In this document: one piece after another, positions 1-64,000 of the stretch
Layout of the letters: each line of letters opens with the position of its first letter
How positions within the stretch are numbered: position 1 is the first letter of the stretch
Source of the DNA: Desulfocapsa sp.
Lineage (GTDB): Bacteria > Desulfobacterota > Desulfobulbia > Desulfobulbales > Desulfocapsaceae
Assembly: GCA_022712895.1 (NCBI GenBank)
Contig: JAFLJS010000028.1
Span: 1-64,000, forward strand
DNA: 64,000 nt
Direction of reading: 5' to 3'
Notes under the pieces: generated by a model
The model's input: the letters and a program-made list of their open reading frames with translations, nothing else
The model's database searches: none
What the model was told of the DNA's origin: nothing
Program-made: the position numbers and the translations under genes

Positions 1-139
1 ACTCTCCATCTCCTTCGTTGCTGCACATTTTCTATCATTACGACGTACCTTAGTACGCCGAAATAATAGAAAATATTTGCGCCTCGGATATGAAGTTTTT
101 TACTTAACCATCTAAATTCTGGGTTTTTACGAGTTTATC
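1..139 (+). repeat. Palindromic repeat, copy 1 (incomplete at window edge)
   Basis: The first ~139 bases match the repeat at 36302-36497 almost base for base. The shared parts are a stretch beginning ACTCTCCATCTCCTTCGTTG, an imperfect palindrome around a central GTAC...GTAC, and an outer block ending GTTTTTACGAGTTTATC. This copy lacks about 22 bases that the second copy has before that outer block, and its left end lies outside the window. A stem position that is A-T in copy 2 is C-G here (bases 32 and 70), which suggests the fold is maintained. The outer block supplies the last codons and stop of the broken gene at 104-566. Confidence 0.8.
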
Positions 140-566
140 AAACTTCACTTTTCCCCATAAACTCACCTTTGCAGAATCATACGCAAATGTGATATACACC
201 CTGGCCGGAGCATCATCTCTTTTTTTTTTGGGTAATATCGGCTGATGTTATAATATCTTGAATTTTCCAGCTGAAAGATACCTCTGGGTAGAGGCTTGGA
301 TCAATACTGATTCTACGAACCAGCCCTGAAGAGCCCGCCCGACTCGTCGCCTGAACACTTCCCCTCTTCCCGTCATGGACAAGTCTATAGCTGGTGTACG
401 TTTTTACACCAGCAAACTCCAGCACTTCCCAGTAATCCGGGTATACGCCATTCTGAGCATTCGCTGTGAAGTTACCTGCCACAATCGAATCACCAGCCGA
501 CGCCATCGCCATACCCGTGACAGAAAAACAGAGCACAACAATAATGTTCAAGAAAAGGTGACTCAT
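104..566 (-). pseudogene. DUF3047 family exported protein, frameshifted and truncated
   Basis: The reading frame from 566 encodes a signal peptide (hydrophobic to about residue 23, ending MAMASA) and a domain resembling DUF3047, with a 'SRAGSSGLVRRI' stretch and the 'DPSLYPEVSFSWKI' core. The frame stops at 213, just after a run of ten A residues (220-229). If one A is removed, translation continues as DDAPARVYITFAYDSAKV, the expected next DUF3047 motif, and then runs into the palindromic repeat and stops at 104. DUF3047 proteins are usually about 220-240 residues; this one would be about 153. The gene is therefore broken by a homopolymer frameshift (or a sequencing error there) and its C terminus is replaced by repeat sequence. 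The DUF3047 assignment is from recalled family motifs; function is unknown. Confidence 0.7.
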
Positions 567-754
567 ACAATTACCGTTTGCTACAACTGCTGGCAGTACG
601 TTCAGGACTATTTCTTCGAAATGACTACTCGAGAAAAAGATACCATATTTTTACTTACTCAAAAATCGGAAAAGTCTTGATACCACAGAAGACTTCTCTC
701 ACGTGGAAAGACTTGCCCTTAACGATTGGCAGAAATCACGACCAGGCAAGTAGG

Positions 755-1831
755 TTACTCCAAGATCAATCCTTGCTTATTGAGTAAAGCAAAAGTCGCA
801 TCCACCACCTGGTTCACCGTAATTGTCCTCATGCATTTCTTCACATCGTCAGTCAAAAGACACTGACGTTTAAAGCATGGGCTACACGGTAAACTGCTAC
901 GCAACACATGATGGCCAGCACCGTGAGGCCCGGTTCGCCAGGGAGCAGTGGGGCCAAACAGTGCAAACACTGGAGTTCCTACAGCTGCAGAAATATGCAT
1001 GGGACCGGTATCGGTGGAAATTACCACATTTGCAAGTTCATACAGGGCAGCCAGCTCTTTGAGGCTCGACTTTCCCGTAAGATCAAGACTGCTCTGTGTC
1101 ATGTTTCCTTGAATTTCCTGAATCGTTTTTCTGTCGGCTGCACCACCCGTAAAAACGACAAAAACACCTTTAGCAGCCAGACAATCTGCCACTTCGGAAA
1201 ATTTATTATTATACCAGAGTTTTGTATCCCACTTTGTTTGAGGATTAAGAGCAATTAACGCTTGTTGATTTTTCTTATAACCAGCATCATTAAGTAACTG
1301 ATTAACTTTCTGCCGATGAATTTCGGTGATTGGAAAATTGTAAACCACTTCCTTACATGGAACATCAACTGCCTCAAGCAATAGCAGCTCTCTATCCAAG
1401 GCATGAATTTCCATATCAACGGCGGGTACTTTTTTGTTCAGGAAAATATAACTGCATTCAGAATGCTGCATTCCTCTTCCAAATCCCACACGTTTTTTCC
1501 CTCTGGACAACCAAACCCAGACACCACTTTTGAGCAAGCCCTGGAAATCAAAAACCAGGTCATACTCTCTCTCACGAAGCTGGCTGACAAAGTTCCTGAC
1601 TTGTGCCAAGGTACTTCGCCAGGCACCAGCACGAAAGTCTTTCACCCATTTCTGACGTTTAGAGATAAGAACCCTGTCAACTGATTTATGCCCGAGAATA
1701 AGATCTGATGCAGCTTCTTCCACAAGCCAGGTGATATGTGCTTCAGGAAAATGATCTCTCAGACAATTTAATGCTGGCATGGTATGGGTAACATCACCAA
1801 TGGCACTGGTTTTAACAATAAGGATATTCAT
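755..1831 (-). CDS. waaC: Lipopolysaccharide heptosyltransferase I-like glycosyltransferase
   Basis: A family 9 glycosyltransferase of about 358 residues that would transfer ADP-heptose to the Kdo/heptose inner core of LPS at the cytoplasmic face of the inner membrane. The N terminus MNILIVKTSAIGDVTHTMPA is the classic start of WaaC/RfaF proteins. The C-terminal nucleotide-sugar site is seen as STDTGPMHISAAVGTPVFALFGPT, followed by a Cys-containing PCSPCFKRQC stretch common in this family. A longer reading from a TTG at 1873 adds 14 residues but moves the start away from the family consensus, so the ATG at 1831 is preferred; neither has a strong ribosome binding site. It lies alone, downstream of the hybrid kinase on the same strand. 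Specificity (heptosyltransferase I versus II or III) is inferred only from the N-terminal motif. Confidence 0.85.
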   Translation of the reverse strand: MNILIVKTSAIGDVTHTMPALNCLRDHFPEAHITWLVEEAASDLILGHKSVDRVLISKRQKWVKDFRAGAWRSTLAQVRNFVSQLREREYDLVFDFQGLLKSGVWVWLSRGKKRVGFGRGMQHSECSYIFLNKKVPAVDMEIHALDRELLLLEAVDVPCKEVVYNFPITEIHRQKVNQLLNDAGYKKNQQALIALNPQTKWDTKLWYNNKFSEVADCLAAKGVFVVFTGGAADRKTIQEIQGNMTQSSLDLTGKSSLKELAALYELANVVISTDTGPMHISAAVGTPVFALFGPTAPWRTGPHGAGHHVLRSSLPCSPCFKRQCLLTDDVKKCMRTITVNQVVDATFALLNKQGLILE

Positions 1832-1925
1832 ACGAAGGACATATACGACAGTTTGCCAAATAAATCTTGTCAAAAAAAAGGGTTGTGAGCAGGCAAATAG
1901 AAGGAGTGGAAAGTAAATAAACGGT

Positions 1926-4685
1926 TCATATTTGGGTGAGCATCAACTCTAACTCTCCCCTAACTTCTTGAAATTCAAGATCGAGCTCAGCTGAGAGTCG
2001 CTGTGCCTCTTTTCGTTCAAGTCTGTTCTGTCGGGCCAGCGCTTCAAGTTCCTGACAAATTGCAGCAAAGAACTCAGCACCTATCTGACCATTGGTGGAT
2101 TTCATGGTATGTGCTGCTTTCCAGATTACTTCTTGATCAAAGGCGTTAATACCCTGCTGAATTGCATCAAGCAGTGCAGGTGCACACTCAAGATAGTGTT
2201 TAATCATTCTCCTCTGAACATTTTCCTGCCCGGAATGCGTAAGATTTTTAAACATATTCAACATCTCAGGATTAAGATGTTGCATTTTGACAGTATGCGA
2301 GGAGTAAATGGTACGGGAATGATTCTGTGTCTGAACACTTTTTCCGTGTAGTAACCTACCTATAACATTAAAGAGTTGTTTATCATTGAAGGGTTTACTC
2401 TGGTAGTCATCCATTCCGGCGGCAAAACATTGCATACGATCCGCTGCCATGGCATGAGCCGTCATAGCGATGATTGGAATATGCCCACCGCCAAGATTTG
2501 TTTTTAAAGCCTGGATCAGGCTAACTGGCAAATCGAGGACAATCTCTTCACCTTTTTCACTGGCCCTGATCACAGAACTAGCCATAAGTCCATCCATACG
2601 CGGCATCTGTACATCCATAAGGATGATATCATAACGATCTTTAGCCAATATCTCTAAGGCCTCCAAACCATCATTTGCCATCATCACTTTATGATCTTCC
2701 TGCTCAAGGATTATTCTGGCTATGTCCTGATTAAACTCATTATCTTCAACCAGAAGAACTCGCAGAGGTGGCAGGGGAACAGACAACCCATCAAATTCAT
2801 CTCGAGTGGGAAGCTCATCGCGCCCAGCCAGATCGACAACGACGGTAAAAGTAAACACAGACCCCTGGTTAAGCACACTGCTTACCTGAATATCTCCGCC
2901 CATAAGCTGACAGATCTGTTTACAAATAGACAGACCAAGACCTGTTCCACCAAATTTTCTGGTGGTACTGCTGTCAGCCTGGGTGAACAGATCAAAAATA
3001 TTTTCCACATTCTCCGGGCTAATGCCAACTCCGGTGTCAGTGATAATAAATTGCAAGACACAATTTTTTTCTGTTTTTGAATGAAGACTTGCTCGCAGTG
3101 TAACCGTTCCCTGATCAGTGAATTTGATTCCGTTACTTAACACATTCAAAATGACCTGGCGAAGACGCAGACTGTCACCACGTACAGCGGCAGGGATATC
3201 TTCAGCAACCTCAGCTTTAAGGGTAATCTTCTTGTCTTTTGCCAGGATAGTCATGGTCTGAACAGCCAGATCAACAATTTTTCCCGGAGAAAACGGATGT
3301 TCTTCAAGTTCAAGCTGCCCCGCTTCAATCTTCGACAGGTCAAGAATATCATTCACCAGACACAATAACGAATCTGAAGAAACTTTCACCGACTCCAGGT
3401 AATGTATCTGCTGCGCTGTGAGTGAGGTGTTGAGGGTGAGATTGGTCATGCCTATAATAGCATTCATTGGCGTTCTTATCTCATGGCTCATATTAGCCAG
3501 GAATTCAGACTTTATCCTATCAGCTTTTTCTGCAACTCTTCTGGCCTCAGCAAGTTCATTATAGCTTTTCTCAAGGTTCCCCATCATTTCATTGAAATCA
3601 ATAGCCATCTGCTCCATCTCATCAAGGGAACCTTTTGCTATTTTATCTTCTGGAACCGGAAGACGCATCCCTAACCCACCATCACCTACTGCTACGGAAC
3701 GCAAGACATCAATGAGACGATTCAACTGACCAAAAATTCGAATCTTCAAAAAAACGATGAGAATAATTGAGACAATGACTGAGATGACAATGGGAATAAG
3801 CAGGTTGATAAGGAGATGTCTCTGCTCTCTGAAAAACGGGCTACTGTCAGTGGCTACCACCAAGTTAGCAATTGTCAAACCCTGAAAATCAGCAATAGGC
3901 TTTACATCTGTAAAGTATGATTTCCCGTTCAGCTTCAACATACCATTTTCCGGATACGGAACCTGGCGACTGGGCAAACTGCTAAGCGCTGTATTGTTGT
4001 TTCTATCAAAATAAATAACACTGTCTTCAACAATCTCTTCCATTTTCCCCGCAAGTTCTTTGTTACCATTAATAAATTTTACCAACACAAAATAACCGGA
4101 TATTTCTCCGGTATCGTGAAGTAAATGAACAAGGGACTTAAAGCAGAGAATGTGACTCTGGGTTATGTCAAACTCCAGGTATGGCAACTGCTGAGCAACG
4201 ATATCCGCAGGAATCTGGGAGACCCCTATACGTTCGTTGAGATCATCAAGCAGTATACTGTAATCCAGAGGATTGGGTAATACACTCTGCATTCGATGAT
4301 TGGTGGTCAGAAGCTTTCCATTCTCATTAAAAAAGAAGATAATATCGAGTTTATGAATATGAGCAATTGTATCCAACATGATTTTGATGGACTTAATTTT
4401 ATCATAATCAAGGAAGTTAGCAATTTTCTGATTCTGTTCTCGAATGATGGAAAGTGTATTGCGATGATTTTCCAATTCGTTGTTGTGAATAGCCTCAAGC
4501 ATCCCTAGTTTGACCGTCAAATCAATAGCTCGGTGTTGCTGTGCAAAGATATTTTGCTGCACGTAAATATATGTCCCACTGCCGATAATTGCCAAAACTA
4601 ACAAGACAAACAGGAGTGCGATGTATTTGCGGAGCACTGTCTTACGACCATACTTTGCCTGACTCGCTGTTGAGAATTGACTCAA
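1926..4685 (-). CDS. Membrane-bound hybrid sensor histidine kinase (BarA-like)
   Basis: About 919 residues. Order: membrane segment near residues 20-40; a periplasmic sensor of about 250 residues that looks like a CACHE fold; a second membrane segment near 295-315; HAMP; phosphoacceptor domain with [16 protein letters not shown] (His about 401); HATPase with [16 protein letters not shown] and GGTGLGLSI; a receiver with [10 protein letters not shown] and phosphoacceptor Asp in [11 protein letters not shown]; and an Hpt domain with [13 protein letters not shown]. This is a complete internal phosphorelay, but no output regulator is adjacent. The frame is open to an ATG-like start at 4799, but that overlaps the rhodanese by over 100 bases. 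A TTG at 4685 with AGGA about 11 bases upstream starts just after the rhodanese stop and is preferred. Cotranscription with the rhodanese is likely, so redox or sulfur sensing is possible (inference). Confidence 0.9.
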
Positions 4686-4692
4686 AATGGTT

Positions 4693-5496
4693 TTATTCCT
4701 GTGGGATATAACGTAAGTCTGATTTATCAAAACGATCTCGTTCTTCAACCGCTCTTTGTTCTGCCTTCCAGCGCTCGATTCCACCCTTAAGAACACCAAA
4801 CACTTTATATCCTTTCCCCTGCAAAAACTTTGCAGCTATAACAGACTGACGCATGGCCCAATCCGTTATGATAAGAGGCTTATTTTGAGGGATTTCAGTA
4901 TACCACTTGTCTAAATGCACTAGAGGACAAAAATAAGCGCCTTCAATAAATGAACCATTTTTTATAAAATCACTGGGCCGCACATCAAGTATATAAAGAT
5001 CATCACTTTTGAGCAGTTGTTCCAGGTTTACCGGCGATACTTTGTTTACTTTTTGAGATTGCCATTTTTTATTAACCACCATTGGATAGTTAAACTTACG
5101 CCACTCCGGAATTCCTCCAACAAAGGAAAAGACATTATTATAACCAAGATCTGCTGCAAAACCTGCAGCACGAGTGCTGTAAGGTCACCTTATCCCCATG
5201 CAATAGAAAATAAGGATCGTATTCATATCTTCCGGTAACTTTTCAGTAACCTTCATGGTGATAACCGGAATATTGATTGAAGTCGGAATGTGCTGAATTT
5301 CAAATTCTATAGCACTTAAGGTATTGATGAGAACAACATTCCCATTATCCACCATATTTTTCACTTCCGGGGCGGTTAGGGATTGTATTTTTTCTGCCTG
5401 CGCAGAGGACAACAAAAACATGCCGCAGCTAACACACAGAAGTAGGAAAGCAACAGATCGTTTCCGTAATATCCTCACGCAACACACCCCTTTCAT
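4693..5496 (-). CDS. Exported tandem rhodanese, predicted selenoprotein (UGA at 5185-5187)
   Basis: Two open stretches (5496-5188 and on to 4693) are in the same frame, separated only by a TGA at 5187-5185. Read through, they give 267 residues: a signal peptide (1-35), rhodanese domain 1 (about 37-135) and domain 2 (about 150-255). The TGA is codon 104 in the loop FYCMGIR-U-PYSTRAA. Related deltaproteobacterial rhodaneses, as recalled, have Cys there (YCxGxKCPLS), so Sec replaces the second loop Cys and Cys99 is retained. Conserved rhodanese sequence ([15 protein letters not shown]) continues after the UGA. Domain 2 has Asp where the catalytic Cys should be (ITDWAMRQS) and is probably inactive. 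A SECIS-like hairpin follows the UGA. The likely role is periplasmic sulfane-sulfur or selenium/thiol redox chemistry. The alternative, a recent nonsense mutation, fits poorly with the hairpin and the intact downstream frame. A GTG 18 bases inside is an alternative start. Confidence 0.82.
5152..5170 (-). promoter_or_regulatory. Bacterial SECIS-like hairpin after the rhodanese UGA
   Basis: On the minus strand, UGCUGCA (5170-5164) pairs perfectly with UGCAGCA (5158-5152) around a five-base loop GGUUU (5163-5159). The loop begins 21 bases after the UGA at 5185, inside the spacing known for bacterial SECIS elements, and opens with the GGU typical of SelB-recognised loops. A competing hairpin (CAGCAC/GTGCTG, 5179-5166) overlaps it. 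Confidence 0.75.
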
Positions 5497-6001
5497 TTTT
5501 TTTAATGATTTCGGAACTATTGAACAACCAAGCTGTCTTAGCGGTATCTCAACACGGCCACGTCAGAGACTACCGCCCCTAAGCATGCTTGTCAATAATC
5601 AAACGAACTTTAGAGGATAAAAATATTGAAGAGTAACTCACTATTTACTCATTACTTTTTCGGCATAAGCCACAAATAAAATACTTTACAAACAGTTCCA
5701 TTTCCCTGATTACCACCGAAGCTCAGCTTTTGTTGGTACTGCGTGCAAGAGACCACCCCTCTGTACGAATAATCCTTAACATTTATGGCACTTATCGCCT
5801 GGTGGGGCGATCTTCTGCATTGAAGTTTGTCGTTACCTGAGTTTTAATGGTAATCAAATACATTTTTACTAGAAATTTTATGGTAAAGATGACAGAATCT
5901 AAATAGAAACGCATCCCAAGTTATAGGCAAAATCTATTGTTCTATTACGTAGTTTTACAGAACAACAAGTTATCATCTAAAGAGGAGCAAAAACAAAAAA
6001 A
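5497..6001. other. Intergenic region between divergent genes
   Basis: About 505 bases between the rhodanese (minus) and the binding-protein operon (plus). It should contain promoters for both, but no -35/-10 pair stands out. A TGGCAC at 5786 resembles a -24 element but has no GC at the right distance. A ribosome binding site (AGAGGAG, about 5980) precedes the gene at 6002. No RNA gene or coding frame is seen. Confidence 0.5.
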
Positions 6002-7279
6002 ATGACTACAACGCTTCCTTTTCATAAATTTCAAACTACTCTATTTTGCGGTTTTTTCTTCCTTATCCTCTTTATTCTTCTCAGTTCCTGCCAGGAGTCC
6101 CAAAAGATTTCTGAATGCAAGGATACGCTAGGTTGCGTAACTATCTCAGCGGGTGCCCCCCTGCAAATCGGCGTGCTTCAGGCCCTGAGTGGACAGGTGG
6201 CTCCACTTGGTCAAGCCCAGCTAAGAGGCCTTGAGCTTGCACTAGACAAACGAGAGCACACACTGCTGGGTCACCGGATAGTCACACAAGTAGAAGACAC
6301 TGGTTGTACCGCCGAGGGAGGAGCAAATTCAGTCCTCAAACTGATAGCAAACCCACAAACTGTGGCGATTTTTGGTTCAACCTGTTCAGGGGCTGCTGCC
6401 ACAGCCTCGAAAGCAATGTCTGCGGCTGGACTTACTATGATCTCCGGGAACAACTCCGCCCCGTTTCTCACGTCCATTGCCGGCACTGCCGCTCCGAATT
6501 TCGAGAAAGGATATTTCAGAACAGCTGCCAATGAGGAAAATGCAGGAAAGGCTGCGGCAGAATACGTATACCTGAAACTCGGTCTTAAAAATGCCGCCAC
6601 AATCCATGACAATGACATTTACACACGTGGCCTAGTTGAAAGTTTTCAGAAAGCATTCCTGGAAATGGGTGGGAAGATTGTACTCGCTACTGCCATAAAC
6701 AAAGGTGATACTATGATGGAGCCAGTGCTACAGGCTGTGGGCAAATCTCAGACGCAGCTCTTGTTCTTTCCCTTGTTCCAACCGGAAGGCAACCATATCC
6801 TTCTACAAGCTAGAAAACTTTTCTCCTTTAACGAGATCCTACTCATTAGCGATGGCGCACTCATCGAACAGAGTTTTATCCAGGAAGTCGGAGATGCGGC
6901 AAAAGGAATGTACTTTGTCGGCCCCCAACGCCCCACTGGAACAGCAGTGATGCGTCTCACAGAAACATATCAAAAAAAGTACAATGAAGCTCCTTCAGCA
7001 AGCTACTTTTTCAGTGCCTTTGATGCCGCAGAGCTTCTGTTCCATGCAATTGAATCCATTGCCACACAGGGAAAAGATGGAACACTCCATATCGGTCGTG
7101 AAGCTCTGCGAAATGCCCTGTATAACACCTCAGCATACCACGGAGTAACCGGACTTTTGAGTTGTGATCAATTTGGAGATTGCGGAAATGCGGCCTTTAA
7201 TATTCTTCGTCTTGATGTTCCCGAACAGGGTATTGATGGCCTTGAATCTAATATTGTTCACTCATGGGTATCAAAATGA
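6002..7279 (+). CDS. ABC-type branched-chain amino acid/amide-like periplasmic binding lipoprotein
   Basis: A 425-residue type I periplasmic binding protein of the LivJ/Peripla_BP_6 group. The N terminus is a lipoprotein signal with lipobox LSSC (Cys30). The mature part begins with the typical LQIGVLQALSGQVAPLGQAQLRG and has the two-lobe pattern (IFGSTCSGAA, FRTAANEENAGKAAAEYVY, GKIVLATAINKGDTMMEP, YFFSAFDAAELLFHAI). No permease or ATPase genes follow. It is 31 bases upstream of a membrane hybrid kinase in the same orientation, so it more likely acts as a ligand-sensing partner of that kinase than as a transporter component (inference). A ribosome binding site is at about 5980. Confidence 0.88.
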   Translation: MTTTLPFHKFQTTLFCGFFFLILFILLSSCQESQKISECKDTLGCVTISAGAPLQIGVLQALSGQVAPLGQAQLRGLELALDKREHTLLGHRIVTQVEDTGCTAEGGANSVLKLIANPQTVAIFGSTCSGAAATASKAMSAAGLTMISGNNSAPFLTSIAGTAAPNFEKGYFRTAANEENAGKAAAEYVYLKLGLKNAATIHDNDIYTRGLVESFQKAFLEMGGKIVLATAINKGDTMMEPVLQAVGKSQTQLLFFPLFQPEGNHILLQARKLFSFNEILLISDGALIEQSFIQEVGDAAKGMYFVGPQRPTGTAVMRLTETYQKKYNEAPSASYFFSAFDAAELLFHAIESIATQGKDGTLHIGREALRNALYNTSAYHGVTGLLSCDQFGDCGNAAFNILRLDVPEQGIDGLESNIVHSWVSK

Positions 7280-7310
7280 ATAGAACTTCTTTCGAAACTC
7301 ACAGGCTCCC

Positions 7311-10040
7311 ATGAAACGATTATTGCCACACTGGAATACACTGGGTCTTACGAAAAAATTCAGCCTTGTTTTCAGTCTGCTCTTCTCCTTTATTTTTATT
7401 ATTGCTGCAGTGAGTTACGTGTCTTTTCTTTACATTAACAAAGCTGAGAAAAACATCCTGAAAAGCATTCAGATTGAACGGTTGGTTCTGCAAATGAATC
7501 ATGGACAACAGAAAGCCAGGCAACTCATTGGTTCCTTCTTCCTCCACCAACAACAATCCTCTCTCCAAGAGGCCCATGAACGCTATGCCCAACCCTCTGT
7601 CAGTGAAATTGCACGTGTCATATCACTGAGCAATGAGTTAAAAAAACTTCTTTTTCATAAAACCGAATCTTCCATCAGAGGAATTACGCAGACAGATCTT
7701 AACCTCTACCTGGCATCTGCTAAACGTTTTGCAGACACGTCCATCGAAGCGGTGGAACTAGTCTCCCGAAGAGGAGCACCTGAAATAGGTGTCCAGGCCA
7801 GGTTACGCATCAATGCTACCTCGCTTGCAAAAGAGATACGTAACCATCCTTCATTACAAGTACAATACTTGAACATGGTGAGTATCTACAAAGACTATCT
7901 AATTTCAAGACAACGCCCCGTTATGCAGAGAGCACTGAATATGCTTAGCGAACTGCAAACTGTTATTACCCAAAATACTTCTTTCACAGCCAACGAAAAG
8001 GGCATCTTTCTAAAGCAATTTGTCAGTATGCGAAATCTTGCTCAAGAACTGCTCAATATTGACCTCGCAATATCCAGTACGATTAATGATTTTTCTCTCC
8101 AGGAGCAAATCACAGAACGTATCTCTCTGACCCTTATTCAACAAAGTCAGCAAGAAGTATCTTTTGCCCAGAATCATATCCAACTAACTCAGCAAATACT
8201 TGGTTATGTTATTTTGACCATAGCACTACTCGCTTTTTTTGCCGTCCTTAGCCTTGCCCGTCTTATGCAGGCAAGTGTCACCTATAGGGTTCTCAGCCTC
8301 GCAAAAGCTGCCAGAGAATACAGTAAAGGCAATATGGGAGTTCGGGTTCGGGTGGATGACGATGATGATGAACTTGGACTGCTTGGCACAAGTTTTAATT
8401 CCATGGCCGGACGTTTAAATGACCTGGTTATAACCCTCGAAGATAAGGTGGAAAAACGAACCGCAGACCTGGCTATTCGCGAAGCTTTCTATCGGCAGCT
8501 TTTCGACCATGGAAGTAATGCTATCGCAGTTTACAAAGCTGTGAACGAGGGACAGGACTTTGTATTCGTCGACTTCAATCAGGCAGGTGAAAAGATAGAA
8601 CACATTCAGAAAGAAGAAATTATAGGTAGAAAAGTGGATGAAGTGTTTCCAAGACTGAAAGACACTGGTCTGCTTGATACATTTCGGGAAGTGTGGAAAA
8701 GTGGTGAGCCATTATCTCATCCTGATTTTTACTATGAAGATAGTCGGATAGAAGGATGGCGACAAAATCGGGTTTACAAACTTCCAACTGGTGAAATTGT
8801 AGCGATGTATGATGATCTCACTAGGCAAAAACGTGCTGAGCAGGAAAAAGAGATTATGGAGCAGCAACTTCTGCAAGCGCAAAAGATGGAGGCAATTGGC
8901 CTGCTAGCTGGAGGAGTAGCCCACGATCTAAACAATATTCTCACGGCAGTGATAAACTACCCGGAAATCCTTTTGCTGCAATTACCAGAAGAAAGCCCAT
9001 TACGTACTCCCATAATCCAGATACGAGAATCAGGTTTACGTGCCGCCGCTGTGGTTGCCGACCTCCTCACCGTGGCACGTGGTGTCGCCAATAAAATGGA
9101 AACCGCTGACCTCAATCAATTGATAGCCACTTTCCTTGAGTCTTCGGAATTCGGTCAGATTAAAACTGACCATTCACATATTCACTATTCGGCAGATCTT
9201 GGAGAACATCTGTCAAACATTACCTGTTCAACCGTCCATGTGATAAAATGCATTATGAACCTGGTCATTAACGGATCCGAAGCAATTCCTGCAACAGGTG
9301 AAGTGACCATACAGTCCCGAAAAGAACTTCTCAACGCGCGTCAGGCTGTGAAATACTGTCTAGACCCTGTCTCATATATTGTACTGGCCATAAGCGATAC
9401 CGGGAAAGGCATTTCCGAAGCGGACTTAGATCATATCTTCGAACCCTTTTACACCAAAAAAGTAATGAGCAAAAAAAGTGGAACGGGTCTCGGTCTATCC
9501 ATTGTCTGGAACACTATGCAGGACCACGGTGGTGGTGTGGTCGTACACAGCAGTAAAAAAGGCACACGCTTTGATCTCTATTTCCCAATTTCTGCTGACC
9601 AGCATATTAAAAAGAAACTACTCCCGACACTTAATGAATTGAGAGGAAGTGGTGAAACAATTCTGATTGTTGACGACGAGCCACAACTACGAAAGATTGC
9701 CATGACAATTCTCCAGGAACTTGGTTATATAACTATTTGTAAAGAATCTGGAGAGGATGCGGTTTCGTATCTGCAAACACACTCCGTTGACTTACTGCTT
9801 CTCGACATGATTATGGATCCTGGTATGAATGGGCGTAAAACTTTCGAACAAATACTTCGCATACATCCCAAGCAGAAAGCCCTGCTCGTCAGTGGCTTTT
9901 CTGAAAACGCTGAAGTTGATAAAGCTCTGGCGCTGGGAGCTGGAGCTTTTATCAAAAAACCATATTCAATGTATGAACTCGGAGAAGCTATCCTTGATAT
10001 TTTGCAAAAAACAATGGAGTTAGCTTATGACAACCGTTAA
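7311..10040 (+). CDS. Membrane hybrid histidine kinase, PAS plus C-terminal receiver
   Basis: About 909 residues. Two membrane segments (about 15-40 and 296-318) flank a helical periplasmic region of about 250 residues, followed by HAMP with an acidic DDDDDELGLLG stretch, PAS (about 395-505), a phosphoacceptor domain with VAHDLNNILTAVINYPEIL, an HATPase domain ([17 protein letters not shown]), and a receiver opening LIVDDEPQLRK with phosphoacceptor Asp in LLLLDMIMDPGMNG. There is no DNA-binding output. The 3' end overlaps the start of the HDOD-GGDEF gene by 14 bases, so translation is coupled, and the preceding gene encodes a binding lipoprotein. This suggests a ligand-protein/kinase/c-di-GMP chain (inference). 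The kinase core and receiver closely resemble those of the gene at 42440-44356, which also neighbours an HDOD gene. Confidence 0.9.
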   Translation: MKRLLPHWNTLGLTKKFSLVFSLLFSFIFIIAAVSYVSFLYINKAEKNILKSIQIERLVLQMNHGQQKARQLIGSFFLHQQQSSLQEAHERYAQPSVSEIARVISLSNELKKLLFHKTESSIRGITQTDLNLYLASAKRFADTSIEAVELVSRRGAPEIGVQARLRINATSLAKEIRNHPSLQVQYLNMVSIYKDYLISRQRPVMQRALNMLSELQTVITQNTSFTANEKGIFLKQFVSMRNLAQELLNIDLAISSTINDFSLQEQITERISLTLIQQSQQEVSFAQNHIQLTQQILGYVILTIALLAFFAVLSLARLMQASVTYRVLSLAKAAREYSKGNMGVRVRVDDDDDELGLLGTSFNSMAGRLNDLVITLEDKVEKRTADLAIREAFYRQLFDHGSNAIAVYKAVNEGQDFVFVDFNQAGEKIEHIQKEEIIGRKVDEVFPRLKDTGLLDTFREVWKSGEPLSHPDFYYEDSRIEGWRQNRVYKLPTGEIVAMYDDLTRQKRAEQEKEIMEQQLLQAQKMEAIGLLAGGVAHDLNNILTAVINYPEILLLQLPEESPLRTPIIQIRESGLRAAAVVADLLTVARGVANKMETADLNQLIATFLESSEFGQIKTDHSHIHYSADLGEHLSNITCSTVHVIKCIMNLVINGSEAIPATGEVTIQSRKELLNARQAVKYCLDPVSYIVLAISDTGKGISEADLDHIFEPFYTKKVMSKKSGTGLGLSIVWNTMQDHGGGVVVHSSKKGTRFDLYFPISADQHIKKKLLPTLNELRGSGETILIVDDEPQLRKIAMTILQELGYITICKESGEDAVSYLQTHSVDLLLLDMIMDPGMNGRKTFEQILRIHPKQKALLVSGFSENAEVDKALALGAGAFIKKPYSMYELGEAILDILQKTMELAYDNR

Positions 10041-11535
10041 AGAACTTTTTGATGAGAAGGTAAGGCTCCCTTCCCCTCCCGCAATTGCTCTGAAAATTCT
10101 GGAAGCTGTTCGACAAGAAGACAACTCTTTTGAGGATCTTGCTCAAATTATCATGTCAGACCCTTCCCTTGCAATACGTGTTCTGACAGTTGCCAATTCG
10201 TCCCTTTATGGACTTAGCCAGCCAGTCACATCTCTTTCCCAAGCCACTGGACTTATTGGCACTGACGCATTAAAAAACATCGCTTTATCATTCGTCATCG
10301 TGCAAGAATTTCAGAATCCTTCCCAGGGAAGCTTCGATCTGGAGTATTTTTGGCGCAGGTCTGTAACAACTGCTGTTGCTGCCGATGTCCTTGGCAACGC
10401 AGTTAAGCACAATGATCAGGACTTGTTCGTATCAGGGTTATTACAGGATATTGGAATCCTCATCCTCTTCCTTTCACTGCCTGAGGATTATACAACTGTT
10501 CTCGATGGGAAGAGAGTCAGTGGCGAGAACCTCTGCACAGCAGAAAAAAAACAGTTCTCCTGTGATCACACAGAAATTGCCTCTTACCTTCTCACTACAT
10601 GGAACCTCCCCGAATCTATCAGAGAGCCCATTCGCAATTCCCATTCGCCCCAAGAGGCAAAAGAGCTGCACAAAAAATCAGCCACGATACTGGAATGTGC
10701 GGACAAAATATCTGCGATCTACCACGGCCTGCACAGTACCAGTAAAGCCAAAGATGTCCGAACTGCCCTGGACATAAACTGGGGTTTTTCAGCAGAAAAA
10801 GTTGATGAATTGATAGATATTATAGGCGATCGTTCACGTGAAATTCTTGATTTATTTGCCATCGACCCTGGAAAAATAAAACCATTCTCCCTAATTATGC
10901 AGGAGGCGAATGAAGAATTAGGAGCTTTAAACCTTTCGTATGAACAGATCGTTATGGAGCTCAAACAGGCCAAACAAAATTCAGAACAACTTGCCAGGGA
11001 ATTGCAACTTGCTAACCTGAATCTTAAAAAACTCGCCTACCGGGATGGATTGACGGGCCTATACAACAAGAGATACTTCCATAAAGTTTTCACCACGGAA
11101 ATGGAACGATCTTTACGCTATAAACTGCCACTCACACTACTCCTGCTGGACATTGATTTTTTCAAGGATGTAAATGACACCTATGGGCATCCAGTTGGCG
11201 ATAAAGTACTGGTAATAGTCAGTAACATATTGTTACGGCTGGTACGAAATTCGGATATCGTGGCACGCTATGGAGGCGAAGAATTCACTGTAATTTTGCC
11301 GGAAACCGGTACTAAGGGAGCAACAGTACTGGCCCAACGCCTGCGGAGAGGGATTGCGCAGGAGCAGCTCATAAGCGGAGACCAGACTTTCTCAGTAACA
11401 GTAAGCATAGGTCTTGCTGGCACCAATCTGGTGCAAAAAGACCTGCATCCCGACACCCTTATTGAATGCAGCGATCAGGCACTGTATAAAGCAAAACAAA
11501 ATGGACGTAACAGAGTTGAACAGTTCATTATTTAA
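10027..11535 (+). CDS. HDOD-GGDEF protein, probable diguanylate cyclase
   Basis: A 502-residue cytoplasmic protein. The N-terminal HDOD domain (about 10-215) has the typical LPSPPAIALKILEAV opening, DPSLAIRVLTVANSSLYG and a metal-lacking HD-like core. A coiled-coil linker (about 300-330) leads to a GGDEF domain (about 335-500) with YRDGLTGLYNKRYF, LLLDIDFFKDVNDTYGH and active-site GGEEF. An RNSD motif five residues before GGEEF is a recognisable inhibitory I-site, so product inhibition by c-di-GMP is expected. The active site looks intact, so it should make c-di-GMP. It starts inside the end of the upstream kinase gene and probably takes its signal from that kinase. Confidence 0.92.
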   Translation: MTTVKELFDEKVRLPSPPAIALKILEAVRQEDNSFEDLAQIIMSDPSLAIRVLTVANSSLYGLSQPVTSLSQATGLIGTDALKNIALSFVIVQEFQNPSQGSFDLEYFWRRSVTTAVAADVLGNAVKHNDQDLFVSGLLQDIGILILFLSLPEDYTTVLDGKRVSGENLCTAEKKQFSCDHTEIASYLLTTWNLPESIREPIRNSHSPQEAKELHKKSATILECADKISAIYHGLHSTSKAKDVRTALDINWGFSAEKVDELIDIIGDRSREILDLFAIDPGKIKPFSLIMQEANEELGALNLSYEQIVMELKQAKQNSEQLARELQLANLNLKKLAYRDGLTGLYNKRYFHKVFTTEMERSLRYKLPLTLLLLDIDFFKDVNDTYGHPVGDKVLVIVSNILLRLVRNSDIVARYGGEEFTVILPETGTKGATVLAQRLRRGIAQEQLISGDQTFSVTVSIGLAGTNLVQKDLHPDTLIECSDQALYKAKQNGRNRVEQFII

Positions 11536-11551
11536 GTTAAAATTCCAGTGA

Positions 11552-11989
11552 CTACTCTGCCCTGCTGATCGTCTCCACCACTTGCAAAGCAAGAGCTGAG
11601 ACACTACCTGTCGAAGGGTCTCAGTCGTCCACTGGCGACCCTGTAATATTGTCAACAAAACGTTTTCTGGAACGCCCCAGCGGTATCGGACAACCAAGTC
11701 GCTTGAATTCTGCAAGCTGTTTGACAATGGACAAATTGTGAGCGGGCGTTTTACCAAAACCACATCATCATATTCAGGCTTAACCTACATATCACCTGAC
11801 GTACCCTTCATATGCATTATAACCACAGGAACATCTTTTTCCTGAACAAGCGATACCAATTACATCAGCACTGGAAACAACAAAGGCTTCAACTTGCAAG
11901 CAAGCTAAAGCCTCTGTATCAAACTAATCACCATCGGAAAAGAAATCAGGCGTAATATTCAATACGCCCATTACTTTTGGTGTAATCAT
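11552..11989 (-). pseudogene. folP: Decayed dihydropteroate synthase (folP) behind ftsH
   Basis: Starting at an ATG (11989) three bases after the ftsH stop, the minus strand reads MITPKVMGVLNITPDFFSDG, the hallmark start of dihydropteroate synthase, then hits a TAG. Further fragments in shifted frames are recognisable: VPVVIMHMKGTSGDM (the pterin/phosphate region), LGCPIPLGRSRKRFVDNITG (the conserved SRK motif) and ALALQVVETISRA near the C terminus. About 440 bases remain of an expected ~800, with several stops, frameshifts and internal deletions. ftsH-folP is a common gene order, so this is a remnant in its ancestral place. Folate synthesis must rely on another folP or on uptake (inference). 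Confidence 0.82.
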
Positions 11990-11991
11990 AT

Positions 11992-14004
11992 TCACACTTT
12001 GTTATCTTTATCAGACTCTGCTGTCTCCTCCGCAACTTCTTCAGCAGCAACTTCTGTCTCTTCTGCAACACTCTCTTCTACTTCATCAGCGTTGTCAACA
12101 GCAGTTTCTTCTCCCTCTGGAGGAGTCTTCTTAACAGAAGGTTTTTTAACCTTTTTCTTAACAGGTTTTTTATCTTCTTCTTTTACAGTGCGTTCATATT
12201 TACCGGGACGCAACTCCTCAAGAACATCTTCAATATCTTCAAGAACTATAGTTTCCTTTTCAAGTAACTCTTCAGCTATACGCTTCAAGACATCAATATT
12301 CTCATTAAGCATGCTGGTGACGCTCTTATTAGCAGCTTTAATGATCTTAAACACTTCCTCATCAATCTTCCGTGCAGTGTCCTCACTGAAATCACGGTGC
12401 TGGCTTATCTCACGACCCAGGAAGATCTGCTCCTCTTTTTTACCGAAAGACATAGGTCCGAGTGTGTCACTCATTCCCCATTCACAGACCATCTTTCTGG
12501 CCATCTCTGAGGCTCGTTCAATATCATTGCCGGCACCGGTTGTAATTTCATCGAAAATCAGCTTTTCGGCAACACGACCGCCAAAAAGAATGCAGAGAGA
12601 ATGCTCCAGAAACTTTTTCGAATGTGTATAGCGCTCCTCAGTTGGCAACTGCATGGTTACCCCAAGGGCACGACCCCGTGGAATTATCGAAACTTTATGG
12701 ATAGGATCGGTATCAGGCAACAGACGTGCAACAAGTGCATGTCCTGCTTCGTGATAGGCTGTTACCTCTTTTTCCTTATCTGTAATAATCATGGAGCGAC
12801 GTTCTGAGCCCATCATAATCTTATCTTTTGCCTTATCGATCATATCCTTGTCAATCGATTTGGCACCTTTCCTTGCGGCCATAAGTGCTGCTTCATTCAC
12901 AAGATTTTCAAGGTCAGCTCCGGAAAAGCCAGGGGTTCCACGAGCAACGATAGCCATATCCACATCTTCCTGCATCTTGGTCTTTTTGGCATAAATCTCT
13001 AAAATCTTCTGACGCCCACCCACATCCGGTATAGGAACGATCACCTGACGATCAAAACGACCGGGACGCAATAAGGCTGGATCAAGGATATCAGGTCTGT
13101 TGGTGGCAGCGACAATAATAACCCCTTCATTCTCTTCAAAACCATCCATCTCAACAAGAAGCTGATTGAGGGTCTGCTCCCGTTCATCATGACCACCACC
13201 TAAACCAGCACCACGATGACGCCCCACAGCATCTATCTCATCAATAAAAATAATACAGGGCGCATTTTTTTTGCCCTGATTAAAGAGATCACGGACACGG
13301 GAAGCACCAACGCCCACAAACATTTCCACAAAATCAGAACCGGAAATAGAGAAAAACGGAACATCCGCTTCACCGGCAATAGCTTTGGCAAGCAATGTTT
13401 TTCCGGTTCCCGGTGAGCCAGCAAGCAATACTCCTTTTGGAATACGTCCGCCAAGTACGGTAAATTTCTGAGGATCTCTCAAAAAATCAATTATCTCTTC
13501 GAGTTCTTCTTTAGCCTCATCAATTCCGGCAACATCCTCGAATGTTTTCTTATTCTCACCCTGTTCCATAAGTTTGGCTTTATTTTTACCAAAACCCATG
13601 GCACCACCTTTACCACCACCCATCTGCATCTGGCGCATAAAAAAGATCCAGACACCGATAAGAAGCAACATGGGGAACCAGGAGACGAAGATGGACATCA
13701 GAAAAGAATCTTTCTGCACTTCCTTCACAGAGATATCAACACCGTTCTGACGAAGGATGGCAATCATCTCATTATCATTCACCGGATACACTGCACGAAA
13801 GGCCTGACCGTCCTGCATTTTTCCCGAGACAATATCACCGGAAATCTGCACTGTTGTTATATTATTTCTTTCCACCGCATTCACAAACTGACTGTAAGTC
13901 AGTGATGTGGATTGCCCCTGAGGCTGGCTAAAAAGATTAAAGAGCAGGATCATGGAAAGACCAATAACCAGCCACATGGAAATATTTTTATAAAATGTAT
14001 TCAA
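11992..14004 (-). CDS. ftsH: ATP-dependent zinc metalloprotease FtsH
   Basis: A 670-residue inner-membrane AAA protease. Membrane segment at about 8-25, short periplasmic domain, second segment at about 105-122, then the AAA module with Walker A GSPGTGKT, Walker [12 protein letters not shown], the second region of homology ([21 protein letters not shown]) and the M41 zinc site [13 protein letters not shown]. The last ~60 residues are a long acidic, Glu/Ala-rich tail after a Lys-rich patch, probably disordered. It degrades misfolded membrane proteins and selected regulators. The length is at the long end of the family because of the tail. It lies upstream of the folP remnant; a second, divergent FtsH is at 55373-57250. 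Confidence 0.97.
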
Positions 14005-14178
14005 AGAGTACTCCGTATATTGGGTAGATGCTTGACAGCAGCTTCAGCCTTCATTTCTTATCAATGTTGTACAGTAAGTAGACTAAGCACATCTGTCGAG
14101 GGGCAGATCGCTTTTTTCTTTAAACTCTCTTAGCTGGCATCGTTAAAAGTCATATTCTGTCAGCTTTTTACAACGTCA

Positions 14179-17100
14179 TTATATTTTTTTTGTGAAATAC
14201 TGCACAGGTGCCACATCAATTTCGTTATTCTGCATGGCCTCCATGGCCATCACCATAGCAACAGCACCAGTAGCTGTTGTCGTATAAGACATATGCAATT
14301 CAAGGGCTGCCCGGCGAATGGTATAGGAATCTTCCGTTGTCCGTCGTCCCATAGAGGTATTCACCACCCAGCAAACCTGACCATCCTGCATTTTATCAAG
14401 AATATGAGGTCTGCCCTGGGATATTTTGTTCACCTGAGTACACTCTATATCATGCTCCTTCAAAAAATCTGCAGTGCCGCTGGTTGCTACAATTGAGAAA
14501 CCCATCTCTATGAGTTTTTTTGCAGGTGCAACCATGGTCTTTTTATCACTATCACGAACACTGATAAACACTGTTCCTGACTCGGGAAGTTTTGAACCTG
14601 CAGCAAGTTGTCCTTTGGCAAGGGCTAATCCTAAATTATCATCAATACCCATCACCTCGCCGGTGGACTTCATTTCGGGACCAAGCAGGGTGTCAACGTT
14701 ATCGAAACGATCAAATGGAAAGACTGCCTCTTTTACTGCCCAGTGTTTAATCTCAACTTCCTTAATGAGACCCAACTCTTTCAAGGTCATACCCATCATG
14801 ATCTTGGTAGCCATCTTGGCAAGGGGAACACCAGTTGCCTTGGAGACAAACGGTACGGTACGCGATGCACGTGGATTCACTTCCAGGATATATAAATCAT
14901 CTCCTTTCACCGCAAACTGCACATTCATAAGCCCGATGACACCAAGCTCCAATGCCATGGCTCTGCTTGCCTCTTTGATCTCTTCGATCATGGCAGAAGA
15001 CAGTGTGTGCGGAGGCAAAACACAGGCGGAATCGCCGGAATGGATACCGGCCTCTTCTATATGCTCCATAATACCACCGATAATGGTATTCTCTCCATCG
15101 CAGAGTGCATCCACATCAACTTCAATGGCATCTTTCAAAAATTTATCCAGCAGTACCGGATGTTCAGCCCCGGCGATACCGGGCAAAGCCATAAACTCAC
15201 GGACTTCATCATCGTTATACACAATACGCATATCGCGTCCGCCTAAAACATAGGAGGGACGAACCACAACCGGATAGCCAATTTTACTGGCGACTTCCAG
15301 CGCTTCCTGTAGCGTGCGAACAGCCTCATTGTCGGGCTGACGCAGACCCAGTTTCTGCAAGAACTGTTGAAAACGTTTCCGGTCTTCTGCACGATCAATG
15401 GCATCGGGTGGTGTACCCACAATAGGTACGCCGTTTTCTTCAAGGGCCACGGCAAGGTTCAACGGTGTCTGTCCACCAAACTGTACAATCACACCTGTCG
15501 GCTTCTCAAGATCGATGATTCCCATCACATCTTCAAAGGTCAGTGGCTCGAAATAGAGTTTATCTGAAGTGTCATAATCGGTGGAAACAGTTTCCGGATT
15601 GGAATTGACCATAATGGACTCAATACCAATTTCTGCAAGGGCAAAAGATGCATGCACACAGCAATAGTCGAATTCAATGCCCTGCCCAATGCGATTGGGG
15701 CCGCCGCCAAGGATAATTATCTTTTTATTATCTGAGGCTGATGCTTCGTTTTCCTGCTCGTAGGTAGAGTAATAATAAGGAGTATATGACTCAAACTCTG
15801 CGGAACAGGTATCAACCGATTTATACACAGGCTCTACATGCAACTTTTTACGCAAATCACGAACATCTTTCATGGAAGTTCCAGTGAGATACGCAAGCTG
15901 ATGGTCGGAGAATCCGTATTCTTTACAACTTCGCAGAAAATCAACTGTCAGCCCCTGAAAACCCTGCTCACTGATAACAGCCTCTTTTTCTACAATCTGT
16001 TTGAAATTGTAGAGGAACCAGGGGTCAATCAGTGTCAGTTCAAACAGACGCTCGATGGGCATCTCCCGTTTCAAAGCTTCATAGATAAAAGAAACCCGTT
16101 TGGAGTTTGGTCGCCTGAGTCCCGTTTCCAGATCTTCAAGCTCAATACCATCGAGCAGTTCTTTACCATCCCCTCCAAAGCCAAAGAGTCCGGTTTCAAG
16201 CGAACGCAGACCTTTCTGAAAGGCTTCTTTAAAGGTCCGGCCAATGGCCATGGTCTCCCCCACAGATTTCATGGCTGTGGAGAGTTCATCTTTGGCTTCC
16301 GGGAACTTTTCAAAAGTCCAGCGTGGAATTTTCACCACACAGTAATCGATAGTTGGCTCAAAGGCGGCGTAAGTCTCCTGGGTAATATCATTTTTGATTT
16401 CGTCCAGGGTAAAACCAACGGCAAGTTTAGCGGCAATCTTGGCAATGGGGAAACCTGTTGCTTTAGAAGCCAGTGCGGAACTTCTTGAAACACGAGGGTT
16501 CATCTCAATGACCATCAACTCTCCATCTTCGGGATTGACGGCAAACTGTACATTAGAGCCACCCGTTTCCACACCAATTTCACGAATGATCGCAATTGCC
16601 GCATCCCTCATTTCCTGATACTCACGATCAGTTAGTGTCTGAATGGGAGCGACAGTAATTGAATCGCCAGTGTGCACGCCCATGGCATCAACATTCTCAA
16701 TGGAGCAGATAATAACCACGTTATCCTTGGAGTCCCGCATAAGCTCAAGTTCATACTCTTTCCAGCCAAGAAGACTGCGTTCAAGCATAATCTCAGTGGT
16801 CATGGAGAGATCAAGGCCGGAACTGGACAGCTCTTCAAGCTCCTGCCGGTTATAGGCAACACCACCACCTGTTCCACCAAGGGTGAAACTTGGACGTACG
16901 ATTACGGGAAATCCGATATCATCACCAGCCAGCATCGCCTCTGCAAGAGTATGGGCAATGGCTGACTTTGGAACATTGAGGTTAATGGCCTCCATGGCCG
17001 CCTTAAATTCCTCTCTGCCTTCTGCTTTTTTGATAACATCTACATTGGCAGCCAGCATTTCCACATTGTATTTTTCTAAAGCACCTAATTCAGCTACTTT

Positions 17101-17400
17101 AATGGCGGTGTTGAGGGCCGTCTGCCCACCAAGGGTTGGCAGCAGTGCATCAGGACGTTCCTTCTCTATAACCTTGATCACCATTTCAGGGGTGATAGGT
17201 TCGATATAGGTATAATCGGCAAGCTCCGGATCAGTCATAATAGTGGCCGGATTGGAGTTGATAAGTACAACCTCAAAGCCTTCTTCTTTAAGAGCCTTTA
17301 CAGCCTGAGCACCTGAGTAATCAAACTCACAGGCCTGACTGATAATAATTGGACCGGAACCGATGATAAGGATTTTTTTAATGTCTGTTCGTTTTGGCAT
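14179..17400 (-). CDS. carB: Carbamoyl-phosphate synthase large subunit
   Basis: 1073 residues, the normal length. It makes carbamoyl phosphate from ammonia (delivered by CarA), bicarbonate and two ATP, for pyrimidine and arginine synthesis. Both ATP-grasp halves are visible: [20 protein letters not shown] at the N terminus and the repeat [20 protein letters not shown] near residue 560, with metal/ATP motifs [20 protein letters not shown] and [19 protein letters not shown]. The C-terminal MGS-like allosteric domain starts near residue 935 ([13 protein letters not shown]). carA lies 83 bases upstream on the same strand, forming a carAB operon. Confidence 0.98.
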
Positions 17401-17483
17401 GAGAGAAGATAAGGTTCAGTTTTCAGGTAAGCGAGCCTGCGAGACTCCGTGTTCAGTTTTCAGCCTGATGAGCGAAACTGTTA

Positions 17484-18611
17484 TTAGTCAGCGTCTTTCA
17501 TCATATCGATAAAGATATCAAATAGATACATCGCGTCGTGGGGGCCGGGAGCATGTTCAGGATGATACTGAACAGAGAAGGCAGGATATTTTTTGTGCCG
17601 CATACCTTCCACGGAATTATCATTGAGATTGATATGGGTGAGCTCAACCTCATCAGGATTTAAACTCTCCATATCCACGCAGAAACCATGATTCTGGGAA
17701 GTAATCTCCACTTTACCAGTGTTGAGATCCTTCACCGGTTGATTACCACCACGATGACCGAATTTCAGTTTGAATGTTTTGCCACCATAGGCAAGAGCCA
17801 TAATCTGATGGCCAAGGCAGATACCAAACATAGGCTTCTTACCAAGGAGTGTGCGAATTGTTTCAACCACACCGGGAACACCTTCAGGATCTCCCGGACC
17901 ATTTGAAAGAAAGATACCATCCGGCTGCATGGCAAGTACCGTTTCTGCATCGGTGGATGCTGGCACAACCTGTACTTGACATCCTTTTTCAGTAAAGATA
18001 CGGGACTGATTGTATTTAAGGCCAAAATCAAAGGCCACGATTTTGAGAGGCTTGTCCATTCCAGACTGAGCAGTAGTAAAATCAGTACCTGGAACAACTT
18101 TATTATCTGCCCAGCCATAGGCTTCTTTACAGCTTACTCGGCTCACCATATCCCGTCCCACAAGGCCAGACCAAGCACATGCTTTTTTCCGTAAAGAATC
18201 CGGATCAAGATCAATGGTTGAGATAACGCCTTTCATAGCACCTTTGGTACGAATATGTTTAACAAGGGCACGGGTATCAAAACCTTCCACACCCAGCACA
18301 TCATTATCCTGCAAGAACTCAGCAAGGGTCTGCTCTGAACGATAATTGGAAGGATATGCGTTATATTCCTTCACCAGAAATGCTCTTGGATGAACGGAGG
18401 CAGATTCCATGTCTTCTTTATTCACACCATAATTTCCTATCAGGGGATAAGTCATGGTCACAATCTGTCCGGTATAGGACGGATCGGTGAGAATTTCCTG
18501 ATATCCACTCATGGAGGTATTGAAGACAATTTCACCAACAGCCTCACCGGGTCCGGTGAAGGAACGACCTTCAAATATGGTGCCATCTTCAAGGACAATC
18601 AATGCTTTCAT
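17484..18611 (-). CDS. carA: Carbamoyl-phosphate synthase small (glutaminase) subunit
   Basis: 375 residues, typical length. It hydrolyses glutamine and channels ammonia to CarB. N-terminal CarA domain ([34 protein letters not shown]) and C-terminal class I glutaminase with the catalytic Cys in [13 protein letters not shown] and the His-Glu pair in [18 protein letters not shown] lies about 7 bases before the ATG. It is the first gene of carAB; the 180 bases to the divergent ppi gene should hold the promoter, but no clear PUR/ARG operator is seen. Confidence 0.97.
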
Positions 18612-18844
18612 AGAGTTCCCTTATACTTCTAACAATTATATAAATAGTGGCTTCAAACAGTGCGCATAAACACGTCTAATAAACTCAAAAAAAGGCTCTG
18701 AGTCAACTTATATCGAGGCGGATCTGGGGAAACCAGAATAATCGAGCACAATTATAGCATTTTTTCTTTTGTTCCCTCACCGAATTTGCTATGAATAACT
18801 ACGAAATATTTTTTTCACACTCCCCCTTTCCAGAAGGAACAATC

Positions 18845-19876
18845 ATGCATAAGATACTACTCTCATTAGTTGTAACAACTTTACTACTTTTAAATACATT
18901 TGGAGATCCAGCAATGGCTGAAAAAAAATTAGACGATGGACTGTACGCTAAGTTCGTAACCAATAAAGGCGACATTCTCGTTGTCCTTGAATTTGAAAAA
19001 ACCCCTATCACTGTCGCAAACTTTGTCGGTCTTGCTGAAGGTACCAAGCAGCTTGGTGGTGGCGCAGGTAAAGAAGGCGTTCGTTTTTATGATGGTCTTA
19101 CATTCCACAGAGTGATTGCAAACTTTATGATTCAGGGTGGTTGTCCCCTTGGTACCGGAACAGGTGGCCCTGGCTACACCTTTCCCGATGAGATTGACCC
19201 AACTCTTACCCACAGTGGTGCAGGAATCCTTTCCATGGCCAATTCAGGCCCTGGCACCAACGGCAGTCAGTTTTTCATCACTCACAACGCAACTCCGCAT
19301 CTCGATGGCAAACACACCGTTTGGGGACATGTGGTAGAAGGAATGGACGTAGTCAACAAGATCGCACAAAACGATACTATTGAATCCGTAGAGATCATTC
19401 GTGTAGGTGACGCAGCCAAGGCATTCAAAAGTGACCAGGCTGCATTTGATGCATTGCTTGCCAGCCAGGAATCCCGTGCCCAGGAAAAAGATCTTTCCGC
19501 CATGGAAGAAGCTATGGAGCAGATCAACGGCCAGTGGCCAGATGCCATCACCACCGATTCCGGCTTAAAGTATGTTGTTACAGCAGAGGGTGCAGGAGAG
19601 ACTCCCAAGGTAGGTGACACGGTAAAGGTTCACTACACCGGAAAGCTGCTGGATGGAACCAAGTTTGATTCTTCCGTTGATCGTGGAGCCCCCATCGATT
19701 TCCCTGTCGGCCAGGGCCGTGTAATTAAAGGCTGGGACGAGGCACTGCTCTCCATGAAAAAGGGTGAGAAACGAGTACTTATCATTCCTGCTAACCTGGG
19801 CTATGGCCCTTCCGGACGTGGTCCAATCCCAGCGAATGCCACCATGGTATTTGATGTGGAGTTAATTGACTTTTAG
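18845..19876 (+). CDS. Exported fused peptidyl-prolyl isomerase: cyclophilin plus FKBP
   Basis: About 343 residues. The signal peptide (1-25) ends in DPAMA. A cyclophilin domain (about 30-200) follows with [28 protein letters not shown] and [18 protein letters not shown]. After a Glu/Ala-rich linker there is an FKBP domain (about 255-343) with [32 protein letters not shown] and IPANLGYG. Both folds keep the residues expected for proline cis-trans isomerase activity. The start at 18845 has AGAAGGAA just upstream and yields a clean signal peptide; a start at 18791 is also open but adds a charged leader. It is probably a periplasmic folding factor. A hairpin follows the gene. Confidence 0.9.
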
Positions 19877-19907
19877 TACCTTACCTCCACAAAGGCTGTA
19901 ATAAAAA

Positions 19908-19945
19908 ACCATAGGGATATGAATTTTATTTCATATCCCTATGGT
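19908..19945. terminator. Perfect 16-bp hairpin between ppi and protease genes
   Basis: ACCATAGGGATATGAA (19908-19923) and its exact complement (19930-19945) enclose a six-base loop. The plus strand has no U-run after it. On the minus strand the hairpin is followed by TTTTTTAT, so as an intrinsic terminator it is best formed for minus-strand transcription. Confidence 0.6.
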
Positions 19946-20028
19946 CCAAGTACCCTCAAGGCACTTACACCGGTCTCTCTTATCGTTCGGTTGTAAGTAC
20001 CTTTTCGCCTGAACAGGAGAAATAGCCC

Positions 20029-21147
20029 ATGCGCTGTCCTAAATGTGGCCACACCCAATCGTCTTCTCTGGAATGTGGGGCATGTGGTCTGATATTTGCC
20101 AGGTACAAAGCAGTACAGGAGCGAAAAAAACAAGCAGCCCAAGACAAGGAAAATGCGCTAGCCAAACAATCTGGATCAGGATTCAAAACTTCATCTGTTA
20201 TTGTATTTCTGCTTATTGCTGTCTCAGCCACCTATTTCTTCACAACCCGCTCAACACCCGACACCTCGCAATCTCCACAAATCGCCACAAACGAGTCGTT
20301 GGCAGCCACCGTAGCGTCCCCGACAAAAACGTCAACACCACCAAAACTCAGTACTACAAAAGCCAGGTCTGCAAGACAGGGTCTCAGTATTGCCGGTGCT
20401 GGAGAGGCAACTGTTTCCATCGAAACCCCTTTTGGCAGTGGCTCAGGATTTTTCATTCGCAACGAATGGATAGTCACCAATCGCCATGTTATTGAGATAA
20501 ATGCAGAGAAAGTGCAGCAGGCAAAAGCAAAATATGAGAAAGCCAGAAGATTTGTAGACCTTGAAGAACAAAAACTACGAGGGTTCAGAAAGAAACTTCC
20601 CGGCATTCCTGATGGACCAGCCAAAAGTCAGTTCATTATGATTATCGAACAAAAAGAACAGGAACTGGGAGAAACACTGGGAAAACTAAAAGGCATAGAA
20701 GATCGACTCAGTCGCCTGGAACGCCCCATCCATGCCTCCGACATCAAAATCATCCTTGCCGATGGCAGTGAATATTTTGCAAACTATCTCTTAGTAAGCG
20801 ACAATTACGACCTGGCCATCCTTTCACTCTTTGCCAACAACCACAAGATACTGCGCAGAGGCCAGGGAGCACTCGCTCAGGGTGATAAGGTATACACCAT
20901 AGGATCACCCATCGGCCTGCGCCACACAGTCACATCCGGTATCTTTTCAGGATACAGAAAAAGAAACAACCACATTCTGCTACAAACTGATGCACCGATC
21001 AATCCCGGCAACAGCGGCGGACCACTCATCGACGAACATGGTTTTGTTCATGGCATAAACACATCTATCATTGCCAATACCGAAGGCATTGGCTTTGCCA
21101 TTCCTATTGATGCGGTTTTTGCTGAATTCGAATCTGCGCTACAATAA
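20029..21147 (+). CDS. Membrane-anchored trypsin-like (DegP-type) serine protease with N-terminal zinc ribbon
   Basis: 372 residues. The first 30 residues form a Cys4 zinc ribbon (MRCPKCGHTQ...ECGACGLIFARY). One membrane segment (about 56-73) and a Ser/Thr/Pro-rich spacer follow, then an S1C-type protease domain. The catalytic triad is visible: His in WIVTNRHVIE, Asp in YDLAILSL and Ser in NPGNSGGPLID. Between His and Asp lies a charged coiled-coil insertion of about 65 residues. There is no PDZ domain. By topology the ribbon is cytoplasmic and the protease periplasmic, so the protein could pass a cytoplasmic signal to periplasmic proteolysis, but this is inference. It stands alone between two hairpin/intergenic regions. 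Confidence 0.88.
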   Translation: MRCPKCGHTQSSSLECGACGLIFARYKAVQERKKQAAQDKENALAKQSGSGFKTSSVIVFLLIAVSATYFFTTRSTPDTSQSPQIATNESLAATVASPTKTSTPPKLSTTKARSARQGLSIAGAGEATVSIETPFGSGSGFFIRNEWIVTNRHVIEINAEKVQQAKAKYEKARRFVDLEEQKLRGFRKKLPGIPDGPAKSQFIMIIEQKEQELGETLGKLKGIEDRLSRLERPIHASDIKIILADGSEYFANYLLVSDNYDLAILSLFANNHKILRRGQGALAQGDKVYTIGSPIGLRHTVTSGIFSGYRKRNNHILLQTDAPINPGNSGGPLIDEHGFVHGINTSIIANTEGIGFAIPIDAVFAEFESALQ

Positions 21148-21245
21148 GATATTCCCCTCTCACCCACAAATCATGACGCGGATTAGTACCGTATAAATTC
21201 TTTTGTGTTTTTTGAAAAGAATTTGGTGATAGTAGTTATAGCGAC

Positions 21246-22058
21246 TTACCGTTCATCATCGGTGCTAACACGCCTCACTCTCGGAACATGTTTGTAGTAT
21301 ATCTTGTCCACAGTGCCATCGTCTTTCATTTCCCGAATAACCTGATTGATCTCGTTTGAATAGTTCATAAGCCCCGATGACTTTGCTATAGCCATCTGCA
21401 TGGGAGTGGTTCGTAAAGGTTTGGTTGCAGCTTCAAAGAAGCCATAAAACTCTTCACTATCACGTATCAACTTTGCTGCAACGACATCCAACACTGGTGT
21501 CAGATCTATTCTTCCAGCCTTCAACTTTCTCAGGTTGGTGGATATATCATTTACTGTTTCTATCTCCAAAGGGACTTGCTTTACAGCATCCTGAAACTCC
21601 TGCGAATACTTGGCACCTGCAACCAGCCCTATGGTATACCCTTTCAGATCAGAAAAACTCTCCCACGATATCTTCTCCCCACTTCTGTGGTAGAAGTTGA
21701 TTTTATTCACGAAAAAAGCTTCAGGAAAATAGGCGTATTGTTCACGGTCAGTTGTTTTCACAGTGAGCATTAAGGCATCCGCCTTATTGTTTTTCACCAT
21801 AAAAATGCAACGTTTCCATGGATACAGTTCCAGCCGAACTGGCTGGCCAACACGCGCAAACAACTCATGCATCAGCTCTACAACAAGTCCCTGCTCGGCA
21901 GTATCTCCAGCTTGCCCCACAGTATAGGGAGGCCAGGGATCTTCAACCAGCAGGAAGGGAGTATCGGTAGCTGCCAGCATTTGGCTCACACTGACAAGTG
22001 ACAGAAAAAATAAAAACAAGAAGAAGGGTACTATCTGAAAATAGGATAATCGGCGCAT
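21246..22058 (-). CDS. Periplasmic solute-binding protein, family 3-like
   Basis: 270 residues with a signal peptide (hydrophobic to about residue 30, ...MLAATD) and a type II periplasmic binding fold: PWPPYTVGQAGDTAEQGLVVELMHEL, then ALMLTVKTTDREQYAYFPEAF, SDLKGYTIGLVAGAKYSQEF and a C-terminal NQVIREMKDDGTVDKIYYKH. These are hallmarks of the SBP_bac_3 group that binds polar amino acids. No permease or ATPase gene is adjacent, as often seen for orphan members in environmental Proteobacteria. The ligand cannot be told from sequence. Confidence 0.85.
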   Translation of the reverse strand: MRRLSYFQIVPFFLFLFFLSLVSVSQMLAATDTPFLLVEDPWPPYTVGQAGDTAEQGLVVELMHELFARVGQPVRLELYPWKRCIFMVKNNKADALMLTVKTTDREQYAYFPEAFFVNKINFYHRSGEKISWESFSDLKGYTIGLVAGAKYSQEFQDAVKQVPLEIETVNDISTNLRKLKAGRIDLTPVLDVVAAKLIRDSEEFYGFFEAATKPLRTTPMQMAIAKSSGLMNYSNEINQVIREMKDDGTVDKIYYKHVPRVRRVSTDDER

Positions 22059-22148
22059 CGTTCCTCTCTAGTGGAAATAGTTATACTTATCTAAGCATTT
22101 TAACTATACGCCAAGAGGCTGTGTTAGGCAAATCGTGTAGAAGAAAAT

Positions 22149-23372
22149 CTATTTATTCTGGAGAATCTTTATTGTCTCACGCTCAAACTTGGCGACCAAG
22201 GGATTATAGCGTGATAGATGTTCAAGGGTTTCCCGAAAATTATTGCCTAAGAAACCATCACGGCCAGAGACGGTAAAACCGGCCAGAGCATGGGTAATTG
22301 CATTAAAGGCGGCAGAAACTGCCACATTACCGCGCATGGAACAGGAACCTTTTGCACCGTCACAAAAGCCACCACCGATGGCAGAGACAAAATTATTATA
22401 GGAACCATCGAAAAGATCAAGGCGATCTTTCAAATAGAGTATTCCGCCAATTACTCCTGCACCAGCTGCATACTGCGCGCCACATACCGAGGATACTTCG
22501 CCAAAACGTGACGTTATAATATTCGTCAGCAAAATAGACATGAGTACTGCCCTAATCTCTTTCTCTTCCCCCATGGTGCTCTCCCGTGCTTTGGCAACAA
22601 CGGGAACCATGCAAGTGATGCCCTTATTGCCGGAGCCCGCACAACTCATCACCGGAATAGGATCACCATTCATTCGAGCATAAATGGCTCCCATAACCAG
22701 ATTTTCAAGGCCAGTGTTCACAGCCTCTACATATTTTTTCCCGTGCAGTGCCGCTGCCATATTGTAGGCAATGCCCTGTCGTACGGTCAGCCGTAGTTCA
22801 CTATCTTGATACAATTCATCAATCACAACTGACCAGTTCTGTGCGTCAAAAAGTTCATCACCAAAGGCATTAGCACTCTTTTTCTGCTCTTCATTGGAGT
22901 TATCAAATGCAACAGGCTCCCCGTTCACCTGCAAAAGATCAATACGGGTATGACCTGAACGAATTCGTGCCTCTACAGAATTGTTCTTTCCCCGGGCAGT
23001 GATATGAATCAACAAACCATCCGTGTCGATGAGTTCTACCTCGATCAGCCCTGCAGCGTGTACCTGGTCTGCACGTGAGAGCGCATCTGCATCGAGGCCT
23101 GCAAAAATGGACAATCTGTTTTCAGGGCAGGCCATAACCAACCCCAGGATCAATGCCCACTCAGCACCTCGCCTGTCGCCCCCTCCTGGAATTCCGGCAG
23201 CGAAGGCATTTTTATAAGTCCGTTGATCAATGGTTAAATGAAGTTCAACAGAAGGTTCAGTCAGATACTTTCCTATAAAACTTGCGCAATAGGCTATGGC
23301 TGCAGGTTCCGTGCAGCCGGAAGTAACTTCTAGAGAACCTAAAATTGTCTTTATCAGGGTTTCCATATTCAA
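22149..23372 (-). CDS. CyuA/YhaM-type (UPF0597) protein, probable L-cysteine desulfidase or serine dehydratase-like
   Basis: 407 residues. Similar to the UPF0597/CyuA family, which is related to the alpha chain of iron-sulfur L-serine dehydratase; members degrade L-cysteine to pyruvate, ammonia and sulfide. The family signature GCTEPAAIAYC is at residues 19-29 and the conserved Cys/Gly motifs are present: MSCAGSGNKGI, VCGAQYAAGAGVIGG and GFCDGAKGSCSMRG. These Cys residues are the candidate ligands of a [4Fe-4S] cluster. It lies 21 bases downstream of trpS. Cysteine desulfidation would fit a sulfur-metabolising organism, but the substrate is assigned by family only. Confidence 0.85.
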   Translation of the reverse strand: MNMETLIKTILGSLEVTSGCTEPAAIAYCASFIGKYLTEPSVELHLTIDQRTYKNAFAAGIPGGGDRRGAEWALILGLVMACPENRLSIFAGLDADALSRADQVHAAGLIEVELIDTDGLLIHITARGKNNSVEARIRSGHTRIDLLQVNGEPVAFDNSNEEQKKSANAFGDELFDAQNWSVVIDELYQDSELRLTVRQGIAYNMAAALHGKKYVEAVNTGLENLVMGAIYARMNGDPIPVMSCAGSGNKGITCMVPVVAKARESTMGEEKEIRAVLMSILLTNIITSRFGEVSSVCGAQYAAGAGVIGGILYLKDRLDLFDGSYNNFVSAIGGGFCDGAKGSCSMRGNVAVSAAFNAITHALAGFTVSGRDGFLGNNFRETLEHLSRYNPLVAKFERETIKILQNK

Positions 23373-23393
23373 TCACAAGTAGACATCACAGAT

Positions 23394-24359
23394 CTAGTAT
23401 TTCAAACCAACCCGGTCACGTACCAGATCAAGGGTAACTGTAGCCTTTTCACGTGCTTTTTCGGCACCATTTCGCAAGATCACCCGTAACATTTCTGGGT
23501 CTGCCAGAAACTCAGCTTTTTTCCTTCTGGCATCAGTATAATAGTCACTTATCAGCTCAAGCAGTTCCAACTTTATATACCCGTAAGCAGCACCTCCATT
23601 AACATACAGATCACGAACTTCCTGTAGACGTTCAGGAGTGGCAAAGAGTTTGAGCATGGCATACAGATTACAGGCATCCGGATCTTTTGGATCTTCAACA
23701 GGAGTGGCATCAGTGGCTATGGACATCACCTTTTTCTTCAGTTGTTTTCCTTCAAGAAAGATTGGGATGGTATTACCATAGGATTTGGACATCTTCTGGC
23801 CGTCAAGCCCTGGAACAGTGGCTGTAATATCGCCAATGGCAGGCTCTGGAACGGTAAATGTCTCACCAAAAGTATTATTAAATTTCTGAGCTATATCCCT
23901 TGCCACCTCAAGGTGTTGTTTCTGATCCTTACCGACAGGCACCTGATCAGCCTGATAGAGTAAAATATCTGCTGCCATCAATACCGGATAGGAGAAAAGT
24001 CCATGGCTGGCATCGATACCTTTTGCAACTTTATCTTTATAAGAATGGCAACGCTCCATCAGTCCCATAGGCGTGACAGTGGAGAGTATCCATGCAAGTT
24101 CACACACTTCCGGCACATCGGACTGTGCCCAGAAGGTACATTTTTCAGGGTCAAGACCAAGTGCCAGAAAATCCGCGGCAGCCTCAAGGGTTCCCGCTGC
24201 AAGTCTCTCTCTGTCATGCACAGAGGTAAGGGCATGTAGATCAACAATAAAAACATAGAGATCTGAATTTTCCATGCGAGAAATCATGGTTTTCATCATT
24301 CCAAAATAGTTGCCGATATGGAGTTTGCCTGAGGGTTGGATTCCAGATAATATTTTCAT
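23394..24359 (-). CDS. trpS: Tryptophanyl-tRNA synthetase
   Basis: 321 residues, the usual length for the compact bacterial enzyme. Class I signature motifs: SGIQPSGKLHIGNYFGMM (HIGH-like) and KMSKS in GLDGQKMSKSYGNTI. It charges tRNA-Trp with tryptophan in the cytoplasm. It follows dnaK after a terminator hairpin, so it probably has its own promoter in 24360-24460, and it is followed closely by the CyuA-like gene. Confidence 0.97.
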   Translation of the reverse strand: MKILSGIQPSGKLHIGNYFGMMKTMISRMENSDLYVFIVDLHALTSVHDRERLAAGTLEAAADFLALGLDPEKCTFWAQSDVPEVCELAWILSTVTPMGLMERCHSYKDKVAKGIDASHGLFSYPVLMAADILLYQADQVPVGKDQKQHLEVARDIAQKFNNTFGETFTVPEPAIGDITATVPGLDGQKMSKSYGNTIPIFLEGKQLKKKVMSIATDATPVEDPKDPDACNLYAMLKLFATPERLQEVRDLYVNGGAAYGYIKLELLELISDYYTDARRKKAEFLADPEMLRVILRNGAEKAREKATVTLDLVRDRVGLKY

Positions 24360-24461
24360 AAGTGTACTTATTGGTTATATTTTTTCAGTTTCAGCCAGTA
24401 GACGAAAACAGTATTTAAGCCCTCATCCCAGCCCCGACAACACTACTCCAGGTAAAAACGA

Positions 24462-24497
24462 AAAAAAAGGGGAATCCGAATCAGATTCGAATTCCCC
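24462..24497 (-). terminator. Rho-independent terminator after dnaK
   Basis: On the minus strand a 14-bp stem with one mismatch (arms 24484-24497 and 24469-24482) is followed by TTTTTTTTC. It lies 26 bases past the dnaK stop and separates it from trpS. Confidence 0.88.
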
Positions 24498-24523
24498 CCT
24501 TCTACTTTACGCTTAAAACAGGA

Positions 24524-26446
24524 TTACTTTTTATCGTCTTCCTTTACTTCTTCAAAGTCTGCATCAACAACATCGTCATCCTGCTGTTCTGTATCTGCAG
24601 CTCCGGCAGCACCAGCACCTGCACCGGGTGCACCTTCTTGAGAGGCATTGGCATACATCATTTCAGCCAATTTATGAGATACTTTCGTCAGCTCTTCAAT
24701 GGCCGCATTGATGGCTGCAGTATCATCACCTTCTATGGTTTTTTTAACGTTTTCAATCTCTTTTTCCACACTGGCTTTCGTCTCTTCATCAACCTTATCA
24801 CCAAGATCTTTCAGTGATTTTCCGGAAGCATGAACCAGGCCGTCAGCATTGTTGCGGGCATCGACAAGTTCCTTACGTTTCTTGTCTTCCTCAGCATGCT
24901 CCTCAGCATCTTGCTTCATTTTCTCGATCTCATCCTCAGACAGACCGGAAGAGGCTGTGATACGAATGGACTGCTCTTTATTTGTTCCCATATCTTTTGC
25001 GGAAACATTCAAGATACCGTTGGCATCAAGATCAAAGGATACTTCAATCTGAGGAACACCACGAGACGCTGGTGGCAGATCCGTCAGCTCAAAGCGACCA
25101 ATTGTTTTATTGTCGGCAGCCATCTCACGCTCACCCTGAAGGACGTGAATGGAAACAGCGGGCTGATTATCCGCAGCTGTTGAGAACACCTGGCTCTTTT
25201 TGGTTGGAACCGTGGTGTTTTTATCAATAAGCTTTGTAGTTACCCCACCCAGAGTTTCAATACCAAGGGACAGAGGAGTTACATCAAGAAGTAGAACATC
25301 TTTCACATCACCCTGTAAAACACCGCCCTGAATAGCAGCACCAATGGCTACAACTTCATCAGGATTCACACCTTTATGAGGTTCCTTACCAAAAATTTCC
25401 TTTACCTTTTCCTGTACTTTGGGCATACGACTCATGCCACCAACCAGAATGACCTCATCAATATCAGATGCGGAAAGTCCTGCATCTTTTAATGCAGTCT
25501 CGCAAGGCCCAACGGTACGTTCAACAAGATCCTCAACCAGAGCCTCATACTTTGCACGGCTCAATTTAATATTGAGATGTTTAGGACCGGATGCATCAGC
25601 AGTAATAAAGGGCAGATTAATATCGGTTTCCGTAGTGCTGGAAAGCTCCATTTTGGCCTTCTCACCTTCTTCTTTCAGGCGCTGAAGTGCCATTTTATCG
25701 CCACGAAGATCTATTCCCTGCTCTCTCTTAAACTCATCAGCCAGCCAGTTAACGATACGCATATCAAAGTCTTCACCGCCAAGGAATGTATCACCATTGG
25801 TGGATTTTACTTCAAAGACGCCATCGCCAATCTCAAGGATAGATACATCAAAAGTACCACCACCAAGATCAAATACAGCTATTTTTTCCTCGCCTTTCTT
25901 ATCAAGTCCGTAAGCAAGAGATGCAGCAGTTGGCTCGTTAATAATACGCTGCACATTAAGCCCTGCAATCTTGCCGGCATCTTTAGTAGCCTGACGCTGT
26001 GCATCATTAAAGTATGCAGGTACCGTAACAACGGCGTCGGTAACTTCTTCGCCAAGGTACTCTTCAGCAGTCTTTTTCATCTTGCCAAGAATCATGGCAG
26101 AAATTTCTGCAGGAGTGTAGCTTTTGCCTTCAACTTCAATGGCAGCACTTCCGCCTTTGCCTTCAACAATTTCAAAAGGGCTGACTTCAATAGATTTTTG
26201 AACTTCAGCATCGCTGAAATTACGCCCAATAAGACGCTTAATGGCATACAAAGTACGCTCTGGATTAGTAACGGCCTGGCGTTTTGCCACCTGCCCGACC
26301 AGACGTTCATTGCCATCCGTAAACGCTACAATTGATGGTGTTGTACGATTCCCTTCCGCATTGGCTATAACGGTGGGATCGCCACCTTCCATGATTGCCA
26401 CACATGAATTTGTGGTTCCCAGATCAATTCCGATTATCTTTCCCAT
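24524..26446 (-). CDS. dnaK: Chaperone protein DnaK (Hsp70)
   Basis: 640 residues, full length. ATPase domain with [48 protein letters not shown] and [15 protein letters not shown]; substrate-binding domain from about residue 390 ([14 protein letters not shown]); C-terminal lid and a tail rich in Gly/Ala ending in acidic residues ([18 protein letters not shown]). It works with GrpE, encoded 122 bases upstream, and DnaJ, which is not in the window. Confidence 0.99.
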
Positions 26447-26568
26447 GATAGTTTCTCCCTATATCGTAATTCAAAACCATTCGGATATGCCGGATGGTGT
26501 ATTTTCATTTTTGAGTAGATTTTTTATTCGTTACAACACTTGCTACAGTGCTCACTATCCACCATTTG

Positions 26569-27153
26569 TCAAGCACCTGATGAAACAATTACCTTCGCGG
26601 CACGTAGTAATCTATCTTTGTACTGGTACCCCTTCTCAAACTCACTAAGCACATGGTTGGCTGGCACAGTATCACTGGCTTCCATGGTCAAGGCTTCCTG
26701 GGTCACCGGGTCAAATGGCTCACCCACACTACCAATGGTAGTAACCTCAAATTTTTCAAGACTTGTGAGCAAACTTTTCAGGGTCAACTGTACGCCTTCA
26801 AGAAGAGAGGCCAGAGCCTGTTCAGACTCGACATCTTTTGACTCACCCTGAGCAATAGCACGTTCAAGGTTGTCAACGGTGGGTAACATATCACGTAAAA
26901 TTGGCTCGCCTGCATATTTCAAAGCGTTGCTTTTTTCTCGCATCATTCGTTTTTTGTAATTCTCAAATTCTGCGGCAATACGCATAACCTGATCTTTCTG
27001 CGCTACAAGCTCTTCTTTTGTGGTTTCAAGCTCATCAACAGGTTCAACAGCCACCTCTTCTTTATCGCTTTCAGCTGCTTCTACTTCAGGCAAATCGTCC
27101 CCGATGGATTCAACATCTTCAAGAATCTCTTCTTTACTCTTTTTTTCGCTCAC
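26569..27153 (-). CDS. grpE: Nucleotide exchange factor GrpE
   Basis: About 194 residues. Releases ADP from DnaK. An acidic N terminus is followed by a long coiled coil (EELVAQKDQVMRIAAEFENYKKRM) and the beta domain (LLTSLEKFEVTTIG, GEPFDPVTQEAL, LSEFEKGYQYKDRLLRAAKVIVS). The start is chosen as GTG 27153 because GGAGG sits five to six bases upstream; an ATG at 27171 would add MYMEER but places the ribosome binding site inside the gene. It forms a grpE-dnaK pair; no hrcA or CIRCE element was found upstream. Confidence 0.96.
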   Translation of the reverse strand: MSEKKSKEEILEDVESIGDDLPEVEAAESDKEEVAVEPVDELETTKEELVAQKDQVMRIAAEFENYKKRMMREKSNALKYAGEPILRDMLPTVDNLERAIAQGESKDVESEQALASLLEGVQLTLKSLLTSLEKFEVTTIGSVGEPFDPVTQEALTMEASDTVPANHVLSEFEKGYQYKDRLLRAAKVIVSSGA

Positions 27154-27188
27154 TCTTTCCTCCATATACATATATATTTTGGCAACAG

Positions 27189-27217
27189 TTTATAGCCAAA
27201 GTTTTTTCTTCATTCAA
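27189..27217 (-). promoter_or_regulatory. Sigma-70-like promoter for grpE-dnaK
   Basis: On the minus strand TTGAAT (27217-27212) and TATAAA (27194-27189) are 17 bases apart, about 36 bases before the GTG start of grpE. The -35 region reads CTTGAA, which also matches a sigma-32 -35 element, but no CCCCAT -10 is present. Confidence 0.65.
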
Positions 27218-27431
27218 GTTGTAGACAGACCGAACAATAAGGAGCCCTAATTCTCTTGTCAAGTTATGGCAATGCTTCTTTTTTGTCTTTCTTCTTGGAG
27301 AAAAAAACAATATAGTAACAGCAATCAGTTCTTGTTAAACCAACCGACAGTCACCCCGTCAGCAAGGCACTGCTTGCCTTTCCTGCCCTGTTACGCCGGG
27401 GCTGCAGCTATTCGAGTTACAGGAGAAAGAA

Positions 27432-28499
27432 ATGGATTTTGAACCAAAATGGATCGCTTGGGAAATAACCCGGCGTTGTAATTTAAAATGTGTCCACTGC
27501 AGATCGTCATCTGAACTTGAGGCAGTAGGACATCCGGACTTTTCCCTTGATGAGGCCAAACGTGTTATCGACGATATCACCTCCTACGCATCCCCGGTAA
27601 TGGTACTTTCCGGTGGAGAGCCACTGCTGCGTGAAGATGTGTTTGATATTGCCAAATATGGTGGTTCCAAGGGGCTGCGAATGTGCATCGCCACCAACGG
27701 CACTCTGGTAACCGACGATATCTGTAAAAAAATGAAAGACGCCGATATCAAGATGGTATCCTTGAGCCTTGACGGATCAAAAGCCGCCACCCACGATGAT
27801 TTTAGAAATCAGGAAGGAGCATTTGATGGTACAATGAACGCCATCAGACTCTTTAACGAATACAAGATACCATTTCTGGTAAACTCCTCCTTCACCATAC
27901 GTAACAGAAAAGAAATTCCTGAAATTTACGAACTGGTGAAGAGCCTGGGTGCCACCGCCTGGTATATGTTTATGATTGTACCCACAGGGCGTGGTGAAGA
28001 TATTATGGAAGAACTTATTCCAATTGATCTGTACGATGAGATTCTTGAGTGGCATTACGAAATTGAGAAGAACGACGATGAGCTTCTCACCCGTCCAACC
28101 TGTGCACCACACTACTACCGAATTGTCCGGGAAAAGGCCAAAGCGGAAAACAGTTCTTTTAAACGCAGAAACCTGAAATTTTCAACAGGAGGCTCAAAGG
28201 GATGTCTTGCCGGACAACTCATCTGCCTCATTGATGTTGATCTGGATGTACTGCCCTGCAGTTACTTTCCAAAATCTGCTGGTAATCTTGGCAAACAATC
28301 CTTCAAAGATGTGTGGGAGAATTCCTCCCTATTCCATGAGATGCGCGATTTTAAGGGTTACAAGGATAATTGCGGATCATGTGAATATGTCAATGTTTGT
28401 GGCGGATGCCGGGCACGTGCCTATGCCATGACTGGAGACTACCTGGCTCAAGAGCCATTTTGTAATTATATTCCGCGTAAAATTGCGGAAAAACAATAA
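27432..28499 (+). CDS. ahbD: Radical SAM/SPASM heme-biosynthesis protein (AhbD/NirJ family)
   Basis: 355 residues. Radical SAM cluster CNLKCVHC (CX3CX2C) near residues 18-25, GGEP motif ([11 protein letters not shown]) and a C-terminal SPASM region with [18 protein letters not shown] plus further Cys (GCLAGQ, LPCSYFP). The [12 protein letters not shown] stretch is characteristic of the Ahb/NirJ heme family. AhbD converts iron-coproporphyrin III to heme b anaerobically; AhbC and NirJ act earlier in related paths, and the choice among them is from recalled motifs. Followed 21 bases later by hemE, which supports a tetrapyrrole role. A ribosome binding site (ACAGGAG) precedes the ATG. Confidence 0.72.
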
Positions 28500-28520
28500 A
28501 GACCAAGAGAGACACATTTT

Positions 28521-29543
28521 ATGAACGATACATTTTTAAAAGCCTGCCGTGGTGAAAAAACCGATTATACCCCTATCTGGATCATGCGTCAGGCTGGACG
28601 ATATTTACCTGAATATCAAAAGGTTCGGGGTAATGTGACATTTCTTGAGTTGTGTAAGACGCCTGAATTATGTGTGGAGGTAACCCTACAGCCAATCGAT
28701 ATCCTAGGCGTTGATGCAGCTATTCTTTTCTCGGACATCCTGATACCGCTGGAAGCCATGGGCGCTCCCCTTGAATTCCATGAAGGCCGTGGCCCGGTGT
28801 TCCCAGAACCCATAAAATGCCAGGCGGATCTTGATAAACTGATTATTCCTGATCCAGACGAGCATCTCGGCTTTGTTATGGAGACTATTCGTCTGCTTCG
28901 CAAAGAGTTAAACGTTCCACTTATTGGCTTTTCCGGTGCCCCATTTACCAATGCCACCTATCTTATTGAAGGCGGATCATCTAAAGTATTCTGGGAAACC
29001 AAGAAGATGATGTACACTGCTCCTGACCTTTTCCACAATATGATGCAAAAGATTACAGACTGCACCATCCTTTACTTGAAAGCTCAGGCTAAAGCAGGTG
29101 CACAGGCACTACAGATCTTTGATTCATGGGCTGGCATCCTTGCACCCTGTGATTTCAAAACATTTGCGTTGCCTTATGTGCAGGAGATTATCCGGGAGTT
29201 ACGTAAAGCAACAGATGTCCCTCTAATCTATTTCGCCAACAATGGTGCTACACTTCTCGAGTTGTCCGAGTCTTCGGGTGCTGACGTTCTTGGCCTTGAC
29301 TGGCGAATCAACATCGGGGATGCGGCAAAACGGGTTGGCAAGGTTGCTTTACAGGGAAATCTTGACCCGTTCTCTCTGCTGCTTCCCAAAGATAAGCTGA
29401 AAAAACGTATTGGGAACATTATCGAAGATGCCAAAGACACCCATGGCCACATCTTCAACCTTGGCCACGGAATCCATCAGTTCACTCCGCCTGAACAGGC
29501 CATTGCTGCAGTGGAATTCGTACACGAATTAAGTGGAAAATAA
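28521..29543 (+). CDS. hemE: Uroporphyrinogen III decarboxylase
   Basis: 340 residues, normal length. Decarboxylates the four acetate side chains of uroporphyrinogen III to give coproporphyrinogen III. The true HemE signature is present: PIWIMRQAGRYLPEYQKVRG near the N terminus and the catalytic Asp in ILFSDILIPLEAMG; also GFSGAPFTNATYLIEGG and FNLGHGIHQFTPPEQ. These separate it from the related methylcobamide methyltransferases. It sits between an Ahb-type radical SAM gene and an HD-domain gene whose start overlaps its end by 11 bases. Confidence 0.96.
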   Translation: MNDTFLKACRGEKTDYTPIWIMRQAGRYLPEYQKVRGNVTFLELCKTPELCVEVTLQPIDILGVDAAILFSDILIPLEAMGAPLEFHEGRGPVFPEPIKCQADLDKLIIPDPDEHLGFVMETIRLLRKELNVPLIGFSGAPFTNATYLIEGGSSKVFWETKKMMYTAPDLFHNMMQKITDCTILYLKAQAKAGAQALQIFDSWAGILAPCDFKTFALPYVQEIIRELRKATDVPLIYFANNGATLLELSESSGADVLGLDWRINIGDAAKRVGKVALQGNLDPFSLLLPKDKLKKRIGNIIEDAKDTHGHIFNLGHGIHQFTPPEQAIAAVEFVHELSGK

Positions 29544-30156
29544 AGTAACGATACAGAACAAAATGAATATCCCGTCCGTCCGGCAGTGTCTCCAGATTAT
29601 GACCGATGAAGAGATGCTGCCAAATATCCGAGCTCACTCGCTGATGGTAGCCCGAGTGGCCCACCTGCTCTTTTGTGAACTGAAGAAATCTCCTTTACAA
29701 GATATTCCTCTGCCTTCCGAGGAGCTGATTCTTTCCGGTGCTCTACTACACGATATCGCAAAGACTCCTTGTCTCACAAAAGGCTGTCATCATGCCAAAA
29801 AAGGCAGAGACTACTGTGCACAACACGGCTTTGAGGAAGTGGGAGAAGTGGTGCGGGAACACGTGTGGCTCTTTGATTTTTCACCTGAACGATATACAAG
29901 CGGTCACTTTTTTGCCAAAGAGCTAGTGTATTATGCAGATAAACGGGTACGACATGATACAGTCGTAGACCTTTCGGCCCGAAAAGAATATATCCTTGAA
30001 CGATACGGAAACAACGATCCAGAACGACACCGTTTAATCAAAGAGAACTTTGATAACTGTGAACAGCTGGAAACGTTTCTTTTTGCTGTTTTACTGGTGG
30101 AAGCTAATGATATCCAGGCTCTGGTAGAGCCTCATCAACTTCCGGGACTGGAATAG
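29533..30156 (+). CDS. HD-domain phosphohydrolase family protein
   Basis: 207 residues. HD fold with the metal motif: RAHSLMVARVAHL supplies the first His, LLHDIAKTPC the HD pair, and a later conserved GFEEVGEVVREHVW the remaining His. TKGCHHAKKGRDYCAQHG is a Cys/His-rich insertion. Such stand-alone HD proteins are phosphohydrolases or nucleotidases, but the substrate is not evident. The GTG start at 29533 overlaps hemE, implying coupled translation; an ATG at 29563 (MNIPSVRQC) is possible. Confidence 0.8.
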   Translation: MENKVTIQNKMNIPSVRQCLQIMTDEEMLPNIRAHSLMVARVAHLLFCELKKSPLQDIPLPSEELILSGALLHDIAKTPCLTKGCHHAKKGRDYCAQHGFEEVGEVVREHVWLFDFSPERYTSGHFFAKELVYYADKRVRHDTVVDLSARKEYILERYGNNDPERHRLIKENFDNCEQLETFLFAVLLVEANDIQALVEPHQLPGLE

Positions 30157-30159
30157 ACT

Positions 30160-31386
30160 CTACTTCCGTAAAACCTTTAGCAAATCCTGTGTAGCCTCTC
30201 CATCCACCACCAACCCATTTTTTTTCTGAAAGGCCTTAATTGACTTTTCAGTATTGGGGCCGATTCGGCCATCAATACCACCATCATAAAAACCTTTTTT
30301 ACTGAGTAATTCCTGAAGTTCAAACTTCTGTGTGCCGGAAAGTGATCCAGCAGGTCGTGGCCACGACTGAACCATTCCCGGTTTGCCTGCCAGTTTATCT
30401 GCAAGAAGCCCCACGGCAAGAGCGTAATAATCTGAGTTGTTATACCGTTTGAGCACAAAGAAGTTCTTTAACATCAGATAGCCAGGACCGGTATCACCAC
30501 CAATCATCTTAAGTTCGGCACTGTCCTCTAAAAGCCCAAACGCTGCCCCGCCAGGCCGTGAGAACCCAAGTTTCTGCCACTCCGCCAACGTTTTTGTTTC
30601 ACCCTTCATCCCTGCGCCATTTGCAGGAAGCTTGACCTCATATCCCCAGGGTTTTCCCGTGCGCCACTTATTTTTACGTAAGAGATTGGCCGCAGTTGCT
30701 AAAGCATCAGGAATAGAGTTCCAGATATCCCTGCGTCCATCCCCGTCAAAATCAATACCATATGCAAGAAAACTTGTGGGAATAAACTGGGTGTGCCCCA
30801 TGGCACCTGCCCAAGAGCCCATTAACTGTTCCAGCTCAACATCGCCCGCCTGCACAATTTGTAAAGTTGCAATAAGCTGAGATCTGCCAAACTTCTGCCT
30901 ACGTTTATCAGCATAGGCTATGGTAGCAAGGGCCCTTGGTACATAATGGAGCCTTGAGGTACGAAGCAGAGCAGCACCATAGCTTGTCTCCATGGACCAG
31001 ATTGCGAGTATCACTGAGGCCTCAATACCAAAACGTTTTTCAACACTTGCAAGAGTCTTTCCGTAAACTCCGGCCATAATAAGACCATCCAGTACGGAAA
31101 GAGGATTCACCCTGGCATCAAGGTAATCCCATATTTTACTTGTAAATTCTGCCTGGTAAGCAGCTTTTTCAAGTACTTTGGGATCCGGCTCTGTTACTGA
31201 GGCAAAAGCACGGTCATAGGTTTTACGACTGATTCCTTTTGCCGCAGCCTCGGTATAAAAACTTTCAAGAAACTCTTGGAACGACTGATGATCCACGGGA
31301 GCAGCAACTACTGCCCCAGAACAAGCGAATAGAAAAACAATACCAACCATCAACAGGCTGCCCAGCCATCGAGAAATGCTATTCAT
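30160..31386 (-). CDS. Lytic murein transglycosylase, MltB family, with peptidoglycan-binding domain
   Basis: 408 residues. An N-terminal signal sequence (hydrophobic to about residue 28) is followed by an MltB/SLT_2 catalytic domain (about 35-320) with the catalytic Glu in VILAIWSMETSYG and the conserved AMGHTQFIPTSFLAYGIDFDGDGRRD. The C-terminal PG_binding_1 domain (about 340-405) has FYDGGIDGRIGPNTEKSIKAF. It cleaves the glycan strands of peptidoglycan with anhydro-muramic acid formation. FACS near residue 22 is not a good lipobox, so it is probably soluble or loosely anchored. It is convergent with the HD gene, with four bases between stops. Confidence 0.93.
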   Translation of the reverse strand: MNSISRWLGSLLMVGIVFLFACSGAVVAAPVDHQSFQEFLESFYTEAAAKGISRKTYDRAFASVTEPDPKVLEKAAYQAEFTSKIWDYLDARVNPLSVLDGLIMAGVYGKTLASVEKRFGIEASVILAIWSMETSYGAALLRTSRLHYVPRALATIAYADKRRQKFGRSQLIATLQIVQAGDVELEQLMGSWAGAMGHTQFIPTSFLAYGIDFDGDGRRDIWNSIPDALATAANLLRKNKWRTGKPWGYEVKLPANGAGMKGETKTLAEWQKLGFSRPGGAAFGLLEDSAELKMIGGDTGPGYLMLKNFFVLKRYNNSDYYALAVGLLADKLAGKPGMVQSWPRPAGSLSGTQKFELQELLSKKGFYDGGIDGRIGPNTEKSIKAFQKKNGLVVDGEATQDLLKVLRK

Positions 31387-31693
31387 AAAACCCCGTACAA
31401 AGGTGAAAAGGAAACGATAATTACTTATAACTCATATACCCTGCAATCTTTAGACTATATCACAAATTATTCAAGCATGTGAGCAGAAATGATCTGAATA
31501 TTTTTTACTCACACGTATCAGGGATCGTATAATTTTTACTCACCTTTTCTCTCTACCACACCAGCGTCAGCACACCCAAGAAAGCACCAAGAACGATTTA
31601 TCAGTCACTTAAAAGATATTGTTTTTTCTGGCACAGCCATTGCTTAATAGAGAACAAGTAAACAATCATTAAGTTTACACAAATGAGGACACG
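31387..31693 (+). other. Intergenic region upstream of a small sigma-54 gene
   Basis: About 307 bases between divergent genes. Besides the -24/-12 promoter at 31629-31644 it has two copies of TTTTTACTCAC (near 31501 and 31535) and an inverted GTGAG/CTCAC pair, possible activator sites for an NtrC-type protein. Confidence 0.5.
31629..31644 (+). promoter_or_regulatory. Sigma-54 (-24/-12) promoter
   Basis: TGGCAC, five bases, then TTGCT: an essentially perfect match to the RpoN consensus, with GG and GC exactly ten bases apart. Transcription would start near 31656, about 38 bases before the ATG of the 64-residue gene. Confidence 0.8.
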
Positions 31694-31888
31694 ATGAAGT
31701 TACTTCACAGAGAAATTCAAATCAAACGTGCCACACAACGATTTCTCCAGAAAAAAGCCAGGCCAGATCTGCAACTCATTGCAAAGCTGACCGGTGAAAT
31801 TTTCGAGCTGCACAGGGCTATGTTAACCAAAACAGGCGCCATGATTGCTGTCCCCTCTAAAGTAAATTACAATTTACAAGGCATTTAA
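31694..31888 (+). CDS. Small basic protein of unknown function, sigma-54 controlled
   Basis: 64 residues, not recognised. The sequence is basic in the first 25 residues (KLLHREIQIKRATQRFLQKK), then a mostly helical stretch (LQLIAKLTGEIFELHRAML) and a short polar tail; no membrane segment, Cys or known motif. It is likely a real gene: AGGA lies 7-8 bases before the ATG, a near-perfect sigma-54 promoter lies upstream and a strong intrinsic terminator follows. It could be a small regulator or stress protein, but the sequence does not say which. Confidence 0.65.
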   Translation: MKLLHREIQIKRATQRFLQKKARPDLQLIAKLTGEIFELHRAMLTKTGAMIAVPSKVNYNLQGI

Positions 31889-31943
31889 TTTAGTTCCCTT
31901 CGGCCTAAACGCCGCTTTATATATATTTTTTCTTCTCCCTCCC

Positions 31944-31979
31944 GGCCCTTCCAAATTGTTTGGAAGGGCCATTTTTTTT
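31944..31979 (+). terminator. Rho-independent terminator
   Basis: GGCCCTTCCAAA and its exact complement TTTGGAAGGGCC enclose a TTG loop and are followed by ATTTTTTTT. It ends the one-gene transcript that starts at the sigma-54 promoter. Confidence 0.95.
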
Positions 31980-32073
31980 ACTCTACCCAGATTCCCCTGC
32001 CACTTTGTGGTCATGCCTAGTATACTGAGCACTTAGCAACTATTGACTTTTTTTCTTAACCCCAAATTCCCAT

Positions 32074-33336
32074 ATGATGTCAGTAACCACCCTTTACAAT
32101 TTTTTCGCGTCCACCAGACTCGCAATTATTCTTCTAAGCTGCATTATAGCTGGAGCAATAGCCGGGACAATACTTCCCCAATTTAGTGATGCCTTCACCT
32201 ATAACCTTTACAACTCCTGGTGGTTCATCTTTCTTCTGGGACTACTCAGCACCAATCTCATCATTTGTAGCATTGAACGCTGGCCTACGGTCTGGAAACA
32301 GATCCAACCCACCCAAGCTGCCATACAGATAGCACAGTTACGTAAGTGGCCCCATCAAACAACATGGCTAATACCAGACACAAAACCGTCCTCCCTGACA
32401 AGACTCTGTTCCCAGCTCAGTAGTGCAGGATGGAAAAAACAACGAACAAACAGCGAGGCCGATTCGTCCTGCCACATTTACCAAAAAGGGAAATTCACAC
32501 AATTGGGTACGCTCCTTGTCCATAGTTCTGTACTTGTCATCCTGATCGGTGCAGCAATTGGTAAGATATACGGGTTTAAAAGCTATATCACCCTCCCAGA
32601 ACAGGAACAGATCAGCAGCATTGTCTCGGAAGATAAAACAAAACGCTTCAACTTGAGTTTTGCTGTTCGTTGTGACAGCTTTTTCATAGATCGCTATCCA
32701 TCAGGAGCAATTAAAGGCTACGGCTCACGCTTATCATTTATAGAAAATGGAGATGTTACGGAAACGCATACTATCCACGTCAATTCACCCTATAAATATA
32801 AAGGAATTACATTCTATCAATCTGATTTTGAAGGATATAACAGTTTTATTTTTTCCGTAGTCAATGCAGATACCGGCAGCAACACAACATTGACAGCCCC
32901 TTTCCAAAAACAGATAGAATGGAAAGATGAAGGAATTTATTTAGGGGTAATCAATGCAGAGCTTGTCGATGAATCTGTCACCCGCTTTAAACTCTGGTTT
33001 ACGGGTGATACAACAGTTCCGGTTCAACGCTGGATGGATGATAACTCAACGCTTATGATAGTAACCGGGGAGACAAAGTACGTTATCCATGCAAAACAAC
33101 TTTATGCCACTGGCATACAAGTCTCCAAAGATCCTGGGGTACTCCTCGTTTATACAGGTTTTGTTTTTTTACTCGCAGGACTGGTAATCACTTTTTTTAT
33201 GTCACACAAACGTGTTGCCCTCTACTTCAAGAGAGATACACGACATTGCTATCTCTGCTTTTCAGGAACCTCCAACAAACATCCTGAAATCTTCCAGGAA
33301 ACTTTCAACAAACTTGCCGAAACATTCCAAAAGTGA
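32074..33336 (+). CDS. resB: ResB-like cytochrome c biogenesis membrane protein
   Basis: 420 residues. Membrane segments at about 15-35, 50-67, 150-172 and 383-402, with a large periplasmic loop between the last two, the ResB/Ccs1 layout of system II cytochrome c maturation. Family-like stretches are STRLAIILLSCIIAGAIAGTILPQ at the start, GTLLVHSSVLVILIGAAIGKIYGFK, and YKGITFYQSDFEGYNSF late in the loop. The partner CcsA/ResC heme-handling protein is not adjacent. The protein would help load heme on apocytochromes c such as those at 50242 and 53018. The tail after the last membrane segment is short and contains two Cys (CYLC). Confidence 0.85.
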   Translation: MMSVTTLYNFFASTRLAIILLSCIIAGAIAGTILPQFSDAFTYNLYNSWWFIFLLGLLSTNLIICSIERWPTVWKQIQPTQAAIQIAQLRKWPHQTTWLIPDTKPSSLTRLCSQLSSAGWKKQRTNSEADSSCHIYQKGKFTQLGTLLVHSSVLVILIGAAIGKIYGFKSYITLPEQEQISSIVSEDKTKRFNLSFAVRCDSFFIDRYPSGAIKGYGSRLSFIENGDVTETHTIHVNSPYKYKGITFYQSDFEGYNSFIFSVVNADTGSNTTLTAPFQKQIEWKDEGIYLGVINAELVDESVTRFKLWFTGDTTVPVQRWMDDNSTLMIVTGETKYVIHAKQLYATGIQVSKDPGVLLVYTGFVFLLAGLVITFFMSHKRVALYFKRDTRHCYLCFSGTSNKHPEIFQETFNKLAETFQK

Positions 33337-33400
33337 TTGATGACAGCGTTATTCCTGTTCTTTCGTGTCTCTACAAGTGAGCTAGAAACTGGGTTCTCAA

Positions 33401-33415
33401 CAATAATTATTGACA
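33401..33415 (+). promoter_or_regulatory. AT-rich palindrome over -35 element, candidate PerR operator
   Basis: CAATAATTATTG (33401-33412) is a perfect palindrome overlapping TTGACA (33410-33415). TAATCT follows after 17 bases (33433-33438). The layout recurs upstream of the PerR gene, where AT-rich sequence abuts TTGACT with the same 17-base spacing to TAATCT. Confidence 0.5.
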
Positions 33416-33496
33416 CAACTCACGATACGAACTAATCTTATTTGATAATAAATGCTATGTGGGACGTTGTATAAATATGTCAGCAAGGAGAAAATG

Positions 33497-34108
33497 ATGA
33501 AAAGATGGAAATGCACAGTTTGTCGCTATATCCATGAAGGTGAAGAAGCGCCTGAAAAATGTCCGGTCTGTGGAGCAGAAAAAGTGATGTTTATTGAGAT
33601 CACAGAAGATGCTGCCGGAAGTACTGACTTGAAAAATCAGCAAGAAGAAGCGCCTGAAAAAAAAGAGCTCAGCACAATTACCCGACTGATTCTTAAAAAT
33701 CATCTCCACCCCATTAGTGTCCACAGCCCCAACGGAATTATTCCCATGGCTGTTCTTTTCCTATTCCCAGTTGTCCTGTTCAATCTCCAAAATTTTGCCA
33801 ATGCAGCGTACTATAGTCTGTTTTTTGCACTTCTGGCTATGCCACCAGTGCTAATCAGCGGATATGTCACTTGGCAAAACAAATATAAAGGAGAAAGAAC
33901 AACTCTCTTTACAATGAAGATAGGTGCCAGCCTGGTCGCAACAATAACACTGTTTATTCTTGTCGCTTGGCGAACAGTACAACCCGACATCCTAAGCTCT
34001 TCCTCTTCAGGCCGCTGGTCCTTTCTTTTACTCTCACTACTCCTGCTTGCCTCTGTTGGGATTGCTGGCCACCTTGGTGGAAAACTCGTTTTTGGAGCTA
34101 ATAAATAA
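33497..34108 (+). CDS. Rubredoxin-headed four-helix membrane protein (DUF2231-like), paralog A
   Basis: About 203 residues. The N-terminal 40 residues are a rubrerythrin-type rubredoxin/zinc-ribbon domain (WKCTVCRYIHEGEEAPEKC then PVCG) with two CX2C pairs for one Fe or Zn. A Glu/Lys linker leads to four membrane segments (about 88-200). The loop before helix 1 has conserved His (HLHPISVHSPNGIIPM) and the last helix ends AGHLGGKL; such His could ligate heme. AAGGAG precedes two adjacent ATGs; the second (33497) has better spacing and matches the paralog. A near-identical paralog is at 35661, with PerR and rubrerythrin between. A role in passing electrons between the membrane and soluble peroxide or superoxide reductases is plausible but is inference. 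Confidence 0.82.
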   Translation: MKRWKCTVCRYIHEGEEAPEKCPVCGAEKVMFIEITEDAAGSTDLKNQQEEAPEKKELSTITRLILKNHLHPISVHSPNGIIPMAVLFLFPVVLFNLQNFANAAYYSLFFALLAMPPVLISGYVTWQNKYKGERTTLFTMKIGASLVATITLFILVAWRTVQPDILSSSSSGRWSFLLLSLLLLASVGIAGHLGGKLVFGANK

Positions 34109-34245
34109 CCTTACATTTGACCAGAGACAAACAATCCTGTGTTCCCATCAGGTTTCATGTTATCTCTAAAGTTTATGGGGAGCATCAAAAAACTCTCTCC
34201 CTTTGCCATGCATGCCGCCAACACAGGAGCAAATGATAATAATTC

Positions 34246-34274
34246 TTGACTCCCAGGGCTACATAGTTTAATCT
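34246..34274 (+). promoter_or_regulatory. Promoter of the PerR gene with operator-like -35 region
   Basis: TTGACT (34246-34251) and TAATCT (34269-34274), 17 bases apart. The bases just upstream, ATAATAATTC, resemble the palindrome upstream of the 33497 gene, suggesting a shared repressor site and autoregulation. Confidence 0.5.
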
Positions 34275-34293
34275 TAAGTAAGAGTTAATCTTA

Positions 34294-34767
34294 ATGCGGT
34301 TCACATCTCAAATGGATAATCAACAATTTAGTATTAAAGATCTGGGCAGACTTAAGCAGTTATGTGATGAAGCTGGGATGAAATTGACCCAGCAACGAAT
34401 GGAAATCTTTAAAGAGTTATTGTCGATCAAAGACCATCCCTCTGCTGAGCGTATCCATAGAAGATTGCAGAAGCGAATGCCAACTATTGCCATTGATACT
34501 GTTTACAGGACTCTGGCAACCTTTGACGAGCTCGGTATCATAAAAAAGCTTTACGTATCAAATGATCGTACACTGTTTGACGTGAATCTTGAAACCCATC
34601 ACCACTTTATTTGCAGTCGTTGCAAGACTGTTGAAGATATTTATTGGCCCGATTTCGATAAAGCAGAGCTACCCGACCCCGTTGCTGAAATAGGCACTAT
34701 TCAATCCCGTCATCTTGAGCTGCATGGAGTCTGTAACAAATGTGCCAATGAAGCAGTTGAGGTATAG
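34294..34767 (+). CDS. perR: Fur-family peroxide-sensing repressor, PerR-like
   Basis: 157 residues. Winged-helix N-terminal domain (GMKLTQQRMEIFKELLSIKDHPSAE, IDTVYRTLATFDELGIIKKL) and metal-binding C-terminal domain with FDVNLETHHHFICSRCKTVEDI and a final GVCNKCANE: two CX2C pairs for the structural zinc and a His/Asp cluster for the regulatory metal. Its setting between rubrerythrin and rubredoxin proteins points to PerR rather than Fur or Zur. A start at 34312 (MDNQQF) is possible. Expected targets are the flanking oxidative-stress genes. Confidence 0.88.
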   Translation: MRFTSQMDNQQFSIKDLGRLKQLCDEAGMKLTQQRMEIFKELLSIKDHPSAERIHRRLQKRMPTIAIDTVYRTLATFDELGIIKKLYVSNDRTLFDVNLETHHHFICSRCKTVEDIYWPDFDKAELPDPVAEIGTIQSRHLELHGVCNKCANEAVEV

Positions 34768-35053
34768 GGGAGCATTTTTTTGCGAACAAGTAAGATCCAA
34801 TCTTATGTAAGATCAGACATACCTGATGTTGTTCTTTGCAACGTGCAAGCTTGCTTAATCGTAACATAAAAAAAGAAACTGACTGCATGGGCTTATGCGT
34901 TACAGTTCCTGTGGTTGTCTATGATGAACAGGTTATAACGACCTGAATATTCATTCCAAAAAGCCTATTTACATTCATACCAACAAATTCTTGAGTAACA
35001 AGTCGTCAAGGTGATGCTGTCATTCAAGAGAAAAGAATAGAGAGGAAACAATT

Positions 35054-35629
35054 GTGGAATCATTAAAAAATAGTCAGACCGAAAAAAACATTCTTACAGC
35101 ATTCTGTGGCGAATCCCAGGCCCGAAACCGTTATACCTATTTCGCCTCCAAGGCCAAAAAAGAAGGTTATGTTCAAATCTCTCATATCTTTGAAGAGACA
35201 GCGAACCAGGAGAAAGAGCATGCTAAACGGTTTTTCAATCTTTTAGAAGGTGGCGAAGTGGAAATATCTGGCTCCTTTCCCGCAGGAGTTGTCGGGACCA
35301 CTGCACAGAATTTGGAAGAGGCTGCAAAAGGTGAGAATCATGAGCACACGACCATGTACCCTGAATTTGCCGTCACTGCCCGCGAGGAGGGTTTTCAAAA
35401 AATAGCGATTATCTTTGAGGCCATTGCGGTCGCAGAAAGGCAGCATGAAAAACGTTACTTGGAGCTGATGGAAAACATCAAGTCCGACCAGGTCTTTCAA
35501 CGTGATGAGGAAGTCACCTGGAGATGCCGTAACTGCGGTTATTTGCACACAGGAACTGAAGCGCCAGAAAAGTGTCCCGCCTGCGACCACGCCAAGGCAC
35601 ACTTCGAATTACTTGGCGAAAACTGGTAA
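35054..35629 (+). CDS. rbr: Rubrerythrin
   Basis: 191 residues, the usual length. The ferritin-like diiron domain has the paired motifs [15 protein letters not shown] and [18 protein letters not shown], and the C-terminal rubredoxin domain has [12 protein letters not shown] with [14 protein letters not shown]. It reduces hydrogen peroxide in anaerobes using electrons delivered to the rubredoxin iron. GTG start with GAGG about nine bases upstream. It lies downstream of PerR and 31 bases before the second rubredoxin-membrane protein, with which it is probably cotranscribed. Confidence 0.96.
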
Positions 35630-35660
35630 AAAACAGTCAGCACTGAGGATAAAAGAAGAA

Positions 35661-36269
35661 ATGAAAAATTGGAAATGTACAGTCTGCAACTATATTCATA
35701 AAGGTGACGAAGCACCTGAGAAATGCCCGGTCTGCGGTGCAGACAAGGAGAAGTTTGTAGAAATCACATCCGTAGAAGATACTACTGTCTCGGAAAGCAA
35801 AAACAAAAAAGATCCAGCAAAGAACCAAGTTAGCAAAATGACTCAACTTGTCCTGGAAAACCATCTGCACGTCATCAGCGTCCACACTCCCAATGGAATC
35901 ATCCCCATGGCTGTTATCTTTCTTGTGGCAGCTGTCTTGCTTAACTCTCTGAGCTTTGCGAGTGCCGCATATTACAGTCTATTGTTTGTGCTTTTGGCAA
36001 TGCCACCGGTGATGATCACAGGCTATATCACTTGGAAAAACAAATACAAGGGCGCAAAAACCACTCTTTTCACCATGAAAATAAGTGCTGCTTGTGTTGC
36101 AACGATTACGCTACTTACTCTTGTTGTTTGGAAAACAATTCAACCGGAGGTGCTCAGCAACGCATCCTCAGGACGCTGGCCGTTCCTTCTTTTAGCTCTG
36201 CTTCTCCTTGCTTCAGTTGGGCTTGCTGGTCATCTTGGAGGTAAGCTCATTTTTTCAAATGAAAAATAA
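35661..36269 (+). CDS. Rubredoxin-headed four-helix membrane protein (DUF2231-like), paralog B
   Basis: 202 residues. Same architecture as the gene at 33497: rubredoxin head ([29 protein letters not shown]), charged linker, and four membrane helices with [17 protein letters not shown] before helix 1 and [10 protein letters not shown] at the end. The His residues are the same in both copies, while the linkers differ. It starts 31 bases after rubrerythrin, implying an operon; the rubrerythrin rubredoxin domain and this head are close relatives. The duplication around perR-rbr suggests gene amplification within the stress locus. Confidence 0.82.
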
Positions 36270-36301
36270 TCTAGTGATGCACACATAATGTATGCATTAT
36301 T

Positions 36302-36497
36302 TGATGGCGTGGTATTTATGCCCGTAGTTAGGGTGAAAACTCTCCATCTCCTTCGTTGCTGCACATTTTATATCATTACGACGTACCTTAGTACGCCGAA
36401 ATGATATAAAATATTTGCGCCTCGGATATGAAGTTTTTCACCCGAACAAAGGGCATAAATACTTAACCATCTAAATTCTGGGTTTTTACGAGTTTAT
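36302..36497 (+). repeat. Palindromic repeat, copy 2 (complete)
   Basis: Bounded by GTATTTATGCCC (36311-36322) and its exact inverse GGGCATAAATAC (36450-36461). Inside is a second pair of ends GGGTGAAAA/TTTTTCACCC and a long imperfect palindrome centred near 36390. An outer block (36462-36497) ending TTTTTACGAGTTTATC is shared by all copies. The size (about 150-200 bases) and structure are those of a MITE or long palindromic element without a coding region. Confidence 0.85.
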
Positions 36498-36531
36498 CTT
36501 ATTTCACTCTCAACTATGCAGGAGGTATATT

Positions 36532-37251
36532 GTGGCAGAGAAAGCGGATATCGGCTGTGCCCGGCCGACAGGTGGGCCGGTAGGCGAGGAGCCAGTTCAA
36601 ACAAACCAGGAACAACAGACTATCAAAAAGGAGGAACAGAGCATGATAATGGTGGGACAGAAAGTGCCTGATTTTTCGGCACCAGGATACCAGAAGGGAG
36701 AGTTCGTAAACGTTAAGCTTTCAGACTATTTGGGGAAGTGGGTACTGCTCTGCTTCTATCCCGGTGATTTTACTTTTGTCTGAGCTACTGAAATATCGGC
36801 GGTCGCCGAAATCTATCCTGAGATCCAGAAGCTTGGTGTTGAAATTCTGTCCATGTCCATTGACTCAATGTTTGTCCACAAGATGTGGGATGATGATGAA
36901 TTGAAAAAGATGGTGGACGGTGGTGTTCCCTTTCCCATGCTCTCCGATGCGGGTGGGAAGGTGGGCAAGGTATACGGTGTTTTTGACGAGAATAATGGTG
37001 TGGAAACCCGTGGCCGTTTCATCATTGATCCCGATGGAGTTTTGCAAGGCTACGAAGTCTTGAGTCCACCTGTTGGCAGAAATGTCAACGAAACTATTCG
37101 CCAGCTACAGGCCTTTCAGCTTGTCCGTGAAACTGGAGGAGCAGAGGCAACACCCTCAGGCTGGACTCCTGGTAAAGCAACCCTGAAACCAGGAATTGAT
37201 CTGGTAGGCAAGGTGTGGAAGGTCTGGAAAACTGAACAAGCCTTTGATTAG
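36532..37251 (+). CDS. Selenocysteine peroxiredoxin (UGA at 36781-36783)
   Basis: The frame from the GTG at 36532 runs to TGA at 36781 and continues in frame to 37251, giving 239 residues. The TGA falls at the peroxidatic position of an AhpC/Prx protein (GDFTFV-U-ATE, where the family has Cys in FVCPTE), and the downstream part is a normal Prx ([32 protein letters not shown]). A strong internal ribosome binding site (AAGGAGG, 36628-36634) precedes an ATG at 36643; from there the protein has 202 residues with Sec at 47, the classic Prx numbering. The GTG at 36532 also has AGGAGG. The usual resolving Cys (VCPAxW) is Thr here (EATPSGW), so it should act as a 1-Sec enzyme using an outside thiol. 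It reduces peroxides. katG follows directly. Confidence 0.88.
36793..36812 (+). promoter_or_regulatory. Bacterial SECIS-like hairpin after the peroxiredoxin UGA
   Basis: CGGC (36797-36800) pairs with GCCG (36805-36808) around the loop GGUC, extended by U-A, a mismatch, and two more A-U pairs (36793-36796 with 36809-36812). The loop begins 17 bases after the UGA, within bacterial SECIS spacing, and carries the GGU typical of SelB binding. Confidence 0.75.
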
Positions 37252-39537
<2,286 letters not shown>

Positions 39538-40100
39538 TCGTCATATAAAGGCCTTTTTGGGCTTCTGATATGTCGACAAAAAAACGATTAGTTAACTACC
39601 GGTTCAGTGACACAGTATTATCGTTGCTGAACCGGAATGTTAAGGTAGGTACATCTAACTCTCCAACCACGACAAACTCATACAAATCCAGAACTTAGAT
39701 GGTTAATAAAAAAACTTCATATCCGCGGTGCAAACATTTTCTCTCATTTCGGCCTACTAAACAACGAAGGAGATGGAGAGTTTTCACCCTAACTACGGGC
39801 ATAAATACGACGCCATCATATGTGACCTGATTTATACTCTTTAGCAAGGCGTTCAAGCCTGCTATATGAGGCTCAGATATTGCTTTGCCTAGGAGATGCC
39901 TGTAAAGTTTTATTGACCGGTGCATAAGCCTGTTGGGCAAGTAGTTTGGCAGCATCTAAATTTTCATTACTCTTTCGAAAAGATATTGAAGGTCAGGAAG
40001 AGACGGTGGACAGCTTTTTTAATTCTTTTGTCCTGTGTCAACAAGGGTACTTAAAAGTGGTTTAGCTACCCCTTAGACTGTTATCCTGTGCAGAAGTCGC
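39538..40100. other. Gap after katG containing repeat copy 3
   Basis: Contains a short inverted pair CCGGTTCAG/CTGAACCGG near 39600-39635 with a long loop, then the inverted repeat copy at 39671-39818. The minus-strand frame over 39695-39955 runs through the repeat and is not convincing. No other gene is seen. Confidence 0.5.
39671..39818 (-). repeat. Palindromic repeat, copy 3 (inverted, internally deleted)
   Basis: Reads on the minus strand as the same element as 36302-36497: TGATGGCGT, GTATTTATGCCCGTAGTTAG, GGGTGAAAACTCTCCATC and so on. The middle of the palindrome (about 30 bases) is missing. It lies opposite in orientation to copy 2, so the two bracket the peroxiredoxin and katG genes. 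Confidence 0.85.
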
Positions 40101-41012
40101 CTATTTATCAGAATTGTTACGCTGATGATTAAACAGCTCGATAATTTTATCTACCTTGGAGCTGATCTTCACCATTGCCATTGAAGCCGGGGTCTCTGGA
40201 AAGATTTCACACACTGGCCTATAAGCTTTCTGAGCATCTTTGACCATCACATCTTCTGGGATCTCACCAAGTGAAGGTGTTTCAATACCTAGATATTTCG
40301 CAACAAGCTGTTTGAGTTTGGTTTTGTTGATTGCTGTATGCGAAGAATCCCTGTTAATAACCAGTAAAGGATGAAAATAACGCAAAGCATCCTGCGCTTT
40401 TTCCCTAGCCCCCTCCTGTGTTTTTTCAGCCAGTTCAAAAATTGCAGCAAGAGTAGGAAAAGTATGCTGCTTCAGGACTTGTCCAACCTCGCTGTGGGAG
40501 AGAAAACTCCTGAGAATTTTCCGGATGGTAGCCAGTTGTATAAAGTTATAAAAATCCAGGATTGAGGGTGGTTCAGGCAGAATTACACAGATCTGAATAT
40601 CACTGAACATAAAGAAATCAAGGGTGTGGTATGCCGTACCGGCACCGACATCGATAAGCACAACATCAACATCAAGTGCTGCAACTTCACGTAGGAGACG
40701 CTGCTTTTCCTGGTAGGTCATGTTGGCTGTCTGCAGGGTGTTGCCAGTCCCAGGAATGATTTGTAATCCATTCAATGAGTGGAAGGTATGGAGGACATCC
40801 CCTAAGCAATTAACTTTTTTGCTTAAAAAATCCGTAATGGAGTGTTTGGGTTCAAACAGTCCAAACTGAAGATGAGCATCTGCACCACCAATATCAAGAT
40901 CAACGAGACAGACTTTCCTACCTCTTTTTGCAAGCAACATTGCAAGATTGCAGAGAAACATTGTTTTCCCTGTGCCACCCTTGCCGGATCCAATTGAAAT
41001 AGTAACTGCCAT
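40101..41012 (-). CDS. ParA/MinD-family ATPase (FlhG/CooC-like)
   Basis: 303 residues. Deviant Walker A SGKGGTGKTMFLCNLAMLLA at the N terminus, switch I-like CLVDLDIGGADAH and switch II-like VVLIDVGAGTAYHTLDFFMFSD. A long helical insertion follows (LATIRKILRSFL to REKAQDALRYFHP). MinD/FlhG/CooC relatives position structures or drive metal-enzyme maturation. No flagellar, minC or carbon monoxide dehydrogenase gene is next to it, so the cargo is unknown. It is divergent from the unrecognised gene at 41571. Confidence 0.88.
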   Translation of the reverse strand: MAVTISIGSGKGGTGKTMFLCNLAMLLAKRGRKVCLVDLDIGGADAHLQFGLFEPKHSITDFLSKKVNCLGDVLHTFHSLNGLQIIPGTGNTLQTANMTYQEKQRLLREVAALDVDVVLIDVGAGTAYHTLDFFMFSDIQICVILPEPPSILDFYNFIQLATIRKILRSFLSHSEVGQVLKQHTFPTLAAIFELAEKTQEGAREKAQDALRYFHPLLVINRDSSHTAINKTKLKQLVAKYLGIETPSLGEIPEDVMVKDAQKAYRPVCEIFPETPASMAMVKISSKVDKIIELFNHQRNNSDK

Positions 41013-41570
41013 TATTATATGATTTAAAATCCTCTGCTTGCAGGGCTGCAGTCCATCTCACTGGAATGAAGAATTTCTCACAATCAGGTTGTCCTTCCGC
41101 TTCCTCATCGTCACAGGAGGGGAATGAGTTTTAGGACTGACAAAAGAAAGAGCTCAAGGAAAGTATAAGACTCTCTGTTGACTTTACTCAAAGCAGATGA
41201 AGAGGTCAATACGCGAAGGACTGTAAACAAGACTAAAGCAAAGGGACAACTTTTCAGATGTTGTGGAAAGTTATTTAAATGTCAGCAAACATATTGCCAA
41301 GAATTTATGAAAAAGCCATTCACTTATCGTTCAACTCAACACGGCCACAACTTAAAAAGTTTAGCAACATTTCTATATCATGAAAAGAACTGCCTTGTGC
41401 TTATAAATTGAAAGAATTTACAGTTCGGAACTGTTCACTAGCCCAAGCCTATAGAGTGGACAGTATGGTTTATAATAGAATAAATCTATTCTCCTGTTTT
41501 GCATAATTTGACATAGTTCTATTGAGGAGATATGATGAACAATTAACCGCTATCAGTTTGGGAGAGAACG
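41013..41570. other. Intergenic region
   Basis: About 558 AT-rich bases. An open frame of 77 codons at 41178-41411 has no ribosome binding site or family resemblance and is not supported. The bases before 41571 (GAGGAG about 40 bases upstream, GGGAGAG just before the ATG) suggest translation signals only for the next gene. Confidence 0.45.
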
Positions 41571-42329
41571 ATGAGTGAAGAGATTGTGCGATATAATCAG
41601 GCAAAAGCAGAATTGCGAAACGTACATAAAATATATACCAGTCTTTCTGAGAATGATCAGAAATTGATCGATGAGACAATCACAAATATTCAAGATTTTT
41701 ATCAGAAAGCCGCTGAGACTCTCCACTACCAGGTTGGTGAACTCATCTTATCAAAGATATTTGATGATGATTTTGAAACTGCAAGTGATATAAATAAATC
41801 CAAAACAGACAGCCGCAAAGTTCGTATTTTTCGATGCCTTGAAGATCGGATAAAAAAATACTCCGGGGAGGGTCGACTCCCCAAGAAAACGTGGTTGTAC
41901 AATTCTGTTAATTTAGTTCTTGATCGAAAACTTCTCCAAAATATACTTGGATATAAAGAGCTGAGTATTTCCCATAAAATTGAGATCCTTTGTGTTAACA
42001 ACGTTGAACGGAAAAAAGAATTAATTACCCGTATTCTTGACGACAGTCTCTCTGTAAGGGGATTGAGGGGGGTAATCGGAAAATCGACCGCAAAAAAAGA
42101 ACCCGGCCTGCTCACATATATCAATAATCCACGGCAAATATACGATATAGATAGCGTTAAGTTAGTTGGAGGTAAGAAGAGAGAGAGGGCTATCGCCAAG
42201 GCTAAAACAAAAATCATATCCTTTCGGGAGGATATCGTTGCAAGGTGTGACGATCTTGAACGACTACAGAGCTTACTCGCCAGGCTTGAAAGCTATACGC
42301 CCGAAAGGGGCCGAAAAAAGAACAGCTGA
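41571..42329 (+). CDS. Unrecognised charged helical protein
   Basis: 252 residues, not recognised. Mostly helical by composition. The N-terminal third is Lys/Glu-rich (QAKAELRNVHKIYTSLSENDQKL). A central segment resembles a helix-turn-helix by pattern (ELSISHKIEILCVNNVERKKELITRILDD then LSVRGLRGVIG) and the C-terminal third is a coiled coil (AIAKAKTKIISFREDIVARCDDLERLQ). The ending RGRKKNS is basic. GGGAGAG lies five bases before the ATG. A DNA-binding or plasmid-partition-like function is possible, but no family is named. It is not clearly cotranscribed with any neighbour. Confidence 0.7.
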   Translation: MSEEIVRYNQAKAELRNVHKIYTSLSENDQKLIDETITNIQDFYQKAAETLHYQVGELILSKIFDDDFETASDINKSKTDSRKVRIFRCLEDRIKKYSGEGRLPKKTWLYNSVNLVLDRKLLQNILGYKELSISHKIEILCVNNVERKKELITRILDDSLSVRGLRGVIGKSTAKKEPGLLTYINNPRQIYDIDSVKLVGGKKRERAIAKAKTKIISFREDIVARCDDLERLQSLLARLESYTPERGRKKNS

Positions 42330-42439
42330 AAGTTTTATCTCATGCCAAGAAAAGAAATAGACCTTCCCGACGTCAGGAAAGTACGCTTTAAGGGAAGAGC
42401 TGTGTAGCAAGGCGCATTTTTGCGCTGGAGTCCAGGAAT

Positions 42440-44356
42440 CTACTTTTTCAAAGACAATGCTTGCTTAACCGCCAGCCCCATCTGGGCTAGTGTATACGGT
42501 TTTTTGATAAACTGATTTGCCCCCAGCAAAAGTGTCTGTTTCACTTCTTCATTCTCTGCAAAACCACTGGCAATGATCGCTCGCTGCTTTGGGTTTATTT
42601 TCAGGATTTCTTCGTATGTCACCCGACCGTTGATACCATCCTTCATTATCATATCAAGGATAAGTAAATCTACCGGATGGTGTTTTATATAGGCAATTGC
42701 CTCTTCGCCGCTGCTCACGGTCTTAGTCGTATAGCCAAGAGTATCCAAAAGATTAAGAGCAATCTCCTGCTGCTGTTCCTGATCATCTATCACCAGCACT
42801 CTTTCACCAGTACCCCGGTATTTATCAACAGATGCCGTTGGCCCCGCCTCCTTAATAGCAAGGTCTGTTGCGGGAAAATAAAGCTCAAACGTGGTACCAG
42901 TATCATCACTTTTTATGTCTATGTATCCGCCATGGTCATGAACCGTGTTCCAGACTATAGCTAACCCAAGGCCTGTTCCACTTCTCCCCATAGTCTTTTT
43001 TGAGTAAAAGGGTTCAAATATCTTTTTTAAATCTTCAGCTTTAATACCAGAACCAGTATCTGAGACACTGACAACTACATATTTTCCTTTTTCAATTGTC
43101 TCATAGCCTGAATAGCTTTCTTCAAGAGTAACATTTCTGGTCCTGACGACAAGCCCACCCTGTCCCTCCATTTCCTCTGCTGCATTGCCAATCAAATTCA
43201 TCAGGACTTTATTGATGTGCATCACTGAACAATAGCTATTGAAGAGTTCTGGCTCACAGTAAAGTCTAATAACAATATCTTCTAAGCGACTATCCAATCT
43301 TTTTATCTTGATGCCAACTATGTGATTTTCAACAACAGTGTTTAGATTACAAACACTCTTTTCGGCGGTAGCTCCCCTAGCTATTATTATTAAGTCAGAA
43401 ACTACAGAAGCCGCGTCCTGGCCAGCCTGTTTTATGGTTTGTATAGTGTCACGGTATTCGTCATCGTCACCCATCTGCATCAGCAAAATCTCAGGCAGCG
43501 TCACAATGCCCGACAAAATATTATTCAAATCATGGGCTACAGAACCAGCCATTAATCCCAGTGTTTCCATTTTATTGGCAATGGCTAATTGCTTTTGGAG
43601 CTCAACTTTTTCTTGATCAGCCTTAACCCTTTTACTGATATCTCGAATAGCACAGACACGCACCTCTCTGCCTCCGTAAACAAGTGGACGACAATTGCTT
43701 TCTATGGGAAATTCTAAACCATCGTTCCTGAGGCCGAAAGATTTATGGGAGCCGAACATCTCGTTTTGTACCCTCGTTTGCACTTCAAGGAGAGAGCCTG
43801 CAGAAATGATTTTATCGAGCATTGGCTTGCCAAGGAGTTCATTTCCCTGGTATCCAAACATATCAAAGAACTGTTGATTAGCATCCAGCAGAATGCCATT
43901 TTCATGAATCAGAATTCCCTCCCAGGAAGCCTCTGCAAATGTCTTTAATCGTTCCTCACTCGCTCTCAATGCCTTTTCCAAACGACTGTGCTTAATGGCT
44001 TTATTAATTGTATTAAAGAGCAGATCATGGTCAACAGGTTTTTTCAGGTAATCATAGGCACCTTTCTTCAAGGCTTTTATTGCGGTTTCCACAGTTGCAT
44101 TACCGGTCAGCATTATGGTCACTGCCCCGAAGTTTTCACCCTGCAGACTATCCATTATCTGATAACCGAGCATATCCGGCAATTCGACATCGAGCAGGAG
44201 CAGGTCAAAAGTATAACGCTCCAAAAGTCCTACGGCCTCATCTCCCCTTTCAGCAATGGTTACCGGGTATCCAGACAGGGTGAGAATCTGAGCCAGACTT
44301 TCACTAAACCGGGGTTCATCATCAACAAGAAGAATGCGGATCGAATCATTCATCAT
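42440..44356 (-). CDS. Soluble hybrid histidine kinase with receiver at both ends
   Basis: 638 residues, no membrane segment. Order: receiver (about 6-120, LLVDDEPRFSES, Asp in LLLDVELPDM), PAS (about 135-255), phosphoacceptor domain with VAHDLNNILSGIVTLPEILL, HATPase (DTGSGIK, GTGLGLAIVW) and a second receiver (VLVIDDQEQQQEIA, Asp in LLILDMIMKDG). The kinase core and C-terminal receiver are close to those of the gene at 7311-10040. It lies 76 bases from an HDOD-kinase gene on the same strand, probably in one operon. With no DNA-binding output it likely feeds a phosphorelay or a partner protein. Confidence 0.9.
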   Translation of the reverse strand: MMNDSIRILLVDDEPRFSESLAQILTLSGYPVTIAERGDEAVGLLERYTFDLLLLDVELPDMLGYQIMDSLQGENFGAVTIMLTGNATVETAIKALKKGAYDYLKKPVDHDLLFNTINKAIKHSRLEKALRASEERLKTFAEASWEGILIHENGILLDANQQFFDMFGYQGNELLGKPMLDKIISAGSLLEVQTRVQNEMFGSHKSFGLRNDGLEFPIESNCRPLVYGGREVRVCAIRDISKRVKADQEKVELQKQLAIANKMETLGLMAGSVAHDLNNILSGIVTLPEILLMQMGDDDEYRDTIQTIKQAGQDAASVVSDLIIIARGATAEKSVCNLNTVVENHIVGIKIKRLDSRLEDIVIRLYCEPELFNSYCSVMHINKVLMNLIGNAAEEMEGQGGLVVRTRNVTLEESYSGYETIEKGKYVVVSVSDTGSGIKAEDLKKIFEPFYSKKTMGRSGTGLGLAIVWNTVHDHGGYIDIKSDDTGTTFELYFPATDLAIKEAGPTASVDKYRGTGERVLVIDDQEQQQEIALNLLDTLGYTTKTVSSGEEAIAYIKHHPVDLLILDMIMKDGINGRVTYEEILKINPKQRAIIASGFAENEEVKQTLLLGANQFIKKPYTLAQMGLAVKQALSLKK

Positions 44357-44432
44357 GGCACCTGTTGTACAATAAAATGAGAACTAAACAAACTTTGTCG
44401 GACTTATTAATAAGCGTAATCCTGCTGACGAA

Positions 44433-46601
44433 TCAGCGGATACGACGTTGCTTTATTGGCAGAACAATAGTGAAAAGAGTTCCTGTCTCATTGTCACTCG
44501 TACATCTCACTGTCCCCTTCATTTCTGTTACAAGGGAATGAACAATGGAAAGCCCCAGTCCAGAATGGCCCTTTCCTTTTGTACTGGTAAATGGCTCAAA
44601 TAACTGCGACAACACCTTCGCAGACAACCCAGGCCCGTCATCCCGTATTGTGAGCTCAATAAAATCATTATTTTCACCTGTCGCATGGGTTGTACCAGAC
44701 TCATTTGTATAACTTGAACTGGTGGCAACATACACATTACCACCTTCTGTCATTGCTTCGGCTGCATTCTTGATCAGATTAATGACAATTTGTTTTATAG
44801 CGCCACCATCTGTCATAATGGCCGGCAGATCTGGATCTGGTGTAAAATGTACCTCAAGGTTGGAAGAGTAAAAAACTGACTTAGATAAAACACTCAATAT
44901 ATTAGAAAGCAGATCGTTTATAGCGGTCAACTCATAACTCTGTTTGACAGAAGTTGAAAAGGTATCCAACTGCTGCATAATCGATGAAATACGAGTAATT
45001 TCCTCATCCAGAATAGTGAGTTCATTTTTCAATGAACCTTTTTCCGGCAATTTCATTTCAAGAATTTTCAAATAATTTCTTATAATGCCAAGGGGATTGT
45101 TGACTTCATGCACAACTTTTGCTGCCGCCATGGAGGCGGCATCCAGACGGGCAGCTTGGATTTTTTCCGCTTGTTTTTTCTTCACCTCGTCCAGATAGAG
45201 TGACATCGCAGCCTGTCCGGCCAACAGTTGCAACAGCTTATACTCTGATTTACTGAACAAATCATTTCCCAACGAATCAGGCAATCCAACAACTATCACG
45301 CCAACCGAAGTTTTTTGTGCAACCATAGGTAGATATAGCATCCCTTTACCACCCACGGCATCAAGCAATTGAGAATCTGCAAGGCTGTCCAGAGGGAGAT
45401 CCGCATCCTGTAAGCTGGTTACCAATTGTCTTTCCAGCATTGATTTTACGAGAAGACTTGTTCCCTGTTCTGCTGGAAGGACGAGACTTTGCAGTCGGTC
45501 AGCATCACGATTCAGTGTCGAAGCGCTGCCATAGAGTTTTTGCTGTTCAAAGTCGTGTAGAAAAAAGAAAATCGTTTCAATGTCAAAAAGAATATTGAGA
45601 GCCTGCTCTATGGCCTTAAAGATCGAATCTCTGTTTTCCGCCTGAACAAGATTCTGTAACAAACCGTGCTGTAAAGAGTAATTTTCAATATGGTGCAGTA
45701 GATCAAGATCATGTTCTGTTGGTTTCAACGCCTGTTCATCGGTCTGTTCCAGTGGTGGTTTGACTTTCATCCCAAGGCTCTCAGCAACTTCTCTTATTTC
45801 CTCCTCGACACCTTCACGAATTTCATCTATCTGCTCTGTTTCAAGGTCAAAAAGCTCACTCCCTACACCATAAACAGCTTCCAAGCTGTCTTCTCCTACA
45901 TGACAGCATTGTTCGGCCAAATATACAATTTTTACCAATGGAAAAGCACCTTTAACAAGTTCCAGAGAAGCATGATGATACAGAACTGTATCGGCAATAA
46001 AGGAATTCAACTTCCATTGTTTCACCAGCCACGCACCAGCCTCACAGTGGTTAACCCCAATCTGTTCTTCTTCAGCTTTGCATTGAGCGGAACTACTCTC
46101 AACTTTATTTTGAATAACAGCGCATTCTTCGGGGAAGTTCATCCACAATAATAATTCACCTAAATCATGCAGGAGACCAGCAAGATAAGCCTCTTCCACG
46201 TTTGCATAAGTTATTTGCCGGGCAATTCTTTTGGCATAAATGGCAGAGCTAAAAGAATCCCACCAAAACCGACTCATGGAAAGATGTTCGTTTTTCCTCA
46301 ACTTGCTGAACACCTGCTGTACAGAAGCCGTCACCGCAATATTTTTAATTGTGTCTGCGCCAAGGTACACAACGGCCTGATCAATGTTCGCGAATGCGCT
46401 GTTCAGATTAAAATAGGAAGAATTTACCAGAGTCAATACTCTAGAACTAATGGAGGCATCCTTAATGATAATATCAGAAAGCTCGGAGAGAGCTATATCA
46501 TCCTTGTCACAGGTATCAATAAGCTTTAACAGAACCTGAGGCAGAGACGGCAGGTTTTTTGACCTTTGCAGACTAACGTATATTTGATCTTTACTATCCA
46601 T
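44433..46601 (-). CDS. HDOD-GAF histidine kinase
   Basis: 722 residues. HDOD domain (about 15-215: LPQVLLKLIDTCDKDDIALSE, DASISSRVLTLVNSSYFNL), a linker, GAF (about 310-460), then a phosphoacceptor domain with VVHEVNNPLGIIRNYLKILE and an HATPase domain (NLIKNAAEAM, DDGPGLS, HSGLGLSIVHSLVTEM). HDOD fused to a kinase is uncommon compared with HDOD-GGDEF. It lies between two receiver-containing kinases on the same strand, consistent with a signalling operon. Confidence 0.9.
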   Translation of the reverse strand: MDSKDQIYVSLQRSKNLPSLPQVLLKLIDTCDKDDIALSELSDIIIKDASISSRVLTLVNSSYFNLNSAFANIDQAVVYLGADTIKNIAVTASVQQVFSKLRKNEHLSMSRFWWDSFSSAIYAKRIARQITYANVEEAYLAGLLHDLGELLLWMNFPEECAVIQNKVESSSAQCKAEEEQIGVNHCEAGAWLVKQWKLNSFIADTVLYHHASLELVKGAFPLVKIVYLAEQCCHVGEDSLEAVYGVGSELFDLETEQIDEIREGVEEEIREVAESLGMKVKPPLEQTDEQALKPTEHDLDLLHHIENYSLQHGLLQNLVQAENRDSIFKAIEQALNILFDIETIFFFLHDFEQQKLYGSASTLNRDADRLQSLVLPAEQGTSLLVKSMLERQLVTSLQDADLPLDSLADSQLLDAVGGKGMLYLPMVAQKTSVGVIVVGLPDSLGNDLFSKSEYKLLQLLAGQAAMSLYLDEVKKKQAEKIQAARLDAASMAAAKVVHEVNNPLGIIRNYLKILEMKLPEKGSLKNELTILDEEITRISSIMQQLDTFSTSVKQSYELTAINDLLSNILSVLSKSVFYSSNLEVHFTPDPDLPAIMTDGGAIKQIVINLIKNAAEAMTEGGNVYVATSSSYTNESGTTHATGENNDFIELTIRDDGPGLSAKVLSQLFEPFTSTKGKGHSGLGLSIVHSLVTEMKGTVRCTSDNETGTLFTIVLPIKQRRIR

Positions 46602-46803
46602 ATGCTTAATTCTTTAAAGCAGTTTTAAATCCTCCCTCATCATCGGGAGAATTATATTGGTTTTGTTTACATATCCTGTCTTCACAGCACATCAAATTGT
46701 TACTTCTGCAAGGTAACAGAACGACACGATCTCAACCAAAACTTGCTCATTAGCAACCTTTTTCAACTCGAGAGACCAGCTACGCCATTGGGCACCACCT
46801 GAA

Positions 46804-49080
46804 TCAAGTCACAGCCTGATCCAACACCTCTCGAACGACTCGAACAAATTCCTTACCAACCAGGGGTTTTGAGATGAAACGATTTATTCCAACGTCCAGC
46901 GCCTCCTGCTCATAAAGCCTGGGACTATGACCTGTGCAGAGAATGATTGGAAAACCTGGCAACAAGGAAAGAACCATTTTCGATAATTCCACACCGGTCA
47001 GAAGTGGCATCGTCTGATCAGTAATCAACAGATCATATTTCTTTATATCCTGCTGCATCATTGACCAGGCTTCCATACTGTCCGTGGTGGCAGTCACCCG
47101 GTAACCATATTTTTCCAAAGCAGCCTTTTGCACACGAATAATACCACTCTCGTCGTCAACCACCAGAATCTGCTCATTTCCGGTAATTTCCTCTTCTATC
47201 TTTTCAACCAGTATCTCTTTCTCTATCACTTCAGGAATAAAGACATGTACAGTAGTGCCGCTTTCAGGAGCACTCTCAACACGAACCATTCCTTTATATT
47301 CTAGAATAGTACCATACAGAGCTGCTAAACCGAGCCCTCTACCGCTATTTCCATACTCTTTTGTCGTATAGTAGGGATCAAAAACACGCTTCAACATTTC
47401 CTGAGTCATGCCGGAGCCAGTATCACTAACAGACAATACGACAAATGCACCAGCTGCCACCCCCTGTTCTGAGATATCTTCTGATTGCAGATTTTGACGT
47501 CGAAGAGTCACACACAACACACCTTTTTCATCCTCCATGGACTGAATGGCATTGGTACAAAGTTCAGTCACTACCTGGTAAAAACTAGTCGGATCGGCCA
47601 CAATCATGCCACTATTACTGTCTATGGAGTTTTCAACCTCAATGGTTGACGGAAACGACGAACCCAACATCCTCAATGCCTCTGTTACAATAAGGTAGGG
47701 ATCAAAAGGCTGCAATCGATGCTCTGATTCACGACTAAACAGCAAGAGCTGTTTTACAAGCTCCGAAGCTCTTTTTCCTGTTTGGGTGATATGATTCAGG
47801 TTATCCTCAGGATCTACACCAGATCGCATACCATACTTAATCAATTCAACTGAGCCGAGAATAACTGTCAACAGGTTATTAAAATCATGGGCAACCCCTC
47901 CGGCGAGTGTGGCAATAGCCTCCATCTTATGTGTTTGCAACAGATGTTCTTCAAGCTGTTTCCGTTTGGTAACATCCATTGCAGAAAGAACAATTTGATT
48001 CACCCTGCCTGCTTTATCAACAATCGGAGACGAAGTAATCTGAAAAAAACGATTCCAACGTTCATATTTGATGAGTTGATTATGACTTTTGCCATCTGAC
48101 AATGTTGCCAGAGCCGGACAGTCATCACAGGGCCCATCTTTGTTGCAAAAAAGCTGGTAACAATATTTTCCGACTATTTCTCCGTGCTCAGATTGAAAAA
48201 AATCAACAGCAGCTTTATTCACTTGACTGATACACATTTCCCTGTCCTGAATCATAATTAGGGCAGGTATGGCATCAAAGGTCTTTTGCCATTGTTGTTT
48301 GCTACGCTTTAAAAGTTCCTCATTCTTCAGGCGCCCACTAATATCCAGAACGACCCCCTGATAGTGAGTTATTCTTCCACTATTGTCTCTCTTCAGATAG
48401 GTATTATCTTCTACCCACTTAACCTGACCGTCCCTGGTTCTGATTCGATAGGGCGCGTGCGCCAAATTCCCTTTGGGATTATTTTGTTCAACTTGAAGAA
48501 CTTCTTCTTTTACCCGATCAAAATCTTCAGGGTGAATGATGTCGCTGTAGTGAATCTTCCCATCAATAAATTCTTCAGCAGTGTATCCACAGAGAGTAAA
48601 GACGTTTTCTGAAACAAACTCTACAGGCCAGTCAATTTCATTACGCCAAAGAAAAGCTATAACAGGACTACGATTAATTATCTCGTTTGCCTCACGCAGA
48701 TTCCGCTCCGACTTCTTCTGCTGCAAGGCTCTGTGCAAAACCCCGATCAGATGATCTGAACCACAAGGCTTTTCGAGATAGTCAAAGACCCCCTGGCGCA
48801 GGGCAATCATTCCTTTTTCCGCATCGCCTTCACCGGTAAGGATGATAACAGCCAAGTCAGAATACTGTTCGACTATATCTTGAGCAACAGTATGTCCATT
48901 GATATCAGGCAGCCCGATATCAAGAACAACACCGTGATACTTTCCAGTCTGTAGAGCTGATAGTCCCTCTCCGCCGGAGTGAACAGCATCAACCCGAAAA
49001 GAACCTTCCGCCTCCAGCAGGACAGTCAAACTCTGACACAACCGGGGTTCATCATCAACAAGAAGAATCGATTTTTTCAT
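46804..49080 (-). CDS. Hybrid histidine kinase with two PAS domains and two receivers
   Basis: 758 residues, no membrane segment. Order: receiver (LLVDDEPRLCQS, Asp in GVVLDIGLPDI), PAS-PAC (about 130-260), a second PAS (about 265-385) with a Cys-rich loop (YCYQLFCNKDGPCDDCPA), phosphoacceptor domain with VAHDFNNLLTVILGSVEL, HATPase (DTGSGMT, GRGLGLAALYG) and a C-terminal receiver (LVVDDESGIIRVQ, Asp in LLITDQTMPL). The Cys-rich loop is a known pattern in some PAS domains and could bind a metal or redox cofactor. The gene after it in transcription order is the HDOD-kinase; 202 bases separate them. Confidence 0.9.
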   Translation of the reverse strand: MKKSILLVDDEPRLCQSLTVLLEAEGSFRVDAVHSGGEGLSALQTGKYHGVVLDIGLPDINGHTVAQDIVEQYSDLAVIILTGEGDAEKGMIALRQGVFDYLEKPCGSDHLIGVLHRALQQKKSERNLREANEIINRSPVIAFLWRNEIDWPVEFVSENVFTLCGYTAEEFIDGKIHYSDIIHPEDFDRVKEEVLQVEQNNPKGNLAHAPYRIRTRDGQVKWVEDNTYLKRDNSGRITHYQGVVLDISGRLKNEELLKRSKQQWQKTFDAIPALIMIQDREMCISQVNKAAVDFFQSEHGEIVGKYCYQLFCNKDGPCDDCPALATLSDGKSHNQLIKYERWNRFFQITSSPIVDKAGRVNQIVLSAMDVTKRKQLEEHLLQTHKMEAIATLAGGVAHDFNNLLTVILGSVELIKYGMRSGVDPEDNLNHITQTGKRASELVKQLLLFSRESEHRLQPFDPYLIVTEALRMLGSSFPSTIEVENSIDSNSGMIVADPTSFYQVVTELCTNAIQSMEDEKGVLCVTLRRQNLQSEDISEQGVAAGAFVVLSVSDTGSGMTQEMLKRVFDPYYTTKEYGNSGRGLGLAALYGTILEYKGMVRVESAPESGTTVHVFIPEVIEKEILVEKIEEEITGNEQILVVDDESGIIRVQKAALEKYGYRVTATTDSMEAWSMMQQDIKKYDLLITDQTMPLLTGVELSKMVLSLLPGFPIILCTGHSPRLYEQEALDVGINRFISKPLVGKEFVRVVREVLDQAVT

Positions 49081-50241
49081 TACTTATAAAAAGTATACCG
49101 TAAGAACCATAGGCAATAACCCCCTGCTCAAAACAAGCCCTAGTGTTTTTAAAGAAGAGACAGAGAGCAGTATTGGTCAGATCTTCCTTCACCATTCCTA
49201 GCATGACGCTCCATGGAGTCTGGAATCTTTAGATATCCACACCAACACAACCTCAGGCTGCAAAACAGACCCAGCAAATTTCAATGTCACCCATAGCTTG
49301 CATTTCTTGTATCATCTTTTTTCCCTTTATTAACGCTAGCATAATTTGACGACTCAGCGCAAGCTTAAAAGAAATATTATCTACTGTCAATCAGCTACCA
49401 TCTAAGGAAAGGGAGGAATTAAATATGATGATGGATGCAAAATTGGCCAGCAAAACTTTAAATTTTTGTGCTAAAAAGAGCTATGACCGTTGCGTCAATA
49501 GTTATACATAACGCCTCTACAACAGAAGAATGACACTCATTACTTTCGTATTTACAACGTATTACGCATTGCACTCTCAAAATGACATGGAACCTAAATA
49601 CTCGCTACCGACTACGTCCCATAGGCAATCTTGACATAAGGCTCTGCATGGAGCCATGGAGGCTAATGGACCTGCGATCATCAGAAAATTATAAAATGAG
49701 AATATCGAATGAGAAACTGTCCCCTTCCTCCTCTCACCTTTTTCCAATGAAGCCTCGATAACCAATCCAACTGTTTTCACAGCCTTCTGCCTGCACTTTC
49801 TCAAAAAAAACACTGTTCTGTTTCTCTCTGACAAAAGTCCCATTTCAAGCCATTCTTGAGATATAAACTTGTTCAGAATCAAATAAGGGGAATGCTGGCA
49901 ACAGTCTGTCGGCCAAGTTAAACAACTTGAATAGCATTGCATGGACGATGCTTCCTGAATATGCCTAAAAACCACAGATGAAACCTGTATGCAAACCCAA
50001 AAAGACACCTTATACGACTTCTCAACAAGGAAGTTATTATCGGCCAGAAAGGCATTACACAAGACAGCCTTTGATTAGCAGAAAGCATTACCATATCAAA
50101 AACTTACATCGATAAAACAGTCTATTAGAAGACAAACAAGCAATCACCACATTGTGGCAAGCACTTATTATTTTAATGCTTATTGTACTTCACATATTCA
50201 AGCATTTAAGCTGCAAGATTACCCACTAAAGGAGAGAGCCC
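49081..50241. other. Long gene-poor region
   Basis: About 1160 bases with little coding signal. A 161-codon minus-strand frame (49577-50062) has no ribosome binding site, shows no family resemblance and is Cys/Trp-rich; it is not supported. A short frame at 49425-49511 has a good ribosome binding site and is listed separately. No RNA gene was recognised. Confidence 0.5.
49425..49511 (+). CDS. Possible 28-residue small protein
   Basis: ATG preceded at eight bases by GGGAGG (49411-49416), a very good ribosome binding site. Reads MMMDAKLASKTLNF and ends in VNSYT with two Cys between. No relatives recognised. Could be chance or a small protein or leader peptide. Confidence 0.3.
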   Translation: MMMDAKLASKTLNFCAKKSYDRCVNSYT

Positions 50242-50643
50242 ATGAAGTACCTCGCTATTTCGCTGATTTTATTTTTTTCCCTCACTGTTACCGCATTCTC
50301 TGTTTTTGCCACCCCATCCAAACGGTATGACGCAAATACACAAACATGCAGGGTTCTTAACAGTGGGCCGTTGGAATGGGAGACCAGATCATGGGGGAAA
50401 GGTGGAAAAACGTTCAAACAGTTTTGTAAAAATTGTCATTCCCGCGACAACAACCAGGGGGGAAGATTCCTCTGGGAGGAATCGAAAACATCAACAGGAT
50501 GGAATAATTTCTTTGCCAGACAGACAGCCCAATGTGCAAAAGACGGAGAATGGGATAAGCTAACCACAGACCAGTTACTTCTGGTAAACGATTATCTCTA
50601 CCGCTGGTCTTCCACTTCCCTTGACCGTAACGATAGCCGCTGA
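50242..50643 (+). CDS. Exported monoheme cytochrome c
   Basis: 133 residues. Signal peptide (1-27: ISLILFFSLTVTAFSVFA) and one heme-binding CKNCH motif near residue 61, in KQFCKNCHSRDNNQGG. A Trp-rich stretch follows and the C terminus is polar. Small periplasmic monoheme c cytochromes donate or accept electrons. AGGAGAG lies before the ATG. It is convergent with the NrfD/FeS/multiheme operon at 50949-57674 and may be its partner, but this is inference. Confidence 0.85.
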   Translation: MKYLAISLILFFSLTVTAFSVFATPSKRYDANTQTCRVLNSGPLEWETRSWGKGGKTFKQFCKNCHSRDNNQGGRFLWEESKTSTGWNNFFARQTAQCAKDGEWDKLTTDQLLLVNDYLYRWSSTSLDRNDSR

Positions 50644-50948
50644 CGATAAATAAACACTTCCAGTTTGGAAGAAAAACACTTACAACCAATCACATGAAAG
50701 AGTCATGAAGAACCTCTGTACAGTGTCCATTAAGAGTCTTTAGGGAGTGACACATTTTTTACGGATGGCGTAGAAACAATTCAATTATCAGAGGGCTTAG
50801 CTCCGAGTTTTGAATTATACGTCAGCTGTCAAAATGTGCCACTAAAGCTCATTGAACACAGAATAAATACCTTTCACGAACCACTCTCAACCTTGGAATC
50901 GGACTACGCCAGTTACTGCTTACCTTCAGGTATCACTATTGATGCTAC
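50644..50948. other. Intergenic region between convergent genes with a palindromic segment
   Basis: About 305 bases. Contains the imperfect palindrome at 50747-50853, which lies after both convergent stops. No gene is seen. Confidence 0.5.
50747..50853. repeat. Imperfect palindrome of about 105 bases
   Basis: AGTGACACATTTTT at 50747 onward is mirrored by AAAATGTGCCACT ending at 50853. The inner arms also match (CGTA...AATTCAA with TTGAATTATACG). It may be a MITE-like or terminal-repeat relic. No second copy was noticed in the window. Confidence 0.45.
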
Positions 50949-52118
50949 CTATTTGAAAGAGATTTTCTTAAAGATCATCTCCCCTGCCACAAAAGCAGCA
51001 AGAAAGAAAAACACAGATCCGACAGACACCATAATTTCATGAAGACTTGGTGAGTAGGGATAGTACTCCGGCAATCCCACGACATGATACTGGTAATAAT
51101 GGGGAATGAGCTGTCCTGCTATAACCAGATGATAATAGAGAACGAAACATCCAACGAGACAAGACAGCCCCGCAATCGCCTGCCACACCTCATTTTTCCC
51201 TTTCATACCAAGTATAATTACGAGAGGAAACAATACCGCAAGTCCAACCTCTGCCACCCAGAAATTCAGCGACAAATTCCCTTTAACCAGTAAAAACATA
51301 GCTTCCGGATTTTGGGTAGCCTGTGGAAAGAAGCCACCGAGCACTTTAACACCAGAAAAATAGAGCAAACCAAATAACAGGATCATAAATAACCTGGAGA
51401 CAGCCTTATTTGTCACTCGTCGCTCCTCACTTTCCTGTTGACCACCATTTATCTTACTTAACCAGCCAAAGAATAAGAGAGTAGCACATCCAGTCAGGGT
51501 GGAAACAGTCACAAAGTAGATGGGCATATAATTTTCACTCCAAAAGCCCCTGGTTCCGAGCAACGACATGTCAGAATTCATATTCAAAATGCCCATTAAC
51601 ACCATGACCAGAGCAATGGTTGCAAAGATCCTTGCCTGCTTTTCTTTGTGTAAAACAAGGGACAAAAAGTTAAAAACCATAAACATCAGAAAAAAGCTAT
51701 AGATAGTAGTTTTCCACCAGATATTTGAAGACGGGGCCGGTGATAACATCGAATACAAACCTACACGCCACGGGTTCTCAAGCTCAAGCATTATACACAT
51801 CAAACCTGTTGCCATGGTAACCACTGCCAGAAATACCGTTCGTGGAACAAGGGATTTAAAAGCTTCAATTTGAAACACCTGTCCCAGGGACGATATGATA
51901 CAGAGCCCTGTTGCCATACAGGCAAAAAAGAAATAGGGAGTAACCAATAATCCCCACGGTACTTCACGAGTTGTTCCGAAGGTGTAATGATGCCCCACAT
52001 ACATGGCATGGAGTGCAAAAGACAGGCCACCAGCAGCCAGCAGAGCAAAGCCGATAAGAAAGGGGATGAGATTGCCAAACATGGATTTGTTACTATCTGT
52101 CGCAATATAAGTAATCAT
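50949..52118 (-). CDS. nrfD: NrfD/PsrC-type membrane subunit
   Basis: 389 residues with about ten membrane helices spread along the protein. It has the NrfD look: an N-terminal helix (IPFLIGFALLAAGGLSFALHAMYVG) and LENPWRVGLY. NrfD proteins bind (mena)quinone and pass electrons to or from an associated FeS subunit. The gene lies 18 bases downstream of the FeS gene, which itself follows a multiheme cytochrome gene, so the three probably form one quinone-interacting complex. Confidence 0.85.
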   Translation of the reverse strand: MITYIATDSNKSMFGNLIPFLIGFALLAAGGLSFALHAMYVGHHYTFGTTREVPWGLLVTPYFFFACMATGLCIISSLGQVFQIEAFKSLVPRTVFLAVVTMATGLMCIMLELENPWRVGLYSMLSPAPSSNIWWKTTIYSFFLMFMVFNFLSLVLHKEKQARIFATIALVMVLMGILNMNSDMSLLGTRGFWSENYMPIYFVTVSTLTGCATLLFFGWLSKINGGQQESEERRVTNKAVSRLFMILLFGLLYFSGVKVLGGFFPQATQNPEAMFLLVKGNLSLNFWVAEVGLAVLFPLVIILGMKGKNEVWQAIAGLSCLVGCFVLYYHLVIAGQLIPHYYQYHVVGLPEYYPYSPSLHEIMVSVGSVFFFLAAFVAGEMIFKKISFK

Positions 52119-52136
52119 AATTTAATTCCTTGGTTA

Positions 52137-52931
52137 TCAGTGAGCAGAGCTGAGTGAGGCGTTTGTATAAAAGACATTGGGCATGGTATTCTTCTCAGGT
52201 CGTAAAACCCAGAGTGCTTTCCCAGGTGCATGAATTAATTTATACGCCTCAGTCTCAGGATCAGTCAGATCACCAAACATCCTTACATTTGCCGGACACG
52301 CTGCTGCACAAGCTGTTATCTTACCACCACTTTCTTTCAATTTGGTATCAACACAGAAATTACATTTATCGATGGCTCGTTTCGCCTCATCAAAATACCT
52401 GGCATTGTATGGGCACGCTGTCATACAAGTCTTACAACCGATACAGCGCTCAATACTCATACGTACAATGCCAGTTTTTTTATCCTTATATGTTGCTTTG
52501 GTAGGACAGACACGGACGCAGGCAGCCTCGTTGCAATGGTTGCAAAGAATCGGCATAAACACTCGTTCGTTTTCATCGGGACTGACAGGAACCGAACGTT
52601 CAAGAATGTCTGTGCGATACCCCCCGTCTGGGACATGGTTGGTTGTTCTGCATGCATCGAGACAACGTTCACAACCAATACAGTGATTTTGCACTATAAC
52701 CATGGTATAATGTGGACTGTATGGGTAGTCGGCAACCAGTGCTTTGCCTCCCCTTATTCCTGCAAAAGACGGATTGCTGGAAGTGAGAGACAGAACGGAA
52801 CCACCTAAAAACAATCCGGTGATGGTCAATCCAAACCCTAAAAACTTCCGTCTTTCCATGGACGAAATGCCTTCAGTATCCTCACTTGCCTTCTCTTCAA
52901 GTTCTTTTACGTTTATTGTGTTTTTCTTCAA
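52137..52931 (-). CDS. Tat-exported four-cluster 4Fe-4S protein
   Basis: 264 residues. RRKFLGFGLTITGLFLGG near residue 30 is a twin-arginine signal. Four Cys motifs follow: CIGCERCLDAC, CNHCNEAACVRVCP, CIGCKTCMTACPYN and CNFC...CAAACP, each for one [4Fe-4S] cluster, as in NrfC/PhsB/HybA. It would connect NrfD to the periplasmic cytochrome. It lies between cytochrome and NrfD genes in one operon. Confidence 0.92.
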   Translation of the reverse strand: MKKNTINVKELEEKASEDTEGISSMERRKFLGFGLTITGLFLGGSVLSLTSSNPSFAGIRGGKALVADYPYSPHYTMVIVQNHCIGCERCLDACRTTNHVPDGGYRTDILERSVPVSPDENERVFMPILCNHCNEAACVRVCPTKATYKDKKTGIVRMSIERCIGCKTCMTACPYNARYFDEAKRAIDKCNFCVDTKLKESGGKITACAAACPANVRMFGDLTDPETEAYKLIHAPGKALWVLRPEKNTMPNVFYTNASLSSAH

Positions 52932-53017
52932 ACTGAGCGCTCCTTAAAAAAGTCATCACGGGCCAACAATGATGCCGATACGGTTTAAAAATTTTTATGC
53001 CAGACTATCAGCCTTTC

Positions 53018-54463
53018 TCATTCCGGCTCATCATGGCAAAGATTACAATCTTGTCGGATAACTTTTCCGAATTTCGTTGCGTGTTCATCATCATGGCAAC
53101 GAAAGCAACCAAAGCCGTCATCCGCATCCTGATGTCCTAAATGCTGACGATACGTTCCCCAGGTAACTTGCATCCTGGGCCACACATTATTGAGATAGGC
53201 CTCCAACAAAAAAGCACCTGAACGTTTAATTTCTTTCTCAAATTTTGCGACAAAATCACTGTCGTGTCGTTTAGCCATCCGTTCCAGTAAATCTTCCACA
53301 ATCCTTTCGGTGGCCTCATCCCGGCTTTTGTATTCGGTCCGTAAAACCGCGAAGCTATCTTCGCGCATACCGCCGATATCAGGATCTAACTTCTTTGAAT
53401 ACAGTCCAAAATCGACTACTTGGACCAGGCTCTCATAAACATGGGTTGGACGATTATGACAGTCAATACAATCCATTGTGCGCCATGTAAGCTCCACTCC
53501 AGCTTCTACCGCGCCATCTTTCACAGTGTACTCTTCTGTCACACCACCCGGTTTTGTAACTTTAACTCTGCCGATCTTCGTTCTTGTCTTATTGAGGGCC
53601 TGATATTCAACTTTAATTTTCTGGCTCACATGCCAGTGAATCCCTTCAAATTTGTCGGTTACTGGATTGCGACCACCAATGTGAAGGGCAATTTCCTGAA
53701 TATCCGCTTCAGATTGTTTTTCGTTTGTAAAACTAACAAATGCTTTCACCTTTTTGCCATAGAATTTTTCCGGCCAGTGACACGATTCGCAAGTGTCTCG
53801 AGCCGGACGCAGATGCTCAACTGGAGCAGGAATAGGACGGCTGAAGTCACCATCAATAACAGCCTTCACCTGCCTCAATCCTGAAAGTTTCGCCTGCACA
53901 TACCAGCTCGCCCCGGAACCGATATGACAGGATACACAGGCTACTTTTGCATGAGCAGAACGCTGATAAGCCGTATATTCAGGATCCATAACTTCATGAC
54001 AAACCACACCACAGAAATACGAAGAATCAGTAAAACGATACCCCTCATAGGCTACCAGTATAAGAACCGTAGCATTGACCACCGATAAAACCAGAAAAAG
54101 CATAACTCCTTTACGGTGCTGTTTGTCAGAGAGATCGATTTTCAGATGTTCGGTATTAATCAGGCTGTCTTTAAACCATTTTTTACGCCTCATAATACAG
54201 GATAATGGAATAAGACAGAGGCCAAAAATCATCATGGCCGGCAGGAAAAGAAAAGTGAAAATTGCAAAATAATGGTTTTCGATCAACCCACTCAAATGGC
54301 CAATAAGGCCTAAAATGATCAAAGTTATGGAGACAGTGGTAAGCCCAACGCCAAAGAACCCCAATGGTGTTTTCCAGGTACAGCCCAGTAAACGGCTCCA
54401 GGCATTTCCTTTTTCACCATCTTCGTCACGTTCTTCCGTGTTTTTCTGCTTTTGGTGTGTCAT
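53018..54463 (-). CDS. Membrane-anchored multiheme cytochrome c (NapC/NirT-like)
   Basis: 481 residues. Two N-terminal membrane segments (about 35-57 and 66-88) and another at about 120-140, then a periplasmic multiheme part. Heme motifs: CVSCH, CESCH, CIDCH, CFRCH and CNLCH, plus CGVVCH with three residues between the Cys (five CX2CH and one CX3CH). The layout resembles NapC/NrfH quinol oxidising cytochromes fused to a longer heme domain. The start overlaps the stop of the gene at 54460 by four bases (ATGA), so the genes are coupled. No catalytic molybdoenzyme is present nearby. Confidence 0.88.
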   Translation of the reverse strand: MTHQKQKNTEERDEDGEKGNAWSRLLGCTWKTPLGFFGVGLTTVSITLIILGLIGHLSGLIENHYFAIFTFLFLPAMMIFGLCLIPLSCIMRRKKWFKDSLINTEHLKIDLSDKQHRKGVMLFLVLSVVNATVLILVAYEGYRFTDSSYFCGVVCHEVMDPEYTAYQRSAHAKVACVSCHIGSGASWYVQAKLSGLRQVKAVIDGDFSRPIPAPVEHLRPARDTCESCHWPEKFYGKKVKAFVSFTNEKQSEADIQEIALHIGGRNPVTDKFEGIHWHVSQKIKVEYQALNKTRTKIGRVKVTKPGGVTEEYTVKDGAVEAGVELTWRTMDCIDCHNRPTHVYESLVQVVDFGLYSKKLDPDIGGMREDSFAVLRTEYKSRDEATERIVEDLLERMAKRHDSDFVAKFEKEIKRSGAFLLEAYLNNVWPRMQVTWGTYRQHLGHQDADDGFGCFRCHDDEHATKFGKVIRQDCNLCHDEPE

Positions 54464-55389
54464 ACATCTCCCCCATGTAGACCTTTTTGTAAAACTTCCG
54501 CACCTTTTTCACCATTCTCTATAATTTTATAAAGAATCTCCTTCTGTTCGCCACCCACTTCCTCAGCTTCACAATAATCAGCAAGCAACTGCGAGTAGTT
54601 AATGATTCCGTTCAATCTATTGGTCACCTCATTCACTATTGACGCGAACTCTGCCTCTCTCCTACTGTGCGCCAGGATTTCGCTACTATTTTCCATCGGA
54701 TTGACCAGCAGCTGGTTAAATGACTCCAGCAGTGCAGTCACCTCAACACTTGAATTTCTTCCAGCTTCAAGCCATATCTCTTCCCGGTCAGTCAGCGCTT
54801 TCTTTGCTTGTTCTGCCATATCCACAAGCGGTTTGACAGATTTCTGATACAGTATAATGAGGCTGAAACAGCTAAGGGCAATAATCAGTCCCATAAGAAT
54901 CAGAGCCTGTCTTTGATACCCCATGACCCTGTTTTTCATCTCACCAATAACCACCCGGTCAACTTCAAGAAACTGTTTATTCATCTGGCGCAACTGCTTG
55001 AACACAACACTGCCTTTCTCATCATTTTGAGGAACTTCAGCAAGACTTCTCAGATTAATGACAACTCCTTCAAGGTCAATTTTGTTTATAAAAGAGAGCT
55101 TATACTGCATTGGAATCCGGCTATTTCCAAGAAGTGCCGTATATCTTACATACAACTCTTCAAACTCTTTAGCTGCTGCCAGAAGTGGTACAGCCTCTCT
55201 TTTTAAAAGCCCTTCAGTGGCCTGTTCACGGATGGTAGCATAGAAAAAGATGATACTTTCACTCTCCTGCACAAGTGCATCGTAATCCCGCATGGAACGA
55301 TTCTGCTGAACTCCCGTAAAAATGAGAATTGCCAGCAAAATGGCAATGGCCAGAAAGGTTACAACACTTAATCTACGCAGTGATCTCAT
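54460..55389 (-). CDS. Membrane protein with degenerate histidine-kinase dimerisation domain
   Basis: About 309 residues. The ATG at 55389 overlaps the 3' end of the FtsH-like gene and has GAGGGAG upstream. Membrane segments at about 10-32 and 180-200 flank a helical periplasmic region, followed by a HAMP-like stretch. The C-terminal ~70 residues resemble a phosphoacceptor (DHp) helix pair: EFASIVNEVTNRLNGIINYSQLL. The usual His-Glu is absent (Glu-Val) and there is no ATPase domain. It therefore cannot be a kinase by itself; it could be a sensor or scaffold that pairs with the kinase at 59742, or a target of FtsH. Confidence 0.75.
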   Translation of the reverse strand: MRSLRRLSVVTFLAIAILLAILIFTGVQQNRSMRDYDALVQESESIIFFYATIREQATEGLLKREAVPLLAAAKEFEELYVRYTALLGNSRIPMQYKLSFINKIDLEGVVINLRSLAEVPQNDEKGSVVFKQLRQMNKQFLEVDRVVIGEMKNRVMGYQRQALILMGLIIALSCFSLIILYQKSVKPLVDMAEQAKKALTDREEIWLEAGRNSSVEVTALLESFNQLLVNPMENSSEILAHSRREAEFASIVNEVTNRLNGIINYSQLLADYCEAEEVGGEQKEILYKIIENGEKGAEVLQKGLHGGDV

Positions 55390-57250
55390 CAACAACTCCC
55401 TCTGCTTCAGCGCAATGATCTCTGGCGCTACAACTACTACAGGTATCACCGGGCTCTTCAATAGCTGCTGCTTCCTTCTTCATGCTGCACTCCACTATGA
55501 TATCAAACTCTTCTCCATCCAGAGTCTCGACCTGTAGAAGGATCTCGGCAAGATTCTTCAAAAGACACTGTTCACGTTTTAAAATTCGTATTGCTTCGGC
55601 GTAACATTCTGTGAGCAAGTTGGCAACTTCCTGATCAATAAAGCTTGCCGTATCATGTCCCATGGGCAAACGTCCACCAGCACCTTCTATAAAACCACCG
55701 CTGTCGATGGAAAAAGCCTGCGGCCCCATTTTAGGGCTCATCCCCCACTTACAAACCATATCGGTGGCAATTTGTGTGGCTGTTAGCAGATCTCCCTGAG
55801 CACCAGTAGTCTGCTGTTTAAAAACAAGCTCTTCAGCAGCTCGCCCGCCCATAAGAACAATGATTTTACTGATCAGGTATTGCCTTGAAAATGCGGGATG
55901 ATCACTTACAGGCACCTGCTGTGTCTGACCAAGAGCCATACCTCTGGGTACAATCGTAATTTTATGCAAAGGATCAGAGTCCGGTAACTTATTGGCAAGA
56001 ATACCGTGTCCAGCTTCATGGTAAGCAAGAACATTACGGTCGTGATCTGACATCACCATTCCTTTACGCTCAACCCCCATAAGAATTCTATCTCGTGCCT
56101 TTTCAAAATCCACATTCACAACTCTGTCTTTGCCAAGCCTTGCTGCCATCAGTGCAGCTTCATTAACAAGATTGGCAAGCTCGGCTCCGGTAAAACCAGG
56201 AGTTGCTTTGGCAATAAGCTCAAAATCAATTTCAGGATCAAGCCGCACATTCTGGCCATGAACTTCCAGAATCTTCTTTCGCCCCTTTACGTCTGGTGCC
56301 AGGATATTAATCTGTCTGTCAAAGCGCCCCGGACGTTTCAGGGCTGAATCGAGGATATCCGGTCTGTTGGTGGCAGCCAGAACAACAATAGGTTCATCCG
56401 TTGCAAAACCATCCATCTCAACAAGCAGAGCATTGAGTGTCTGTCCACGCTCCTCTTGACCGCCTGCCGAAGCACCACCGCTTCTGCTTGCGCCGACTGC
56501 ATCAATTTCATCTATAAAAACGATACAGGGTGAGTTCTTTTTTGCCTCTTTGAAAAGATCACGAACCCGGGATGCTCCAACGCCAACAAACATCTCCACA
56601 AAATCAGAACCACTAAAACTATAAAAGGGGACACCTGCTTCTCCCGCAACCGCCTTGGCAAGTAAGGTTTTTCCAGTACCAGGAGGACCCTGAAGAAGAA
56701 TACCCCTTGGGATAGTTGCTCCAATTTTCCTGAAACTATCAGGAGACTTCAGAAATGAAACGATTTCTTCAAGTTCTTCTTTGGCCTCTGGAATTCCGGC
56801 AATATCGTCAAAACTCACTTTTAAATCAGCCGGGTCCTGTCCCACTAGCTTGTCGCTGGCAAAAGTAGATTCATCCTCATCATCTTTATGCCGCAGCGAC
56901 CACCACACAATCAATACCAGCGCCACGATAAACACTGAGATTGCTGTCATATAAATAAGAGTAAAGCGATCTTCCTTAACAATTACCCTGATATTTTTCT
57001 CTTTCACTCTCTCAAGGAATTTGCCGACATCCGGGACAGTTGTAACAAAGGTGTGTTTTTCACGATCGGTAAAAGCAACCCGATTCCCTGTGAATTCAAG
57101 CGTGGCGATCTGATCATTATTAAGACGTTCAACAAGTTCGCTGTAGTCCTGACTGGGATGGCGATGCTCCATAAACCAGAGCATCCCCATAAAAAGGGCA
57201 AGGATCAGAAAAAGAAAGCTGACAAGAAGATTACGAACAAGAATTGCCAT
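55373..57250 (-). CDS. ftsH: Second FtsH-type AAA zinc protease with Cys-rich tail
   Basis: About 625 residues from the ATG at 57250 (MAILVRNLL), with GGAG 10-11 bases upstream. Membrane segment at about 7-27, a periplasmic domain of about 85 residues, second segment at about 115-135, then the AAA core: [52 protein letters not shown] and the M41 site [13 protein letters not shown]. The last ~35 residues contain a [10 protein letters not shown] motif not present in the window's other FtsH. It is the second gene after the sigma-54 promoter and sits in the cytochrome operon; it could control turnover of its membrane subunits. Divergent from the ftsH at 11992. Confidence 0.9.
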
Positions 57251-57449
57251 GGTTTTATAGCTCCGAAATCGTATAAGTATTTTCAAAAAGGTCAGGTGCG
57301 TGGAACCTGACAGAAGAAATGCTGCCTCTTCGAAAAGTATATGAAAAAAGCCGGGAGATATCAAATCTCACCGGCTTCTTTTCTATGATTTCGTTATTTC
57401 CATTCAATACTGAAGAGCACCAGAAGTGCTTTGGAGAAAAATTCAACAA

Positions 57450-57674
57450 TTACATTCCACTCACTGCTTTGAACCATCCCCCAACCAGTTGCAGCGGCCC
57501 ACCAGCCTGAAACATGGCACTGGCAATACAAGCAAGGCTCCAAAGACCAACAACTCCTGTGAAGGCAGCGATAGAACCGATGATAACCTTATCTATCTCT
57601 GTTGCTACGCTGGTTCTGGATTTATCAGTTGCTTGGGATTTGCTTTGTACTTTTGTCATTGTTGTGTCAGTCAT
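57450..57674 (-). CDS. Small membrane protein at the head of the sigma-54 operon
   Basis: 74 residues. A charged, Ser/Thr/Lys-rich N terminus of about 28 residues, then one or two hydrophobic segments (VIIGSIAAFTGVVGLWSLAC and the following stretch to GGP) and a short tail. No family recognised. AAAGGAGAG lies seven bases before the ATG. First gene after the -24/-12 promoter, so probably expressed with the FtsH and cytochrome genes. Confidence 0.75.
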   Translation of the reverse strand: MTDTTMTKVQSKSQATDKSRTSVATEIDKVIIGSIAAFTGVVGLWSLACIASAMFQAGGPLQLVGGWFKAVSGM

Positions 57675-57740
57675 GGTGTCTCTCCTTTCTGGATTATGGT
57701 GTTTGCTTTTTTGTTTCCATTTTGCTTATGCCTTTTACAT

Positions 57741-57756
57741 AGCAGATATCGTGCCA
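57741..57756 (-). promoter_or_regulatory. Sigma-54 (-24/-12) promoter of the FtsH/cytochrome operon
   Basis: On the minus strand TGGCAC (57756-57751), five bases, CTGCT (57745-57741). GG and GC are ten bases apart, matching the RpoN consensus with one substitution in the -12 box. It lies about 67 bases before the ATG of the 74-residue gene and downstream of an NtrC-type regulator gene. Confidence 0.78.
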
Positions 57757-57904
57757 AACACTGCACTTTCAGATAAAAAAAACGACACAAACACTACAAC
57801 CCTGTTATCACTGAACATAACACGTACACAGCCCCACCAAAGTTACTGCATTAGAAGAAGAGGAGGTCAGACACCATTGCGACAAGTGTCCCGGAATCGT
57901 CCCG

Positions 57905-57950
57905 CACCTGTCCCGAAAGCGTCCCGGTCGCTACACTTTCGGGACAGGTG
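57905..57950. promoter_or_regulatory. 15-bp inverted repeat, candidate activator sites
   Basis: CACCTGTCCCGAAAG (57905-57919) and its exact inverse (57936-57950) are 16 bases apart. More GTCCCG half-sites lie between and beside them (57888-57926). They are about 150-195 bases upstream of the sigma-54 promoter, the usual place for NtrC-family binding. A related 10-bp inverted pair (GTGCGACACC/GGTGTCGCAC) sits inside the regulator gene at 58141-58178. Confidence 0.6.
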
Positions 57951-57966
57951 TTCGAAATCAGGATAG

Positions 57967-59739
57967 TCAGTCCTGAATATTATATTTCTGCATCTGTCGG
58001 TAAAGGGTGGAACGGGCGATCCCCAGCAAGCGTGCGGCTTTGGCTTTATTGCCTCGAGCCTGCTTGAGAGCAGCCAAAATCTGCTCATCTTCTTGAGGGT
58101 ATCCGGGAGTCGCTACAGGAGGAGGGATTATCAAGTTTGCGTGCGACACCGTCTGCACGGGCGGGACAGGTGTCGCACGGTGTTGCATTTCATCGGGAAA
58201 ATGTTCCAGAAGCAGAAGGGAATGATTACACAAGACGCAAGCCCTTTCCATAATGTGTCGCAACTCTCGTACATTGCCTGGCCAACTGTAATTGACAAGG
58301 CAAGCCATGGCCTGGTCGGAAATAGCAGCAATTTTTTTATGCAGTTGCTCACGAAAAACTTCAAGGAAATGATTGGCCAGAAGTGGGATGCCATTGATTC
58401 GATCGCGTAGGGGCGGGAGTTTTACCTCTATTACTTTGAGACGATAATACAAATCTTCCCTGAATTTGCCCTCTTCCACCATTTTATGAAAATCAACATT
58501 GGTTGCCGCAATTACCCGCACATCAACCTGTATTGGAGTGTCTCCACCAACAGGAGTAAAGGTTTTATCCTGCAGAAATCTGAGAAGCAGTAGTTGCGTT
58601 CGAGGGGAAATATCACCAATTTCATCGAGAAAGAGTGTTCCACCATCCGCCTGGAGTAACCTTCCGCCCCGGCTCCTCTCGGCACCGGTAAATGCTCCCT
58701 TGAGATGTCCAAAAAGTTCACTCTCAAGAAGATTTTCTGCTACAGATACACAATCTATTTTAATAAGTGCTTTGTCCGATCGTGGACTCTCTGCATGCAG
58801 TGCCTCAGCAGCCAGTTCTTTGCCAGTCCCCGATTCTCCGGTAATAAGAACGGCGGTATCAACTTTACCAATATTTTCTATCAGTCGATACACATCCTGC
58901 ATGACCTCACTGGAGCCGACATATCCGTGAAACCGGTTCCGTTGTTTTTTATTTTCCTGTGGTAAATCGCTGCTGAGATCACGGGCAACAATGACCACTC
59001 CCTGAAATTCTTCTTCATTACCTCTCAAGGGTGAAGCATTGAGGCTGATCATCCTTACAGAATTATCGCCACTGCGGCACTCTATAAGGTGTTTACGTAC
59101 TTCCATCCTGCTTTCCACCACAGTACGGGCATCATGAAGACAGGCAAGACCAACGTCATCCGGTAAATCATTAAGATTCGTTACCTTCTCAGCGCTTCTT
59201 TCTGCCAACCATAATTCTGCAGTTTCATTCAGTTGTACGATATTCATATCGGCATCAACAGTGATAATGGCATCACTGACAGATCGGAATATCGTCTCCA
59301 GATACTGACGATACGTTTCGTTTTCCCGTTGTAAATGTTCCGCTTTGTTTTCTAGATACCAGTGTTTTAAAGCCTGGCTAGTAAAATGAAGGAGCGTATC
59401 CTTGTTGACTGGTTTTGAGATATAATCAAAGGCTCCATGCCGGACGGACTCTGCCGCAGATTCAAGGTTTGGAAACCCGGTAACCATTACAATTGGACAT
59501 TTGATACCCGCTTCTCGCAGTTTTTTTAACAAATCGGTACCACATGGTCCGATAAGGACAATATCACTGATAATCAGATCGTAAGAAACTGTTTCAATGG
59601 CCTCCAGGGCTTCATCAAAAGTGGAAACGGCTTTCACATATTCATATCCTGCCGAATTTAAAAATATTTCAAAGGTTTGCCGAATGGATTCTTCATCATC
59701 AACAATAAGAATATTAGATGCCAATATTTCCTGTTTCAT
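57967..59739 (-). CDS. NtrC-family sigma-54-dependent response regulator
   Basis: 590 residues. Receiver (about 10-125; NILIVDDEESIRQTFEIFL, Asp in YDLIISDIVLIG), PAS (about 145-260), AAA activator domain (GESGTGKELAAEALH; GAFTGA in LKGAFTGAERSRGG; DEIGDIS) and a Fis-type HTH at the C terminus (NKAKAARLLGIARSTLYRQM). It activates RpoN promoters; the likely target is the -24/-12 promoter 211 bases downstream of its stop. Its kinase is encoded immediately upstream (59742), with two bases between. Confidence 0.95.
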   Translation of the reverse strand: MKQEILASNILIVDDEESIRQTFEIFLNSAGYEYVKAVSTFDEALEAIETVSYDLIISDIVLIGPCGTDLLKKLREAGIKCPIVMVTGFPNLESAAESVRHGAFDYISKPVNKDTLLHFTSQALKHWYLENKAEHLQRENETYRQYLETIFRSVSDAIITVDADMNIVQLNETAELWLAERSAEKVTNLNDLPDDVGLACLHDARTVVESRMEVRKHLIECRSGDNSVRMISLNASPLRGNEEEFQGVVIVARDLSSDLPQENKKQRNRFHGYVGSSEVMQDVYRLIENIGKVDTAVLITGESGTGKELAAEALHAESPRSDKALIKIDCVSVAENLLESELFGHLKGAFTGAERSRGGRLLQADGGTLFLDEIGDISPRTQLLLLRFLQDKTFTPVGGDTPIQVDVRVIAATNVDFHKMVEEGKFREDLYYRLKVIEVKLPPLRDRINGIPLLANHFLEVFREQLHKKIAAISDQAMACLVNYSWPGNVRELRHIMERACVLCNHSLLLLEHFPDEMQHRATPVPPVQTVSHANLIIPPPVATPGYPQEDEQILAALKQARGNKAKAARLLGIARSTLYRQMQKYNIQD

Positions 59740-59741
59740 GG

Positions 59742-60896
59742 TTAATTCACCGCCGGTAGTTCTATGATCATCTCTGTATACTTATTGAGAATTGAATTAA
59801 CCCGCATGTTGCCCCCGTGGTCTTTTACTATTCCATAACTGATGCTAAGGCCAAGTCCCGTCCCCTCACCTGGTGGCTTAGTGGTGAAAAACGGTTCAAA
59901 CAAACGCTCCAAAAGAGATTGTGGAAGGCCTGTCCCATAATCTTTAATACTGATAAGAACATATTTTTCCTTCTCACGTGTTTGAGGCTGACAAGATATT
60001 TTAATTATTTTTTTATCGTTAAACCCCTCATATCTTGCATTTAAAGCATATCGGCTATTACTGACAAGGTTTAGAATTACCTGCTGCAACTGCGTATGGT
60101 CAGCAATCACAGAAAGCACCTCGTTGGAAAAGTCAGTCTCAACTGTGATACCATCTCTACGCAACTGATGCAGCGTCAGGGCAAGACTGTCTTCCACTAC
60201 TTTTACTGGGTTAACTGGGATTTGTGCATTACTCTGAGCCTTGGCAAAGGAGAGCAGATTACGGGTGATGGAGGCAATTCGTTCGCCTTCTCTGATAATC
60301 TTTTGCACAATGCTCACTCCGGCATCGTTTAGATTGTGATTATCGAGAAGAATTTGAGCGAAATTAATAACACCGGTGATGGGGTTGTTCACCTCATGGG
60401 CAACACCAGCAGCGAGTTCGCCGATACCGGCTAATTTTGCGGTACGAATGGAGTCAACTTTTTGGATTTCATCCCTGTTGAGGGCCCGGGCAAAGAACAT
60501 GATTTTATCAATTTCACCATTATCCTTTCTCACAGGGAGGATAGATACTGAATATTCACCGGAAAACCCTGGCAACCGACTGGTTTCTTCTTTTGGCTGA
60601 CAGGTTTTCAAGAATTCTTCTAAAGGGCATTTTATGTGCGGCCACTTCCCGCCATGCACTACTTTGCAGATTCCCTGCCCTATGATCTCTTCTCTGGTTT
60701 TGCCAGTAGCCTGGAGGGCTGCTGCGTTCACTTCAATGATTATACCATCGGGTTTCACCACAAGCAGTGGATCTGGCAGGGCATCAAAAAGCTGTTCCCA
60801 GGTTCCGGCATGGCATGTCTTACCAGGACGGCAACATTTACGTCTTGTATTTTCACTGGTACTTACTGCTGGGTCACTCTCAGCTATTTCTGTCAT
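59742..60896 (-). CDS. Soluble PAS histidine kinase, partner of the NtrC-type regulator
   Basis: 384 residues, no membrane segment. The N terminus has a Cys cluster (RRKCCRPGKTCHAG), then PAS (about 30-145), phosphoacceptor domain with VAHEVNNPITGVINFAQILL and HATPase ([30 protein letters not shown]). It probably senses a cytoplasmic redox or metabolic signal through PAS and/or the Cys cluster. It is directly upstream of the sigma-54 regulator gene in one operon. Confidence 0.92.
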   Translation of the reverse strand: MTEIAESDPAVSTSENTRRKCCRPGKTCHAGTWEQLFDALPDPLLVVKPDGIIIEVNAAALQATGKTREEIIGQGICKVVHGGKWPHIKCPLEEFLKTCQPKEETSRLPGFSGEYSVSILPVRKDNGEIDKIMFFARALNRDEIQKVDSIRTAKLAGIGELAAGVAHEVNNPITGVINFAQILLDNHNLNDAGVSIVQKIIREGERIASITRNLLSFAKAQSNAQIPVNPVKVVEDSLALTLHQLRRDGITVETDFSNEVLSVIADHTQLQQVILNLVSNSRYALNARYEGFNDKKIIKISCQPQTREKEKYVLISIKDYGTGLPQSLLERLFEPFFTTKPPGEGTGLGLSISYGIVKDHGGNMRVNSILNKYTEMIIELPAVN

Positions 60897-60985
60897 ATTG
60901 AGCGAAGATGTAGAAGGAATGGAAGTAGAATTCGGGCCTTAGGAAAGAGTATACCACACCGAGGTAGTGTTTTTGAAAGAAAAAC

Positions 60986-61612
60986 TTAAGAAACGAATGC
61001 GAGACGAACACCAAACGCAAGGAACAGCACACCAGCAAGGGTTTTCAGTAGACGTTGAACAAAGGTAGTTGCCTTTATTTTTTCACTTATGGTTGATGCA
61101 AACAAGGCAAAGATGATATTAACGACAGTTCCGTTAATATTAAAAATCAAACCGAGAAAAAGAAACACTCCAGCTGGAAAGTCAGCAGCAGGCCTTACAA
61201 ACTGAGGAAGCAAAGCAAGAAAGAAGAGTGCAACTTTGGGATTTAAAACATTGATCAAAACGGCCTGTCGAAAAATAACTCCCAGTGGAAGCACTGTACC
61301 TCTCTGCACTTGCAGCTCTTTTTGTTTAAGGCTGAGCAGGGTACTTATTCCCAGATAGAATAGATAGGCTGCACCGATATACTTGACCACAGTAAACAAA
61401 AACGAAGAGGAAACCATAATAACAGATAAACCAAAAGCTGCGGCCACAACATGCACAAGACAGCCGGCACCAATACCCAATGCGGCAATAGCACCCGCCT
61501 TTTTCCCCTGCACAGCACTACGACTGATAATGTAGAGCAAGTCGGGTCCCGGAGTAATATTTAAAATCAGCCCGGCAACGACAAACAATCCAAGATCTGT
61601 TACACCATCCAT
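60986..61612 (-). CDS. LysE/RhtB-family amino acid exporter
   Basis: 208 residues with six membrane helices. The N-terminal LILNITPGPDLLYIISRSAVQGKKAG is the LysE/RhtB signature; FRQAVLINVLNPKVALFFLALLPQFV is the second conserved stretch. It exports amino acids or derivatives. It follows the HAD-like gene by nine bases on the same strand. Confidence 0.93.
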   Translation of the reverse strand: MDGVTDLGLFVVAGLILNITPGPDLLYIISRSAVQGKKAGAIAALGIGAGCLVHVVAAAFGLSVIMVSSSFLFTVVKYIGAAYLFYLGISTLLSLKQKELQVQRGTVLPLGVIFRQAVLINVLNPKVALFFLALLPQFVRPAADFPAGVFLFLGLIFNINGTVVNIIFALFASTISEKIKATTFVQRLLKTLAGVLFLAFGVRLAFVS

Positions 61613-61621
61613 TACTATCCC

Positions 61622-62023
61622 CTAGCCTTTCAAAAGCATTACTTCAACGGCAGGCCCCACAATCTTCCAGTCTACACAGGGTTTATTGAAGGTGGGTGGG
61701 TGGATAAGGGGACAACCAAAAGCAGAATCATCAATATAAAGCTTACCGTATGCTTTGGGGCTGGTTGTCCAAGAGTCCTGATCAGGATTTCTGTTTATCC
61801 CATACAGTGGAATATTGTTTTTAGTAAAATAATCAACTGCGTCCTGTAAAAGATCTCCCTTTCCAGGGTCATCGGCACGCATGGTGAAGAGAACAATCTG
61901 CGCACCAAGCTCCACCCACCTTTGCAACCAGTCAACAGCTAGGGGAACAGGGTCACCAACACATGGGTAACGGTGATCAACAACTGTTCCGTCAAAATCC
62001 ACACAGATATACATGGTTGACAT
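61622..62023 (-). CDS. Small HAD-like hydrolase (BT0820 type)
   Basis: 133 residues. DFDGTVVDHRYPCVGDPVP is the HAD motif I (DXD) and LYIDDSAFG a C-terminal acidic motif IV; IVLFTMRADDPGKGD carries the motif II Thr. Such small HAD-like proteins are possible nucleotidases or phosphatases of unknown substrate. Located between rph (six bases away) and the lysE-type gene. Confidence 0.8.
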   Translation of the reverse strand: MSTMYICVDFDGTVVDHRYPCVGDPVPLAVDWLQRWVELGAQIVLFTMRADDPGKGDLLQDAVDYFTKNNIPLYGINRNPDQDSWTTSPKAYGKLYIDDSAFGCPLIHPPTFNKPCVDWKIVGPAVEVMLLKG

Positions 62024-62029
62024 CTGATT

Positions 62030-62731
62030 TTATTCCCAGAGTTGAAACAGTTCGTTAATTCCTTTTTCAGCAAGCTTACTCATTTCTGCAAAATCTTCGC
62101 TGCTGAACGGTTTGCCTTCTGCTGTAGATTGGATTTCAATCCAGCGACCGTCGCCACTCATTACAAAGTTAGCATCGACCTCCGCACTTGAATCTTCTTT
62201 ATAATCAAGGTCGAGGCAAGCCGTACCTTCAATCATTCCCACAGATATTGCAGCAACAGGCATTATTTTCGGCATACTTTCAAGTTTTTGTTCATCCACC
62301 AGCTTTCTCAATGCTGCCCGAAGTGCTAAAGCCCCACCAGTAATTGAGGCTGTACGTGTTCCGCCATCGGCATTGAGGACATCACAATCTATACGTAAGG
62401 TTCGTTCTCCGATGGTGGACAAATCGACCATCATGCGTAGACTACGCCCGATAAGACGCTGAATCTCGTAGGTTCTTCCTGACCTACCGCCTACCACTTC
62501 TCTTTTATAACGTGAATTGGTGGCACAGGGAAGCATACCATACTCGGCTGTTATCCATCCTTTTCCAGTGCCTTTCAGGAATGGTGGAACTTTTTCCTCG
62601 ATGCTTACACCACACAGCACATGGGTTCCTCCCATACGAATTAAAAGGGAGGCATCAGCTCCTGGCTGAAAATCCCATTCTAAGGATACCTTGCGCAGCT
62701 TGTCTGTTGTTCGGTCTTCTGATCGTTTCAT
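62030..62731 (-). CDS. rph: Ribonuclease PH
   Basis: 233 residues, near the usual length. Trims tRNA 3' ends by phosphorolysis. Signatures: [62 protein letters not shown] and [18 protein letters not shown]. The start overlaps the phenylacetate-CoA ligase stop by four bases. Confidence 0.97.
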
Positions 62732-63999
62732 AATTTTCTTTTATCTATTACCCGCTTACCTTTACCTTCAAAGCGTTCCAGTGTTTTTTCTTCAACCAGT
62801 TTTACAGCAACACCAATGCCCAGTTCAGAGCTGAGCTGCTTACGTATGGTATCAATAAGTTCACGCTGCTGGCTCATGCGATCTGAAAAGAGTGATTCCT
62901 GCACTTCCACCATAACAGTTGCACGGTCCTGATGGTTCTCCCGCTCAACAATGATTCGATAATGGGGCTTGGTACCATCAATATTAAAAAGAACAGATTC
63001 AATCTGAGTGGGGAAAACATTTACACCCTTTATGATCAGCATATCATCGGTTCGGCCAAGGATGCGGTGCATTCTTTTACCGGTTCTGCCGCATGGACAA
63101 TCACCTGGCATAAAACGGGTAAGATCACGAGTACGATACCGGATCATGGGGAACGCTTCTTTGGTAAGCGTTGTAATAACTAGTTCACCAACCTCACCTT
63201 CTTTTACAGGTTCCAGAGTATCAGGATCAAGAATCTCCACCAGAAAATGATCTTCACTTATATGTAGTCCGTTACATTCAGAACACTCTCCGGCAACTCC
63301 GGGGCCCATAACCTCGGAAAGTCCATAGTTGTCTGTTGCACGAATACCTAACTTCTGGTTGATCTCCTGCCGCATGGCTTCCGACCAGGGTTCTGCGCCA
63401 AAGAGACCGAATTTCAAGGATAGTCCCGCGGGGTTGACTCCCATATCAAACAGTACATCAGCAATGTTTAACGCGTAGGATGGAGTACAGACCAGCGCAG
63501 TAGTCTTAAAATCCTGCATAATCTGGATTTGCCGCTTTGTATTTCCAGCAGAAATGGGAATCACCGATGCTCCGAGACGTTCTGCACCATAATGCAAACC
63601 GAAACCACCGGTAAAAAGGCCATAGCCAAAAGCAATTTGAATTACATCATCAGCAGTAAGCCCTGCTCCACAAAGAACACGAGCCACAAGATCTGACCAG
63701 TTTTTAATATCATTCTTCGTATAGCCGACAACTGTTGCCTGACCCGTTGTGCCTGAAGAGGAGTGCAACCTGACAACCTCTCTCAAGGGTACCGCGAACA
63801 AACCATAGGGATAGCTATCTCGCAGATCCTGTTTGACGGTAAAAGGGAGTTGCTGAATATCTTCCAGGGAAGCAAAGCTCTCATAATCAAGCGCCATTTC
63901 GTTGAATTTCTTCCGGTAAAATGGTACGTGGGTGCCTACACGGTAGAGAGTGGACTGGAGACGTTCAAGCTGTAGTTGCTCAAGTTCGTCACGCTTCAT
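62728..63999 (-). CDS. paaK: Phenylacetate-CoA ligase, possibly 5' partial
   Basis: At least 423 residues. AMP-forming acyl-CoA ligase of the PaaK type: [16 protein letters not shown] phosphate-binding loop, [28 protein letters not shown] and the C-terminal [21 protein letters not shown] with KGKRVIDKR. It makes phenylacetyl-CoA (or a related aryl-CoA) from the acid, CoA and ATP. Typical PaaK has about ten more residues before the first Met read here, and the ATG is at the very edge of the window, so the true start may lie beyond it. In Desulfobacterota these genes are often near indolepyruvate ferredoxin oxidoreductase genes, which could lie outside the window. Confidence 0.9.
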
Positions 64000-64000
64000 A

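Follow-up and report, generated by a model that had tools for sequence, protein, structure and literature searches.

An exported tandem rhodanese that near certainly carries selenocysteine (Sec) at codon 104, as judged from comparison of homologs, is encoded in the Desulfocapsa sp. window (the whole stretch of DNA analysed, 64,000 nucleotides), and the comparative sequence evidence strongly supports a partnership between this protein and the periplasmic sensor of the kinase encoded directly downstream. We propose, as the likely reading, that the Sec-rhodanese acts as an extracytoplasmic co-receptor of this sensor, in the style of LuxP-LuxQ, and conveys a sulfur or redox signal via Cys99 and Sec104. 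The features are as follows, in coordinates of the window.

4693–5496, minus strand: exported two-domain Sec-rhodanese coding sequence, 267 residues with UGA read as Sec (Pfam and homologs)
5395–5496, minus strand: predicted signal peptide, residues 1–34, ending ...LSSAQA (read by eye)
5095–5376, minus strand: rhodanese domain 1, residues 41–134, with the loop Y-C99-M-G-I-R-U104-P-Y-S (Pfam PF00581 and alignments)
5200–5202, minus strand: Cys99 codon, at the canonical rhodanese catalytic position (Cys in 35/35 close-family sequences)
5185–5187, minus strand: Sec104, in-frame TGA (UGA in 33/35 and Cys in 2/35 close-family sequences)
5152–5170, minus strand: putative SECIS-type hairpin, 7-bp stem UGCUGCA/UGCAGCA and loop GGUUU, the loop starting 22 nt after the UGA
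4753–5058, minus strand: rhodanese domain 2, about residues 147–248 (approximate boundary), with Asp212 at the catalytic Cys position
1926–4685, minus strand: hybrid histidine kinase, the partner; the ORF is open from 4799 and the likely start is TTG 4685
3801–4565, minus strand: periplasmic dCache/LuxQ-type sensor domain between two predicted transmembrane segments (model and profile)
3318–3512, minus strand: HisKA domain of the partner kinase (domain scan)
2841–3179, minus strand: HATPase_c domain of the partner kinase (domain scan)
1959–2207, minus strand: Hpt domain of the partner kinase (domain scan)

The rhodanese frame runs on the minus strand from ATG 5496 to TAA 4693–4695 and, as a preliminary description of this DNA had it, is interrupted by a single TGA, at codon 104 of 267. 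A GTG at 5478, with AAAGGGG upstream, may be the better start, and Sec would then be residue 98. The read-through product matched Pfam Rhodanese (PF00581) in two stretches (E 4e-25, 88.6 bits, cut-off 22.2), and comparison of structure models showed that its predicted fold matches known rhodaneses. The AlphaFold2 model has a helix at residues 10–28, in the signal-peptide region, at around 70 pLDDT. The same description had reported conserved rhodanese sequence past the UGA and the loss of the catalytic Cys from the second domain. Both points hold: the sequences that we compared are 45–59% identical downstream of the site, and Asp212 stands in place of the Cys in 34/34 close-family sequences that cover the position. 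It had also placed the TGA at the loop position where relatives carry Cys. The exchange was found, but the canonical catalytic residue is the invariant Cys99 and not residue 104. Thus, on these alignments, Sec104 lies five residues after the catalytic Cys (C-x4-U) and is not its replacement.

The UGA taken alone is weak evidence, since the window holds four TGA codons with at least 100 open codons on either side and the 48 nt from this UGA fold no better than shuffled sequence (z of -0.99, 32/200 shuffles as good). The Sec reading is decided by the homologs. In the close family covering the site (n = 35, window protein included, copies removed), 33 sequences have UGA and two have Cys, the Cys/Sec exchange that the preliminary description had pointed to. 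We searched 144 related genomes, the Desulfocapsa genome itself included, and all 15 close homologs (at least 194 bits), from 10 genomes including the source genome, have exactly one TGA each. A first scan of named genomes with the single rhodanese protein gave no relative, a probable result of poor conservation in five of its six short patterns and of a Cys codon standing in for Sec in the remaining one. For the repeat scan we aligned the sequence downstream of the UGA and used patterns that avoid the UGA; it returned 26 loci, of which 23 have TGA, two have Cys (L093 and L094) and one lacks the site; eight of these loci are contigs already among the 144-genome matches. The viral contigs scanned held no rhodanese relatives. 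Close homologs with UGA at the codon 104 position are present in 24 genomes besides the source genome. Two adjacent Sec copies occur in five of the 144-genome set and in the named loci L078, L082 and L083. In the second copy the loop reads [HY]CLSxRU; the one copy seen in L088 is of this kind. More distant relatives carry either Cys at the site (FYCNGIKCGKS, FYCKGPKCNKS) or Sec (FFCKGPGULKS, FYCGGPTUGMS).

Phylogenetic analysis placed the close family in one clade (support 100/99) with both Cys proteins inside it, while the basal forks are unsettled. The window protein groups with those of L072 and L074 (99/83) and not with those of three congeneric Desulfocapsa MAGs, a hint of transfer or of an ancient duplication. 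L093 and L094 are Thiotrichales MAGs that carry the Cys version of the rhodanese-sensor pair, with an OmpR-type response regulator beside the pair in L093. This suggests an inter-phylum transfer in which Sec was lost.

The source genome (3.68 Mb, 75 contigs) contains selA, selB, selC (77.3 bits) and selD, the four genes named as a check in the preliminary description, and its selD itself contains a UGA (Sec). We found selA in 22/24 of the UGA genomes tested (in G019 as a fragment only) and none in G526 and G529; tRNA-Sec scored 72.0 bits in G019 and 72.9 bits in G526, with none over the cut-off in G529. Neither of the two genomes with Cys loci has a detected selA (0/2), and their best tRNA-Sec matches score 48.7 and 45.5 bits, around a cut-off of 47 that 5/14 control genomes also pass. 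A second selenoprotein of the window is a peroxiredoxin (36475–37248, plus strand, TGA 36781–36783) of the known NCBIfam family PrxU (411.6 bits, cut-off 270), with its Sec at what we take to be the peroxidatic position. The source genome has two further rhodaneses with an in-frame TGA besides the window gene. A multi-rhodanese with one Sec (MYCGGPTUGMS) lies in a 443-codon frame on contig C43 of the same genome (L121, 4272–5591, minus strand), and among the relatives many matches of about 440 residues with one TGA are of this multi-rhodanese type.

Next, we examined the hairpin. The 7-bp stem after the UGA stands as first described, with the correction that its loop comprises the five bases GGUUU rather than GGU alone. 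The 33 UGA sequences align without gaps, and RNAalifold, which recovers the stem unprompted, agrees with direct counting on a stem that joins nucleotides 16–22 to 26–32 after the UGA; the apical loop begins with G in the aligned UGA sequences. Columns 21 and 33, third positions of two Ala codons, pair in 33/33 sequences (CG 18, UA 11, UG 3, GC 1). The whole stem is paired in 97.8% of cells, compared with 92.5% after shuffling (0/500 shuffles as high). This percentage, the cells changed on both sides and the covariation score are each above all 500 shuffles, measures that kinship can inflate. Further pair types were reached by 7/500 shuffles. One of the five measures is not unusual, namely the count of pairs that changed on both sides (two, reached by 139/500 shuffles). 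Against slid controls, in which relatedness is kept, the covariation score is 0.271 versus 0.000–0.119. Compared with their own shuffles (p ≤ 0.1), the hairpin stands out in 34/38 UGA sequences and also in 11/18 Cys homologs, so this comparison does not by itself decide the matter. The count leaves out the fragment L096, an additional distant match in L031, and L026, which has both UGA and hairpin but whose loop the pattern missed. The mean hairpin energy is -9.5 kcal/mol in UGA sequences and -5.6 kcal/mol in Cys homologs (rank test 8e-5, ignoring kinship). In the hairpin scan the structure is weak or absent in 3/33 UGA sequences (copy a of L012, L078 and L083). Rfam gave no match in the window at the gathering score, nor around the UGA at E up to 5. 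The alignments support a SECIS-type hairpin with covariation at synonymous sites. Thus, the exported tandem Sec-rhodanese of the preliminary description is supported by site conservation, Cys/Sec exchange, a covarying hairpin and the Sec machinery, with export predicted from a signal peptide read by eye.

The likely TTG start of the partner kinase lies 7 nt past the rhodanese stop, and AGGAA, a possible ribosome site, falls inside the last rhodanese codons. A receiver domain is located between the HATPase and Hpt domains. By hydropathy, the partner proteins of nearly all loci have two transmembrane segments that flank a sensor of about 255 residues, the exceptions being L071, with one (its frame breaks after the sensor), and L073, with three. 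The sensors are homologous, with 23–37% identity to that of the window in a 17-sequence alignment, and in none of the proteins scanned with Pfam (E up to 0.001) was a domain named for the sensor region. Searched against PDB sequences, the sensor profile had no match at E of 0.05 or lower. We used AlphaFold2 to model the sensor (pLDDT 87.7), and the Foldseek matches of the model include many of dCache type, among them sporulation kinase D, LuxQ, PctA and DctB. LuxQ (2hje) has the highest TM-scores (0.61/0.72) among the 50 matches listed and is not first by E-value. The sensors have 0–3 Cys each, and the aligned sensors share no conserved Cys able to exchange with the rhodanese. Nine of 11 partner proteins scanned with Pfam have histidine-kinase domains, counting L074 with HATPase only, and several have a receiver and some an Hpt domain. 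L073 and L075 carry this sensor fused to a SpoIIE phosphatase in place of a kinase, and the rhodanese is still paired with it. Receivers, a GGDEF response regulator or an OmpR-type regulator lie nearby in some loci.

The position beside a kinase had been thought uncommon in the preliminary description. It is instead a conserved arrangement of the family, with the sensor adjacent in 10/10 genomes and downstream in 26/27 stretches. Strong sensor matches (E < 1e-90) in the 144 genomes fall in exactly the 10 genomes that hold the rhodanese, adjacent each time, a co-occurrence whose chance probability would be 1.3e-15 for independent genomes, although these are not independent of one another. In 395 genomes sampled evenly from the phylum, the close rhodanese and the strong sensor occur in the same three, and seven others have, at the threshold applied, distant rhodanese relatives only (93–125 bits). 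Weak sensor matches were seen in G068, from the 144 genomes, and G184, from the sample of 395 (31.8 and 52.9 bits), and no rhodanese was found in the 3.3–3.6 kb of sequence examined for these two kinases. A local profile located the sensor downstream of the rhodanese in 26 of the 27 stretches, within about 300 bp in 25 of them and about 760 bp away in the fragment L096; the one stretch without it, L095 from the same isolate, is a contig ending at the rhodanese gene. As a control, 41 other rhodanese loci, some in twice and mostly with 1.5-kb flanks, have a kinase core in four cases, in one of which (L059) the core is weak and lies downstream on the same strand, compared with six of 10 positive loci given equally short flanks.

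With antisense frames set aside, the gene clusters common to at least 3/27 loci comprise signalling proteins (25 loci), TPR proteins (5), a 617-residue protein (4) and six lineage-specific clusters (3 each). No transporter or sulfur-pathway gene is among the annotated clusters of at least 3/27 loci, and neighbours seen at a single locus are mostly unannotated. Flexirubin-type biosynthesis, Bat/VWA, TPR and PBP1A neighbours occur in few loci each. The best argument for the sensor as the rhodanese's partner is that the two stay paired where the output has been swapped. Both Cys genomes retain the pair, indicating that Sec is not strictly required for pairing.

A second module of related design is present in the source genome (L120, 5244–8410, contig C56). 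An exported rhodanese with Sec at both loop positions (PYUMGYRU, UxxxxU) is encoded 5 bp ahead of a 777-residue kinase that has CTQCH in its presumed sensor part, and the same arrangement, with a heme-type CxxCH in the kinase, is found in four genomes besides this one. Among eight homologs (E < 1e-60) in the 144 genomes, the source genome included, seven have a kinase directly downstream; five combine UxxxxU with a CxxCH kinase and two combine CxxxxU with a kinase without CxxCH. The eighth has no TGA, and no kinase was found nearby. A further seven matches, weaker at E 8e-18 to 9e-16, lack an internal stop and were part of the kinase control. No similarity could be detected between the sensors of the second and first modules. 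In some genomes, both modules have BatA/BatB-like VWA genes in their vicinity (L085, 1317–3257, by NCBIfam; L120, 1552–5005, by eye). Elsewhere in the window (6002–11535, plus strand), a set divergent from the rhodanese gene comprises a Peripla_BP_6 periplasmic binding protein directly ahead of another hybrid kinase, then a signalling-type ORF, one more case of an exported protein beside a kinase.

Export and constant pairing with a periplasmic sensor point to a co-receptor as in LuxP-LuxQ, and the invariant Cys99 at the catalytic position with Sec or Cys five residues on suggests a persulfide or Cys-Sec switch. We propose that insertion of Sec at the UGA would yield a periplasmic selenoprotein beside the sensor. 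Cys99 of domain 1 would take up sulfane sulfur (from polysulfide, persulfide or thiosulfate) or be oxidised, and Sec104 would form or resolve a Cys-Sec bond, thereby controlling the loop's redox or persulfide state. A structural or docking role may fall to domain 2, which has lost its catalytic Cys. Once loaded or oxidised, the rhodanese would bind the dCache sensor and switch the output, a kinase or, in two loci, the SpoIIE phosphatase. We infer the contact with the sensor, the chemical signal and the direction of the switch.

Other explanations start from the UGA itself. It could be a genuine stop, leaving a truncated single-domain protein or a decaying gene, and ATG 5082 could restart the second domain; one genome alone would be compatible with this. 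The same UGA in 33/35 sequences, the frame kept beyond it at the identity given above, the covarying hairpin and Cys in two relatives without detectable selA make such a stop very improbable. A sequencing or assembly error in this one assembly of 75 contigs is more improbable still, given UGA at the site in close homologs of 24 further genomes.

Explanations that accept Sec differ over the role of the protein. Adjacency can also fit a kinase that regulates its neighbour, or two proteins in one common pathway, and the rhodanese may be a periplasmic enzyme (a sulfurtransferase, a polysulfide or thiosulfate reductase, or an electrophile detoxifier) while the kinase regulates the operon or senses the product. 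The rhodanese fold and the intact Cys99 would suit an enzyme. Redox functions are considered likely for most uncharacterised selenoproteins in the review PMC13188914, in the part covering them, and nine rhodaneses are thought to be involved in the sulfur disproportionation of Desulfocapsa sulfexigens in the relevant part of PMC3739170. However, the annotated clusters of at least 3/27 loci lack transporter and sulfur-pathway genes, and pairing tracks the sensor domain even where the output has changed, so we regard the enzyme as rather unlikely. Constant pairing would also be expected if the rhodanese were a chaperone or redox partner that serves only the folding or maturation of the sensor and takes no part in sensing. 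The sensors have few or no Cys to mature, though, and the invariant loop and retained Sec suggest chemistry of the rhodanese's own; we hold a purely maturational role to be improbable. The co-receptor reading is therefore the one we prefer.

We compared the pair with known systems. LuxQ acts through the periplasmic protein LuxP, and the gene of this exported partner is adjacent; LuxP has a sugar-binding-protein fold and binds AI-2. The kinase of LuxP-LuxQ from Vibrio (PDB 2hje, 2hj9, 1zhh) has a periplasmic domain of the same fold as our sensor, whereas the partner here is a Sec-rhodanese and not a LuxP-type periplasmic binding protein. Bacillus halodurans BH2092 (PDB 3nhv/3o3w) is a rhodanese of known structure whose two loop positions are both Cys (YCWGPAC), and differs in having one matched domain, 144 residues and Cys for Sec. 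The window protein is below every NCBIfam cut-off. It shares a rhodanese domain (52.8 bits) and Sec five residues after the first loop position with TsoB (NF045694, rhodanese/DsbD-fusion-like, UxxxxU). That family, for which the cited part of PMC13188914 names Haft and Tolstoy 2025 as the source, is represented by a fusion model of 572 positions that has two Sec and a cut-off of 805 bits, whereas the window protein has 267 residues, one UGA and no DsbD part. To NF041203 (rhodanese_LYCAU, form 3, CxU) it scores 78.4 bits, below the cut-off of 115, with CxxxxU versus CxU.

Five rhodanese-like selenoprotein forms are listed in the relevant part of the same 2026 review (PMC13188914). Form 1 (PF00581, UxxS, WP_010941598.1; its Table 1) is a one-Sec rhodanese that may include the window protein, since UPYS fits UxxS; the likeness is by motif alone, and UxxS also fits the UGMS of the roughly 440-residue multi-rhodanese of the source genome. 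Its description in the portion of the review that covers it has no kinase partner, and the main text mentions neither two-component systems nor sensors. PMC12013277 does not mention rhodanese, histidine kinase or two-component systems. A histidine kinase is itself predicted as a possible selenoprotein in the section of PMC8318568 on this subject, a different case. Literature searches, mostly without subscription papers, gave no description of a Sec-rhodanese/sensor pair and no match for a periplasmic rhodanese with a sensor kinase. By their titles, matches for rhodanese and histidine kinase concern Acidithiobacillus or its sulfur oxidation, and the match for selenoprotein and sensor histidine kinase appears to be a sulfate-reducer genome.

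Comparison of the two modules leads us to lean, with less assurance than for the co-receptor itself, towards a wider use of Sec as a signalling residue in sulfur-cycle bacteria, in which exported Sec-rhodaneses would be dedicated redox or sulfane-sulfur receptors of transmembrane sensors. CxxxxU and UxxxxU rhodaneses are joined to sensors that show no detectable likeness to one another, and the outputs of the CxxxxU type appear interchangeable. Sec in a signalling partner located outside the cytoplasm would, to our knowledge, be a use without precedent. Reviews of predicted selenoproteins list Sec-rhodaneses but assign them no settled function, and a constant gene partner gives the present family a testable signalling role. 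How sulfur-disproportionating and sulfate-reducing bacteria sense external elemental sulfur or polysulfide is, as far as we know, largely open, and the Sec-rhodanese/sensor module is a concrete candidate for such extracellular perception. The pairing suggests that selenium chemistry may serve bacteria in sensing extracellular sulfur or redox conditions.
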